A program made the translations under genes and the position numbers. The notes under the pieces were generated by a model. It saw nothing but the letters and a program-made list of their open reading frames with translations. It had not been told where the DNA came from and ran no database searches. This document shows, one piece after another, positions 1 to 64,000 of a DNA stretch of 64,000 bases. This stretch comes from Klebsiella pneumoniae (lineage in GTDB: Bacteria > Pseudomonadota > Gammaproteobacteria > Burkholderiales > UBA3065), in assembly GCA_945897555.1 (NCBI GenBank), contig CAMDGF010000002.1, positions 1-64,000 on the forward strand. Direction: 5' to 3'. Every line of letters starts with the position of its first letter. Position 1 is the stretch's first letter.

Positions 1-10
1 CGCTCGGCGC

Positions 11-16
11 TACAAT
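11..16 (+). promoter_or_regulatory. candidate -10 box of gshA
   Basis: TACAAT lies 33 bases before the gshA ATG at position 50. The -35 region would fall outside the window, so only the -10 half is visible. The same hexamer precedes lysS, fae and dapF in this window. Confidence 0.45.
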
Positions 17-49
17 CAGCCCCCCGATGTGCCTGCGAGGCCCCGCGAC

Positions 50-1378
50 ATGGCCGTTCCGCACCTCACCACCGCACTCACCGGCCCGCTGCTGGACCTG
101 GAGAAGCGCGTGCTCGCCGCCATGCCCGAGATCGAGGGCTGGTTCCGCACGCAGTGGCAGGAGCACACGCCGCCCTTCTACGGCTCGGTCGACCTGCGCA
201 ATGCCGGCTACAAGCTGGCCCCGGTGGACATGAACCTGTTCCCGGCCGGCTTCAACAACCTCAACCCGGTGTTCCGGCCGCTGGCCATCCAGGCCGCGCA
301 GGTCACCGTCGACCATCTGTGCCCGGGCATCGCCAACCTGCTGATCATCCCCGAGAACCACACCCGCAACCTCTACTACCTGCAGAACGTCGCCGCGCTG
401 CGCGAAACCCTGCGGCTGGCCGGCCTGAAGGTGCGCGTGGGCTCGTTGCTGCCAGAGATCACCGCGCCCACCCCCATCGAGCTGCCGGACGGCAACAGCC
501 TCACCCTCGAACCGCTGATCCGACGCGGACGCCGGCTCGGGCTGGCCGACTTCGACCCCTGCATGGTGCTGCTCAACAACGACCTTTCGGCCGGCCTGCC
601 GCCCATGCTGCAGGGCATCGATCAGACCATCATGCCGCCGCCCGAGGCGGGCTGGCACACCCGCCGCAAGAGCAAGCATTTCGCTGCTTACGACCAGGTG
701 GCAGGCATTTTGGCCGAACTCATTGGCGTTGATCCGTGGGTCATCAACCCCTACTGGGGGGTCTGCACCGGGGTGGACTTTCAGGCCCGCACCGGCGAGG
801 AATGTCTGGCCGAGACCGTGCGCGAGGTGCTTGAGCGGACCCGCCGCAAGTACCGCGAGCTGGGCATCGAGCAGACGCCCTTTGTGATGGTGAAGGCCGA
901 CGCCGGCACCTACGGCATGGGCGTGATGAGCGTGAAGGACCCTTCCGAGGTGATCGGCCTGAACCGCAAGCAGCGCAACAAGATGGCAGTGGTCAAGGAG
1001 GGCATGTCGGTGTCCGACGTGCTGGTGCAGGAGGGCGTGCCGACCTTCGAGACGCTCAAGGACGCGGTGGCCGAGCCGGTCATCTACATGCTCGACCGCT
1101 TTGTCATCGGCGGCTTCTACCGTGTGCACACCGGGCGTGGCGACGACGAGAACCTCAACGCGCCGGGCATGCACTTTGAGCCGCTCGCCTTCGAGCAGTG
1201 TTGTTCCGAACCGGACGAGGCCAAGAAGCCCGACGCGCCGCCCAACCGCTTCTATGCCTACGGCGTGATCGCGCGGCTCTCTTTGCTCGCCGCCTCCAAC
1301 GAGATCGAGGCTCTGGTGACTGAGGGCTACGCCGAGCAGCCGCTGCCGGCCGAGGCCGGGCAAGCGGAGCCGGTGTAG
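50..1378 (+). CDS. gshA: glutamate-cysteine ligase (Acidithiobacillus/betaproteobacterial type)
   Basis: Catalyses ATP-dependent joining of glutamate and cysteine, the first step of glutathione synthesis, in the cytoplasm. The 442-residue protein matches the gshA family found in Acidithiobacillus and betaproteobacteria, which is unrelated in sequence to E. coli GshA. A glycine-rich stretch, DAGTYGMGVM near residue 283, looks nucleotide-related. I chose the ATG at 50 (MAVPHLTT) over the in-frame GTG at 29 because it leaves room for a leader after the TACAAT box at 11. gshB starts 4 bases after the stop, so the two steps of the pathway are co-transcribed. Recognition is by whole-sequence resemblance. 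Confidence 0.9.
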   Translation: MAVPHLTTALTGPLLDLEKRVLAAMPEIEGWFRTQWQEHTPPFYGSVDLRNAGYKLAPVDMNLFPAGFNNLNPVFRPLAIQAAQVTVDHLCPGIANLLIIPENHTRNLYYLQNVAALRETLRLAGLKVRVGSLLPEITAPTPIELPDGNSLTLEPLIRRGRRLGLADFDPCMVLLNNDLSAGLPPMLQGIDQTIMPPPEAGWHTRRKSKHFAAYDQVAGILAELIGVDPWVINPYWGVCTGVDFQARTGEECLAETVREVLERTRRKYRELGIEQTPFVMVKADAGTYGMGVMSVKDPSEVIGLNRKQRNKMAVVKEGMSVSDVLVQEGVPTFETLKDAVAEPVIYMLDRFVIGGFYRVHTGRGDDENLNAPGMHFEPLAFEQCCSEPDEAKKPDAPPNRFYAYGVIARLSLLAASNEIEALVTEGYAEQPLPAEAGQAEPV

Positions 1379-1382
1379 CGCC

Positions 1383-2327
1383 ATGCGCGACTGGCTCTTC
1401 GTCACCGACCCGCTGGCGCATCTCAAGCCGGCCAAGGATTCGTCGATCGCCATCATGCGGGCGGCGCAGGCTGCCGGCCATGCGGTCTGGGCGTGCGAGG
1501 TCGGGCATCTGTTCGCCGACGGCGAGACGGTGCTGGCACATGCCACGCCGCTCACCATCCATCCGGCTGGAGATGCCGACTGGCGCGCCGAGGGCTCGCG
1601 CTCAGTACGGCCGGTGTCGAGTTTTGCCGCCACGCTCATGCGCAAGGACCCGCCGGTGGATGCCGGCTATCACACCGCGCTGCAGCTGCTGGCACTGGCC
1701 GAGCTCGAAGGCGCGCGCGTCTGGAACCGGCCTGTTGCGGTGGCCACGCACAACGAGAAGCTCGCCATCCTGCGCTTCCCGGATCTCATTCCACCGACGC
1801 GCGTAACGCGCGATGCGCACGACATCGCCGACTTCCTCGACCTGCACGGCGACATCATCGTCAAGCCGCTGGACGGCATGGGCGGCGCGGGCATCTTTCG
1901 CGTACGCGCTGGCGACCACAACCTGGGCGTGATCACCGAGACCGCCACGCACCACGGCCACCGCCACGTGATGCTGCAGCGCTTCCTGCCCGAGATCGCC
2001 GATGGCGACACCCGAGTGCTGGTGATCGACGGCGAGGCTTTTCCGTTCGGGCTGGCGCGCATCCCGCGGCTTGGGGAGACGCGCGGCAATCTGGCTGCGG
2101 GTGGCCGCGGTGAGGTGCGGCCCCTGAGCTCGGTACAGCAGGATATTGCTGGCAGAGTGGGCGCTTACTGTCGTGAAAATGGCTTGATATTGGTGGGGCT
2201 CGATGTGATCGGCGACCGCATGACCGAATTCAACGTGACCAGCCCGACCTGCATGGTCGAGATCTTCCGCGACACCAGCATCGATCCGGCGGCCCGGTTG
2301 GTCGCAGCGATCGACCGGCACTCGTAA
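1383..2327 (+). CDS. gshB: glutathione synthetase
   Basis: Adds glycine to gamma-glutamylcysteine with ATP to complete glutathione. The 314-residue length matches the bacterial ATP-grasp family. The prokaryotic GSH-synthetase N-terminal domain begins DWLFVTDPLAHLKPAKDSS, followed by the ATP-grasp segment IIVKPLDGMGGAGIF near residue 158 and the GETRGNLAAGGRGE loop near residue 230. The ATG at 1383 follows the gshA stop by 4 bases, so translation is probably coupled. Confidence 0.96.
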   Translation: MRDWLFVTDPLAHLKPAKDSSIAIMRAAQAAGHAVWACEVGHLFADGETVLAHATPLTIHPAGDADWRAEGSRSVRPVSSFAATLMRKDPPVDAGYHTALQLLALAELEGARVWNRPVAVATHNEKLAILRFPDLIPPTRVTRDAHDIADFLDLHGDIIVKPLDGMGGAGIFRVRAGDHNLGVITETATHHGHRHVMLQRFLPEIADGDTRVLVIDGEAFPFGLARIPRLGETRGNLAAGGRGEVRPLSSVQQDIAGRVGAYCRENGLILVGLDVIGDRMTEFNVTSPTCMVEIFRDTSIDPAARLVAAIDRHS

Positions 2328-2391
2328 AACGCAGGCGGCGCAAAACCGGCTAGAGTGAGACAGAAACCCGGACTCGGTCACCGACCCAGAC

Positions 2392-2802
2392 ATGCTTGGC
2401 ATCCTCGTCATCGCGCACGGCAATCTAGGTCACGCCCTGCTTGAGTGCGCCCGCCATGTGCTCGGCGAACTGCCGGACCGCGTCGCCGCCATCGAGGTCT
2501 ACATGTTCGACAACGAGGCGACCATGGTGGCCCGCTTGTGGCCCGCGGTGGAGGCCATTGATAACGGCCACGGCGTGCTCGTCCTCACGGACATCTTTGG
2601 CGCCACCCCCTGCAACATTGCTGCCCGACTCATGGAGAAGGGCAAGGTGGAGGCCATCAGCGGTGTGAACGTGCCCATGCTGCTGCGCGCCATCTCCAAC
2701 CGCAACCTGCCGCTCAACATCGCTGTGGGCAAGGTCATACACGGTGCCAAGGAAGGCATCATCCGGCTGTCTACCGATCAGTGTTACGGCGACGAGGAAT
2801 AG
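2392..2802 (+). CDS. PTS EIIA component, mannose/fructose family
   Basis: A stand-alone 136-residue EIIA-Man domain that accepts phosphate from HPr. The probable phosphorylated His9 is in VIAHGNLG, and the family core GVLVLTDIFGATPCNIA is intact. There is no EIIB or EIIC gene nearby, so this is more likely a regulatory than a sugar-transport PTS, as is usual in betaproteobacteria. A weak TAGAGT box at about 2352 could be a local -10. The HPr gene starts 3 bases after the stop. Confidence 0.9.
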   Translation: MLGILVIAHGNLGHALLECARHVLGELPDRVAAIEVYMFDNEATMVARLWPAVEAIDNGHGVLVLTDIFGATPCNIAARLMEKGKVEAISGVNVPMLLRAISNRNLPLNIAVGKVIHGAKEGIIRLSTDQCYGDEE

Positions 2803-2805
2803 GCG

Positions 2806-3075
2806 GTGCAGCAGCGTGATGTCGAGATCGTCAATCGGTTGGGCCTGCATGCGCGGGCATCGGCCAAGCTGACGCAGACCGCTGCCAAGTTCAGCAGCGA
2901 CGTCTTCATGACCCGCAACGGCCGCCGCATCAACGCCAAGTCGATCATGGGGGTCATGATGCTGGCCGCGCCCAAGGGTAGCCTTGTCACGCTCGAAGTC
3001 AGCGGCGCCGATGAGGCCGACGCCATGGCGGCGCTGGTCAAGCTGATCGCCGAGCGGTTCGGCGAACCGGACTGA
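2806..3075 (+). CDS. ptsH: HPr phosphocarrier protein
   Basis: The 89-residue HPr relays phosphate from enzyme I to EIIA. His15 (GLHARA) and the regulatory Ser46 (KSIMG) are both at canonical positions, so control by HPr kinase is possible. The start is GTG at 2806, 3 bases after the EIIA stop. In related betaproteobacteria ptsI (enzyme I) commonly follows, but here the next gene is lnt and no EI gene is in the window. Confidence 0.95.
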   Translation: MQQRDVEIVNRLGLHARASAKLTQTAAKFSSDVFMTRNGRRINAKSIMGVMMLAAPKGSLVTLEVSGADEADAMAALVKLIAERFGEPD

Positions 3076-3083
3076 CCGCTGGC

Positions 3084-4649
3084 GTGAAGCCCCTCATGCG
3101 TCGCTGGCGCACTCCGCTGGCGGCGTTGCTGCTCGGCACCACCGCGCCGTTGGCTTTTGCCCCGACCGGCTGGTGGTGGCTGCTACCCCTCGACCTCGCG
3201 CCGCTGTTCTGGCTCGCGCTGCTGCGGCCCCGCACGCCCGGGTCGGCGGCCCGACTCGGTTGGTCGTGGGGCTTTGGCATGTTCATGGTGGGGATCGGCT
3301 GGATACAGGTGAGCCTATCGGTCTATGGCGAGCTCCACCCGCTGCTGGGCTGGCTGGCTGTTGCGCTGCTGGCGGCCTTTCTTGCGCTGTTTCCGGCGCT
3401 GGCGCTGTGGGGCGCTGCGCGCGCAAGCGGCTGCATGGCGGTGAGGCTGCTGCTTGCAGCGCCCGCCGCCTGGGTGCTTGCCGAGTGGGTGCGTGGTTGG
3501 GTGTTCACGGGCTTCCCGTGGCTCAGTCTCGGCGATTCACAGGCCCCCGATGGTTGGCTGGCGCCGCTGGCGCCGGTGCTCGGGCACTTTGGCCTGTCGG
3601 GGCTGATCGTTGCGGCCGCTGGTGGGCTGGTGTTGGTGGCGCAGGCACTTTGCTGGGCGTCCAGGCGACGCGCGCACCCCGGCGAGTACACGCGCGAAGG
3701 CGGGTTTGCGTCGACCGATCGGGTCAGCGCCGCGCGTCCACTGCTGCTGGCCGGGGCAGCGGCGCTGTGGGTGCCCCTCGGGCTCGCTGCTGCGCTGGCC
3801 AACCTGGCGTGGAGCGAACCGGTGGGCGAGCCTGTAAGGGTCGAACTGTTGCAGCCCGATGTGGCGCAGCAGGTCAAATGGGATCCGGCCCACTCGCAGA
3901 GGGTGGTCGATCAAGTGGTCGGTCAGGTGCGCGCCTCCAGCGCGCGCTGGGTGATCCTGCCGGAGACAGCGGTGCCGTTCTTTCTGCAGCAGATGCCGGC
4001 CGCGGTGTTGGGCGCACTGCACGAGCCCGTTCGCGCGCGCGACGCCTTTCTGCTCATCGGTTTACCGACATTGGAGGGTGATAGCTACTACAACTCGGTG
4101 GTCACGCTCGGCGCCACCACGGCCATCCCCTACAGCAAGCACCATCTGGTGCCGTTCGGCGAATTCGTGCCGTGGGGCTTCCGTTGGTTCGTTGATGCGG
4201 TGAGCATCCCTTTGGCGGACTTCAGTCGCGGCGCACGCGATCAGCCGCCGTTCGAGCTCAGCGGACAGCGCATCGCCTTCATGATCTGCTACGAGGACAT
4301 CTTTGCCAGCGAGGTGGCTGCGCGCGGGCGGGATGCCACGCTGCTCGTCAACCAGACCAACGACGCGTGGTTCGGGCAGACCGCAGCGCCATGGCAGCAC
4401 GCTCAGCAATCGCAGATGCGGGCGCTTGAGAACGCGCGGCCGCTGCTGCGCGCCACCAACAATGGCGTGACGCTGGCGGCCGATCACCGTGGGCGCCTGA
4501 CTGCCGCGTTACCGCCTTTCCAGCCGGGTGTGCTGGCGGTCGAGCTGCAGGGCCGCACTGGCACCACGCCTTACCAGCGTTGGGGCGACTGGCTGGTGGT
4601 CGGGCTCGCTGCGATCGTCCTGCTCGGGATATTGGCTCGGCGCAGGTGA
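3084..4649 (+). CDS. lnt: apolipoprotein N-acyltransferase
   Basis: Inner-membrane enzyme that transfers a third acyl chain to the N-terminal cysteine of lipoproteins. The 521-residue protein has an N-terminal half of hydrophobic helices followed by a nitrilase-like domain. The expected catalytic triad is present: Glu294 (LPETAVPF), Lys352 (YSKHHLVPFGE) and Cys402 (MICYEDIF). The start is GTG 3084; ATG 3096 is an alternative 4 codons in. It follows ptsH by 8 bases and probably shares its transcript. Its usual partner corC is not here. Confidence 0.94.
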   Translation: MKPLMRRWRTPLAALLLGTTAPLAFAPTGWWWLLPLDLAPLFWLALLRPRTPGSAARLGWSWGFGMFMVGIGWIQVSLSVYGELHPLLGWLAVALLAAFLALFPALALWGAARASGCMAVRLLLAAPAAWVLAEWVRGWVFTGFPWLSLGDSQAPDGWLAPLAPVLGHFGLSGLIVAAAGGLVLVAQALCWASRRRAHPGEYTREGGFASTDRVSAARPLLLAGAAALWVPLGLAAALANLAWSEPVGEPVRVELLQPDVAQQVKWDPAHSQRVVDQVVGQVRASSARWVILPETAVPFFLQQMPAAVLGALHEPVRARDAFLLIGLPTLEGDSYYNSVVTLGATTAIPYSKHHLVPFGEFVPWGFRWFVDAVSIPLADFSRGARDQPPFELSGQRIAFMICYEDIFASEVAARGRDATLLVNQTNDAWFGQTAAPWQHAQQSQMRALENARPLLRATNNGVTLAADHRGRLTAALPPFQPGVLAVELQGRTGTTPYQRWGDWLVVGLAAIVLLGILARRR

Positions 4650-4702
4650 TGCGGTTGGCGGTGGCCCGCCAGCGGAGCTCAGCGCAGCACCGCAAACCGT
4701 TA

Positions 4703-4796
4703 AGGGGCGGCCCCCGTCCGGTGGTCTTTCCGAAGCGACTTCCGAGCGCAGCGAGAGGAGCGAGGAAAGTCGCCACCGGAGGCAGTGGGCCGCCCT
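4703..4796. repeat. large imperfect palindrome between convergent genes
   Basis: The left arm (4703-4731, containing GGGGCGGCCC and CCGGTGGTCTTTCC) pairs with the right arm (4764-4796, containing GGAAAGTCGCCACCGG and GGGCCGCCC), leaving a loop of roughly 32 bases. It lies between the 3' ends of lnt and the methyltransferase gene. There is no T-run, so it is not a classic terminator. It may be a REP-like intergenic element, or it may protect mRNA 3' ends. Confidence 0.55.
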
Positions 4797-4856
4797 CCAT
4801 CACTGGAAGTAGTGGGCCGCTTGGCATGCTCCTGCGGACAACAGGCCGCCTCCCGA

Positions 4857-5951
4857 CTACCGCCCCCAGACCGCGACCCGGAACAGCTCTCCCATCTCGG
4901 CCGGCGAGAGCAGCCGGTTGGCCTCTGCCGACAGCGGCAGGTAGCGCGCCGGGTCATCAGCCGGCGTACGCGACAGCACATCGAGGATGCCGGCGTCGAT
5001 CAGGAACCGTGCAAAGCCCACGTGGCCGCCCTCCAGCCCCGCCTCGGCCGCGACCTCGTCCAGCGCATCGAAGTTGACGTGCGCAGTGATGTCCTGCTGC
5101 CCGGGCAGCCAGAACGGGTCGTCGTTGGCGGTGTGCCGATGGTGACAGCGCAGGGTGCCTTGCGCACGCTGTGGGTGGTAGTAGGTGGCTTCGTCGAAGC
5201 CGTAGTCAACGAACAGGAGCAGGCCACGCGTCAGCCGCTCGGCGAGGCTGGCGATAAAAGCCTCCTGTCGGGGGTGGACCTCGCTGAGGTAGCCGTCCGG
5301 CCATGCGCCGGCGTGCACGCGCTGGATGGCCCGCGCCGCCAGCGCATCCGCCGTCGGCGGCCGGTCCGACCACGCCAGCTCGCCCTGCACCAAGCTCACC
5401 CCGCGCTCGAGCACGCCCCCTGCGTGGCCCACCAGCAGATGCACCGGCATGGCGTCGAGCACCTCGTTACCCAACACCGCACCTTCGATGCGCTCAGGCA
5501 AAGCACTGAGCCACTCGGTTCGCGCCAGCGCACCCGGTATGGAGGCCACGCGTTCGCGCTGCCGGGCCGCCAACGGAGCGCTCACCTCGACGATGCGGTA
5601 GCGCACATCGGCGAGGCTCGGGTGGCTCAGAAGCTGCGATGCCAAAAGCCCGCTTCCTGCGCCAAATTCCGTGATCGTGCGTGCATCTGACGGCAAATTC
5701 GCATCGAGCCACTGGGCCAGCGTGGCACCAAAGAGCCCTCCGGTCTCAGGGGCGGTGACAAAGTCTCCGCCAACTCCGAACACCGGCCGGCCGCTGCTGT
5801 AATAGCCCAGGCCGGGCTCGTAAAGCGCCATGTCCATGTAGCGGGCGAAAGGTATCCAGCCACCCGCTTGTTCGATGTCGGCCTCGATTCGCGGCCGCAG
5901 CGCTGAGCTCGTGGGGGGCTCGCCTGGAGGTGCTGGAGGAAGTCTAAGCAT
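4857..5951 (-). CDS. MidA/NDUFAF7-family SAM-dependent methyltransferase
   Basis: A 364-residue protein of the DUF185/COG1565 family. Mitochondrial members methylate an arginine of a complex I subunit; the bacterial substrate is unknown. Family hallmarks are GGWIPFARYMDMALYEPGLG near the N-terminus, DFVTAPE, the SAM-binding EFGAGSGLLA and LGNEVLDAMPVH, and FVDYGF in the C-terminal half. I chose the ATG at 5951 (MLRLPPAP), because longer starts would run through the divergent pteridine reductase start at 5975. The two start codons are only 23 bases apart. Confidence 0.9.
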   Translation of the reverse strand: MLRLPPAPPGEPPTSSALRPRIEADIEQAGGWIPFARYMDMALYEPGLGYYSSGRPVFGVGGDFVTAPETGGLFGATLAQWLDANLPSDARTITEFGAGSGLLASQLLSHPSLADVRYRIVEVSAPLAARQRERVASIPGALARTEWLSALPERIEGAVLGNEVLDAMPVHLLVGHAGGVLERGVSLVQGELAWSDRPPTADALAARAIQRVHAGAWPDGYLSEVHPRQEAFIASLAERLTRGLLLFVDYGFDEATYYHPQRAQGTLRCHHRHTANDDPFWLPGQQDITAHVNFDALDEVAAEAGLEGGHVGFARFLIDAGILDVLSRTPADDPARYLPLSAEANRLLSPAEMGELFRVAVWGR

Positions 5952-5974
5952 CTGATTATGGTACCCTTTGGCCC

Positions 5975-6751
5975 ATGCAAAAAGCCGAATCCAGCAACAG
6001 CCAGATTGGCGATCCACCGCGTGTTGCGCTCATCACTGGCGGTGCCAAGCGAGTCGGCGCAGCCATCGCGCGGCGCCTGCATGCCGCCGGTTTCCAGCTG
6101 ATGATCCACTATCGTAGTTCGGAGAGTGACGCACGCACGCTGCAGGCCTTGCTCAACGACATCCGCCCGGGTTCGGTGGCGCTGGTGCAAGCGGACCTGC
6201 TCAACATCGAGGGACTCAACACCTTGGTCGATGAGACTGTACGCACCTTCGACCGCCTCGATGTGCTGGTCAACAATGCGTCGAGCTTCAGCCCTACGCC
6301 AGTCGGTGAGATCACCAAGAAGGATTGGGACGACCTCATCGGCTCCAACCTGCTGGCGCCGCTTTTTTTGTCGCAAGCGGCCATGCCGCAGCTGCGGGCG
6401 CACCGTGGCTGCATCGTCAACATCGTTGATATTCACGCCGACCGGCCGATGAAGAACTATGTCGTCTACAGCACCGCCAAGGCCGGTCTGGCCAACCTCA
6501 CCCGATCGCTGGCGCGCGAACTCGCGCCCGAGGTGCGGGTCAATGGCGTCGCCCCCGGCGCCATCACCTGGCCGGAGGATGCGAGCTGGCAGGACGAACT
6601 GGCCCGGCAGCGCATCATCAACACGGTGCCGCTGCGCCGTGTCGGCGACCCCGACGACATTGCGCGCGCGGTGCTCTTTCTGGTCGATGATGCGCCCTAT
6701 GTCACCGGCCACATCATCAACGTCGATGGCGGCCGCAGTGCGCATCTGTGA
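5975..6751 (+). CDS. pteridine reductase (short-chain dehydrogenase)
   Basis: Probable NADPH-dependent reductase of dihydropteridines, like FolM or PTR1. The 258-residue Rossmann protein carries the pteridine-reductase cofactor motif TGGAKRVG (residues 21-28, TGxxxRxG rather than the usual SDR TGxxxGxG), NNAS at 100-103, and catalytic Asp152, Tyr165 and Lys169 (YSTAK). It ends with the typical VTGHIINVDGG. ttcA follows 57 bases downstream on the same strand. Confidence 0.9.
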   Translation: MQKAESSNSQIGDPPRVALITGGAKRVGAAIARRLHAAGFQLMIHYRSSESDARTLQALLNDIRPGSVALVQADLLNIEGLNTLVDETVRTFDRLDVLVNNASSFSPTPVGEITKKDWDDLIGSNLLAPLFLSQAAMPQLRAHRGCIVNIVDIHADRPMKNYVVYSTAKAGLANLTRSLARELAPEVRVNGVAPGAITWPEDASWQDELARQRIINTVPLRRVGDPDDIARAVLFLVDDAPYVTGHIINVDGGRSAHL

Positions 6752-6808
6752 TCTAACGGCACCGGGCATGACCATCGCGCTCGCTCATGCTGCTCCCCTG
6801 GTCTGCTC

Positions 6809-7834
6809 ATGAGCGCCCAGACCATCGGCTTTCGTCAGCGGCCAGCACCGCAGCGGGACGGGCACGAGGCCGACGCAGGGGGCGAGACAGGGCTTCCGGC
6901 GACGCCTGACGGCCGTCGCGGCTTCAGCCGCTCCACCGGCACCTCGCGCCGGCAGGTGGCGCTGGAGAAGCGCATCCGCCGCCTCACCGGCATGGCCATC
7001 GAGCACTTCGCCATGATCGAGGACGGCGACCGCATCATGGTCTGCCTCTCCGGCGGCAAGGACAGCTACACCCTGCTCGACATCCTGCTCAAGTTGCAGG
7101 CCGTGGCACCCGTGCGCTTCGAGCTCATCGCCGTCAACCTCGACCAGAAGCAGCCGGGTTTCCCGGATCACATCCTGCCGGAGTACCTCACCGCGCTCGG
7201 CGTGCCTTTCCACATCGAGACGCAGGACACCTACAGCATCGTCAAGCGCGTGGTGCCGGAGGGCAAGACCACCTGCGGGCTGTGCTCGCGCCTGCGCCGC
7301 GGCATCTTGTACCGCGTGGCCGATGAGCTCGGCGCCACCAAGATCGCGCTCGGCCACCACCGCGACGACATCCTCGAGACCTTCTTCCTCAACCTGTTCC
7401 ACGGCGGCAAGCTCAAGACCATGCCACCCAAGCTGGTCTCTGACGATGGTCGCCACGTGGTGATCCGGCCACTGGCCTATGTGCCGGAGCGCGACATCGA
7501 GAAGTACGCAGCGATGGCCGGCTACCCCATCATCCCGTGCAATCTGTGCGGTTCGCAGCCCAACCTCAAGCGCGCCGAGACCAAGGCCATGCTGCGGCAA
7601 TGGGAGAAGGACTTCCCGGGGCGGGTCGAGAGCACCTTCCGCGCCATGTCGCAGGTGGTGCCCACCCATCTGCTCGACCATCAGCTCAACGACTTCAGGG
7701 CGGTGCGAGCTGATGGTGTCGCCCGCGAGGATGGCGACACCGCCTTTGATGCGGTGGCAGTGGAACCGCTGCCGGCAAGCTTTGCCGAGATAGCCATCGA
7801 TGGCGACGGCGAGATGGACGACGAGGCCGATTAA
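6809..7834 (+). CDS. ttcA: tRNA 2-thiocytidine(32) synthetase
   Basis: Thiolates cytidine 32 in certain tRNAs using ATP and an iron-sulfur cluster. The PP-loop SGGKDS is at residues 81-86. The cluster-binding cysteines appear as C156/C159 (CGLC) and C244/C247 (CNLC), and [10 protein letters not shown] is the conserved active-site segment. The 341 residues include about 40 extra at the N-terminus and a poorly conserved acidic tail. Its TAA overlaps the stop codon of convergent lpxH by 3 bases. Confidence 0.95.
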
Positions 7835-8538
7835 TCGGCGAGGCGCAGCGTCTCGGCTCCGTCGGGGGTCACCTGCAACGCTGTACCCACGCCATACCAG
7901 TCAGCCAGCACCCAGCGCTCGCACTCGCGGCCCGCGACCTTGAGCTTGTGCTGCGCCGGCCGGTGGGTGTGGCCGTGCAGCAGGCGTGCTGCGCCGGTCT
8001 CGCGCAGCACCGCATCGACCGCCTGCGGCGTGACGTCGAGCACCGCCATGGGCACGCGCGCTTGCGCCGAGCGGCTGCGCTGGCGGGTGTACCCGGCAAA
8101 GCGCCGTCGCCACGCATGGGGCAGGCGCAGGAACAGCATTTGCACCCAGCCGCGCCGCACCACCGCGCGGAAGCGCTGGTAGCCGATGTCGTCGGTACAA
8201 AGGGTGTCGCCATGCAGCAACAGCGTCGGCGTGCCATAGAGGTCGATCAGGGTCGGCTCGGGCAGCAGCGTGGCTCCGGCCGCCACCTCGAAGGCGTGGC
8301 CTAGCAGGAAATCGCGATTGCCGTGCATGAGGTAGACCGGGCAGCGGGCATCGTGCAGCGCTTCGGCCACCGCCTCGTTGAACGGCTCGCGCAAGTCATC
8401 GTCGCCGACCCAGTATTCAAAGATGTCGCCGAGCAGATAGAGCGCGTCTGCGGCGGGGGTGCGCTCGACGAGCTGGCGCAACTCGTCGAGACCCTGCGGG
8501 TGCTGCGCCGAGAGATGCAGGTCGGAGGCGAACAGCAC
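7831..8538 (-). CDS. lpxH: UDP-2,3-diacylglucosamine diphosphatase
   Basis: Cleaves UDP-2,3-diacylglucosamine to lipid X in lipid A synthesis, at the cytoplasmic face of the inner membrane. The calcineurin-like metal-binding motifs are all present in order: [31 protein letters not shown] and HGHTHRP. I chose the GTG at 8538 (VLFASDLHL), giving 235 residues, close to the usual 240, with a G-rich stretch before it. A CTG at 8583 overlapping the ppiB stop is a possible coupled start, and the in-frame ATG at 8724 lies deep inside ppiB. Confidence 0.9.
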
Positions 8539-8579
8539 CGCACCACGACCCTCGCCCGCCCGATAGCGATGCAGTGGCT

Positions 8580-9080
8580 TCAGGCGACTTCCTCGGCGCC
8601 GGTGATGACGATGTCCTGTTCCGGAACGTCGGCATGGAACCCTTGCTTGACGGTGCGCACCTTGACCATGCTGTCGATCACTTCGGTGCCCTCGACCACC
8701 TTGCCGAACACGCAGTAGCCCCAACCCTGACCGCTGGGTGCGGTGTGGTTGAGGAAATCGTTGTCGACCACGTTGATGAAGAACTGGGCGCTGGCCGAAT
8801 GCGGTTCTGAGGTGCGTGCCATGGCAATGGTGTAGCGCTGATTGCCAAGACCGTTGGTGGCCTCGTTGGGGATCGGCGCACGCGTCGGCTTTTGCTTGAG
8901 GCCTGGCTCGAATCCACCGCCCTGGATCATGAAGCCCTTGATGACCCGGTGAAAGATGGTGTTGGCGTAGTGGCCATCGCGGACATACGAGAGAAAGTTG
9001 GCGACGGTCTCCGGGGCCTTCTCAGTGTCGAGTTCGAGGGTGATGTCACCCATGCTGGTGGTCAATCGGACCTTGCTCAT
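8580..9080 (-). CDS. ppiB: peptidyl-prolyl cis-trans isomerase, cytoplasmic cyclophilin
   Basis: A 166-residue cyclophilin with no signal peptide. Active-site motifs are [32 protein letters not shown] and GYCVFGKV. The ATG at 9080 (MSKVRLTT) has a good ribosome-binding site (AGGAAACGCA before it). It sits between a secreted cyclophilin upstream and lpxH downstream on the same strand. Confidence 0.95.
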
Positions 9081-9114
9081 TGCGTTTCCTGGTCGAAAGA
9101 GGGCCTGCGCTCTG

Positions 9115-9816
9115 TCAGGGCGTAGTGCGCCGCTGGGGCGCACGCTGCCCTATTGTGGACCCCGGCGCAGGTTTAGTGGCGCTGGCCTGTGGCTTGCTAG
9201 CCAGCCCGGGGGCGCTGCTGCCTTCGGCGACACTCTGTGGCCCATCGATCCGCGAGGCTTCGTTGATGACGACGCTCTGCAAAGGCGCGTCCTCAAAGAC
9301 AGTTCCGGCGGTGCCGCGCGGCATGCGACTCACGCGATCGGCCACATCCATGCCTTCGACCACCGTGGCAAATGCGCAGTAACCCTCGTAGCCGGCCTGC
9401 GGACGGACATGGTCGAGATGAGGGTTGTCCTCGACGTTGATGAAGAATTGGCTGGTGGTCGAGCGCGGCGCCATGCTGCGCGCCATGGCCACCGTGCCGC
9501 GGCGGTTCTTGAGACAGCGGGCCGCCTCGTTGTCGATCGGCTCGCGGATCGGACGCGGGCGCAACGTCGCATCGTAGCCACCGCCTTGCACCATGAAGCC
9601 TGGGATCACCCGGTGCACCACGGTGCCGGCATAGAAGCCGTCGTCGACGTAGGCGAGGAAGTTCGCGACCGTCTGCGGGGCGGTCTCGGGGTGCAGCTTG
9701 AGGACGATACGCCCCTCGCTGGTCCGTAATTCGACAAAAGGCTCGGCGGCGACTTGGCCTGCAGCTGGCAACCATGCCAGCATCAGGCTCAGCGCCATGT
9801 ACACGCGCAGTGCCAT
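9115..9816 (-). CDS. ppiA: periplasmic peptidyl-prolyl cis-trans isomerase (cyclophilin)
   Basis: A secreted paralogue of the downstream ppiB. The N-terminus [20 protein letters not shown] is a signal peptide. The cyclophilin core then shows [15 protein letters not shown] and [11 protein letters not shown]. After about residue 185 it has a low-complexity Pro/Ala/Ser/Arg-rich tail that is not part of the fold and may be a flexible extension. The gap to the ppiB start is 34 bases. The symbol follows E. coli PpiA and is by analogy. Confidence 0.88.
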
Positions 9817-9944
9817 GGTCTCCTCTAGCGGCTCTTGGTCCGGGGTCTGCGCCCCGTCATGCTATGCTCCGCGCCTCTCAGAACCCTGCTGCCGGGGGCG
9901 TCTCGAGCTGTCCTGCCAGCGAGTGTAGAACGGCTCACGGACCG

Positions 9945-10025
9945 ATGCACCCCCATCCGAAAAAGAAAACAGCTTTCCCCAATGCGCCGCTCGCAGAAGC
10001 CGCGCTCGAGGCCCAAAGATGCTGA
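9945..10025 (+). CDS. possible small upstream ORF overlapping the cysS start
   Basis: A 26-codon ORF beginning [11 protein letters not shown] and ending EAQRC, whose TGA overlaps the first codons of cysS. It lies in the cysS leader, downstream of a TATGCT box at 9863. It ends in a single cysteine codon. I do not recognise the peptide, and it could be chance; a leader-peptide or coupling role is speculative. Confidence 0.25.
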
Positions 10026-11386
10026 GCCTTTACAACAGCCTGACCCGCCAAAAAGAGACCTTTCAGCCGATCGTGCCGGGTGAGGTGCGCATGTACGTGT
10101 GCGGCATGACCGTCTATGACTTCTGCCATGTCGGCCATGCGCGGGTCATGGTGGTCTTCGACGTCGTGGTGAGATGGTTGCGCGAAGGCGGCATGAAAGT
10201 GACTTATGTGCGCAATATCACCGATATTGACGACAAGATCATCAAGCGCGCCGCAGACAACGGCGAGCGCATCGGCGATCTGACCGGCCGCTTCATCGCC
10301 GCCATGAACGAGGACGCCGACGCGCTCGGCGTGACTCGCCCCGACTTTGAACCCAAGGCCACCGAGTACGTGGCACAGATGCTCGACATGATCCGCACCC
10401 TGGAGACGCGTGGCTTGGCCTACGCGGCGCCGAATGGCGACGTGTACTACCGGGTGCGCGGCTTTGCTGGCTACGGCAAGCTGAGCGGCAAAGACCCTGA
10501 CGACCTGCGCGCTGGCGAACGCGTGCAGGTGGGTGAGGCCAAAGAGGACCCGCTCGACTTCGTGCTGTGGAAGGCGGCCAAGCCTGGCGAGCCCAGCTGG
10601 GCGAGCCCATGGGGCGCCGGGCGCCCGGGCTGGCACATCGAATGTTCGGCCATGGCTGGCGCATTGTTGGGGCGCCAGTTCGACATCCACGGGGGTGGCC
10701 AGGATCTGCAGTTCCCGCACCACGAGAACGAGATCGCCCAGAGTGAGGGCGCGCATCAGTGCACCTTTGCCAACTACTGGATGCACAACGGTTTTGTGCG
10801 CGTCGACGACGAGAAGATGTCGAAGTCGCTCGGCAATTTCTTTACCGTGCGCGAGGTGCTGGCCAAGTACGCTCCCGAGGTGGTGCGCTTCTTCATCCTG
10901 CGTGCGCACTACCGCAGCCCGCTCAACTATTCCGACGCGCACCTCGACGACGCCCGCCGTGCGCTCGACTCGCTCTACATCACGCTGCGTGATGTGCCGC
11001 CGGCGGCCACGGCGATCGACTGGGCCGAGCTGCGTGCGGCGCGTTTTGCCGCGGCGATGGACGACGACTTCAACACGCCCGAGGCCTTGGCGGTGTTGTT
11101 CGAGCTCTCGACCGAGGCCAACCGCAGTAAATCGGCCGAGGCGAGCGGGCTGTTGCATGCACTCGGCGGGGTGTTGGGCCTGTTGCAGGCCGACCCTTCC
11201 GCCTATCTGCGCGGCCCAGCCGCCGCCGATGGCTTGAGCGATGCCGAGATCGACGCGCTGGTGGCCGAGCGCCGCGCTGCGAGGGCGTCCCGCGACTTCG
11301 CCCGTTCCGATGCCATCCGCGACCAATTGGCGGCCGCTGGGGTCACTCTGGAAGACACGCCGCAGGGTACGCTCTGGCGGCGCTGA
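10019..11386 (+). CDS. cysS: cysteinyl-tRNA synthetase
   Basis: Charges tRNA-Cys. The 455-residue class Ia synthetase has the HIGH motif as HVGHAR, the KMSKS motif as KMSKS (in [11 protein letters not shown]), and zinc ligands in CGMTVYD and WHIECSAM with [10 protein letters not shown]. The start is the ATG at 10019, on the strand opposite the cyclophilin genes. A strong hairpin terminator follows 34 bases after the stop. Confidence 0.97.
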
Positions 11387-11420
11387 AGGCCGCGCTGCGT
11401 CTCCGTGGTCTGTGGACAAC

Positions 11421-11449
11421 AAAAAAGCCACCCGTGGGTGGCTTTTTTG
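11421..11449. terminator. bidirectional Rho-independent terminator between cysS and pqqA
   Basis: AAAAAAGCCACCC and GGGTGGCTTTTTT form a perfect stem with A and T runs on both sides, so it can stop cysS transcripts on the plus strand and pqqA transcripts on the minus strand. Confidence 0.9.
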
Positions 11450-11466
11450 CAGACAACGCGGCTCGC

Positions 11467-11538
11467 TTAGCGGGCGGCGATGTACATGGTGACTTCGAAA
11501 CCGAAACGCAGGTCAGAGGCAGCGGGCTTGGTCCACAT
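11467..11538 (-). CDS. pqqA: orphan PQQ precursor peptide PqqA
   Basis: A 23-residue peptide that begins MWTKPA and contains FEVTMY. This is the conserved PqqA pattern in which the Glu (15) and Tyr (19) spaced E-x3-Y are cross-linked to form pyrroloquinoline quinone. An AAGGAG ribosome-binding site lies about 7 bases before the ATG, and a terminator starts 17 bases after the stop, so it looks like an independent monocistronic gene. No pqqB, C, D or E is in the window. No convincing promoter was found upstream, and the stretch 11539-11729 holds nothing else I recognise. Confidence 0.88.
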   Translation of the reverse strand: MWTKPAASDLRFGFEVTMYIAAR

Positions 11539-11729
11539 GGTGATGCTCCTTGTTGGTTGACTGGGCAGCGCGGTGCGTTGCTGTGGGTGGAGTATCAGCG
11601 CTGGCCCCTCCGGATGCTTGCGCAGGCTGCTTGAACTAGCCTCATGAAAATACGTAGTCGCACCTTCGGCCTCCGCCGACCCGGCTCGGCGACAAGGCCC
11701 CGGAATCAGACGCTCGCGCCGCTCCGCCG

Positions 11730-11735
11730 TACAAT
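11730..11735 (+). promoter_or_regulatory. candidate -10 box of lysS
   Basis: TACAAT follows GCTCCGCCG and lies 44 bases before the lysS ATG. The same GCTCCGCC/TACAATCG context occurs before dapF at 62091-62106. No good -35 hexamer is visible. Confidence 0.45.
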
Positions 11736-11779
11736 CGCGCCTTTCCGCGAACCGCCCGTCCCTCTTGCGACGGCATGCC

Positions 11780-13321
11780 ATGACCGACACCAACCCGTCT
11801 GCCAACGGACCCGAAGCCGGCGAAGCCCCGGTCGACGAATCCCACATCATCGCCGAGCGGCGCGCCAAGCTGGCCCGTCTGCGTGAGGCCGGCCCGGCCT
11901 TCCCCAACGACTTCCGCCCACAGCATCAAGCCGCTGTGCTGCATGCCGCGCACGGCCACACCAGTGCCGAGGAGCTCGAAGCTACGCCGGTGCCAGCCTG
12001 CATCGCCGGCCGCATGATGCTCAAGCGCGTGATGGGCAAGGCCGCCTTCGGCACCCTGCAAGACAGCAGCGGCCGCATGCAGATCTACGTGCAATTGGAT
12101 GCCGTTGGCACCGACGCGCTGGAGGCCTTCAAGCACTGGGACCTGGGCGACATCCTCGGCGTCGAGGGCACGCTGATGAAGACCCGCACCGGCGAGCTCA
12201 CCGTGAAGGCCACCACCATCCGCCTGCTGACCAAGAGCCTGCGCCCCCTGCCGGACAAGTTCCACGGCCTGGCCGATCAGGAGATGAAGTACCGGCAACG
12301 CTATGTCGACCTCATCGTCTCGGAAGACACGCGCCGGACCTTCCTAGCGCGCAGCAAGATGATGTCGGCGATCCGCAACCAGATGGTCGAAGCCGGCTTT
12401 CTCGAGGTGGAGACGCCGATGCTGCACCCGATCCCGGGCGGCGCCGCGGCCAAGCCCTTCATCACCCACCACAACGCGCTCGACCAGGAGATGTTCCTGC
12501 GCATCGCGCCGGAGCTTTATCTGAAGCGGCTGGTGGTGGGCGGATTCGAGCGCGTGTTCGAGGTCAACCGCAACTTCCGCAACGAGGGCCTGAGCCCGCG
12601 CCACAACCCCGAATTCACCATGATGGAGTTCTACGCGGCCTACACCGACTACGTGTGGCTGATGGACTTTACCGAGGCGCTGATCCGCCGCGCGGCTGTG
12701 GAGGCGACCGGCAGCGCGCTGCTGCAGTACCAGGGCCGCGAGCTGGACATGTCGCAGCCGTTTGCGCGGCTGACCATCGTGCAGGCGATCAAGGCGCACG
12801 CGCCGCACTACACCGACGCGCAACTGGCTGATGCGGCCTTCCTGCGCAGCGAGCTCAAGCGGCTGGGCGCGCACGTCGAGGGCCCGCAGCTCAAGAACGC
12901 CGGCCTGGGTGCGCTGCAACTGGCGCTGTTCGAGGAGACCGCTGAGTCGCACCTGTGGGCGCCGACCTTCATCATCGATTACCCGGTCGAGGTGAGCCCG
13001 CTGGCGCGCGAATCGGACACGCGCCCCGGCATCACCGAGCGCTTCGAGCTGTTCATCGTCGGCCGCGAGATCGCCAACGGCTTTTCCGAGCTCAACGATG
13101 CCGAGGACCAGGCGGCACGCTTCCAGGCGCAAGTGGCGGCCAAGGATGCCGGTGACCACGAGGCGATGCACTTCGACGCCGACTACATCCGCGCGCTGGA
13201 ATATGGCCTGCCACCCACCGGCGGCTGCGGCATCGGCATCGACCGCCTGGCCATGCTGCTGACCGACAGCCCGGCCATCCGCGACGTCATCCTCTTCCCC
13301 GCGCTCAAGCGCGAGGGCTAG
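11780..13321 (+). CDS. lysS: lysyl-tRNA synthetase, class II
   Basis: Charges tRNA-Lys. The 513-residue protein has an OB-fold anticodon-binding domain (about residues 60-170) and a class II catalytic domain with motif 2 ([16 protein letters not shown]) and motif 3 ([12 protein letters not shown]). I chose the ATG at 11780 (MTDTNPS) over an upstream in-frame TTG at 11765. mnmC begins 3 bases after the stop, so two tRNA-related functions are joined. Confidence 0.96.
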
Positions 13322-13324
13322 CCG

Positions 13325-15379
13325 GTGCGGCGGCTGCAGCCCGGCCGCATCGTCCAGCAGGACGACGGCTCGCTGCTGGCGCCGGATTTTGGCGACACCT
13401 ACGCCAGCCGGGCCGGGGCGCTGGCGCAGTCGCGCGCGGTGTTCCTCGCCGGCTGCGACCTGCCGGCACGGCTTGCCGGGCGTTCGCACACGGTTCTGGA
13501 GACCGGCTTCGGCACCGGGCTGAATGCGTTGGCGCTGGCCCAGATGCAGGCGGAGTTGCCACTCGACGGTACCCCTGTTCCTGGCCTAAGGACCTCCTCC
13601 GGAACTCGCGTTTCCGATGCATCGACCGCCGATGCTTGCCATATCCACTACGTCGGCATCGAGGCCCACCCGCTGTCGCGCGACGACCTTGCGCTGGCGC
13701 TGGCGCCCTTCGACGAGCTGGCACCCTGGCGTGAGGCGCTTCTGGCTGCGTGGCCGCTGCCGATGCAGGGGTTCTACCGCATCCCGCTGGGCGAGCGCTT
13801 CACCCTGACCTTGGTGTTCGATGAGGTACTGGCGGCGCTGCAGGCGCTGGAGTGTGGGGCCGACAGCGTCTTCCTCGACGGCTTCGCGCCCGACCGCAAC
13901 CCGGCCATGTGGCGGCCTGAGGTGCTTGCGGAGCTTGTCGCTCACTGTCGCCCAGGAGCCCGCATCGCGAGTTGGTGCGTGGCCGGCCAGGTTCGGCGTG
14001 CGCTTGAGGCAGCCGGCTGCCAGGTGGAGCGCAAGCCCGGCTTCGCGGCCAAGCGCGAGCGGCTGGAGGCGGTGGCCCGCTTCGAGCGTGTTTTAGGGTG
14101 GCGGGCCGGGCCTACCGGTAGTGGGGCTTCCTTGCAGATGGCTCCGCAGTCTGCTGCGAAAGCCCCACCTACCGCTCTCCCGGCCAGCGACGGTCCACGC
14201 GGCACTGCGGGCCACCCAGAGGCACCTCCCGCGAGTCACTCTGCCATCCCGGAGCGTGCGCTGATCATCGGCGCCGGCATCGCTGGGGCGAGCGCCGCCG
14301 TAGCGCTGGCTGCGCGCGGCATCGCCGTGACGGTGATCGAGGCTGACGCGCCAGCCAGCGGCGCCTCCGGTAATCCGCTCGGCGTGGTGCGGCCGGAGCC
14401 CTCGGGTATCGATCACCCGATCTCTGCGCTCACCGCCTGGTCGACCTGGTGGCTGGAGCGCTGGCTTGAGCGACAGGGGCCGGGCAGCGCGGCGGTCCGT
14501 TATGAACGCTGCGGCGCCCTGCGTCTGCCGCGCGACGACAAGCATGTGCGTCGGCTGCGCGAGCACGCCGATGCGGCACCTGCTGACTGGATGCACTGGA
14601 TGCCCGCCGATCAGGCGATGGCGCGAACGGGGCAGGCGGTGGCCGGCGATGGTGTCTGGATCGCGGATGGCCTGAGCGTGGTACCCGGCGATCTGGTGCG
14701 GCAGATGCTCACGGTATCGGGGGCCACGCTGGTGAAGGGCGAGGTTCGGCGCGTCGAGTGCCAGCCGGCGGGCGGCGAGTTGCCGGCTGGGGAGGCAGCC
14801 TGGCGCGTGACCCTGGCCGATGGCAGCAGCTGCACTTGGCCACTCGTGATCGTCGCCAATGCATTTGGAGTGAGTGGTCACTTGCACCTACCGCTCCGAC
14901 ATGTGAGGGGCCAGTTGTCTTGGGCCGAGGCTGACGCGGCGCGGCCGCTGGACGCCATCGTCTGCCGCGAGGGCTACGTCACGCCGGCCCTGGATGGCCG
15001 GCACATCGTTGGCGCCACCTTCCAGCGCGACGATGCCGACCTCGCCCCGCGCGATGAGGACGACGAGACCAACCGCTGGCGGCTCAGCCGGCTGGTACCC
15101 GGCTGGGGAGACCAGCCACTCACCTCGGCACGGGTCTCGGTGCGTGCCGCCACGCCGGACCGCTTGCCGCTGGTCGGCGCGCTCGCGCCCGGCCTGTTCG
15201 CCAGCCTGGGGCATGGCAGTCGCGGCCTGACCTGCGCGCCCCTCTGCGGCGAATTGTTGGCCAGCAGGGTCTGCGGCGAGCCGCTGCCGCTGCCGCGTGA
15301 CCTTGTCCGCCGGCTCGATCCGCTGCGTTTTGGTGAACTGGCGTCGCACCCGGAGCGGGTCAAGGTGTCGGATGACTGA
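13325..15379 (+). CDS. mnmC: bifunctional tRNA 5-methylaminomethyl-2-thiouridine biosynthesis protein
   Basis: Completes mnm5s2U34 in tRNA. The N-terminal methyltransferase domain (about residues 1-255; SAM loop ETGFGTGLNALAL, VFLDGFAPDRNPAMW) is joined to a C-terminal FAD-dependent oxidoreductase (from about residue 310; IIGAGIAGASAAVALA, and GSRGLTCAPLCGELLA near the end). The 684-residue length agrees with E. coli MnmC (668). Start is GTG 13325. Two extra segments stand out: one of about 14 residues after ALAQMQAEL, and a low-complexity interdomain linker that contains a DNA palindrome (see separate entry). Confidence 0.93.
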   Translation: MRRLQPGRIVQQDDGSLLAPDFGDTYASRAGALAQSRAVFLAGCDLPARLAGRSHTVLETGFGTGLNALALAQMQAELPLDGTPVPGLRTSSGTRVSDASTADACHIHYVGIEAHPLSRDDLALALAPFDELAPWREALLAAWPLPMQGFYRIPLGERFTLTLVFDEVLAALQALECGADSVFLDGFAPDRNPAMWRPEVLAELVAHCRPGARIASWCVAGQVRRALEAAGCQVERKPGFAAKRERLEAVARFERVLGWRAGPTGSGASLQMAPQSAAKAPPTALPASDGPRGTAGHPEAPPASHSAIPERALIIGAGIAGASAAVALAARGIAVTVIEADAPASGASGNPLGVVRPEPSGIDHPISALTAWSTWWLERWLERQGPGSAAVRYERCGALRLPRDDKHVRRLREHADAAPADWMHWMPADQAMARTGQAVAGDGVWIADGLSVVPGDLVRQMLTVSGATLVKGEVRRVECQPAGGELPAGEAAWRVTLADGSSCTWPLVIVANAFGVSGHLHLPLRHVRGQLSWAEADAARPLDAIVCREGYVTPALDGRHIVGATFQRDDADLAPRDEDDETNRWRLSRLVPGWGDQPLTSARVSVRAATPDRLPLVGALAPGLFASLGHGSRGLTCAPLCGELLASRVCGEPLPLPRDLVRRLDPLRFGELASHPERVKVSDD
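14116..14174. repeat. REP-like palindrome inside the mnmC linker
   Basis: CGGTAGTGGGGCTT (14116-14129) is matched by AAGCCCCACCTACCG (14160-14174), an almost perfect 14-base inverted repeat with a 30-base centre. It encodes part of the poorly conserved linker of MnmC, at about residues 264-283. The form resembles bacterial REP elements. I saw no second copy of these arms in the window. Confidence 0.6.
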
Positions 15380-15415
15380 GGTGGCCGGCCCGCTGCCCGC
15401 GTAGCACCATCGCAA

Positions 15416-15432
15416 CGACCGACCGACCGACC
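15416..15432. repeat. short CGAC tandem repeat
   Basis: Four tandem CGAC units precede the copA start by 8 bases. It is short and may be chance, but it sits where a ribosome-binding site would be expected. Confidence 0.5.
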
Positions 15433-15440
15433 AAAGAACC

Positions 15441-17750
15441 GTGCCCTCCGACGCCACCGCCGCTCTCACTTCCATCGATCTCCAGATCGAAGGCATGCAC
15501 TGCGGCGGCTGTGCCTTGCGTCTGGAGAAGGCGCTCGCCGCCGAGCCGGGTGTGCGGCATGCCGAGGTGAACTACGCCACCGCCAGCGCGCATCTGGTTC
15601 TGGCAGCGGATGGCCCGGACGCCACACGTCTGGCCAAGGTGGTCGAGGCGACGGGATACCGGGTGCTTGCAAGCGGATCGCCCACGGCAGAGGGCGAGCA
15701 CGACCCACTGCTGTGGATGTCGGTGCTGCTCGCGCTGCCCTTTCTCGCTTCGATGCTGGCGATGGCAGCTGGCGTGCACGCGCTCGTGCTGCCGCCGTGG
15801 CTGGAGTTGGCGCTGGCCACGCCAGTACAGTTGATTGCCGGGGCGCGTTTCTACCGTGGCGCCTGGGCCTCCATCCGCGGCGGGCTCGCCAATATGGACG
15901 TGCTGGTGGCGCTCGGCACCTCGGCCGCTTACGGCCTGAGCCTGTGGGCTTGGCACAGCGGTGGTCCGCTCTATTTCGAGTCTGCGGTGCTGATCATCGC
16001 CCTGGTGCGCGTCGGCAAGCGCCTTGAGGAGCACGCGCGGCTGCGCGCCAACCGCGACCTGCGGGCGCTGCTCGACCTCGCTCCGCAGCGTGCCTGGGTC
16101 GAGCGGGAGGGCGTCTGGCAGGAGGTCGATGCCGCCACGCTGCTGCCCGGCGAGACATTCCGTGTGCCGACCGGCGAGTCGGTGCCGGTGGATGGTGTGC
16201 TGTTCGACGAGAGTGACGAGCACATCGCCGCGGCCCACCTCGACGAGTCCATGCTCACCGGCGAGTCGCTGCCGGTGGCGCGCAAGCATGGCGACGCGGT
16301 CTTCGCCGGCACGCTCAACGTCGGCGCACTGCTGCTTGCGCGTGCCACCGCCACGGGTCGCGATACGGTGCTCGCCGGCATCGTGCGGCGGGTGCGCGCG
16401 GCGCAGGCCGCCAAGCCGCCGATCCAGCGATTGGCCGACCGCATCTCTGGCGTCTTTGTACCGGTGGTGGTGGGTCTTGCCATCGCCACCGCAGCCGCTT
16501 GGGCATGGTTCGGGCTAGCCGGCGACGGACTGGTGCATGCCATCGCCGTGCTGGTCATCGCCTGCCCGTGCGCGCTGGGGCTGGCTACGCCGACCGCCAT
16601 CCTGGTGGCCACCGGACGCGCCGCGCGACGTGGCCTGCTGTTCCGCGACGCCGCCGCGCTGGAGCACGCCGCGCGCATCGACACGCTGGTCATCGACAAG
16701 ACCGGCACGCTGACGGTCGGCAAGCCGCAGGTGGTGGTGCAGGCGGGGTGGCGGCGTATGGGTCGAGTGGACGCGGACGCCGATCGCCCGCAGGCTGCAT
16801 CCGTCCGCGGGGCAACTCAAAAGACCGGGGTGCATGAGGGGGAACTGCCGCGCGGCCTCTCCAACATGGAGGCGTCAGACATCGCCTCGCGTATGGCGTC
16901 TGCTTCGACGCACCCGCTGGCACGCGCGATCGCCGAGCACCTCGCTGCCGACAAAGGCTCCGCGGCTGGCCGTAAGGTGCCAAAGGCCAGCCCGGCGGGC
17001 GAGTCCGGGGCGGCGCCGGTCGCTGCCGTGCAGCTTCGCGTGCGCACCGTCGCCGGCCGCGGTGTGCGCGCTGAGCTCGATGGCGTGGAGTGGGTGCTCG
17101 GCTCAGCCGAGTGGCTGGCCGCGCGTGGCACGCCCTTGCCCGAGGACTGGCTGGCGCAGGCGCACCAGCGTGGCCTGAGCGTGGTCGGGCTGGCCGATGC
17201 CAGCCGGGTCCGCATGGCCTGGGGGCTGGCAGACACCCTGCGGCCGGACGCCAAGGCCGCCATCAGCGCGCTGCAGGGCCTGGGCGTGCGCCTGATCCTG
17301 CTCAGCGGCGACAACGAGGCCGCTGTGCGGCCGGTTGCGGCCGAGCTCGGCATCACCGAATGGCGCGCCGGCGTCAGCGTGCAGGCCAAGGCCGATGCGG
17401 TGCAGGCCCTGCGCGCCGAGGGCCGCATGGTCGGCATGGCTGGCGATGGCATCAATGACGCGCCGGCACTCGCGGCGGCCTCGGTGAGCTTTGCCATGGC
17501 GGGTGGCTCGGCAGCCGCCATCGAGACCGCCGACGTGGTGCTGATGCGCGACGCCGTGGCGGCCATCCCGCAGGCGATCGAGCTCTCGCGCGTCACGCGG
17601 CGGCGGATCTGGCAGAACTTGGGTTTCGCACTCGGCTACAACGTGCTGGCGATCCCGGCTGCCGCGGCCGGCCTGCTGACCCCCGCCATCGCTGCCGCGG
17701 CGATGGCGGCGAGTTCGCTGTCGGTGGTCGGCAACGCGCTTCGCCGCTAA
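15441..17750 (+). CDS. copA: copper-translocating P1B-type ATPase
   Basis: Inner-membrane pump exporting Cu(I). The 769-residue protein has one N-terminal metal-binding domain with GMHCGGC (Cys21, Cys24), membrane helices, the CPC metal site ([12 protein letters not shown], about residue 375), the phosphorylation motif DKTGTLT (about residue 419) and the hinge [11 protein letters not shown]. The last helices carry GYN and MAASS, the Cu+ subgroup signature. Start is GTG 15441. An insertion of about 35 residues after GWRRMG in the nucleotide-binding domain is unusual and contains a DNA palindrome (16772-16809). No CueR-type regulator is adjacent. Confidence 0.93.
16772..16809. repeat. inverted repeat within the copA insertion
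   Basis: CGCGGACG (16772-16779) and CGTCCGCG (16802-16809) are perfect inverted copies with a 22-base centre. They fall in the segment of copA that encodes extra residues not expected for the family. Confidence 0.45.
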
Positions 17751-17794
17751 ACTTGCGGCCCCCGTTGCTGTGGCGACGACCCCGCGAGAACACC

Positions 17795-18442
17795 GTGACC
17801 GGCATCACTCTCGCCCTCTCCAAGGGCCGCATCTTCGAAGAGACTATGCCTCTGCTCGAGGCGGCCGGCATCCGTCCGCTCGAGGACCCCGAGTCCTCGC
17901 GCAAGCTCATCATCGCCACCGAGCGGCCCGACGTACGCGTGCTCATCGTCCGCGCCACCGATGTGCCGACCTACGTTCAGCATGGCGCCGCCGACCTCGG
18001 CGTGGCCGGCCGTGATGTGCTGCTCGAGCACGGGGGTGACAGCCTGGTGCAGCCGCTCGACCTGCAGATCGCGCGCTGCCGCATGATGGTCGCCTGCGCC
18101 GAGGGCTTCGACTACGCCAGCGCGGTGAGGTCTGGTGCGCGGCTGCGCGTCGCCACCAAGTACGTCTCGATCGCCCGCGAGCACTTTGCCGCCAAGGGCG
18201 TCCACGTCGACCTCATCAAGCTCTACGGCTCGATGGAGCTGGCGCCGCTGGTCGGGCTGGCAGACGTGATCGTCGACCTGGTCTCCACCGGAGGCACGCT
18301 CAAGGCCAACAAGCTCGTCGCGGTGGAGGAGGTGATGCCGATCAGCTCGCGGCTGGTGGTCAACCGCGCCGCGCTCAAGCTGCGCGGCGCCGAGATCGAC
18401 CCGATCATCCAGTGCTTCGCCGGGGCGCTGGCGCCGGCTTAG
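17795..18442 (+). CDS. hisG: ATP phosphoribosyltransferase, short form
   Basis: First enzyme of histidine synthesis, joining ATP and PRPP. At 215 residues it is the short HisG form, which needs a HisZ regulatory subunit encoded elsewhere; none is in the window. Family segments [26 protein letters not shown] and [16 protein letters not shown] (the PRPP loop) are present. I chose the GTG at 17795 ([12 protein letters not shown]). copA ends 44 bases upstream, so the his transcript may read through from copA or use an unseen promoter. Confidence 0.94.
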
Positions 18443-18449
18443 AGGGCTT

Positions 18450-18473
18450 GGCGCCGGTCGAGAGACGGGCGCC
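18450..18473 (+). other. hairpin between hisG and hisD
   Basis: GGCGCCGGTC and GACGGGCGCC pair around a GAGA loop with one G-G mismatch. There is no T-run, so it is more likely an mRNA processing or stability structure than a terminator. Confidence 0.4.
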
Positions 18474-18573
18474 GAACGAACTCAGTCCAGAATCGGCAAT
18501 CAGAAGGTCCGCTGAATGCAAGTCGCACTCAAGCCCGCGAGATCCGTTCAAACCCGATGCTTTGAAGAGACGC

Positions 18574-19875
18574 ATGGCACTTATTCATAAACTCGATTCC
18601 CGCGACGCCGACTTCCAGCAGAGGCTCTCCGCGCTGCTCGCCTTCGAGGCCTCGACCGACGACGCCATCGAGACAGCCGTCGCCCAGATCCTCGACCGCG
18701 TCCGCCGCGAGGGCGATGCCGCGGTGCTCGAGTTCACGCGCCGCTTCGATGGCCTCGACGCGCCGGATATGGCCGCGCTCGAGCTGCCGCGCGCCGAGTT
18801 GCTGCGCGCCCGCGACGCGCTGCCGGTGCCTGAGCGCGAGGCGCTGGAACTGGCGGTCGAGCGCGTCCGCGCCTACCACCAGCGCCAGTTGATGACCGAC
18901 TGGGACTACACCGAGGCGGATGGCACCGTCCTCGGCCAAAAAGTCACTCCGCTCGACCGCGCCGGCCTCTACGTGCCGGGCGGCAAGGCGTCCTACCCCT
19001 CCAGCGTGGTGATGAACGCGGTGCCGGCCAAGGTGGCTGGCGTCGGCGAGCTGATCATGGTGGTGCCGACCCCTCGCGGCGAGAAGAACCCGCTGGTGCT
19101 GGCCGCTGCGGCCGTCACCGGTGTCGACCGCGTGTTCACCATCGGTGGGGCGCAGGCGGTGGGCGCGCTGGCCTATGGCACGCAGACCATCCCGCAGGTC
19201 GACAAGATCACTGGCCCCGGCAACGCCTACGTGGCCTCGGCCAAGCGCCGCGTGTTCGGCACGGTGGGCATCGACATGGTCGCTGGCCCCTCCGAGGTGC
19301 TGATCATCTCCGACGGCCACGGTGACCCGGACTGGGTGGCGATGGACCTCTTCGCGCAGGCCGAACATGATGAGCTGGCGCAGTCCATCCTGCTGTGTAC
19401 GGACGCCAACTTCATCGAACGCGTACTCAATAGCATCGAAAAGCTGCTGCCGACCATGCCGCGCGCAGAGACCATCCGTACCTCGCTGGCCAACCGCGGC
19501 GCGCTGGTGCTGGTACGCAGTCTCGACGAGGCCTGCGACATCGCCAGCCACATCGCGCCCGAGCACCTCGAGATCTGCACCGAGGATCCGCGCGCGCTGG
19601 TGCCAAAGATCCGCCACGCCGGCGCGATGTTCCTCGGCCACTATTCGGTGGAGGCGCTGGGCGACTACTGCGCCGGCCCCAACCACGTGCTGCCGACCAT
19701 GCGTTCGGCGCGCTTCTCCAGCCCTCTCGGCGTCTACGACTTCCAGAAGCGCACCAGCATCCTGGAGATCTCTGAGGCCGGCGCGCAGGTGCTGGGCCGC
19801 GCCGCGAGCATCCTTGCCCATGGCGAGGGCTTGCAGGCGCACGCCAGGAGTGCGGAGTACCGCGTCAAAAGTTGA
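18574..19875 (+). CDS. hisD: histidinol dehydrogenase
   Basis: Zinc enzyme oxidising histidinol to histidine with two NAD+. The 433-residue protein carries [31 protein letters not shown] (metal and base residues), PEHLEI and [27 protein letters not shown] chose the ATG at 18574 ([11 protein letters not shown]). Longer in-frame extensions would overlap hisG. The 131-base gap to hisG is long for this operon and contains a hairpin. Confidence 0.96.
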
Positions 19876-19967
19876 CGTGTGCCGCAGCCCGGCCGGTCAC
19901 CGTCACCGGCAAGGGAATCAACGTCCCTTCGTGGCGACCTCGCGTAATGCGGGAGCGACAGGAGGAG

Positions 19968-21041
19968 TCAGTCGCGGCCGAGGGGAAGAGCCTTTAGCGC
20001 CGCCATCAGCGCCGCCGTCTGTTCATCCGTCCCCACCGTGATCCGCAGGAAGCTCGCGATCCGCTCTGGCCGCGCGAAATGCCGCACGATGACGCCCTGT
20101 TCGCGCAACTTGGCATTGATTTCGCCGGCGTTGGCGCTGCCGTGCCGCGCGAACACGAAATTGGCCGCGGACGGCAGCACTTCGAATCCAAGCTTTTGTA
20201 GACCGCGGACCATGACGTCCCGCGTCGCCATCACGCGGCGCCGGGTCTGCTCGAACCACTCCGCATCAGCAAAACTCGCCGCGGCACCAGCCAGCGCCAG
20301 CCGGTCCAGCGGGTAGCTGTTAAAGCTGTCCTTCACCCGCATCAGCGCCTCGACCAGCGGCGCCTGGCCGATGGCGTAGCCCACGCGCAGCCCGGCCAGC
20401 CCGCGGCCCTTGGACAGGGTGTGGCTCACCAGCACGTTGGGGTATTTGTGCACCAGACCGACCGCGCTCTCGGTGCCAAAGTCCACATACGCCTCGTCGA
20501 CCAGCACCGGAATGTCGGGCCGCCCTGCCACCAACCGCTCCACCTCGGCCAGCGGCAGCGCCATCCCGGTCGGCGCGTTGGGGTTGGGGAAGATCGCCGC
20601 GCCGATGTCGGCGCCGATGTAGTCTTCGACCCGGATCGAGAAGTCTTCGGCGAGCGGGATCACGTGCGGCGTGATGCCGTAGAGCCCGCAGTAGACCGGG
20701 TAGAAGCTGTAGGAGATGTCGGGGAATGCCAACGGCCGCTCGTGCTTGAGCAGCGCGCAGAAGGCGTGCGCCAGGACCTCGTCCGAGCCGTTGCCAACGA
20801 ACACCTCCTCAACCGCCACACCGTGATGCGCGGCGATGGCGCGGCGCAGCTCCAACGCGGTCGGGTCGGGGTACAGGCGCAGATCGTCGCTGTTGGCGGC
20901 GGCAATCGCGGCCAGCACGCTCGGCCCCGGGCCGTAGGGGTTCTCGTTGGTGTTGAGCTTGACCAGGTTGGCCATGCGCGGCTGCTCGCCCGGCACATAA
21001 GGTGTCAGTCGGTGGACGACGTCACTCCAGTAGCGGCTCAT
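19968..21041 (-). CDS. hisC: histidinol-phosphate aminotransferase
   Basis: PLP enzyme that transaminates imidazole-acetol phosphate. The 357-residue protein has [11 protein letters not shown], the [14 protein letters not shown] region, [16 protein letters not shown] and the PLP lysine in [17 protein letters not shown] chose the ATG at 21041 (MSRYWSDVV). It is on the minus strand, between plus-strand hisD and hisB, exactly where hisC is expected in the standard hisGDCBHAFIE order but inverted. It must have its own promoter, and it splits the his operon in two. Confidence 0.95.
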
Positions 21042-21135
21042 CGGTTCGCTCGCGGGTCGGGCAGCAAAGACTCTCAGGTTAGATGGCGCGCGCCCTGCCG
21101 GCATGGCTCGGCAAGGCCGCGAAGCGCTGCGATGC

Positions 21136-21141
21136 TATCAT
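21136..21141 (+). promoter_or_regulatory. candidate -10 box upstream of hisB
   Basis: TATCAT lies 43 bases before the hisB ATG, in the intergenic region created by the inverted hisC. It is a plausible promoter for hisBHAFIE. The -35 region is weak. A small hairpin (GGGCTG/CAGCCC, 21162-21176) lies in the presumed leader. Confidence 0.35.
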
Positions 21142-21184
21142 TTGCGCACTTTTTAACCGGGCTGACACAGCCCCAGAACCGCTC

Positions 21185-21778
21185 ATGCGCCGCGCCGAAG
21201 CCACCCGCAACACCCTCGAGACGCAGATCCGCGCCGCCATCGACCTCGATGGCACTGGCAAGGGCTCGCTGGATACGGGGCTGCCGTTCCTCGACCACAT
21301 GCTCGACCAGATCGTCCGTCACGGGCTGATCGACCTCGACGTCAAGGCCTCCGGTGACCTGCACATCGACGCCCACCACACGGTTGAGGACGTCGGCATC
21401 ACGCTGGGGCAGGCTTTCGCGCAGGCGGTCGGCGACAAGAAGGGCTTGACCCGCTACGGGCACGCCTACGTCCCGCTGGATGAGGCGCTGTCGCGTGTGG
21501 TGGTGGATCTCTCGGGCCGTCCGGGTCTGGAGTTCCATGTCGAGTTCAGCCGTGCGCGCATCGGCGATTTCGATGTCGACCTCTTTCACGAGTTCTTCCA
21601 GGGCTTCGTCAACCACGCGGGTGTCACCGTGCATGTCGACAACCTGCGCGGCCGCAACGCCCACCACCAGGCCGAGACCGTGTTCAAGGCGTTCGCGCGG
21701 GCCCTGCGTGTGGCGGTGACGCCCGACCCGCGTGCCGCCGGCACCATCCCGTCTACCAAGGGCGCGCTGCAGGGTTGA
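21185..21778 (+). CDS. hisB: imidazoleglycerol-phosphate dehydratase
   Basis: A monofunctional 197-residue dehydratase without the histidinol-phosphatase domain found in enterobacterial HisB. Metal-binding motifs [27 protein letters not shown] and GRNAHHQAE are all present. The ATG at 21185 ([10 protein letters not shown]) fits the family start. It is the first gene of the second his segment; hisH begins 25 bases after its stop. Confidence 0.96.
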
Positions 21779-21803
21779 TCGCCATTCTTCGAGGCTGATG
21801 AGA

Positions 21804-22478
21804 ATGTCCAGCCGCATCGCGGTGGTCGACTACGGGATGGGCAACCTGCGCTCGGTGGCCAAGGCGCTGGAGCATGCGGCGCCCGGCGCCCACATCGACG
21901 TGACCGCGGACCCTGCTGCCATCGCTGCGGCCGACCGTGTCGTCTTCCCCGGCCAGGGCGCCATGCCCGACGCCATGCGCGAGCTGACCGGCCGCGGCCT
22001 GGTGCCGGTGCTGCGCGAGGCCATCGCCGCCAAACCCTTCCTCGGCATCTGCTTGGGCTTGCAGGCCTTGTTCGAGCACTCGGAGGAGGGCGACTGCGCT
22101 GGCTTGGGCATCCTGCCCGGGCGTGTGCGCCGCTTTGCGCCGCCGGCCGGCGCCCACAGCGGCGGCGAGCGCCTCAAGGTGCCGCACATGGGCTGGAACA
22201 CGGTGCGGCAGGTGCCTGATGCGCCCACCAGTGGCGGTGCGGTGCACCCGCTGTGGCGCGGCATCGCCGACGACAGCCGCTTCTACTTTGTCCACAGCTA
22301 CTACGTCGAGCCTGCGGATCCGCACTTGGCCGCCGGCACCAGCGAGTACCCCGGCCGCTTTTGCTGCGCAGTTGCACAAGGCGGCCTGTTCGCCACACAA
22401 TTTCACCCAGAGAAGAGTCAGACTGCAGGTCTGATCCTGCTGCGAAACTTTGTGAACTGGGATGGCGGATCCGTCTGA
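21804..22478 (+). CDS. hisH: imidazole glycerol phosphate synthase, glutaminase subunit
   Basis: Supplies ammonia from glutamine to HisF. The 224-residue class I amidotransferase has the nucleophile in GICLGLQ and the His/Glu pair in QFHPEKSQ. Start: ATG 21804 (MSSRIAVVDYGMGN) is favoured over the in-frame ATG at 21798 because the GAGG at 21791 is well spaced from it. A proline-rich segment (residues about 110-120) is a small family-variable loop. Confidence 0.95.
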   Translation: MSSRIAVVDYGMGNLRSVAKALEHAAPGAHIDVTADPAAIAAADRVVFPGQGAMPDAMRELTGRGLVPVLREAIAAKPFLGICLGLQALFEHSEEGDCAGLGILPGRVRRFAPPAGAHSGGERLKVPHMGWNTVRQVPDAPTSGGAVHPLWRGIADDSRFYFVHSYYVEPADPHLAAGTSEYPGRFCCAVAQGGLFATQFHPEKSQTAGLILLRNFVNWDGGSV

Positions 22479-22541
22479 GCCGGTACCCCGGCTATCCTCA
22501 TGCTTTATGCTTTTAGTGGCCCAATTGCACCTGCCCTTTCC

Positions 22542-23294
22542 ATGCTGCTGATCCCTGCCATCGACCTCAAGGACGGACACTGTGTCCGCCTTAAGCAGGG
22601 CCTCATGGAAGACGCCACCGTGTTCTCCGAAGAGCCCGCCGCCATGGCCGCGCATTGGGTAGCGCAGGGTGCCCGTCGCTTGCACCTGGTCGACCTCAAC
22701 GGCGCCTTTGCGGGCATCCCCAAGAACGAGGCGGCGATCAAGGCGATCGTCGAGGCGGTCGGTGACGAGATCCCGATCCAGCTCGGCGGGGGCATCCGCG
22801 ACCTCGACACCATCGAGCGTTATCTGGACGACGGCATCAGCTACGTCATCATCGGCACGCAGGCGGTCAAGACACCCGGCTTCCTGTCCGACGCTTGCTC
22901 GGCCTTCCCCGGCCACGTCATGGTCGGGCTCGATGCCAAGGACGGCAAGGTCGCCATCGACGGCTGGTCGAAGATGACCGGCCACGACGTGCTCGACCTC
23001 GCGCTCAAGTTCCAGGATTACGGCGTCGAGGCCGTGATCTACACCGACATCGGCCGCGACGGCATGCTCAGCGGCGTCAACGTCGAGGCGACCGTTCGCC
23101 TGGCCCAGGCGCTCAGCGTGCCGGTCATCGCCAGCGGCGGCATCACCGGCCTCGACGACGTGCGCAAGCTTTGCGCAGTGGAGCCGGACGGCATCATGGG
23201 CGCCATCACCGGGCGCGCCATCTACCAGGGCACGCTCGACTTCGCCGCCGCGCAGTCGCTGGCCGACGCACTGCAGGCGCCTGCGGTCGGCTGA
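22542..23294 (+). CDS. hisA: phosphoribosylformimino-5-aminoimidazole carboxamide ribotide isomerase
   Basis: The 250-residue TIM-barrel isomerase acts just before HisF. It has [18 protein letters not shown] with the catalytic Asp, GGGIRDL, and [14 protein letters not shown] with the second catalytic Asp. I chose the ATG at 22542 (MLLIPAID); an in-frame ATG at 22500 gives an unrelated extension. The 63-base gap after hisH includes a TTATGCT stretch that could be a weak internal promoter. Confidence 0.96.
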
Positions 23295-23341
23295 GCCCGC
23301 GCCGCGCGCCCGCGCAGCCATCCAGCCGCCAGCCTCCGAAA

Positions 23342-24112
23342 ATGCTCGCCAAACGCATCATCCCCTGCCTCGACGTCAACGCTGGCCGCGTGGTCAAGGG
23401 CATCAACTTCCTCGGCCTGCGCGACGCCGGTGACCCGGTCGAAGTGGCGCGCCGCTACGACGCTCAAGGCGCCGACGAGATCACCTTCCTCGACATCACC
23501 GCCAGCTCGGATGGCCGCGACTTGATCCTGCCGATCATCAGTGCGGTGGCCGAGCAGGTCTTCATTCCCCTCACTGTCGGCGGTGGCGTGCGCAAGGTGG
23601 AAGACGTGCGCCGATTGCTCAACGCAGGCGCCGACAAGGTGAGCATCAACACCGCAGCCATCCTCAACCCCGACCTGGTGCGCGAGGCATCGGACCGGGT
23701 CGGTAACCAGTGCATCGTGGTGGCGATCGATGCCAAGCGCGAGGGAGACCGCTGGGGCGTCTACACCCACGGTGGCCGCAACGCCACCGGCCTCGATGCG
23801 GTGGAGTGGGCGCAGAAGGTGGTCGCACTCGGCGCCGGCGAGATATTGCTCACCTCGATGGATCGCGACGGCACCCGCAGCGGTTTCGATCTGGAGCTGA
23901 CGCGCGCGGTAGCCGATGCGGTGGACGTGCCGGTGATCGCTTCGGGCGGTGTCGGCGGTCTGGATGATCTCGCCGATGGCGTGACGCTGGGCCACGCCGA
24001 TGCGGTGCTGGCGGCCAGCATCTTCCACTACGGCGAGCACACCGTCGGCGACGCCAAACGCCGCATGGCCGAGCGCGGCATCCCGGTGCGCATGCTCGAG
24101 GGCGCGGCATGA
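23342..24112 (+). CDS. hisF: imidazole glycerol phosphate synthase, cyclase subunit
   Basis: The 256-residue TIM barrel cyclises the substrate using ammonia from His[16 protein letters not shown] contains the catalytic Asp11, followed by [21 protein letters not shown] with Asp130 and [12 protein letters not shown]. The start is ATG 23342. Its TGA overlaps the hisI ATG (ATGA at 24109-24112). Confidence 0.96.
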
Positions 24113-24507
24113 GCGGCCCCGGCAGCTGGCTGGATGCCGTCGCCTTCGATGCGCAGGGCTTGGTGCCGGCCATCGCGCAGGACGCCGCCACCGGGGAGAT
24201 CTTGATGGTGGCGTGGATGGACCGAGACGCCTTGGCACGCACAGTGGAGACCGGCACTGCTCACTATTACTCGCGGTCGCGCGGCCGGCCATGGATGAAG
24301 GGCGAGGAGTCCGGGCACACGCAGACGGTGCAGAGCGTGAGCCTCGACTGTGACGGCGACGTGGTGCGTCTGACCATCGAACAGGTCGGCGGCATCGCCT
24401 GCCACACCGGCCGACGCAGCTGCTTCTTCCGCACTCTGAGCAACGGCAAGTGGGTGGAGACACTGCCGGTGGTCAAGGACCCGGCCTCCATCTACCGCAA
24501 GCCCTGA
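24109..24507 (+). CDS. hisI: phosphoribosyl-AMP cyclohydrolase
   Basis: The 132-residue zinc and magnesium enzyme opens the purine ring of PR-AMP. Family segments [26 protein letters not shown] and [11 protein letters not shown] (zinc cysteines) are present. It is a separate gene from hisE, unlike the fused form of enterobacteria, and overlaps hisF by 4 bases. Confidence 0.95.
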
Positions 24508-24610
24508 GCGCGCCACCGGCATCCCGCACACCCCATTCATGCCGACTTGGGATACCTTCGGCTGCCATGCGTTGGACGCGATCCGCCAACCCCACAAGCC
24601 CGATACAGCC

Positions 24611-24937
24611 ATGAGCGAATCCACCGACATCCTCGACCGCCTGTCACGCCTGCTGGCGGAGCGCCGCGGCGCCGACCCCGACTCGAGCTACGTGGCCAAG
24701 CTGCACCACAAGGGTCTAGACGCCATCCTGAAGAAGGTCGGCGAGGAGGCCACCGAAGCGGTCATGGCGGCCAAGGACGGTGATCGCGACCACGTGGTGC
24801 GCGAGGTCGCAGACCTGTGGTTCCATACGCTCGTGCTGCTTACGCACCTGGACCTTGACGCCGCCGCTGTGCGCCGCGAACTCGAGCGTCGCGAGGGTGT
24901 CTCTGGCCACGCTGAGAAGGCCGCACGCGAGGGCTAA
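24611..24937 (+). CDS. hisE: phosphoribosyl-ATP pyrophosphatase
   Basis: The 108-residue MazG-like enzyme removes pyrophosphate from [22 protein letters not shown] and [13 protein letters not shown] hold the metal-binding acidic residues. The ATG at 24611 ([11 protein letters not shown]) is chosen. An in-frame ATG at 24539 adds residues without family similarity. The gap from hisI is 103 bases. Confidence 0.95.
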
Positions 24938-25037
24938 GCGGCGGCAAGTGCTGGAGTTGCAACCGCAAAGGCCCGTGACCCAAGGCGTCCGACCGCAGAC
25001 CCATGACCCTGATGCCAATACCAGACCGAGGAAGACC

Positions 25038-25379
25038 ATGAGCGACAACTGCATCTTCTGCAAGATCGTGCGCGGAGAGATCCCGTCCAGCAAGGTCCAC
25101 GAGGACGACGACTTCTTCGTCTTCAACGACATCCGGCCGATCGCCAAGGTGCATTTTCTGGTCATCCCCAAGCGGCACGTCGAATCGCTGGCGCACTTTG
25201 ATGCGTCTGATAGCGACCTGATCGGCCGCATGCTGCTGCTGGGTGCTCGCCTTGCACCGCAGCAAGGGCTCACCGAGGGCTTCCGAACCATGATCAACAC
25301 CGGCAAGGGCGGCGGCCAAGAGGTCTTCCATGTCCACGCGCACATCTTCGGGGGTGGCGAAGTCTTGCCGAAGGTCTGA
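25038..25379 (+). CDS. HIT-family (HINT-like) nucleotide-binding protein
   Basis: A 113-residue histidine-triad protein, probably a purine nucleoside phosphoramidase. The triad HVHAHIF (residues 98-104) and N-terminal CIFCKI (Cys5, Cys8) are intact. The ATG at 25038 follows a GAGGAAGACC ribosome-binding site. Its place at the end of the his cluster is a common betaproteobacterial arrangement, though the usual following tatABC genes are replaced by gltBD here. Confidence 0.93.
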   Translation: MSDNCIFCKIVRGEIPSSKVHEDDDFFVFNDIRPIAKVHFLVIPKRHVESLAHFDASDSDLIGRMLLLGARLAPQQGLTEGFRTMINTGKGGGQEVFHVHAHIFGGGEVLPKV

Positions 25380-25440
25380 CCCGGCTGCGCAGACCCCGCT
25401 GCAAAGGGGTGGCGAGCCCATCGCAGTGCGTCATTTTCAA

Positions 25441-25469
25441 TTGCCCGAACGCGCGGGCGGTCCTAAACT
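25441..25469 (+). promoter_or_regulatory. candidate sigma70 promoter of gltB
   Basis: TTGCCC (25441-25446) and TAAACT (25464-25469) are separated by 17 bases, putting the transcript start near 25476, just before the terminator-like hairpin at 25482. Confidence 0.5.
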
Positions 25470-25481
25470 ACAGGGTCCTCT

Positions 25482-25504
25482 GCCCGCCACGCGGGCCTTT
25501 TTTG
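25482..25504 (+). terminator. terminator or attenuator hairpin in the gltB leader
   Basis: GCCCGC and GCGGGC form a perfect 6-base stem around CAC, followed by C and six Ts. It may end the his/HIT transcript. Because a promoter-like sequence lies immediately upstream and gltB begins 32 bases later, it may also act as an attenuator of gltBD. Confidence 0.75.
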
Positions 25505-25535
25505 TCTCGATCGCCGAAGCAGGAACTCGCCGCGC

Positions 25536-31434
<5,899 letters not shown>

Positions 31435-31518
31435 ACTCGCGGCTGGATAAGGCTGGGGGTCTGGTAAAGCAGTGACCTCGGCAAAGACGCTGGCCCGCCA
31501 GGGCCTCGCTGCTAAAAC

Positions 31519-31549
31519 AAAAAAGCCCGGACTCGTTCCGGGCTTTTTG
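31519..31549. terminator. Rho-independent terminator after gltD
   Basis: AAAAAGCCCGG and CCGGGCTTTTT form a perfect stem around ACTCGTT with A and T runs, so it can serve both the gltBD operon and the convergent vapBC operon. Its right half (31538-31549) recurs at 32413-32424. Confidence 0.9.
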
Positions 31550-31573
31550 TTGGGCGTGTATGGCATGGCGCCT

Positions 31574-31969
31574 TCAGGTGGTCATGAGGTCGACCGCCAC
31601 CTCCGGAAAATCGCGCAGGATATGCTGGTCACAGGTGACCAGCGGCGCCCCTAGCCGCAGCGCCAGCGCCACAAACTCGCAGTCGTAGGCGGTGCAGGTG
31701 CTCGCAGCGACGAGGTCGAAAACAGGCGTCGAGGACATCTGGTACTCGCGGCCCGAAAGGATCCGTTCCGCGCACAGCTGGATGCCGCGCACCTCTTCAA
31801 GCGACTGCGAGCCGCGCCTCATGTAGCCGGCTAAAACGTTGCGGAACTCGCTACGCCACAAAACAGGGGCTGCCCAATGCGAATCCTGTTCGAACAGCCT
31901 CCGCGCTGGGGAGGCGTCGAGAGCGGGCAGCAGCAGATGCGCCAGAACATTCGTATCGACAACGATCAA
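31574..31969 (-). CDS. vapC: PIN-domain toxin of a VapBC-type module
   Basis: A 131-residue PIN-domain protein, probably an RNase that cleaves tRNA or rRNA when free of antitoxin. The acidic metal-binding residues are in place: Asp5 (VVDTNV), Glu41 (RSEFRN), Asp96 (AYDCEF) and Asp114 (TCDQ). The start codon overlaps the antitoxin stop (ATGA, 31966-31969), the typical coupling of type II modules. The exact RNA target cannot be inferred. Confidence 0.88.
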   Translation of the reverse strand: MIVVDTNVLAHLLLPALDASPARRLFEQDSHWAAPVLWRSEFRNVLAGYMRRGSQSLEEVRGIQLCAERILSGREYQMSSTPVFDLVAASTCTAYDCEFVALALRLGAPLVTCDQHILRDFPEVAVDLMTT

Positions 31970-32214
31970 GGGCGCCCCTCGCGCTTGAACACATCGACGA
32001 GGTCGAGATCGAAGTTGCGTCCGCGGAGCATCTCCCGCACCTTCTCTACAGCCAAGACCTTCTCTTCATGCGACAGCTCGCGTGTCGTCTCGACGCTCGA
32101 TTCAAGACGCTCGAGCACCTCGCCATTCAGGCTGCGCCGGTTCTGGGCTGCTGCAGCCTTGAGGCTCTCGTAGAGCGACTCGGGGATGTTCTTGAGCGTG
32201 ATGGTGACGGGCAT
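31966..32214 (-). CDS. vapB: ribbon-helix-helix antitoxin (FitA/Arc type)
   Basis: An 82-residue protein beginning MPVTITLKNIPESLYESLK, an Arc/MetJ-like ribbon-helix-helix DNA-binding segment (about residues 1-45; NRRSLNGEVLERLE). The C-terminal half should wrap the toxin. The first in-frame ATG is at 32214; a TTG 9 bases upstream is less likely. A perfect palindrome 32 bases upstream is a strong candidate for its autoregulatory operator. Confidence 0.85.
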   Translation of the reverse strand: MPVTITLKNIPESLYESLKAAAAQNRRSLNGEVLERLESSVETTRELSHEEKVLAVEKVREMLRGRNFDLDLVDVFKREGRP

Positions 32215-32246
32215 CGTGGGCAACTCCGGATCTCGCGCCTTCTAAG

Positions 32247-32265
32247 TGGAACCATTTTGGTTCCA
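32247..32265. promoter_or_regulatory. candidate VapB operator palindrome
   Basis: TGGAACCA and TGGTTCCA are perfect inverted copies separated by TTT, just upstream of the antitoxin start. Ribbon-helix-helix antitoxins normally bind such palindromes with the toxin as corepressor. Confidence 0.65.
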
Positions 32266-32451
32266 TGGGGGTGCCCCGTCAACGGATGTGCTTGTCTCCA
32301 TGCGTCACATCATCCGCAGTCCGCTACACGCCCGCATCGTCCGGATGACCGGTGTCGCCAAGCCGAGTGGTGGCATCTGGATATGGCATCAAGATAAAGA
32401 TCGAACCCTGTGCCGGGCTTTTTGCTGTCCAGAAAAGTGTCAATTCCGTGT

Positions 32452-32468
32452 TACGCTTTCCAAGCGTA
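32452..32468. promoter_or_regulatory. inverted repeat upstream of hemE
   Basis: TACGCTT and AAGCGTA are perfect inverted copies with a 3-base spacer, 29 bases before the hemE ATG. It could be an operator or an mRNA hairpin. I do not recognise the binding protein. Confidence 0.4.
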
Positions 32469-32497
32469 GACAAAACAAACACAACCGGAACAGCCAC

Positions 32498-33571
32498 ATG
32501 CTGAAGAACGACACCTTCTTGCGCGCGCTCCTGCGTCAGCCCACCGAATACACGCCGCTGTGGCTGATGCGCCAGGCCGGCCGCTACCTGCCCGAGTACT
32601 GCGCCACCCGCAAGCGCGCGGGGAGCTTCCTCGGGCTGTGCAAGAACCCGGACTTCGCGACCGAGGTCACGTTGCAGCCGATCGACCGCTACGATCTCGA
32701 CGCCTCGATCCTCTTCTCCGACATCCTCGTCATCCCTGACGCCATGGGGCTGGGCCTCTACTTTGCCGAGGGTGAGGGCCCCAAGTTCGAGCGGCCGCTG
32801 CGCGACGAGGCCGCCATCAAGGCGCTGCAGGTGCCGGACCCGACCGAGACGCTGAAATATGCGCTCGATGCTGTGACGCAGATCCGCAAGGGTCTGGACG
32901 GCCGCGTGCCGCTGATCGGCTTTGCCGGCTCGCCGTGGACGTTGGCCTGCTACATGATCGAGGGCGGCGCCAGCGATGACTATCGCAACATCAAGACGCT
33001 CATGCTCTCCAGGCCGGAGCTCATGCACCACATCCTCGACATCAACGCCAAGGCTGTGATCGCCTTCCTCAACGCGCAGATCGAGGCCGGCGCGCAGGCG
33101 GTGATGGTGTTCGACAGCTGGGGCGGCTCGCTCTCGACGCATGCCTACCGCGAGTTCTCGTTGCGCTATCTGGCGCAGATCGTTGCCGGGCTCAAGAAGG
33201 AACACGAGGGCGTGCGCATCCCCAACATCGTCTTCACCAAGGGCGGTGGCCAGTGGCTGGAGATGATCGCTGCGACCGGCTGTGATGCCGTGGGCCTCGA
33301 CTGGACCACCGACCTCGGCAATGCGCGCTCGCGCATCGGCGACAAGGTTGCGCTGCAGGGCAACTTCGACCCCTCGGCACTGTTCGCGCCGCCAGAGGCG
33401 ATCCGCGACGAGGTGGCGCGGCTGCTGGCCAGCTTTGGCCACGGATCGGGGCACGTCTTCAACCTCGGGCACGGCATCAGCCAGTACACTCCACCGGAGC
33501 ATGTCGCCGCCCTCATCGACGCCGTCCACAGCCTCAGCCGGCAATACCACGCCCAGCCGGTCGCAGCCTGA
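32498..33571 (+). CDS. hemE: uroporphyrinogen decarboxylase
   Basis: Removes four carboxyl groups from uroporphyrinogen III in haem synthesis; soluble. The 357-residue protein has the signature [15 protein letters not shown], then [25 protein letters not shown] and FNLGHGI. The ATG at 32498 (MLKNDTFL) is used. The long upstream in-frame extension has no family similarity. priA follows 109 bases later. Confidence 0.97.
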
Positions 33572-33680
33572 CGGCCCGGTCACGGGAGCTGCTGCAAGCC
33601 CGCCGGGGCAAGTTGCCGAGCGCGCCACATCGGGACGAGCTGTTGGTGAAGCCGGCTCGGGGCTGACATATGCGCCCACG

Positions 33681-35735
33681 GTGGCCCGTGTCGCACTCGA
33701 CGTGCCGCTCGCCGGTCCCTTCGATTACCTTGCCCCGCACGACGACCCGCTGACCGCGGACGATGTCGGCCGGCGCGTGGTGGTGCCGTTCGGTCGCCGG
33801 CGGGTGGCTGGGGTGGTGCTGGCGGTGGACGTGGCCAGCGATTGGCCACCGGAGCAGCTCAAGGCCATCGAGAGCATCGATCGCCGGGCGCCACCAGTGC
33901 CGGCAGAGGTCTTGGCGCTGGCCGCATTCGCCGCCGACTACTACCGCGCCAATCTGGGCGAGGTGCTGCTGCCGGCGCTGCCGCCGGCCCTGCGCTCGAC
34001 GCGGCAGTGGCGGACGCCGCGGGCGGCTGCGGGAACGGGGGGTGCCAGCGGTGTAGCCGCTGTTGCAGCGCTCACAGGATCTGCAGCGGCCCGACCACCC
34101 CATCCCGAACTCACCCCAGAGCAAGCCAACGCTCTGGCGACACTCGCCCCGCAACTCGGCGCCGGGTTCTGCACCACCCTGCTGCTCGGCGTGACCGGTA
34201 GCGGCAAGACCGAGGTCTACCTGCGCCTGCTCGAGGCGGTGTTGGCGCGTGGTGGGCAGGCCCTCATCCTGGTGCCGGAGATCAATCTGGTGCCGCAGAT
34301 GATGGCGCGGGTCCGCGAGCGCTTTCCAGCTGTTGGCGTGGTCGCACAGCACAGCGCGCTGGCCGATGGCGAGCGCCTGGCCGCTTGGCTGGCGGCGCAG
34401 TCGGGTGCGGCACGCGTAGTGGTGGGGACGCGTCTGGCGGTGTTCGCGCCACTGCCCGACCTCGCGCTGGTGGTGATCGACGAGGAGCACGACGCCAGCT
34501 ACAAGCAGCAGGAAGGGGCGCGCATCCACGCCCGCGACCTTGCCCTGTGGCGCGCCCAGCAGCGCGCGGTGCCGGTGCTGCTGGGCAGCGCGACGCCTTC
34601 GCTGGAGACGTGGGCGCGCGCCGAGGCGGGGGCGATCGGCCGCGTGACGCTGCGCCAGCGTGCCCGCGCGGCGGCCTTGCCACGGCTGGAACTGGTGGAC
34701 CTGCGCCGCGCCATGGCGGCACCCGGAATCAGCTTGCGACTGCTCGATGCGCTCAAGGCACGGCTGGCGCGTTGCGAGCAGAGCCTTCTGTTCATCAACC
34801 GTCGCGGCTATTCGCCCACCTTGCGCTGCAACTGCGGCTGGTCGGCCGAGTGCCGACGCTGCAGCGCCCACTTGGTGCTGCACCGGCAGCCGCGCGCGCT
34901 GCGCTGCCACCACTGCGGCGCCGAGCACGTCACGCCGAAGGCCTGCCCGGATTGCGGCAACCTCGACCTGCAGCCGATCGGGCAGGCCACGCAGCGCATC
35001 GAGACGCTGCTGGCCGACCTGTTGCCGGGCGCGCGCGTCGCCCGCGTCGACCGCGACAGTGTGCGCCGCCGCGAAGACTGGCCGCAGCTGCTCGCCGACA
35101 TCGAGGCGCGTCGCATCGACGTGCTGGTCGGCACACAGATGCTCAGCAAGGGGCATGACTTCCCCGGCATCACGCTGGTGGGTGTGGTGGACGCAGACGG
35201 CGCCCTCTACGCCAGCGACTTTCGCGCACCGGAGCGGCTGTTCGCGCAGTTGCTGCAAGTGGCCGGCCGTGCCGGGCGCGGCGACGCGTCGGGCGAGGTG
35301 CTGGTGCAGACGCGCCTGCCGGAGCACCCCCTCTTCGACTCACTGCTGCGCGGTGACTTCGAGGGTTTTGCCGCCGAGCAGCTGGCCGAGCGGCGCGCTG
35401 CCGGGCTGCCGCCCTTCGCGCATCTGGCGATGGTCCGCGCCGAGGCTGCGGCCGACGAGCCTTGCGAGCGCTTCCTCGAAGCGGTGGCCCACACCGTGCG
35501 CGACATCGCCGCAGCGGGCCGGCAACGCGCGCAGCGCGGTGTGGTGCAGGCCTTCGACCCGGTGCCGGCCACACTGCAGCGCGTGGCCGGGCAGCACCGC
35601 TGGCAGCTCATGCTGCAGTCGGCGCAGCGGCCGGCTTTGCGGGCCGTGTTGGCCAGCTTGGTGCCGTGCCTGCCCGGTATCGCCGGCCGCAGCGTGCGTT
35701 GGGTTGTCGACGTCGATCCGCAGCAGATCGATTAG
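33681..35735 (+). CDS. priA: primosomal protein N' (replication restart helicase)
   Basis: Restarts stalled replication forks. The 684-residue superfamily 2 helicase has an N-terminal DNA-binding domain (RVALDVPLAGPFDYL), Walker A GVTGSGKTEVY (about residue 171), the DEEH box (VIDEEHDASYKQQ), and zinc-binding cysteines in CNCGWSAECRRC and CHHCG/CPDCG. The QVAGRAGRG motif VI is intact. Start: GTG 33681, because no ATG lies in a suitable place. A Gly/Ala-rich linker (about residues 115-135) replaces the usual spacer. Confidence 0.95.
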   Translation: MARVALDVPLAGPFDYLAPHDDPLTADDVGRRVVVPFGRRRVAGVVLAVDVASDWPPEQLKAIESIDRRAPPVPAEVLALAAFAADYYRANLGEVLLPALPPALRSTRQWRTPRAAAGTGGASGVAAVAALTGSAAARPPHPELTPEQANALATLAPQLGAGFCTTLLLGVTGSGKTEVYLRLLEAVLARGGQALILVPEINLVPQMMARVRERFPAVGVVAQHSALADGERLAAWLAAQSGAARVVVGTRLAVFAPLPDLALVVIDEEHDASYKQQEGARIHARDLALWRAQQRAVPVLLGSATPSLETWARAEAGAIGRVTLRQRARAAALPRLELVDLRRAMAAPGISLRLLDALKARLARCEQSLLFINRRGYSPTLRCNCGWSAECRRCSAHLVLHRQPRALRCHHCGAEHVTPKACPDCGNLDLQPIGQATQRIETLLADLLPGARVARVDRDSVRRREDWPQLLADIEARRIDVLVGTQMLSKGHDFPGITLVGVVDADGALYASDFRAPERLFAQLLQVAGRAGRGDASGEVLVQTRLPEHPLFDSLLRGDFEGFAAEQLAERRAAGLPPFAHLAMVRAEAAADEPCERFLEAVAHTVRDIAAAGRQRAQRGVVQAFDPVPATLQRVAGQHRWQLMLQSAQRPALRAVLASLVPCLPGIAGRSVRWVVDVDPQQID

Positions 35736-35838
35736 GGCGCGAACCCCGCGACGCTTTTACGCGGCCGGTCTGCTTGTGCGGGAACTAGAACCGCCCACTG
35801 GCCGCCCAAGGGCTGCCCTTTAGCGATCTGGAGTAGCC

Positions 35839-36696
35839 ATGCGCCTCGTTCCCTACCTCGTCTCTGCCCTCCTGGCAGCCAGCGTTTCTGCCGCGGCAAA
35901 CGCCGACATGGCACCCGCAACCGTCACCGACCTGCGCACACCCGAATCGGTGCTCGTGCTGCGCGACGGCACCATCCTCATCAGCGAGATCGGTGAGTTC
36001 GGCAAGGACGGCGACGGTGCCATTGTGCGCATCAAGGACGGCCAGCGCAGCGTCTACGCCACCGGCCTGAACGACCCCAAGGGCCTGGCCGAGCGCAACG
36101 GCATCATCTATGTCGCCGACAAGGACCACGTGATGATGGTGCTCGCCGACGGCACGGTGAAGCCCTTCTTGAAGCCAGAGCAGTTCCCCAAGAAGCCGCA
36201 GTTCCTCAACGATCTGGCGTTCGATATGAACACCATCATGTACATCTCGGACAGCGGCGACATCCAGAACGGCGGTGGCGGAGCCATTTTCCGGGCCACG
36301 CCCGATGCGCGCGTGCATCTCATCGCCGACTCCACCATCAACCCGCTGGTGCAAAGCCCCAACGGCTTGTCGACGGTGGTCAAAGGTTATGTCCTGGTGG
36401 TGGACTTTCACACCGGCGACCTCTACCGCATCCGCTTGCGCGACTTCTCGATCGAGAAGCTGGCTGAGGGCTTCGGCGGCGGCGACGGCATCGCCATGGC
36501 CGGCACCAAGCTCTACATCTCCGACTGGAAGGGCGGCAAGCTCTGGAGTCTCGACATCACCGCATCGGGCGCCAAGCCGGTGTTGGTCCGCGAGGGCTTT
36601 GCCGCCTCGGCGGACATCGATTCGACACCGGATAGCCAGTTCATCCTGGTGCCGGAGATGAAGGGTGGCAGGCTGGTGGCGGTGCCAGTGAACTGA
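35839..36696 (+). CDS. secreted SMP-30/gluconolactonase-like beta-propeller protein
   Basis: A 285-residue protein with a signal peptide (MRLVPYLVSALLAASVSA, cleavage near residue 22) followed by repeated strands of a six-bladed propeller typical of SMP-30, gluconolactonase and strictosidine-synthase-like proteins (LNDLAFD, SPNGLSTV, GDGIAMAGTKLYISDW). The reaction cannot be assigned; a lactonase or a sensor domain are options. It is monocistronic, with a terminator after it. A GATCTGGAG ribosome-binding site precedes the ATG. Confidence 0.75.
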   Translation: MRLVPYLVSALLAASVSAAANADMAPATVTDLRTPESVLVLRDGTILISEIGEFGKDGDGAIVRIKDGQRSVYATGLNDPKGLAERNGIIYVADKDHVMMVLADGTVKPFLKPEQFPKKPQFLNDLAFDMNTIMYISDSGDIQNGGGGAIFRATPDARVHLIADSTINPLVQSPNGLSTVVKGYVLVVDFHTGDLYRIRLRDFSIEKLAEGFGGGDGIAMAGTKLYISDWKGGKLWSLDITASGAKPVLVREGFAASADIDSTPDSQFILVPEMKGGRLVAVPVN

Positions 36697-36776
36697 GCGG
36701 AGTCTGTGGTTGGGGTGAGCTTGAGTGTCAGCGCCGACTCGACCCTGACCTACCGCAATGTGTGTGATGACCGCAG

Positions 36777-36802
36777 AGCTGGGCCCGAGGGTCCGGCTTT
36801 TT
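36777..36802 (+). terminator. terminator after the beta-propeller gene
   Basis: AGCTGGGCCC and GGGTCCGGCT pair (two G-U pairs) and are followed by TTTT. It ends 6 bases before the convergent glycosyltransferase stop. Confidence 0.7.
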
Positions 36803-36808
36803 ACGCCT

Positions 36809-37933
36809 TCAGGGGTGGCGAGGGCTCTCGACCAGCTCCTGATAGACCGCCAGCGTGGCGTCGGTCATGCGCTGCAGGGTGAAGGGTTGGTCGGCTGGGA
36901 CGTGGGGCGCCGAGCCAAGGAACTCGCGTGTCTTTGCGGAGAGTGCGTCGATGTCCCCCATTGGCACCAGCCCAGCCGGGTAGATGGCCCGCAGCGATTC
37001 ACCCACGCCGCCGTGGTCGTAGCCGATGGCTGGCACGCCCAAGGCGAGCGCCTCAACCGGCACACGGCCGAAGGCTTCTGGCTCGCGCGCCAGCGAGAAG
37101 ACGATGTCGGACGCGGCCATGACATCGCGCAGGTCGCTGCGGTGGCCGGTGAAGGTGACGTGTGCTGCCAAACCACTGGACGCAATCTTGGCCCGCAGTT
37201 CCGCCGCGAAGTCCCGTTTCTCGCTCTGCGTGTCGCCGACGATGAGCCCATGCACCGATTCCTTGGCCGCCACCAGCCGGCCGATGAGGTCGATGAAGTC
37301 CTCCTGACCCTTCCAGCGTGTCAGCCGCGCTGGAAGGGTGAGTACTCGCTTTCCTTCAAGCTCTGGATATGCAGCTCTCCAACGCTCCAGCCAGACCGGG
37401 TCGGGTTGGTGGCCATAGGGGAACTCGACCGGGTCGATGCCGCGGTAGATGAGGCGGATGCGTTCCTCCGGCACCGCGTAGTGCCGCCTAACGTAGTCGC
37501 GGATGGTCTCGCTGATGGCAATCACCCGCTCGCCGCGCGCCATGACGGCGCTGTACCCGTTGGGAGTGTAGGGGCCGTGCACGGTGGTGACCAGACGCGG
37601 ACGGCGCGATGCCGGAAGGGTCTTTAGCGCCAGCCACGCGATCCACGCCGGCACCCTCGAGCGCGCGTGCACGATGTCGACCTGCTCCGAGGCAAACAAG
37701 CGGCGCAGCGTAAGCACATGGCGCAGGGTGAGCAGGGATTTGGTGCGGATGTCGCGCGTGAGGTGCTCACCGCCCTCCGCCTCCAGTTTGGCCACCAACC
37801 GGCCGCCGATCGACATCACCATCGAGCGATGCCCTGCGGCGACGAGTGCCCGGCTGACATCGAGCGTGCCGCGTTCCACGCCGCCCGAGTCGAGCGCGGG
37901 TAGCATCTGCAAGATGGCGAGGCGTTGCTTCAA
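36809..37933 (-). CDS. glycosyltransferase family 4
   Basis: A 374-residue GT-B retaining glycosyltransferase, probably adding a sugar to a lipid-linked or LPS glycan at the inner face of the membrane. The N-terminus reads LAILQMLPALDSGGVERGT, and the C-terminal donor-binding region has the E-x7-E motif in PEAFGRVPVEALALGVPAIG. I chose the TTG at 37933, overlapping the upstream ELM1-like stop (TTGA), because it gives the standard family start and implies coupled translation. Acceptor and donor sugars cannot be told. Confidence 0.87.
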   Translation of the reverse strand: MKQRLAILQMLPALDSGGVERGTLDVSRALVAAGHRSMVMSIGGRLVAKLEAEGGEHLTRDIRTKSLLTLRHVLTLRRLFASEQVDIVHARSRVPAWIAWLALKTLPASRRPRLVTTVHGPYTPNGYSAVMARGERVIAISETIRDYVRRHYAVPEERIRLIYRGIDPVEFPYGHQPDPVWLERWRAAYPELEGKRVLTLPARLTRWKGQEDFIDLIGRLVAAKESVHGLIVGDTQSEKRDFAAELRAKIASSGLAAHVTFTGHRSDLRDVMAASDIVFSLAREPEAFGRVPVEALALGVPAIGYDHGGVGESLRAIYPAGLVPMGDIDALSAKTREFLGSAPHVPADQPFTLQRMTDATLAVYQELVESPRHP

Positions 37934-38913
37934 GCGTGATCGGCCTTGCGAAGCCGTGCCGGGAACCAGCGTCGCAGTATCTCGGCTGCGATGCGATCGG
38001 CTTCGGCGAGCGGGATGACTCGAGGGAGTGCCTCGCCGGGGCGCCAGTCGCCGAAACGGGTCACCCGTCGCTCGTCTGCGAGTGTCCTGATGCCGCGTGT
38101 GATGCGACTCGCGCGCCGGGCAGGAACCTCGATGAGTCCGACCGATACACCCGCCGTCAGCGCTTCGTACACCATCGAGACTGAATCTTCGGTGATCCAT
38201 GCGGTCGAGGCATCGGCCAATTGCTTGGCGACCCAGCCCGGCCCGGTCTGCTCTATCGGCACCACGTTCATATTGGGACGATTGAGCGAGAGGAGTGCGC
38301 GGGCGGTCTCCACCGGGGTCCGCCTCGATGTGGTGACGGTCCATTGGACCTCTGGTTCTGCTTTTGCGATCTCCTCGACCTGAGCTGCTATGGCAGCGTC
38401 ATTCCAGAGGTGGTGGCGAGAAGGGCCCCCGATAAGGGCCAAGCCCCGGTTTGCGCAGTGGGTTCCTGCCGATGTCATGGGGTTCAAGACCCCTCGCGTC
38501 AGGATGATCCGGTCGTTCTCCTTCAGGCTGTCGTGGTCAGGCGCTACGACAAGGTCGAACAGGACTGTAGGAAGAGTCGGGCGCATGAGCACCACCAGCC
38601 GACCGCCGTGGATCCTGCGTAGCGCCAGGCCCGAGAGGTGAGTGGTATGGCCGCAGCAGAGGATGAGCGTTTCGGTGGTTTGCGAGGCCTGAGGGCCGCG
38701 CCCGGATCTGGCGATGACTACAGGCGACGGACCACGTGCCAGAGCGCGCCGAACGCTGCGCCAAGCGCCTGACGTCGGCACATCAGTGGCCATCACTCGT
38801 GTCAGCCGGCCCAATGCGGAACAAAGCCCTGCCGTCTGTGCCAGGTGTCCCGGCCGCTCATCAACCAGCCTTAGGATATTCAGGGGCTCGCCGCCGACCG
38901 AGGATATTGGCAT
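37930..38913 (-). CDS. ELM1-like protein (mitochondrial fission ELM1 family, DUF1022)
   Basis: A 327-residue protein of the ELM1 family, whose bacterial members often sit beside LPS genes and look GT-B-like. Recognised from LRLVDERPGHLAQTAGL at the N-terminus, GGPSRHHLW in the middle, and TEDSVSMVYEAL with a later PARRASRI in the C-terminal half. The ATG at 38913 is used. Its role in bacteria is unproved; the gene overlap with a GT4 suggests a glycan function. Confidence 0.75.
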   Translation of the reverse strand: MPISSVGGEPLNILRLVDERPGHLAQTAGLCSALGRLTRVMATDVPTSGAWRSVRRALARGPSPVVIARSGRGPQASQTTETLILCCGHTTHLSGLALRRIHGGRLVVLMRPTLPTVLFDLVVAPDHDSLKENDRIILTRGVLNPMTSAGTHCANRGLALIGGPSRHHLWNDAAIAAQVEEIAKAEPEVQWTVTTSRRTPVETARALLSLNRPNMNVVPIEQTGPGWVAKQLADASTAWITEDSVSMVYEALTAGVSVGLIEVPARRASRITRGIRTLADERRVTRFGDWRPGEALPRVIPLAEADRIAAEILRRWFPARLRKADHA

Positions 38914-38937
38914 GGCTGAACTCCGCGTTACGACTCT

Positions 38938-39960
38938 TCATCCATGTCTTCGGGAAAGGACATGATGCAAGCCGAAATAACTCACGATATAAACGGCCGA
39001 GCCGATCATGAGTTCGGTTGGCTGGGACCTAAAGACCACTGCCCAGAGTGCGGGGATTGCGGCAAGTACCCAGCCCAATGGGGCTACGGCTGAGTTCCGG
39101 CTGGTGCGCCCCCACGCAGGGACCAGACGGTCAATTAATCGACTCTGCAGCAGATGATGCAGGTGTTCTTGGTCGGGTTCGTCGATTCGCCTCTTCTGCC
39201 TGTTCCTTCGGCAGGCGGAGTGTAGGACTTCAGTGACTGGGTAGAGCACCAGCACCAAGCTCGTCCACGCTGACACAGAGCCTTCTCGTGGCATGTCTAC
39301 AAGACAAAGACCCAGTCCGAATCCGAGAAGATAGGCGCCGCCATCGCCCATAAAGATCTTCCCCATTGGCCAGTTGAGCGCAAGGAAACCAAGCGAAGCA
39401 AAGATCAGCGAAGAGGCCGTGATCCCCAGCTGGGATTGCCCGGATGCTTGGGCGACAAACCAGACCCCGATCAGGGAAATCATGACGCTACCCGTGGCAA
39501 GCCCGTTTTTTCCATCGATCATGTTGATCGCTGAGCACAATCCCGACACCGCAAAAGCGGTGAAAACCAGAGCCACCACCTCGGCTTCGAAGAGTGAATC
39601 GATCAGCGGAACGTCAAGGCGTTCGATCACATGCCCGCCATAGACGCCAGCCAAACCCGCCGCAACGCCACACATTGCCAAACGCTGGAGCGGGGTTACC
39701 CGATGGCTCAGGTCCTCAATAAAGCCGATGGCGAATGCAACAGAGCCAAAACCGAGTACGTGATGCAGCAACTGCACGTCCGGGTGGGTCATGCGCGACG
39801 TTACCAAGCCAGCCAAGATCGCAAGCCCGCCGATCCGTGAGATGGCCTTGGTATGAGTCCCATGCCCCGTTGCCGCGCTGCGGGTCGTCAGCGCGCCGTG
39901 TATCGGTTTTGTAAGCACCAGCAGGATTGCGGCCGCCAAAGACACGGCGAAGATCAGCAT
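38938..39960 (-). CDS. WecA/MraY-like polyprenyl-phosphate sugar-1-phosphate transferase
   Basis: An integral membrane enzyme starting glycan synthesis on undecaprenyl phosphate. The 340-residue protein has around ten hydrophobic helices and the cytoplasmic motifs IEDLSHR, NMIDGKNGLA, FMGDGGAYLLG and the HLHH loop (EHLHHLLQSRL), which indicate the WecA branch. I chose the ATG at 39960 (MLIFAVSLAAA). The sugar (GlcNAc-like or other) cannot be fixed. Base composition is noticeably lower in GC than the flanking core genes. Confidence 0.87.
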   Translation of the reverse strand: MLIFAVSLAAAILLVLTKPIHGALTTRSAATGHGTHTKAISRIGGLAILAGLVTSRMTHPDVQLLHHVLGFGSVAFAIGFIEDLSHRVTPLQRLAMCGVAAGLAGVYGGHVIERLDVPLIDSLFEAEVVALVFTAFAVSGLCSAINMIDGKNGLATGSVMISLIGVWFVAQASGQSQLGITASSLIFASLGFLALNWPMGKIFMGDGGAYLLGFGLGLCLVDMPREGSVSAWTSLVLVLYPVTEVLHSACRRNRQKRRIDEPDQEHLHHLLQSRLIDRLVPAWGRTSRNSAVAPLGWVLAAIPALWAVVFRSQPTELMIGSAVYIVSYFGLHHVLSRRHG

Positions 39961-40079
39961 GGCGGCCCTCTGGTTTCGAGTATGTTGATTGTATCGGGCT
40001 TGTCGGCTTGCCACGGCGCCCGGGCACTTCGCCTTGATTCTGGAGCACGCTTTTGCCGGTGTTTGGCTAGCAAGAACCG

Positions 40080-41345
40080 ATGATGACCCTGCTCAACGTT
40101 GATCATCTCAGGCGATACGGCTGGGCCCTGCCGGCTCTCCTGTTGTTGAGCCTGCCCTTGCCAGGGGGCGGACGCCCCGTGTTCTGGGCCTCTGTTTTGA
40201 TAGGCGCCTGCATCCTGCTTGTCTTGCGACGGTCTCCGTGGGGGCTGTCTGCGCGAAGGTTGTGCTTGGTCTGGAGTCTCTTGGCGCTGCCCGTCATGCT
40301 CTCATTGCCAGGCAGTGTTGATCCGCTGGGGACCTGGAAGGTTCTGGGCGTACTCGTGTCAGCTTTGCCAGCAGGCCTCTGCTGGCTGTTTTTTCTTGAG
40401 TCAGCTGAGGCTCGATGGAGATTTGATCGGTTGCTCGTCCTTTTGGTGTTGTTTTCTTGTGTGGACGGTTTTTGGCAGGCTTTCTTTGCGACTGATCTGT
40501 TCGGCATTCCCCAAACTGACGATGGTCGGGTAGTTGGACCTTTCTCTGGGAACCTCAGATTCCCTGTCTTTTTATCCCTGCTGGTCGCCGGTGCCGTCGC
40601 CTTCCTCGCATCGCAAGGCCGAACCATGGTCGCGATACTGCTGTGGGTCATGGGTGCGGCGGTCGTGGTTTTGGGTGGCACCAGGGCCCAGATCGTCACC
40701 TTGATGATCGGTGCCGTTGCATTGTTGCCGGCGTTTGCACCGAGTGTTCGGCACCCCAGGTTGCTGTGGGTTTCTTTGCTGGCGATAGTGGGGTTGGCAG
40801 CAGGCATTGGTATGGTGGATCAGGGCATTGTTGCTACCCACGCTTTGTCAACTTTGCTGCAGAGTGACCGGTGGTTCGAGACTCTGGATACTCTGAGCTC
40901 GAGTAGGCTTTCGACTTGGCAGATTGCGTTAGCGATGGGGGTGGACCGGTTCGCGGGCGTGGGGGCCTCAGCATTCACCGAGGCATATGCCTCATTCGCC
41001 GCCCCCGGAGACCCGCGCGTTGTCTTCGCGGGTGCGGGAATCGAGATCAACCATGCACACCATGTGTGGTTCGCCATCTTTGCGGAAACCGGGATCATTG
41101 GGCTTACAGGACTACTTGCGGCGCTGGTGCTTGCGGTACGTTGGTGGGGCAAAGCACAGCGATCGGCACGCGCAGCGGCGCGCCCATATGCAGTATTGCT
41201 CATCACTTATCTGTTCCCTGGCGCCTTGCATCCCCCGCTCTATCTTTTTTGGATATTCCCGTTGATATGGCTGTTTTTATGTCTCTACCTTGCCGCCCTT
41301 TCGGGAGGCGGCGAATCGAGCCCATCCCGCTTGCCGCTCAAATGA
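40080..41345 (+). CDS. O-antigen ligase family membrane protein
   Basis: A 421-residue, largely hydrophobic protein with about ten membrane helices and a large periplasmic loop. VLGGTRAQ and the HAHHVWFAIFAETGIIG segment match the Wzy_C/WaaL (O-antigen ligase or polymerase) family. It may attach O-antigen to the lipid A core or polymerise it. It is divergent from the WecA-like gene, with a 119-base gap. ATG 40083 is an equally possible start. The T-rich codons differ from neighbouring core genes. Confidence 0.8.
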   Translation: MMTLLNVDHLRRYGWALPALLLLSLPLPGGGRPVFWASVLIGACILLVLRRSPWGLSARRLCLVWSLLALPVMLSLPGSVDPLGTWKVLGVLVSALPAGLCWLFFLESAEARWRFDRLLVLLVLFSCVDGFWQAFFATDLFGIPQTDDGRVVGPFSGNLRFPVFLSLLVAGAVAFLASQGRTMVAILLWVMGAAVVVLGGTRAQIVTLMIGAVALLPAFAPSVRHPRLLWVSLLAIVGLAAGIGMVDQGIVATHALSTLLQSDRWFETLDTLSSSRLSTWQIALAMGVDRFAGVGASAFTEAYASFAAPGDPRVVFAGAGIEINHAHHVWFAIFAETGIIGLTGLLAALVLAVRWWGKAQRSARAAARPYAVLLITYLFPGALHPPLYLFWIFPLIWLFLCLYLAALSGGGESSPSRLPLK

Positions 41346-41428
41346 ACACGTGTAACGTCCCGCGTTGAGTTTTCTACGCTGACCGATACGCTCGCGGGCC
41401 CTCCCGCTTTGCGTTCAAGGTCTGCCGG

Positions 41429-42445
41429 GTGCATGGATGTATGAATAGCTTCAGCGGTCGCCATCTTTGGCGCAAGGATGGCAGCGATCCTATGTGCGAT
41501 ATTCGGTTGATGCCTGCAATCGAGCCTTGCCGCTTCGTCATTGTCATACCCCACTACAAGGGTGCTGACCTTTTGCGCGCCACGCTGAGCGCCGTGTTGC
41601 TTGCTACAAGACCTGTCGATGCGGTCGTGGTTGTGGACAACGGATCTTTGGACGGGTCGGGCGCGGTTCTCGCGGATGAGTTCGCGGACGTGAGATGGTT
41701 GAGAAATGATCGCAACAAAGGTTTTGCAGCGGCCTGCAACCAGGGGGCAGCCTTGATGCAAAGCCGTTTTGTCTTGTTTTTGAACAGCGACGCAATGGTT
41801 CCACCAGATCTCCTCGATCGCCTAGCGGAATTCTTTGAGCAGACGCCCTTGGCGGGAGAGGTGGGCTGCCACCTTGTCGGGCTTGATGGAAGAGCCCAGC
41901 GCGGCACGTCAGTGACACCCGATCTGCTATCGGAGAGCGGGCTGCGCAAGCGAGTGCGTCGTGGTTTCAGGGACCCTGCGCGAGCGGCCCGGGTCGAGGC
42001 TGTTGTCGGTGCTTGCGTGGCGTTGCCGAGATTCGTCTTTGAACGAATCGGTGGCTGGGATGAAGGTTTTTTTTTCTACGAAGAGGATATCGACCTGTCG
42101 GTCCGGGTCCGTCATGCGGGCTTCGAAGTGTGGTACCTGCCTGACCTCAAGGTCGTTCACGGTAGAGGCGCGTCCACTCGTGAGGTGCGTTTGCCAGCGC
42201 AACTCGAAGCCATGCGCTCGCGCTTTTATTACATCAGAAAACATTTTCCGCGGTCTGTGGCGTGCGCTTTGTGGGTTGCGAGGTTCCTGAGTTTGTGCCT
42301 TGGGGTGGTGGGAGCGACGGTTGGAACGGTGGCGACCCTCGGATTACATCGGGGAATCCGAGAGCGGGCAACGCGTTCGCTGGTCGCCCTATTGTGGATC
42401 CTGCTGCTCATGCGTCCCCGCTGGAGCCTCTCCGGCCGAGCATAA
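41429..42445 (+). CDS. glycosyltransferase family 2 (rhamnosyltransferase-like)
   Basis: A GT-A glycosyltransferase, 338 residues from the GTG at 41429. FVIVIPHYKGADLLR starts the nucleotide-sugar fold. VVDNGSLDGSG, the metal-binding segment FLNSDAMVPP, and GWDEGFFFYEEDIDLSVRVRHAG are typical of WbbL-like enzymes. A hydrophobic C-terminal helix region (about residues 285-330) suggests membrane association. The start is uncertain: ATGs at 41441, 41492 and 41510 are all in frame. polA begins 7 bases later. Confidence 0.87.
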   Translation: MHGCMNSFSGRHLWRKDGSDPMCDIRLMPAIEPCRFVIVIPHYKGADLLRATLSAVLLATRPVDAVVVVDNGSLDGSGAVLADEFADVRWLRNDRNKGFAAACNQGAALMQSRFVLFLNSDAMVPPDLLDRLAEFFEQTPLAGEVGCHLVGLDGRAQRGTSVTPDLLSESGLRKRVRRGFRDPARAARVEAVVGACVALPRFVFERIGGWDEGFFFYEEDIDLSVRVRHAGFEVWYLPDLKVVHGRGASTREVRLPAQLEAMRSRFYYIRKHFPRSVACALWVARFLSLCLGVVGATVGTVATLGLHRGIRERATRSLVALLWILLLMRPRWSLSGRA

Positions 42446-42446
42446 T
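42441..42446 (+). promoter_or_regulatory. candidate -10 box placing the polA start at +1
   Basis: CATAAT ends 6 bases before the polA ATG (42453), so transcription would begin at or near the start codon, giving a leaderless mRNA. It is not certain that this is the main promoter. Confidence 0.35.
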
Positions 42447-42452
42447 CGGGTC

Positions 42453-45254
42453 ATGTCCACCCTTCTCCTCGTCGACGGCTCCTCCTACCTCTACCGCGCC
42501 TACCACGCGCTACCCGACCTGCGCACCCGCGGCGGCGAGCCAACTGGTGCGCTGCATGGCGTCATCAATATGCTGCGGCGCTTGGCCGGCGAATACCCCA
42601 GCGCGCACCGGGCGGTGGTGTTCGACGCCAAGGGCAAGACCTTCCGCGACGACCTCTACCTCGAATACAAGGCCCACCGGCCCTCGATGCCAGAGGACCT
42701 CGCCGCGCAGATCGAGCCGATCCATGCCGCAGTGCGCGCGCTGGGCTGGCCGCTGCTCATGGTCGATGGCGTGGAGGCCGATGACGTGATCGCCACGCTC
42801 GCCGCGCAGGCCTCCGCGCGCGGCTGGCAGACTGTCATCTCTACGGGCGACAAGGACCTCACGCAGCTGGTTGGCGACCACGTGCTCTGGGTCAACACCA
42901 TGAGCGGTGAGGTGCTCGACCGCCCTGCGGTGGAGGCCAAGTTCGGTGTCGGGCCGGAACGCATCATTGACTACCTTGCCCTGGTGGGCGACACCGTGGA
43001 TGGCGTGCCGGGGGTCGAGAAGTGCGGACCCAAGACGGCTGTGAAATGGCTGCAGGCCTATGGCTCGCTGGATGGTGTCATCGCGCATGCGGCCGAGATC
43101 TCTGGCGTGGTCGGCGAGAATCTACGTAAGCACCTCGACTTTCTGCCGCTTGGGCGCGAGCTGGTCACCGTGCGTCGCGATATCCCGCTGCCGGTGGCGC
43201 TGGACGAGATCGCCGCTCAGCCACCGCACATCGAAGAGCTGCGCCAGATCTATTCGCGCTACGAGATGCGCAGCGCACTGGCCGCGCTGGACAGCGGCAA
43301 GGCCGGCGAAGCCGGTGTCGCCACCGGGGAAGGGGCTGGCGCGGCGAGCCTGTCGGGGCGTGGCGCCGTGCCGGTTCGGCCTGCTGCCAAAGCCGCCGCA
43401 GATTCCAGCGCTTTCGCCGGCGAAGGCGCCGCCCCGGCGCAACGCGCGCCGGTGGCCGCCTACGAAAGCGTCCTCACCACTGCCCAGCTTGAAGACTGGT
43501 TGGCCCGCATCTCGCAAGATGAACCCGTCGCCATCGACACCGAGACCACCAGCCTCGATCCGATGAACGCCAAGTTGGTCGGCATCTCGCTGTGCACCGA
43601 GGCCGGCCACGCCTGCTACATCCCGCTGGCGCACCGCTACCCCGGCGCGCCGGACCAGTTGCCCTTCGACGAGACGCTGTCGCGGCTGAAGGGCTGGCTC
43701 GAATCCGACCACCCCAAGATCGGCCAGAACCTCAAGTACGATCGCCACGTGCTGGCCAACCACGGCATCGCGCTTGGCGGTGTGGCGGGCGACACGCTGC
43801 TGCAGTCCTACGTGCTGGAGAGCCACCTACGCCACGACCTCGAGTCGCTGGCGCGCCGGCACCTTGACAGTGATTCGATCAGCTACGAGTCGATCTGCGG
43901 CAAGGGCGCATCGCAGATCGGCTTTGATCAGGTCGATCTCGATACCGCCACCAAATATTCCGCCGAAGACGCCGACCTGACCCTGCAGGTGCATGCTCAT
44001 CTGGCGCCGCAGATCGCTGCCAACCCCGGCCTGGCGCGCGTCTACCGCGACATCGAGCTGCCACTGGCGCAGGCGCTGTTTGAGATGGAGCGGGTCGGCG
44101 TGCTGGTCGACCCGGCGCTGCTGCTGACGCAATCGGGCGAGCTGGGCCGCAGCATGGCCGGGCTGGAAGAAAAGGCCTACGCGGCCGCTGGCCAGCCCTT
44201 CAACCTGGGCAGCCCGAAGCAGATCCGCGAGATCCTGTTTGACCGCCAGCAGCTGCCGGTGCTCAAGAAGACGCCGAGCGGTGAGCCGAGTACTGATGAG
44301 GATGTTCTGCAGCAACTCGCGCTCAACTACCCGTTGCCCAAGCTCATCCTCGAGCACCGCAGCCTCTCCAAGCTCAAGAGCACCTACACCGACAAGCTGC
44401 CACGCATGATCAATGCGGCGACCGGTCGCGTGCACACCAGCTTTGGCCAGGCCACGGCGGTGACCGGCCGGCTCTCTTCGAGCGAGCCCAACCTGCAGAA
44501 CATCCCGGTCCGAACTGCCGAGGGTCGCCGCATCCGCGAGGCCTTCATCGCGCCGCCGGGGCACATGTTGGTAAGTGCCGACTACTCGCAGATCGAGCTC
44601 CGCATCATGGCGCACGTATCGCAGGACCCGGGCATGCTGCGCGCCTTCGCGCACAACGAGGACATCCACCGCGCCACCGCCGCCGAGGTCTTCGGCGTCA
44701 CGCCGATCGAGGTCACGCCCGACCAGCGGCGCACCGCCAAGGTTATCAACTTTGGCCTGATCTACGGCATGAGCGCCTTTGGGCTGGCGCAGAACCTCGA
44801 CATCGAGCGCTCTGCCGCGCAGACCTACATGGAGCGCTACTTCGAGCGCTACCCTGGGGTCAAGCGCTACATGGAAGAGACGCGCGCGCTGGCCCGTGAG
44901 CAGGGGTTTGTGGAGACGGTGTACGGGCGCCGGCTGTGGCTGCCGGACATCCGCGGCGGCAGTGGGCCGCGCCGTGCCGCCGCCGAGCGCGCCGCCATCA
45001 ACGCGCCTATGCAGGGCACGGCTGCGGACATCATCAAGCTGGCCATGCTGCGGGTGCAGGCGTGGCTCAAGTCATCGGGGCTGCGGTCCCGGCTGGTCCT
45101 CCAGGTGCACGACGAACTGGTGGTCGAGGCGCCCGAGAGCGAGGTCGATGCCATCAAGCTCGAGCTGCACCGCATCATGGAGGGCGTCGAGGGCCTCTCT
45201 GTGCCGCTGCTGGTGGAGGTGGGTGCCGGGCCGAACTGGGAAAAAGCGCACTGA
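42453..45254 (+). CDS. polA: DNA polymerase I
   Basis: Repair and Okazaki-fragment polymerase of 933 residues. It has a 5' nuclease domain (MSTLLLVDGSSYLYRA; ADDVIATLA; STGDKDLTQLV), an intact 3'-5' exonuclease (AIDTETTSLD near residue 361, NLKYDRHVL, YSAEDADLT), and polymerase motifs A (SADYSQIELR, about 709), B (RRTAKVINFGLIYG) and C (LQVHDELVVE, about 884). Between the nuclease and exonuclease domains is a Gly/Ala-rich linker of about 60 residues. ATG 42453 matches the family start. Confidence 0.97.
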   Translation: MSTLLLVDGSSYLYRAYHALPDLRTRGGEPTGALHGVINMLRRLAGEYPSAHRAVVFDAKGKTFRDDLYLEYKAHRPSMPEDLAAQIEPIHAAVRALGWPLLMVDGVEADDVIATLAAQASARGWQTVISTGDKDLTQLVGDHVLWVNTMSGEVLDRPAVEAKFGVGPERIIDYLALVGDTVDGVPGVEKCGPKTAVKWLQAYGSLDGVIAHAAEISGVVGENLRKHLDFLPLGRELVTVRRDIPLPVALDEIAAQPPHIEELRQIYSRYEMRSALAALDSGKAGEAGVATGEGAGAASLSGRGAVPVRPAAKAAADSSAFAGEGAAPAQRAPVAAYESVLTTAQLEDWLARISQDEPVAIDTETTSLDPMNAKLVGISLCTEAGHACYIPLAHRYPGAPDQLPFDETLSRLKGWLESDHPKIGQNLKYDRHVLANHGIALGGVAGDTLLQSYVLESHLRHDLESLARRHLDSDSISYESICGKGASQIGFDQVDLDTATKYSAEDADLTLQVHAHLAPQIAANPGLARVYRDIELPLAQALFEMERVGVLVDPALLLTQSGELGRSMAGLEEKAYAAAGQPFNLGSPKQIREILFDRQQLPVLKKTPSGEPSTDEDVLQQLALNYPLPKLILEHRSLSKLKSTYTDKLPRMINAATGRVHTSFGQATAVTGRLSSSEPNLQNIPVRTAEGRRIREAFIAPPGHMLVSADYSQIELRIMAHVSQDPGMLRAFAHNEDIHRATAAEVFGVTPIEVTPDQRRTAKVINFGLIYGMSAFGLAQNLDIERSAAQTYMERYFERYPGVKRYMEETRALAREQGFVETVYGRRLWLPDIRGGSGPRRAAAERAAINAPMQGTAADIIKLAMLRVQAWLKSSGLRSRLVLQVHDELVVEAPESEVDAIKLELHRIMEGVEGLSVPLLVEVGAGPNWEKAH

Positions 45255-45264
45255 GGCGCTGGGA

Positions 45265-45270
45265 TACAAT
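45265..45270 (+). promoter_or_regulatory. candidate -10 box of the fae homologue
   Basis: TACAAT lies 35 bases before the ATG, with a GGAG ribosome-binding site at about 45294. No strong -35 hexamer is seen. It overlaps the region just after the polA stop. Confidence 0.45.
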
Positions 45271-45305
45271 CCCGCATCCACTTTTCCATCTCCCGGAGCC
45301 ACTCC

Positions 45306-45857
45306 ATGTCCGAAAAGATCCTCTTCCGCACTGGCGAAGCCACAGTATTTGCCAAGGAAGGCCAGTTCACCGACGCCATGCCCGAGATCCTCATCGGCGA
45401 CGTCTCCGGCCCGGTGGGCCAGGCCTTCGCCAACATGATGGCGCAGTCGGCCGGCCACACCTGCATGTTCGCGGTGCGCGCCTGCAACCATCAGGTCCGC
45501 CCGGCGACCATGATGGCGACCAAGGTGACCATCAAGAACTCGGCCTACATCAACCTGTTCGGTGGCGTCGTTCAGTCCGCCACCGCCGACGCCGTGGTCG
45601 ACTGCGTGGCAGAGGGCATCATCCCCAAGGATCAGGCCGACAACCTCTGCATCATCGACCTCGTGTGGATCGACCCGCGCACCACCACCGACCCCAACCT
45701 CGACATGGAAGATCTCTATCGCACCAATTACGAGGCCACCCAACTGGCCATCCAGCGTGCGCTGAGCAACACCCCGACCGTCGATGACCTGATCAAGACC
45801 CGCCACTCGGTGAAGCACGACATGTTCGATGCATCCACCGGCAAGTGGGTCCGTTGA
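45306..45857 (+). CDS. formaldehyde-activating enzyme (Fae) homologue, atypical
   Basis: A 183-residue protein of the Fae family, which condenses formaldehyde with tetrahydromethanopterin in methylotrophs. Family segments conserved here include MATKVTIKN (Lys73), VAEGIIPKDQADNL and TNYEATQLAIQRAL. By eye, the catalytic His of canonical Fae (AHIDLIIG) corresponds to Met25 here (AMPEILIG), so this may not be a genuine Fae but a Fae2/Fae3-like paralogue of unknown function. It is alone between polA and rlmJ, with its own -10 box, ribosome-binding site and UUCG-loop terminator. No other methanopterin gene is in the window. Confidence 0.85.
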   Translation: MSEKILFRTGEATVFAKEGQFTDAMPEILIGDVSGPVGQAFANMMAQSAGHTCMFAVRACNHQVRPATMMATKVTIKNSAYINLFGGVVQSATADAVVDCVAEGIIPKDQADNLCIIDLVWIDPRTTTDPNLDMEDLYRTNYEATQLAIQRALSNTPTVDDLIKTRHSVKHDMFDASTGKWVR

Positions 45858-45914
45858 TCGCGGCCGGTTACCCAGAGAAGTCACTCAGAGCCGTAAAAGT
45901 GCCCATCTGCGTTG

Positions 45915-45943
45915 AAAATGGAGGCTTCGGCCTCCATTTTTAT
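45915..45943 (+). terminator. terminator after the fae homologue
   Basis: AATGGAGGC and GCCTCCATT form a perfect stem around a TTCG tetraloop, followed by TTTATT. It starts about 60 bases after the fae stop. Confidence 0.92.
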
Positions 45944-46020
45944 TCGAAACCCTTACTCGCCACTGCGCCTTTCATGCGGGTGTGGAGTGTCTGCTGGTGG
46001 GCGCCCGAGGATGTCGGCGC

Positions 46021-46878
46021 ATGCTGAGCTACCGCCACGGCTTCCACGCCGGTAACCACGCCGATGTGCTCAAGCACACGGTACTGGTTGCGCTGCTGAA
46101 GCACTTCGCGCTCAAGGACAAGCCGTTCTGGGTGGTCGATACCCACGCCGGTGCCGGCTTCTACCGTCTCGACCACACCTTCGCGCGCAAGACTGGCGAG
46201 TGGCGCGAGGGCATCGCCCGTGTCTACAACACCACGGGCGCCCCCGCCGCGATCGCCGATTACCTCGCGCTGGTTCGTGCCGCAAATGGTCTCGGCCCGG
46301 ATGCAGTGGCGAAGGGCGAACCCGCGGTCTACCCTGGCTCGCCCTGGATCACCCGCCAGTTGCTGCGCCCGGACGATCGCCTGCGCGTGTTCGAACTGCA
46401 CACCAGCGACGCCCCTGCGCTCATCGAAAGCCTGCGTGGCGACCGTGTGGTCAAGGTGACCGCTGGCGATGGCTACGCCGGCCTGAGGGCCAGCTGGCCA
46501 CCGGCGCCGCGCCGCGGCTTGGCCCTCATCGACCCGTCCTATGAGGTCAAGACCGAGTACGCGCAGGTGGCAGACGCAGTCGCCGAGGCCATGCAGCGCT
46601 TTGCCAGCGGCACCATCGCCGTGTGGTACCCGCGTCTGGCGCGTCGCGAGTCGGAGACGCTGCCGGCCAAGTTGATCCGATCGAGCCCCGATAACTGGCT
46701 GCATGTGGCGCTGGATGTCTGCGCGCGCAGCGCAGAGGGCTTGTATGGGTCTGGGCTCGTGGTGCTCAACCCGCCGTGGACGCTGCCCAAGACCTTGCAG
46801 CCGGTCATGCCCTGGCTGCAGGCGCAACTGGCCCTCGACGAGGGTGCCGCGACCACACTGGACTGGCAGATCGCCTGA
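46021..46878 (+). CDS. rlmJ: 23S rRNA (adenine(2030)-N6)-methyltransferase
   Basis: Methylates A2030 in 23S rRNA. The 285-residue protein has the family N-terminus MLSYRHGFHAGNHADVLKH, DTHAGAGFY (SAM site) and the catalytic segment LIDPSYE (D171-Y174). The motif is DPSY rather than the DPPY of E. coli RlmJ. The ATG at 46021 is used. It converges with the LOG-family gene, with only 1 base between the stop codons. Confidence 0.92.
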   Translation: MLSYRHGFHAGNHADVLKHTVLVALLKHFALKDKPFWVVDTHAGAGFYRLDHTFARKTGEWREGIARVYNTTGAPAAIADYLALVRAANGLGPDAVAKGEPAVYPGSPWITRQLLRPDDRLRVFELHTSDAPALIESLRGDRVVKVTAGDGYAGLRASWPPAPRRGLALIDPSYEVKTEYAQVADAVAEAMQRFASGTIAVWYPRLARRESETLPAKLIRSSPDNWLHVALDVCARSAEGLYGSGLVVLNPPWTLPKTLQPVMPWLQAQLALDEGAATTLDWQIA

Positions 46879-46879
46879 A

Positions 46880-47509
46880 CTAGGCCGTTTGGCGAGCCAG
46901 GATCGTCAGGACCTCGGCTGCCGTATCGGCTCTGTGCAACACGCCGAGATGCTCGGGTTCGATCATTCCTCGACGTACGGGCGATTCCTCGAGCCAGTGC
47001 ATCAGGCTATCCCAATAGCCATCACCGATGAGGATGACCGGCACGCGCGCCGCCTTGCGCGTGCTCATCAGGCACAGCACCTCGAAGATCTCGTCGAGCG
47101 TGCCGAGGCCGCCCGGCATCGCCACGAAAGCCTGCGAGTACCGTACGAATGTGGCCTTGCGCGTAAAGAAGCGCTCGAAGTGCAGATAGATGTCGATGTG
47201 AGGGTTGGGCTGCGTCTCCGACGGCAAGCGGATGCCAAGCCCAACGCTCGGACGGCCGCCTGCCTGTGCCCCGCGATTGAAGGCGTCCATGAGACCCGGA
47301 CCGCCGCCAGTGATGATGGCAAGGCCCGCACTCGAAAGGTCGCGAGCGAGGGTAAAGGCACGATGGCAGAGCGGGTCCTGCGGATCGATACGCGAGCTGC
47401 CGAACATCGCGATCGCCGGGCCGAGGTTGTGCAATGCGCGCTCGGCTTGAGCCAACTCGTGACCGATCGCCTCGATGTCCCAGTATTGGAGATCGATCTG
47501 AGACGACAT
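46880..47509 (-). CDS. LOG-family (TIGR00730) Rossmann-fold protein
   Basis: A 209-residue protein with the family motifs GGGPGLMDAFNRGA and AMPGGLGTLDEIFE. Characterised relatives are cytokinin-activating or nucleoside-5'-monophosphate phosphoribohydrolases; older annotations call them lysine decarboxylases. Start: ATG 47509 (MSSQIDLQYW). The in-frame upstream extension overlaps aceK and has no family similarity. It lies 70 bases after aceK on the same strand. Confidence 0.88.
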   Translation of the reverse strand: MSSQIDLQYWDIEAIGHELAQAERALHNLGPAIAMFGSSRIDPQDPLCHRAFTLARDLSSAGLAIITGGGPGLMDAFNRGAQAGGRPSVGLGIRLPSETQPNPHIDIYLHFERFFTRKATFVRYSQAFVAMPGGLGTLDEIFEVLCLMSTRKAARVPVILIGDGYWDSLMHWLEESPVRRGMIEPEHLGVLHRADTAAEVLTILARQTA

Positions 47510-47579
47510 CACGAGACAACCGAGCGCTTGCGGTGCAACACGTGTGCTCGCGGGTGGGTCTGCTGATCGCGCACTTCCA

Positions 47580-49364
47580 TCACGCAGCGGGTGTGGCGAA
47601 GTGCCGGTTGCAGAACCGCAGATCCTGAGGGTAGGGGAAGAAGTCCTCCAGCTCGCGCCGGCGGATGATCTCCTGCGTCTTTTGCCAGAAATCCACATCG
47701 AGCAGGTCGCGGTGGTACTTCAAAAAAGCTTTGCGGATCTTGGGCTGACCGAGCAAGAAGGTGCCCCATTCCTCGGGGAAGACATCATTGCGCGCCACTG
47801 AGTACCAGGGCTCGCCACTCATCTCCGCCTCTTCGTTGGGCGCGGGCGGGATGCGGCGGAAGTTGCAGTCGGTCAGGTACTCGATCTCGTCGTAGTCGTA
47901 GAACACCACGCGCCGGTAGCGCGTCACGCCAAAGTTCTTCCACAGCATGTCGCCGGGGAAGATGTTGGCGCGAGCCATCTCGCGTATCGCGTTGCCGTAC
48001 TCGCGCACCGCCTCGTCGATCTGCTCCTCCGACGCGTTCTCCAGATACAGGTTGAGCGGCGTCATGCGGCGCTCGATGTAGCAGTGGTCGACGATGAGGT
48101 TGTCGCCTTCCTCGTGGACGATGGACGGCGCCACGTCGAACAGTTGTGCCATCAGCTCGTCGGAGAAGCGCGCGCGCGGCAGTGCCAGCTCGGTGAACTC
48201 GAGTGTGTCGGCCATCCGGCCGACGCGGTCGATGTTCTTGACCATCATGAACTTGGCTTTCACGCCCTCGCGGGTGATGTCCTTGGAGCTGCCGAAGCGG
48301 TCCTTGATGATCTTGAAGACGTAGGGGTAGCTCGGCAGCATGAAGACGTGCATCACCAGTCCGCGGATGCCGGGCGCCTCCACAAACTGGTCGTCTGAAT
48401 GGTTCAGGTGGAACAGCAGATCGCGGTAGAACATGGTCTTGCCCTGCTTGGCCAGCCCGAGCATGGTGTAGAGCTCGGAGCGCGGCTTGTTGGGCATGAT
48501 CCGGCGCAGGAACTGGATGTAGGCCGACGGCACTTCCATGTCGACCATAAAGTACGCGCGCGACAGCGAGAACAGCACCGAGATGCGCCATGCCTCAAGG
48601 ATGATGGCATCGACCATAAGGCCGCCTGCGGGGCCATGGATGATCGGCATCGCCCAAGACCACTCCTTGTGGCCGTTGAACATACGGCCGATGAGATACG
48701 CCCCCTTGTTGCGATAGAAGGGCGAATTGAGCACCTGGATCTGGCAGTTGGCCTCCACCGCCGGCCACTCGCCACCGATCTGCGCCAGCGCCACCTGCAT
48801 GATGTGGTCGACGTCGCGGTCGAGGTCCTCGAAAGGCCGCGTCCACGCCTCGTCAAGCAGCATCTGGCGGATGCAGGCACGCATGCCCCCGCCGCTGCGC
48901 GGGTAATAACACCGGTAGGTGGGCGGGTCGGATTCGATGAACTCGGTCGAGATGGCCGGCCGCACAAAGATGAAGTCGTTGCGGAAGTAGGTGTGGTGCA
49001 GGATCTTGGTGGTGACTGAGTTGAAGAAGGTCTCGGCCAGTTCCGGCTGCTTGTGGTCGATCAGCTTGCCAATGAATAGCAGCTTGGCGCGCTGCCACAC
49101 CGTATCGTCGAGAGTCGCTGCTGCAAACTCATCGGTAAGACGCGCCACACACTCGCGCACGCGGTCTTCGTAGTAACGGATGCGCTCGCTCACGGCGTCC
49201 TGCACCTCATGCCAGCGCGCCTGCTCGAAGCGTTGTTTGGCACGCGCGCTGGCCTCGCGGAACAGGCTGTAATGGCGGTCGAAGCCTTCGATCAATGCCT
49301 CGGCGATGCTCTCGGCGACAGCTTCCTTGTTGGGCTGCGCGATGTTGAGGATGCGGCGTTCCAT
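47580..49364 (-). CDS. aceK: isocitrate dehydrogenase kinase/phosphatase
   Basis: Switches isocitrate dehydrogenase off and on by phosphorylation, diverting carbon to the glyoxylate bypass. The 594-residue protein fits the AceK family (E. coli 578) throughout, from [18 protein letters not shown] to the C-terminal [19 protein letters not shown] chose the ATG at 49364. It is divergent from icd, its target, whose GTG is 155 bases away. No aceA or aceB gene is in the window. Confidence 0.95.
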
Positions 49365-49444
49365 GCGGCCATTGTGCCCGAGGCGTACACTTGTTGCGTC
49401 ACCTGCGCGAAGCCCTCGCGGTGGGGTCGCGGCTCGGCGTGCGC

Positions 49445-49460
49445 GCCGGGAACGCCCGGC
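49445..49460. other. hairpin in the aceK-icd intergenic region
   Basis: GCCGGG and CCCGGC form a perfect stem around AACG. It lies 60 bases before the icd start and may be in its leader. No T-run follows. Confidence 0.4.
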
Positions 49461-49519
49461 GGGCGGCAGCATCGAACATCGGTATCAGTTCTCCATACGC
49501 CCGGAAAAAGGATGCAACC

Positions 49520-50752
<1,233 letters not shown>

Positions 50753-52264
50753 CTACTTCTTGGCCGCTGCGGCGTAGCGCTTGAGCGCTTCGGCGCGTTG
50801 TGTGGGGTGGTCGACGACCGGTGGTGGATAGTCGCGGCCGATGGCGAAGCCCGCCGCCTGCGCCTCGAGCGGCGGTAGGGTCCACGGCGCGTGGATGTAC
50901 TTCGCAGGCACCTTGGCCAGTTCCGGCACGTAGCGGCGGATGAACTTGCCCTCGGCGTCGAACTTCTCCGACTGGCTGATCGGGTTGAAGATGCGGAAAT
51001 AGGGCTGCGCATCGCAGCCGGTGCTTGCCGCCCACTGCCAGCCACCGTTGTTGGCCGACTGATCGAAGTCGATGAGCTTGCGCGCGAAATAGGCCTCGCC
51101 CAGCCGCCAGTCGAGCAGCAGGTGCTTGGCAAAGAAGCTCGCTGTGACCATGCGCAGCCGGTTATGCATGTAGCCGGTGGTGTTGAGTTGGCGCATCGCA
51201 GCATCGACCAGCGGATAGCCGGTTCGGCCCTCTTGCCAGGCGGCCAGCCGCTCCGCATCGTCGTCGGTGACAAGTGCCTCGTATTCCGGCTTGAACGGCT
51301 GGGTGGCAGCGTGCGGGAAGTGGTGCAGGATGGCGAAGTAGAAGTCGCGCCAGATCAATTCATTGAGCCATCCGATGCGGCCCTCGGTCAGGGCGCGCGC
51401 GTCTGATGGCATGGCTGCTGTGACGTTCGGATCAGTGGGGCCGTTGATTACACCGCCGAGCCCCAGCGCGAGCCGCGCACACTCACGGATGCTCACCGTG
51501 CCGAAGCGCAGGTGCACGGAGAGATACGACACGCCCTTGACCGCAGGAAAGTCGCGCCGCTCCTTGTAGCCATCGATCCGTTGAGCAAAATCGGCCAGCC
51601 GCTCGCGGCCACCGGTCATGCCGGGGGTGATACCGAGCGCTCCGTTGTCGGTGGATGCGAAGCCCATGTCGGCGAGCGACGGGATGCGCGCGTCTGCCGG
51701 TGGCGGCTGCAGCTGGCCCGGTCGAGGGTCCACCGGGTATGCAGCCACATCCACCAGCGGCGGTTCGGCCGCGTGCAGGCGTTTGAACCACGCGTTCTTG
51801 TAGGGCGTAAAGACGGTGTAGGGCTTGCCAGCGAGGGTGAGCACCTCGTCGCGCTCAAAGACAACGTGCTCCTTGACCGGGCAGGGCTCGATGCCGGCCG
51901 CCTGCAGCTGAGCGATGACGTCAGCGTCGCGGCTGCGCGCGGCGGGTTCGTAGTCGCGGCCCCAGTAGACCGCTTGCACGCCGAGATCGCGTGCCAGCGC
52001 CGGGACCCGGTCGCGGGCGCGGCCGTGCAGCACGTGCAGGCCGCCGCCTTTAGCGCGCAAGCCCGCGTCCAGTTCGACCAGCGAGTCATGGATGAACTCG
52101 ACGCGGCGGTCGGCGCGGTCGTCCAGCGCGTCGAGGATCCCGGTGTCGAAGACGAACACGCAGTGCACCCGCGCGGCGCTGGCCAGCGCGTGGTGCAAGG
52201 GCGCGTGGTCATGGCTGCGAAGATCGCGACGGAACCAGACGAGGGCAGAATCGATGGCTGGCAT
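50753..52264 (-). CDS. phrB: deoxyribodipyrimidine photolyase
   Basis: Light-driven repair of cyclobutane pyrimidine dimers. The 503-residue protein has the N-terminal antenna domain (ALVWFRRDLRSHDH) and the C-terminal FAD domain with ELIWRDFYFAI, TGYPLVDAAMRQL, HNRLRMVTASFF and the family sequence ANNGGWQWAASTGCDAQPYFRIFNP split across residues about 415-440. The ATG at 52264 (MPAIDSALVWF) is preferred to the GTG at 52279. It overlaps no neighbours and converges tightly on icd. Confidence 0.94.
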   Translation of the reverse strand: MPAIDSALVWFRRDLRSHDHAPLHHALASAARVHCVFVFDTGILDALDDRADRRVEFIHDSLVELDAGLRAKGGGLHVLHGRARDRVPALARDLGVQAVYWGRDYEPAARSRDADVIAQLQAAGIEPCPVKEHVVFERDEVLTLAGKPYTVFTPYKNAWFKRLHAAEPPLVDVAAYPVDPRPGQLQPPPADARIPSLADMGFASTDNGALGITPGMTGGRERLADFAQRIDGYKERRDFPAVKGVSYLSVHLRFGTVSIRECARLALGLGGVINGPTDPNVTAAMPSDARALTEGRIGWLNELIWRDFYFAILHHFPHAATQPFKPEYEALVTDDDAERLAAWQEGRTGYPLVDAAMRQLNTTGYMHNRLRMVTASFFAKHLLLDWRLGEAYFARKLIDFDQSANNGGWQWAASTGCDAQPYFRIFNPISQSEKFDAEGKFIRRYVPELAKVPAKYIHAPWTLPPLEAQAAGFAIGRDYPPPVVDHPTQRAEALKRYAAAAKK

Positions 52265-52311
52265 GGGCGGGCGACTCACGGATGGTCACGCTCAGTCCAT
52301 CGCTAAGGGTT

Positions 52312-53126
52312 TCAGTTCCCGGGTCTGGCAAACACGAAGAACTCCCGGTTGCCATCGCCGCCGGTGATCGGGCTGTCGAACCAGTCGAGCACCTGCAGGC
52401 CAGCCTCAGTGAATGCAGCCCTGACCCGCGACTCGACATCGGCGTAGCGCGCCGGATCCTTCACCAAGCCACCCTTGCCGATGTCAGCCGGCTGCAGCTC
52501 GAACTGCGGCTTGACCAGGCTCAGGACGTGACCACCCGGCGCGAGAAGCGCGAGCCAGCAGGGCAATAGCAAGGTGACCGAGATGAAGCTCGCATCGCAG
52601 ACGATGACATCGAATGTCTGCTCGTTGACGTCAGATGAAGACAGTTGCCGCGCGTTGATGCCTTCGAGCGTTGTGTTGCGTTCAGCTTCGCGCAACTTGC
52701 GGTGAAGTTGGTCGTGCCCGACATCCACGCCGAGTACGCTGGCCGCGCCCGCCTGCAATAGGCAATCCGTGAACCCCCCGGTGGATTGACCGACATCCAG
52801 GCAGTGCAGTCCTTGAACATCAAGGCCCGTGCGCTCAAGCGCACCCGCCAGCTTGAGCCCGCCGCGCGACACGTAGCGGTCGGCCGGGTCGGGCACGACG
52901 CTGAGTTCGCCCGGCTCAGGCGCAAGCGTAGAGGCGCGCTTGACCGGCACCCCGGCCAACAGCACCCGCCCGGCGTCGATCAGGCGCTGGGCCGCGGTGC
53001 GCGATTCGGCCAAACCCTGCGCGACGAGCACCGTGTCGACGCGCAGGTCATGGTCGGGGGACGGCTGGCTGACGTGTGCCTTGTGCCCCGGATTGGGTGG
53101 CCGCCCTTTGCGCGGGTGGAAGGATT

Positions 53127-53130
<4 letters not shown>
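52312..53130 (-). CDS. tlyA: TlyA-family rRNA (cytidine) methyltransferase
   Basis: A 272-residue protein with an N-terminal S4 RNA-binding domain ([27 protein letters not shown]) and an FtsJ-like methyltransferase domain ([35 protein letters not shown]). TlyA relatives methylate rRNA cytidines. The only suitable start is TTG 53130, which overlaps the ahcY stop (TTGA), so translation is probably coupled to ahcY. metF, the usual companion, is not present. Confidence 0.85.
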
Positions 53131-54569
<1,439 letters not shown>

Positions 54570-54647
54570 GTTCTCTCCTTGAACGGTGGCCGGGAGGCAG
54601 GCGGTGGGCTCACCCTCTGCCCGTGCCCGGCACGGGTTATCGATCAG

Positions 54648-54714
54648 GGTGAGCGTCGTTGTCCGCCGCAGCGGCACCCGAGCCTGGGGGCAGAGCCTCG
54701 CAACGCTCCTCGGG
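54648..54714 (-). promoter_or_regulatory. SAH riboswitch in the ahcY leader
   Basis: On the minus strand the leader reads CCGAGGAGCGTTGCGAGG, CCAGGCTCGGG and CAACGACGCTCACC in order, which matches the known SAH riboswitch conserved core (GAGGAGCGCUGC, CAGGCUCG, AACGGCGCUC). A GC-rich palindrome (CCCGTGCC/GGGCACGGG, 54620-54636) follows and may form the expression platform ahead of the ribosome-binding site. High SAH should raise ahcY expression, as in characterised members. Confidence 0.85.
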
Positions 54715-54725
54715 AAGTGCCCGTG

Positions 54726-54753
54726 ATTCTAGGTGAATCTAGCGCGATGTCCA
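54726..54753 (-). promoter_or_regulatory. candidate promoter of ahcY
   Basis: On the minus strand TGGACA (54748-54753) and TAGAAT (54726-54731) are 16 bases apart. Transcription would start just before the riboswitch. The -35 box lies inside the last codons of the efflux outer-membrane gene. Confidence 0.55.
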
Positions 54754-56202
54754 CCCCGTCCCGAGGGCCTTGAGGAGATCGATGGTGGCTGCGATGCGGT
54801 TTTGCCGGGCCGTCACCCAGGCCTGCTCGGCGGCGTTGGCGGTGCGTTCGGCGTCGAGCACTTCGAGCCAGCCGGAATAGCCGCCCTCGTAACGCACCCG
54901 CGAAACCTTGGCCGCCGCCGCACTGGCATCGCGCTGGGCCGCTGCCGCCGTCTCGATCGATCGATTCTGCTCCAGACTGATCAACGCGTCGCTGGCCTCG
55001 CGGAAAGCCGTGAGCACTGTTGCCTCATAGGTGGCTTGGGCTTGCATGGCCTGTGCGCGTGCCTGGTCGGTGCGCGCCTCGGCGCGGCCGGCGTCGAACA
55101 GGGGCGCGGTGAGGCCGGCCGCAAGCGTCCAGATGCGAGCCGGGGCGGTCAGCAGGTCGGCCAATTCGCCGCTCTGCTGGCCCAGTGAACCGGTGAGCGA
55201 GATCAGCGGAAAGCGTGCGGCGCGCACCGCTTGTGTCTGCAGCCTTGCTGCTTGCATCTGCGCCATCGCTGCGCGCACGTCCGGCCGGTCCTCGAGCAGT
55301 GCCGAGGGCAACCCGGCTGGCGGCACCGGTGCCTCGGGCATCGCTCGCTCCCGTTGCGGGGCCAATTGCGTCGCCGGCTCGCCGCAAAGCAAAGCGAGCT
55401 GATTCTGTAGCAGTCCTCGCGAGCGCTCCAGCAGCGAGCCTTGTGCGCTCAGGTTTGCCACCGCTGCTTCAGCCTGACGTTCCTCGAGTTCGCTGCCGAC
55501 GCCCTCAGCGCGACGAATACGGATCAGGCGCAGGCTCTCCTCGCGGCTCGCGAGCGTTTTGCGGGTGAGCGCGAGCGAAAGATCGACCGCCCGCAGGCTC
55601 ACCACCGTCTGCGCCACGGTGGCCACCAATGTCATCGCCACCGCATCGGCAGCCTCACGGCTCGCGAGCAGGTTGGCGCGCGCGGCCTCGCGCGAGGAGC
55701 GCAGGCGGCCCCAGACATCGACTTCATAGCTGGTGGTGAGCGCCAGTCGCTGATCGGCGCGGTAGACCGGTGCATTGGCCGGCAATGGCACCGCGCCGAC
55801 CTCAGTGGCGCGATTGCGCGTGGCACCCGCCTCGACGTTGATCTGTGGCAAGAGGGCTGCGCCGTTCAGGCGCAGCAGGGCATCGGCCTCATCGATGCGG
55901 GCCACGGCACGGCGCAGGTCGCGGTTATTGCGCAGCGCGGTCTCGACCAGTGCCGGCAGGTCGGGATCGTCGATCAGCGTCCACCAGCGCGGGTTGCCGA
56001 GCGCGGCGACCTCTGTCTCGGGACGAACGGCGTAGTCGGTTGGCAGGCGCGTTTCGGGCTCACCAAAAGGTTTGAGCGCCGAGCATCCGGTCAACAGCAG
56101 GCCAAGGGCTGCTACCGCCATGGTGGGCCGAACGGTGGGCAGCGTGTCGTTGGCGCGGCGCCGCACGGACTTGGCTCGAGCAAGACGGCACGGCAGGTTC
56201 AT
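54739..56202 (-). CDS. RND efflux outer-membrane lipoprotein (NodT/OprM family)
   Basis: Outer-membrane channel of a tripartite efflux pump. The 487-residue protein has a lipoprotein signal with lipobox LLTGC (Cys about residue 40), then two long coiled-coil OEP repeats with the typical SYEVDVWGRLRSSREAA and VRAARFPLISLTGSLG. The ATG overlaps the RND gene stop (ATGA, 56199-56202). The long N-terminal arginine-rich part before the hydrophobic segment suggests the true start could be a little downstream. Confidence 0.92.
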   Translation of the reverse strand: MNLPCRLARAKSVRRRANDTLPTVRPTMAVAALGLLLTGCSALKPFGEPETRLPTDYAVRPETEVAALGNPRWWTLIDDPDLPALVETALRNNRDLRRAVARIDEADALLRLNGAALLPQINVEAGATRNRATEVGAVPLPANAPVYRADQRLALTTSYEVDVWGRLRSSREAARANLLASREAADAVAMTLVATVAQTVVSLRAVDLSLALTRKTLASREESLRLIRIRRAEGVGSELEERQAEAAVANLSAQGSLLERSRGLLQNQLALLCGEPATQLAPQRERAMPEAPVPPAGLPSALLEDRPDVRAAMAQMQAARLQTQAVRAARFPLISLTGSLGQQSGELADLLTAPARIWTLAAGLTAPLFDAGRAEARTDQARAQAMQAQATYEATVLTAFREASDALISLEQNRSIETAAAAQRDASAAAAKVSRVRYEGGYSGWLEVLDAERTANAAEQAWVTARQNRIAATIDLLKALGTGWTSR

Positions 56203-59200
56203 GCGCTGCCCGTCTCGTGCCGTTTGTCCGCGTCGGCGCGCGTGCCGCGAACCCGCGTCAACAGCCTGAAGAACAAGGGTACGAACAATGGTGCGACGAA
56301 GGTGGCCAGCAGCATGCCGCCAAACACCCCGGTGCCCATCGATTGTCGCGCGCCGGCGCCGGCGCCTTGCGCAAACAGCAATGGGACGACTCCCAGCATG
56401 AACGCCAGGGACGTCATGATGATGGGCCGGAAGCGCTGTCGCGCGGCTTCCAGCGCGGCTTCGGCTGGGCTCAGACCCACCGCCATCTTCTGCGCTGCGA
56501 ACTCGAGGATGAGGATGGCGTTCTTGGCCGATAGTCCGACCAGCACCACCAGCCCGATGTTGAAGTAGATGTCGGCGGGCATCTGCCGGATCGCGACCGC
56601 CAGCAGCGCACCGAGCAGCGCAAACGGTACCGACATCACCACCGCCAGCGGGAGTGACCAGCGCTCAAACTGTGCGGCGAGGATCAGCAGCACCATGACC
56701 ACAGCAAAGCCGAAAGCCACCAAGGCTGTGTTGCCGGTTCGCTTTTCCTGAAAAGCCTGGCCCGTCCACGCCAAGGAATAGCCGGGCGGCAGCGTCTGCG
56801 CGGCGATCTCCTCGACCCGCCGGATGACCTCGCCAGAGCTGCTGCCTTGAATGCCTCCCCCCAGAATCTTGGCAGCCAGGAATCCATCGAAGCGCTCCAG
56901 ATATTCCGGCCCGCTGACGGGCTGGATGGAGATAAGGCTGGCAAGCGGGATCATGTTGCCGTCGCCGCCTCGCACGTAGGCCTTGCCGATGTCCTCAGGG
57001 CTGCTGCGGTATTCCGCCGCTGACTGCACCTGCACACGGAAAGTGCGTCCAGCACGGTTGAAATCGTTCACGTAAAGCGTACCGATGGTGGCCTGCAGGG
57101 TGGCGTAGAGGTCATTCAGGGAGACCCCCAGTGAGAGGGCCTTTTCCCGGTCGACCTCGACTCGCAGCTGCGGCAGTCTCGGTTTGAACGTCGTCCGGAC
57201 GTCTTTGAGCATGGGGTCTGCCTTCAAGGCATCGGTGAACGCGCCGACGACCTTTGCCAGACCCTCCGCCTCGCCATCGACCCGGCTCTGGATAAAGCCC
57301 TCGAAGCCCCCGGCGGTACCGATGCCGCGGATCGGCGGCGGGTTGTTGAAGCGAACCGTACCGTCACGCAGATCGGTGATCTTGGCGCTGAACTCGTCCA
57401 CCAGGTCGATGGCCTTGCGGCCGGGCCGCTCATCCCAGTCCCGCAGCACGACAAATAGCGTGCCGACATTGGTCTGGCTACCCCCGCTGATGAAGTCGAG
57501 GCCCATGTACTGAGAGACATAGGCGACGTCGGGGTGCTCCAGGAGTCGGCTGGCGACCTCATTGGAGTAGGCCTTCGTGCGGTTGAGGCTGGCGGCTTCG
57601 GGCAGCGTCAGGCTGCCCACCACAAAGCCACGGTCCTCTGCCGGCACGAAGGCTGTCGGTGTCCTGGCAAGCAGCCAAGCGTCGGCGGACAAGAGGATGA
57701 CGAAAAACAAGGTGCCGATGATGCCGTGGCGCAGTATGGATGCGACGATGCTGGAGTAGGCGCCGGTCAACCTGCCAAAGGCCTGATTGAACGCCTCGAA
57801 CACCCAGGGCTTGCTCTTGGGCACCCGCAGCAGGCGCGCGCACAGCGCGGGCGTCAGCGTCAGCGCGACAACACCCGAGAGCACCACAGCGATGGCCACG
57901 GTGATCGCGAACTGTTTGTAGAGCGCGCCGGCGATGCCGCCGACAAAGGCGATCGGCACGAACACCGCGGTCAGCACCAGCACGATCGCGATCAATGCGC
58001 CCGATACCTCACCCATGGCTTCGATGGCAGCCTCGCGCGCAGCTAAGCCGCGGGTCCGCATGAGGCGTTCAACGTTCTCCAGGACGACGATGGCGTCGTC
58101 GACGACGATACCGATCACCAGCACCATGGCAAACAAGGAGAACTGGTTCAAAGACAAGCCGAGGAGGTAAAGGCCGGCCAAAGTGCCGATCAAGGACACC
58201 GGGACTGTGAGCAGCGGGATGAGTGTCGCTCGCCAGTTCTGCAGGAACAGGTATACGACCAGGACCACCAGCCCTGCGGCTTCGAGCAGGGTGACAAGGA
58301 CTGCCTTGATCGAAGCACTCACCACCTCGGTGGTGTCGAAAGGGATGAACCAGGTGACGCCCTCCGGGAAGCCCCCTTGCAATTCGGTCAGGCGGCTACG
58401 CACGCGGGTCGCAACGTCGAGGGCATTGGCTCCAGGGCGCAGGAACACGCGGATGAGTGTGGCGGGTTCTGCATTGACGCCGCTCGATTGGTCGTAGGTC
58501 TGTGCGCCCAATTCGATGTCGGCTACGTCGCGCAAGCGCAGCACGCCGCTGTTGCCGGCAGCGCGGACGATGATGTCGCCAAAAGCCTCTGCTTCGAGCA
58601 GCCGGCCCGGAGTGGTGACCGTGTAGACCAACTGCTGTCCGTTCGGCGCCGGATCCTGTCCGATCTTGCCGGCGGCGTACTGGTTGTTCTGTGCACGGAT
58701 CGCGTTGACCACTTCGGCCGTGGTCAAGCCCAGCTGTGCGAGGCGGTCGGGCTGCAGCCAGATCCGCATCGAGTAGTCCCGTGCGCCAACCACCGAGGCA
58801 TCACCGACCCCGGGCAGCCGCTTCATTTCATCAACGATGTTGATGCGCGCATAGTTGGAAAGGAACAAGGTGTCGTGGGAGGGATCCGTCGAACGCAGGG
58901 CGGTGACCATGAGGAGGTCTCGCGAGCGTTTGCTGACCGTCAAGCCCTGGCGGCGCACCTCCTCGGGGAGGCGCGGCAGTGCGGCTTGGATGCGGTTGTT
59001 GACGTTGATCGCGGCTTGATCGCCGTTGGTCCCGGTCTCGAAGGTCACGCTGATGGACAGCGTGCCATTCGATGCAGCTTGGGAGTTGAAGTAGAGCATC
59101 CCTTCGACCCCGTTGAGCTTTTCCTCGATCGGGCCAGCCACGGTCCGGGCCAAGGTCTCTGCGCTGGCACCAGGGAAAGTGGCCTCGATCTGTACGGCTG

Positions 59201-59324
59201 GCGGGGCGACCTCAGGGTATTCGGAGACCGGCAGCTGTGGCAGGGCGACCAGACCTGCCACCATCAGCACCAGTCCGATGACGATGGCGAACACCGGCCG
59301 GTCGATGAAGTACCTGCTGTTCAC
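56199..59324 (-). CDS. RND-family (HAE1) efflux permease
   Basis: Inner-membrane proton-driven multidrug pump of 1041 residues, close to AcrB/MexB. NSRYFIDRPVFAIVIGLVL opens helix 1, GIVVDDAIVVLENVER holds the proton-relay Asp pair in helix 4, LSAKNAILILEF supplies the Lys in helix 10, and the C-terminal half repeats the fold. Substrates cannot be predicted. The start is 6 bases after the adaptor stop, and the outer-membrane gene overlaps its end by 4 bases. Confidence 0.95.
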   Translation of the reverse strand: MNSRYFIDRPVFAIVIGLVLMVAGLVALPQLPVSEYPEVAPPAVQIEATFPGASAETLARTVAGPIEEKLNGVEGMLYFNSQAASNGTLSISVTFETGTNGDQAAINVNNRIQAALPRLPEEVRRQGLTVSKRSRDLLMVTALRSTDPSHDTLFLSNYARINIVDEMKRLPGVGDASVVGARDYSMRIWLQPDRLAQLGLTTAEVVNAIRAQNNQYAAGKIGQDPAPNGQQLVYTVTTPGRLLEAEAFGDIIVRAAGNSGVLRLRDVADIELGAQTYDQSSGVNAEPATLIRVFLRPGANALDVATRVRSRLTELQGGFPEGVTWFIPFDTTEVVSASIKAVLVTLLEAAGLVVLVVYLFLQNWRATLIPLLTVPVSLIGTLAGLYLLGLSLNQFSLFAMVLVIGIVVDDAIVVLENVERLMRTRGLAAREAAIEAMGEVSGALIAIVLVLTAVFVPIAFVGGIAGALYKQFAITVAIAVVLSGVVALTLTPALCARLLRVPKSKPWVFEAFNQAFGRLTGAYSSIVASILRHGIIGTLFFVILLSADAWLLARTPTAFVPAEDRGFVVGSLTLPEAASLNRTKAYSNEVASRLLEHPDVAYVSQYMGLDFISGGSQTNVGTLFVVLRDWDERPGRKAIDLVDEFSAKITDLRDGTVRFNNPPPIRGIGTAGGFEGFIQSRVDGEAEGLAKVVGAFTDALKADPMLKDVRTTFKPRLPQLRVEVDREKALSLGVSLNDLYATLQATIGTLYVNDFNRAGRTFRVQVQSAAEYRSSPEDIGKAYVRGGDGNMIPLASLISIQPVSGPEYLERFDGFLAAKILGGGIQGSSSGEVIRRVEEIAAQTLPPGYSLAWTGQAFQEKRTGNTALVAFGFAVVMVLLILAAQFERWSLPLAVVMSVPFALLGALLAVAIRQMPADIYFNIGLVVLVGLSAKNAILILEFAAQKMAVGLSPAEAALEAARQRFRPIIMTSLAFMLGVVPLLFAQGAGAGARQSMGTGVFGGMLLATFVAPLFVPLFFRLLTRVRGTRADADKRHETGSA

Positions 59325-59330
59325 GAGCCG

Positions 59331-60506
59331 TTACCGACCCGCGTCGCCACGTGTAACCCCCGACTTTGCGGCGCGTTCGCCACTGGGCGGGCCAGCCTTG
59401 GTCTCGGGCAGCGGCTCAAGTCGCGAACCGGGCTTGATGCGCAAAAGGTTGTCGAGTACCAGTCGGTCACCTGCCTTGAGGCCCTCGGTGACGATCCAGT
59501 TGCCACTGCCATCCCAGCCCGCGGTCGCGATGGGCCTCTTGCCCGGCTTTCCGCCCTCTTCCACGACGTAGACAAAGCGGCCTTTGTCGCCTTGCAGGAC
59601 AGCCGACTGCGGCACCAGAAAGAGGCCGTCACGTGCGCTGGTGGTCAGGCGGATGCGGACGAACTGACCCGGCAGGATCCTGCCAGCGGGGTTGGCGAAT
59701 TCGGCTCGCAGGGTGACGCTGGCAGTGCGCGCCTCGACCTGGCTGGCGGCGAAGTTGAGTCGTCCCGGCGCGGGATGGATGCTGCCATCGGCCAATAACG
59801 CCTCGACCTTGCGCACGCTACGGATCTCATCATTGCGGGTCAGGCGTGCATGGTCGGCGTCGGGCAGGCTGAAGCGGACCCAGATCGGGTCGTTCTGGGT
59901 GATGACGGTCAGCGCTTCGCCACCGTTCGTCGCGATCAGGGCGCCCTCGGAGTAACGGGCGCGACCACTGATGCCCGATACCGGCGCTTCGACGTGGGTC
60001 CAAGAGAGATCGAGACGCGCCTGACGGACCGTTGCCTGCGCGGTCTGGCGTTGAGCCCGAGCCAGTGACAGGGTCGAGGCGGCATCGTCGGCCTCCTTGC
60101 GGCCGATGGCATGCTGTTCGGCCAACCGGGCGGTACGAGCGGCCTCGCGCTCGGCCTGCTCGAGCCGCGCTTCGGCTTCGGCGAGTTGTGCTTCGGCGCG
60201 CGCGACCGTGTTTTCGAATGGTGCCGGGTCGATGCGGAACAGGGTCTGCCCGGCACGCACCGGCTCGCCCTCGACATAGGCGCGTTGCAGCAGGATGCCT
60301 CCGACGCGCGCGCGCACCTCGACCTCGCGTCGCCCCTCGGCCTGGCCGACAGCTTCGATGGTCTGCGCCGCCTGAGTGGGACGCATCTGCAAGGTGGCGA
60401 CCGGTACCGGCTTGTCGGCTTCAGCTTCTGCCTTGGCCTTGTCGTTCGTCGCTGGTGTCGGCGAGCAGGCTGCGAGCAGCAACAGGATCGCCGTCAGCGA
60501 TGTCAC
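59331..60506 (-). CDS. RND efflux periplasmic adaptor lipoprotein
   Basis: Membrane-fusion protein linking the permease and outer-membrane channel. It has a lipobox (LLAAC), the lipoyl half-motifs flanking an alpha-hairpin of heptad-rich sequence (ARAEAQLAEAEARLEQAERE), and beta-barrel regions (IWVRFSLPDADHARL; LPGQFVRIRL). With the GTG start at 60506 it has 391 residues. An upstream GTG at 60542 would add 12 residues including positive charges and overlap a palindrome. First gene of the operon adaptor-permease-channel. Confidence 0.92.
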   Translation of the reverse strand: MTSLTAILLLLAACSPTPATNDKAKAEAEADKPVPVATLQMRPTQAAQTIEAVGQAEGRREVEVRARVGGILLQRAYVEGEPVRAGQTLFRIDPAPFENTVARAEAQLAEAEARLEQAEREAARTARLAEQHAIGRKEADDAASTLSLARAQRQTAQATVRQARLDLSWTHVEAPVSGISGRARYSEGALIATNGGEALTVITQNDPIWVRFSLPDADHARLTRNDEIRSVRKVEALLADGSIHPAPGRLNFAASQVEARTASVTLRAEFANPAGRILPGQFVRIRLTTSARDGLFLVPQSAVLQGDKGRFVYVVEEGGKPGKRPIATAGWDGSGNWIVTEGLKAGDRLVLDNLLRIKPGSRLEPLPETKAGPPSGERAAKSGVTRGDAGR

Positions 60507-60522
60507 ATCCCTGAGGCTGGGC

Positions 60523-60542
60523 GTGGACCGAAGCAGGTCCAC
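60523..60542. promoter_or_regulatory. palindrome upstream of the RND operon
   Basis: GTGGACC and GGTCCAC are perfect 7-base inverted copies with a 6-base centre, 16 bases before the adaptor start. It could be an operator for an unlinked repressor or a hairpin in the leader. A TTGACT -35-like hexamer lies about 25 bases further upstream on the minus strand. No regulator gene is adjacent. Confidence 0.45.
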
Positions 60543-60667
60543 AGGCGTCGTCTGTTCTGGGGCAGTCAAGTTAGACGGTCTCTTGCTGGCGCGACATTCG
60601 CCGGAGCGGCAGATTGTGGCAGACCCGGATGCGCGCCGCGTGACAGCGCACGCCACGCGCAGAACAC

Positions 60668-61846
60668 CTAAACGCCAGCGGCGCTCCGCAATGCCGCGGC
60701 ACGATCGGTCCGCTCCCAGGTGAACTCGGGTTCCTCGCGGCCAAAGTGACCGTAGGCTGCGGTCTTGCGGTAGATCGGCCGCTGCAGGTCGAGCATCTGG
60801 ATGATGCCCTTGGGCCGCAGGTCGAAGTGAGCGTTCACCAACTCGGCGATGCGCTCATCGGCGATCTTGCCGCCACCGAAGGTGTTCACCGTCACGTTCA
60901 TCGGACGCGCTACGCCGATGGCGTAGGCGACCTGGATCTGGCACTGCGTCGCCAAGCCCGCAGCCACCACGTTCTTGGCGACATAGCGCGCGGCATAGGC
61001 GGCCGAACGGTCGACCTTGGTCGGATCCTTGCCGGAGAAGGCACCGCCGCCATGCGGACAGGCGCCACCGTAGGTGTCGACGATGATCTTGCGGCCGGTG
61101 AGGCCACAGTCGCCTTGCGGGCCCCCGATGACAAAGCGTCCAGTCGGGTTGATCAGGTACTTCGTATCCGCCGTCAGCCATTCCTTGGGCAATACCGGCT
61201 TGATGATCTCTTCCATCACCGCCTCGATGAAGGCGGGCTTCATGCTCGGCCCATCGGACATCTCGGGTGCGTGCTGGCTCGAGAGCACCACGGTGTCGAC
61301 ACTCACCGGCTTGCCATCGACGTAGCGCAGCGTCACTTGGCTCTTGGCGTCGGGCCGCAGAAAGGGCAGACGACCGTCCTTGCGCAGCGCAGCCTGGCGC
61401 TCGACCAGGCGGTGGGCGTAGTGGATGGCTGCGGGCATCAGCACCGGCGTCTCGGAACAGGCATAGCCGAACATCAGGCCCTGATCGCCTGCGCCGAGGT
61501 TGAGGTAGTCGTCGGATGCGCGATCGACCCCTTGTGCGATGTCGTTCGACTGCTTGTCGTATGCCACCAGCACCGCACAGCCCTTGTGGTCGATGCCGTA
61601 CTCGGTGTTGTCGTAACCGATGCGGCTGATGGTGTCGCGGGCGACCTGGATGTAATCGACATTGGCCTGCGTCGTGATCTCGCCAGCGAGTACCACGAGG
61701 CCGGTGTTGGTCAGCGTTTCGGCAGCGACCCGCGAGACCGGGTCCTGCTCGAGGATCGCATCGAGGATGGCGTCCGAGATCTGGTCGGCGACCTTGTCGG
61801 GGTGGCCCTCGGAGACCGACTCCGAGGTAAAGAGATAATCGCTCAC
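60668..61846 (-). CDS. metK: S-adenosylmethionine synthetase
   Basis: Makes SAM from methionine and ATP. The 392-residue protein has [25 protein letters not shown], and the phosphate loop [20 protein letters not shown] chose the GTG at 61846 ([11 protein letters not shown]). The 264-base region to divergent dapF has a TATACT box (minus strand, near 62010) and a CCAGAC/GTCTGG hairpin, but I could not match a SAM riboswitch. Confidence 0.97.
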
Positions 61847-62098
61847 ATCTGCTCCTGCTGCGGCGGCGCCGCAAAACACAATCCCCATTGGCCGGCGACG
61901 GCCAGCCCGGGGATCGGAGCAGGCGACGCTTTAGCAGATTCCCGCCAGACACCGGTCTGGTCAGCCGCCCTGCAAGTTGTCCTGATTAACTCGGCGGTGC
62001 GCGGAGTATAGCGACACTGAGCCTTGCGGCGTTGGGCAGCCCACCATCCCGACCGAGAACTCAGCCTGCCACACAGCACCTTTGCCCATCGCTCCGCC

Positions 62099-62104
62099 TA
62101 CAAT
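62099..62104 (+). promoter_or_regulatory. candidate -10 box placing the dapF start at +1
   Basis: TACAAT ends 6 bases before the dapF ATG (62111), so the mRNA may be leaderless. The box has the same flanks (GCTCCGCC/CG) as the one before lysS. Confidence 0.45.
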
Positions 62105-62110
62105 CGAGCC

Positions 62111-62941
62111 ATGGAGTTCAGGTTCACCAAGATGCAGGGCCTCGGCAACGACTTCGTCATGGTCGATGCGGTGCGCCAAGCGGTGCAGATGACGCCCGGA
62201 TTGGCGAGGCGTTTGGCCGACCGGCGGTTCGGCGTCGGCTGCGATCAGGTGCTGGTGGTCGAACCGGCCGATGGGCCAGATGTCGACTTCGTGTATCGCA
62301 TCTTCAACGCCGACGGCGGCGAGGTCGAGCAGTGCGGCAACGGTGCGCGCTGCTTTGCGCGATTCGTAGTGGATTGCGGCCTCACGACCAAGCGCGAGAT
62401 CACGGTGCGCACCCGAGGCGGCGTGATCCGCCCCCGACTGGGCGACGATGGCCGCGTGACGGTGGACATGGGTGCGCCGCGCCTCCTGCCGGCCGAGGTT
62501 CCATTTGTGTCTGATTCCGATGCGCTTCTGCAGGCACTCGAGGTCGGCGGCACGACGCGTTACATCACTGCCGTATCGATGGGCAACCCGCACGCGGTGC
62601 AGGTGGTGGCTGACGTCGACACAGCGCCGGTGAGCGTCGAGGGGCCCCTCATCGAGTCGCATCCGCGTTTTCCGCAGCGGGTCAACGCCGGGTTTCTCCA
62701 GATCATTGACCGGCACAGCGCCCGCCTGCGCGTCTACGAGCGCGGCGCCGGTGAGACCTTGGCTTGTGGCACCGGCGCATGTGCCGCGGCGGTCGCAGCC
62801 ATCCAGCGCGGGTTGCTCGAGTCGCCGGTGAGGGTCGAGACGCGGGGTGGCGGGCTGGACATCGCATGGGCGGGCGAGGGGCGGCCGGTGTGGATGACCG
62901 GTCCGGCTGAGACTGTTTTCGCCGGCGTTATCGAGGTTTGA
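62111..62941 (+). CDS. dapF: diaminopimelate epimerase
   Basis: Interconverts LL- and meso-diaminopimelate for lysine and peptidoglycan. The 276-residue protein has [13 protein letters not shown], the two catalytic cysteines C75 (QCGNGARC) and C218 (ACGTGACA), and SMGNPHAV. The ATG at 62111 ([10 protein letters not shown]) is the family start. It converges with coaE, 36 bases between the stops. Confidence 0.96.
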
Positions 62942-62977
62942 AGCGGACGGCGCCGCGCAAATGCGGCCGCTCGCCTG

Positions 62978-63589
62978 TCAACCACCTGCGAGCATGCGGT
63001 ATTTGCGGTCGAGTGCTGCGACGCGGTCGGCCAGTTCCTCGAGCGAGCCTTCGTTGACAACGGTGTCATCGGCGAGCGCTTGTCGCATTTCGTCATTCGC
63101 CTGCGCCGCCAGCATCGCATCAACCTGCCTGGCGCTTGCACCGTCGCGCAGCATGACCCGCTGACGGCGCAGGTCGGCGGCACACATCACCACCAGCACA
63201 CGGTCGAGCAGCGGACGGTAGGCGGCCCCGGTCTCGACGAGCAGCGGGATGTCGACCACCACATACGGCGCCTTGGCTGCGGCAAGACGTGCCCGCACGG
63301 CGTCGCGGATGCGCGGATGGAGAATGGCCTCCAGCGCACGCCGGCTCTCTGCATCGGCGAACACGCGCTGACGCATGCCTGCGCGGTCGAGGCTGCCATC
63401 GGGCAGCAGCACCGCTGCACCGAATCGTGTGGTGATCTCGGTGAGCGCCGGCTGACCGGGTTCGACCAGTTCGCGCGCCAGAGTGTCGGTGCAGATGACC
63501 GGTGCGCCGAGCGCCATGAATGCTTTGGCGACCACGCTCTTGCCGCTGCCGATGCCTCCGGTGAGGCCGATGGCGAGGGGTCTGTCCAT
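62978..63589 (-). CDS. coaE: dephospho-CoA kinase
   Basis: Final step of coenzyme A synthesis. The 203-residue protein has the P-loop GGIGSGKS (residues 11-18), DTLARELVEPG, HPRIRDAV and VVDIPLLVE. I chose the ATG at 63589 (MDRPLAIGL), 4 bases after the pilD stop. An in-frame ATG at 63610 would overlap pilD by 17 bases. Downstream of pilD, it belongs to the pilus/coaE cluster common in proteobacteria. Confidence 0.95.
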   Translation of the reverse strand: MDRPLAIGLTGGIGSGKSVVAKAFMALGAPVICTDTLARELVEPGQPALTEITTRFGAAVLLPDGSLDRAGMRQRVFADAESRRALEAILHPRIRDAVRARLAAAKAPYVVVDIPLLVETGAAYRPLLDRVLVVMCAADLRRQRVMLRDGASARQVDAMLAAQANDEMRQALADDTVVNEGSLEELADRVAALDRKYRMLAGG

Positions 63590-63593
63590 GGCT

Positions 63594-64000
63594 TTAAGGT
63601 GCGAGGCCATAGAGGAGGAGTCCTTCGAGCCGATCGGGCCATAGCATGGCCACGAGCCCCCCTATCGAGAGCATCGGTCCGAAGGGCATCGGATCGGCGC
63701 GTGACCGCCCCAGAGCGAGGATCGCCACGCCGGCCCAGACGAGTCCGAGCAGGGCGGCAAGGAGCACCAGGCCGGGCAGCACCTGCCAGCCGGCCCAAGC
63801 GCCGATGGCCGCCAACAGATGCAGATCACCGATGCCGAGGCCCTCTCGCCGGGTCGCGAGGCGGAAGCTCCAGTAGACGACCCACAGCCCCAGATACCCC
63901 GCCGCCGCGCCGATGACGGCATCCTCGAGCAAGACAAAGCGGCCCTCGAGATTCGCCAGCAGGCCGAGCCACAACAGGGGCTGAGTGATCTGATCGGGCA
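63594..64000 (-). CDS. pilD: type IV prepilin peptidase, C-terminal part (5' end outside window)
   Basis: Cleaves and N-methylates type IV pilin-like proteins. About 135 residues of the C-terminal half are visible: PDQITQPLLWLGLL after the first catalytic aspartate region, several membrane helices, GIGDLHLLAAIGAWAGW with the second catalytic Asp (GxGD), and PMPFGPMLSIGG. The frame is open to the window edge, so the N-terminal methylase part is missing from view. coaE follows directly. Confidence 0.9.
   Translation of the reverse strand, partial: PDQITQPLLWLGLLANLEGRFVLLEDAVIGAAAGYLGLWVVYWSFRLATRREGLGIGDLHLLAAIGAWAGWQVLPGLVLLAALLGLVWAGVAILALGRSRADPMPFGPMLSIGGLVAMLWPDRLEGLLLYGLAP

Follow-up and report, generated by a model that had tools for sequence, protein, structure and literature searches.

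A solitary pqqA copy between cysS and lysS in a Burkholderiales genome, and a putative operator common to dispersed pqqA genes and the PQQ operon

The window, which is the whole stretch of 64,000 nucleotides that was analysed, carries a pqqA gene on its minus strand at 11467-11538 including the stop codon (open reading frame 11470-11538, stop codon 11467-11469), the product of which is a 23-amino-acid PqqA precursor with the sequence MWTKPAASDLRFGFEVTMYIAAR. It is flanked by cysS (10019-11386) and lysS (11780-13321), both open reading frames on the plus strand, the former also recognized by its synteny with RFSW01000032 and the latter by a LysS protein that is 95% identical there. The initial annotation had named this gene from its PqqA pattern and had noted its placement between cysS and lysS, and the profile searches agreed: the peptide scored 41.3 bits against PF08042 (cut-off 21.1, E 1.4e-10) and 39.4 bits against NCBIfam TIGR02107 (cut-off 20), about twice the cut-off of both PqqA models, and a TIGR02107 search of 14 named control genomes returned zero matches. 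The Glu-x3-Tyr cross-link residues are present within FEVTMY of the translation, and the AAGGAG ribosome-binding site noted earlier was also seen, at 11546-11551 on the minus strand, about 8 nucleotides 5' of the ATG.

A stem-loop with T-runs on both strands (11418-11449) lies between cysS and pqqA and is a probable two-way terminator for the two genes. Its predicted folding energy was -21.8 kcal/mol (z -4.46) on the minus strand and -20.9 kcal/mol (z -3.08) on the plus strand, and because the fold is predicted to be stable on both strands, the earlier description of a bidirectional terminator is reasonable, with the stem-loop being absent from the listing of a simple terminator scan. Rfam matches, two of them at the terminator, were weak and below the gathering score and were taken as chance. 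A scan for a consensus sigma-70 promoter of the pqqA gene found none. The entire unit, from an upstream dyad to the terminator, spans 11417-11657 on the minus strand, and its part at 11417-11552 is approximately 93-95% identical to the pqqA copies found between pntB and typA in the genus. Judged by its sequence, this 23-codon gene is a genuine third pqqA copy of the genome.

The genome (1.81 Mb in 52 contigs, 98.5% complete, order Burkholderiales) contains pqqA in the window, at C37:7457 and at C1:33297. On contig C37, pqqA is followed by pqqB, pqqC, and pqqD and then by the beginning of pqqE, where the contig ends. PqqB, PqqC, and PqqD exceeded their curated cut-offs; pqqE is split by the contig break into parts scoring 203 bits (end of C37) and 290 bits (end of C10), each of which alone is under the cut-off and which jointly span nearly the whole profile. 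The initial annotation had placed the window gene away from any pqqBCDE genes, which holds for the cysS-lysS locus but not for the genome, where pqqABCD and the split pqqE lie elsewhere. The genome search it had suggested thus recovered both pqqB-E and further pqqA copies, so that pqqCDE is not missing from the genome, and its proposal of PQQ synthesis or a spare precursor gained support from pqqB, pqqC, pqqD and both parts of pqqE. The genome (G000) therefore combines three pqqA copies with one pqqC. The copy at C1:33297 is a second orphan, located between pntB and typA (gene names read from the translations), and a stem-loop of a like kind is also found 3' of it. In the operon copy, pqqA and pqqB are separated by a GC-rich stem-loop with a T-rich stretch after it (L037:7529-7590); this stem-loop could allow excess transcription of pqqA, and its fold was unexceptional relative to shuffled sequences (z -0.77).

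A user of the cofactor is also encoded, namely a quinoprotein dehydrogenase (TIGR03075, 788 bits) with the lanthanide-type sequence WDYDGVNE, whose neighbours are a PedF-type cytochrome, a SoxYZ-like carrier, and a quinoprotein relay hydrolase. Furthermore, C12 ends in a fragment that resembles the start of a second TIGR03075-type enzyme, and a terminal fragment of C30 may come from the opposite end of that enzyme. A scan of the dehydrogenase locus found no strong dyad 5' of the gene, and the dehydrogenase is therefore not claimed for the pqqA regulon.

Among the Burkholderiales, the nearest match in a LysS query was the MAG Betaproteobacteria bacterium WB4_1_1427, with 95% protein identity. 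The complete pqqA copies of the five congeneric genomes encode one peptide that varies only at position 8 (Ala/Ser). The pntB-typA copy is common to the genus: it is present in G001, G003, and G004, and is cut by a contig end in G002. The cysS-lysS copy was not found at its site in G001, G002, and G004. In G002, which is probably the MAG of RFSW01000032, the gap between cysS and lysS is approximately 113 bp, compared with 393 in the window, and has no pqqA; in G001 a different gene lies 3' of cysS. The gap of G004 (contig C95, L135) is occupied by another insertion, approximately 2.5 kb long and carrying other genes, so that this gap seems to accept insertions. For G003, which is only 79% complete, there was no match at the site. 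A search for the pqqA pattern around lysS in named relatives (80 loci) was negative, which says little about the site in other genera because the CysS of the window was found in just one of these loci. The window copy is probably recent, judging from this distribution. In addition, G002 and G004 have solitary pqqA copies at other sites; in two of these copies, a stretch of 244 bp running from dyad to terminator is 83% identical although the surroundings differ. Units of pqqA therefore come and go in the genus. As to how they may spread, the units end at dyad and terminator, but selection confined to these two parts would give an identical picture.

When 300 genomes of the order were searched, pqqA was found in 56 and pqqC in 55, with an overlap of 55 genomes where 10 would be expected by chance; the only genome with pqqA and without pqqC was the incomplete G004. 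The pqqC gene was always single, and pqqA was present in two to seven copies in 40 of the 56 genomes (one copy in 16 genomes, two in 20, three in 15, four in 2, six in 1, and seven in 2). Several copies fall at contig ends, and these counts are therefore minimal. Divergent PqqA variants ending in EVTAYVYVR, which had no close operator match, were seen at three loci (L205, L206, and L226) and are possibly a separate, transferred type of PqqA.

Gibbs sampling of the DNA 5' of the pqqA copies in the genus, with no prior pattern, yielded one 15-bp element approximately 100-140 bp before the ATG, with an information content of 18.75 bits as against approximately 12 in shuffled sequences. Four non-orthologous copies alone gave 14.6 bits (11.8 when shuffled, sd 0.4), and an unsupervised search of 22 pqqA copies of other families returned TCATGAAAATCATGA (19.6 versus 9.7). 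Across the order, the dyad TMATGAWWWTCATKA is found approximately 100-240 bp 5' of most pqqA copies, and in an initial set of 186 loci it occurred only in those around pqqA; the operon copy of the window genome matches it exactly. In 86 distinct pqqA copies, which include relatives and are thus not independent, the dyad was exact in 51 and had one mismatch in 9 (60/86), and none of 20,000 random 260-bp segments, taken from 954 kb of related DNA that was mostly GC-rich, contained it with up to one mismatch. Because the copies are related and the background is mostly GC-rich, a count within pqqA neighbourhoods is a fairer test: in 729 kb of such DNA, 32 of 35 exact matches lay within 300 bp 5' of a pqqA. 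One of the three remaining matches, in G289, precedes the pqqB of an operon that has no pqqA in front, and four genomes with separate pqqBCDE (G149, G209, G237, and G264) have a one-mismatch dyad approximately 85-100 bp before pqqB. Dyads ahead of both pqqA and pqqB operons lacking pqqA are the pattern expected from the operator of a PQQ regulon. In G149, a small-genome member, an exact operator TCATGATTATCATTA is also located approximately 140 bp 5' of a rhodopsin-like gene (L221:999-1013; C1:862998), and this match may be due to chance or mark an additional member of the regulon.

The dyad of the window copy itself, TCATGAAAATACGTA on the plus strand at 11642-11656, was located by Gibbs sampling 118 bp before the ATG. 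It consists of one perfect half-site and one diverged half-site, the latter containing all three mismatches, and so it lies outside the strict definition of the operator (up to one mismatch) at the right position (-118). The site resembles the operator, and strict membership is not claimed for it. Approximately 2% of random 260-bp segments reach a three-mismatch match, and the window site therefore rests on the pattern at the level of the genus. This pattern, TMMKKAWTTTMMKKA, has three exact matches in the genome, one ahead of each pqqA, which show exclusivity rather than independent discovery because the pattern was built partly from them. The TACGTA half of the window dyad recurs in the pntB-typA copy and in one copy of G289.

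A candidate for the protein that binds the dyad is encoded near the PQQ operon on C37 (L037:2097-4479), where a NarL-type response regulator is accompanied by a UhpB/NarX-like sensor kinase. This pair adjoins pqqA in seven other families, making eight in all, with regulators that are 65-73% identical. The regulator reached no cut-off of the curated models, the best being a GacA-type model (208.8 of 280 bits). The stretches examined beside pqqA in the six- and seven-copy families contained no close relative of this pair. It has been reported for Pseudomonas that AgmR, a LuxR/NarL-type regulator, controls PQQ synthesis (PMC12997753). The loci of the pair in other families often contain a second, divergent pqqA approximately 5 kb from the operon copy. 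Taking motif and position together, we lean, by a modest margin over even, towards an order-wide PQQ operator TMATGAWWWTCATKA that would be read by the pqq-linked NarL-type pair and would unite dispersed pqqA copies with pqqBCDE operons lacking pqqA, the copies spreading as small operator-bearing units and diverged half-sites tuning single copies.

The best explanation of the window gene is that it is probably a functional extra pqqA, which would raise the supply of precursor and be linked by its dyad to the regulator of the operon. PqqA acts as a substrate, one peptide being spent per molecule of PQQ, and PqqB-E as catalysts; since PqqA is consumed, extra free-standing pqqA units would raise the supply to the single pqqBCDE operon. 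Each unit is small, comprising a dyad on its 5' side, a ribosome-binding site, 23 codons, and a terminator. We infer that the window copy is transcribed and that its peptide would be processed in trans, with PqqD binding it, PqqE cross-linking the Glu-x3-Tyr residues, and a protease, PqqB, and PqqC trimming and finishing the product. The PQQ so formed would be used by the quinoprotein dehydrogenase cluster of the lanthanide type (WDYDGVNE). The dyad probably places the window copy under the regulator of the operon, most likely through binding of the NarL-type regulator of the regulator/sensor pair. An advantage of gene dosage would be consistent with Methylovorus, which has five copies and for which PqqA supply has been described as rate-determining in work cited in PMC11317620. 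In Hyphomicrobium, good expression has been reported for a pqqA copy that stands apart (PMC9851590).

Alternatively, the window gene could be a recently duplicated copy that is silent or redundant, genuine in sequence, expressed barely if at all, and without influence on how much PQQ is made. The failure to find pqqA between cysS and lysS in G001, G002, and G004 means that the copy may be young and redundant; the right half of its dyad has diverged, the promoter scan was negative, and the pqqADE operon of Hyphomicrobium is nearly silent (PMC9851590). However, the peptide is intact, the ribosome-binding site, the terminator, and the position of the dyad have been kept, and the diverged half-site is also found in the copy retained by the genus between pntB and typA, so we consider silence unlikely. 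A much smaller chance is given to an orphan PqqA that has a separate role, such as the handling of lanthanides or another modified peptide, instead of being a precursor of PQQ. An orphan PqqA in lanthanide uptake has been raised for M. extorquens (PMC11317620), and the present genome encodes a lanthanide-type dehydrogenase, but the window peptide differs from the PqqA of the operon only at position 8 (Ser/Ala) with the cross-link residues kept, and there is no other PqqE-like maturase at the cysS-lysS locus. Repeated short units break assemblies here, and several of the pqqA copies are located where contigs end, as would be expected if the window gene were an assembly artefact, or else a chance open reading frame. 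Nevertheless, the model scores are far over the cut-offs, the contig is continuous over 140 kb, and the unit is conserved at other sites in other genomes, which makes such an origin hardly credible.

The window gene itself belongs to a known kind, and the likeness to the dispersed pqqA of methylotrophs drawn in the initial annotation is apt (PMC4109929, PMC11317620). Methylophilaceae have 3-12 pqqA copies with a single pqqBCDE (PMC4109929), and Methylovorus sp. MP688 has five copies (Ge et al. 2015, as cited in PMC11317620); the two to seven copies found in the order fit these and the cases of M. extorquens and Hyphomicrobium (PMC4109929, PMC11317620, PMC9851590). As in Methylophilaceae and Methylovorus, near-identical pqqA copies are dispersed around one set of biosynthetic genes, whereas the window genome comes from a different genus and family within the order, the cysS-lysS site is specific to its species among those compared, and a shared operator is not described in PMC4109929 or PMC11317620. 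Similarly, pqqA2 and pqqA3 of Methylorubrum extorquens AM1 are solitary copies apart from the operon (PMC11317620). However, that organism is an alphaproteobacterium whose orphan copies respond unlike the main operon (PMC11317620), while the common dyad suggests shared control of the copies here. The candidate regulator recalls AgmR/ErbR of Pseudomonas, LuxR/NarL-type control over PQQ synthesis and quinoprotein genes (PMC12997753), although control in the present case is deduced from position and motif. The operator is the newer part of the finding, and among openly accessible papers a search by title and abstract for a pqqA dyad motif returned nothing relevant. An operator placed on both the pqqA copies and the enzyme operon would provide a testable answer to the question of why a 23-codon precursor gene is multiplied, namely precursor supply together with common control, and it names a regulator to be tested. 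The motif may also help in searching for short pqqA genes, which annotation can overlook.
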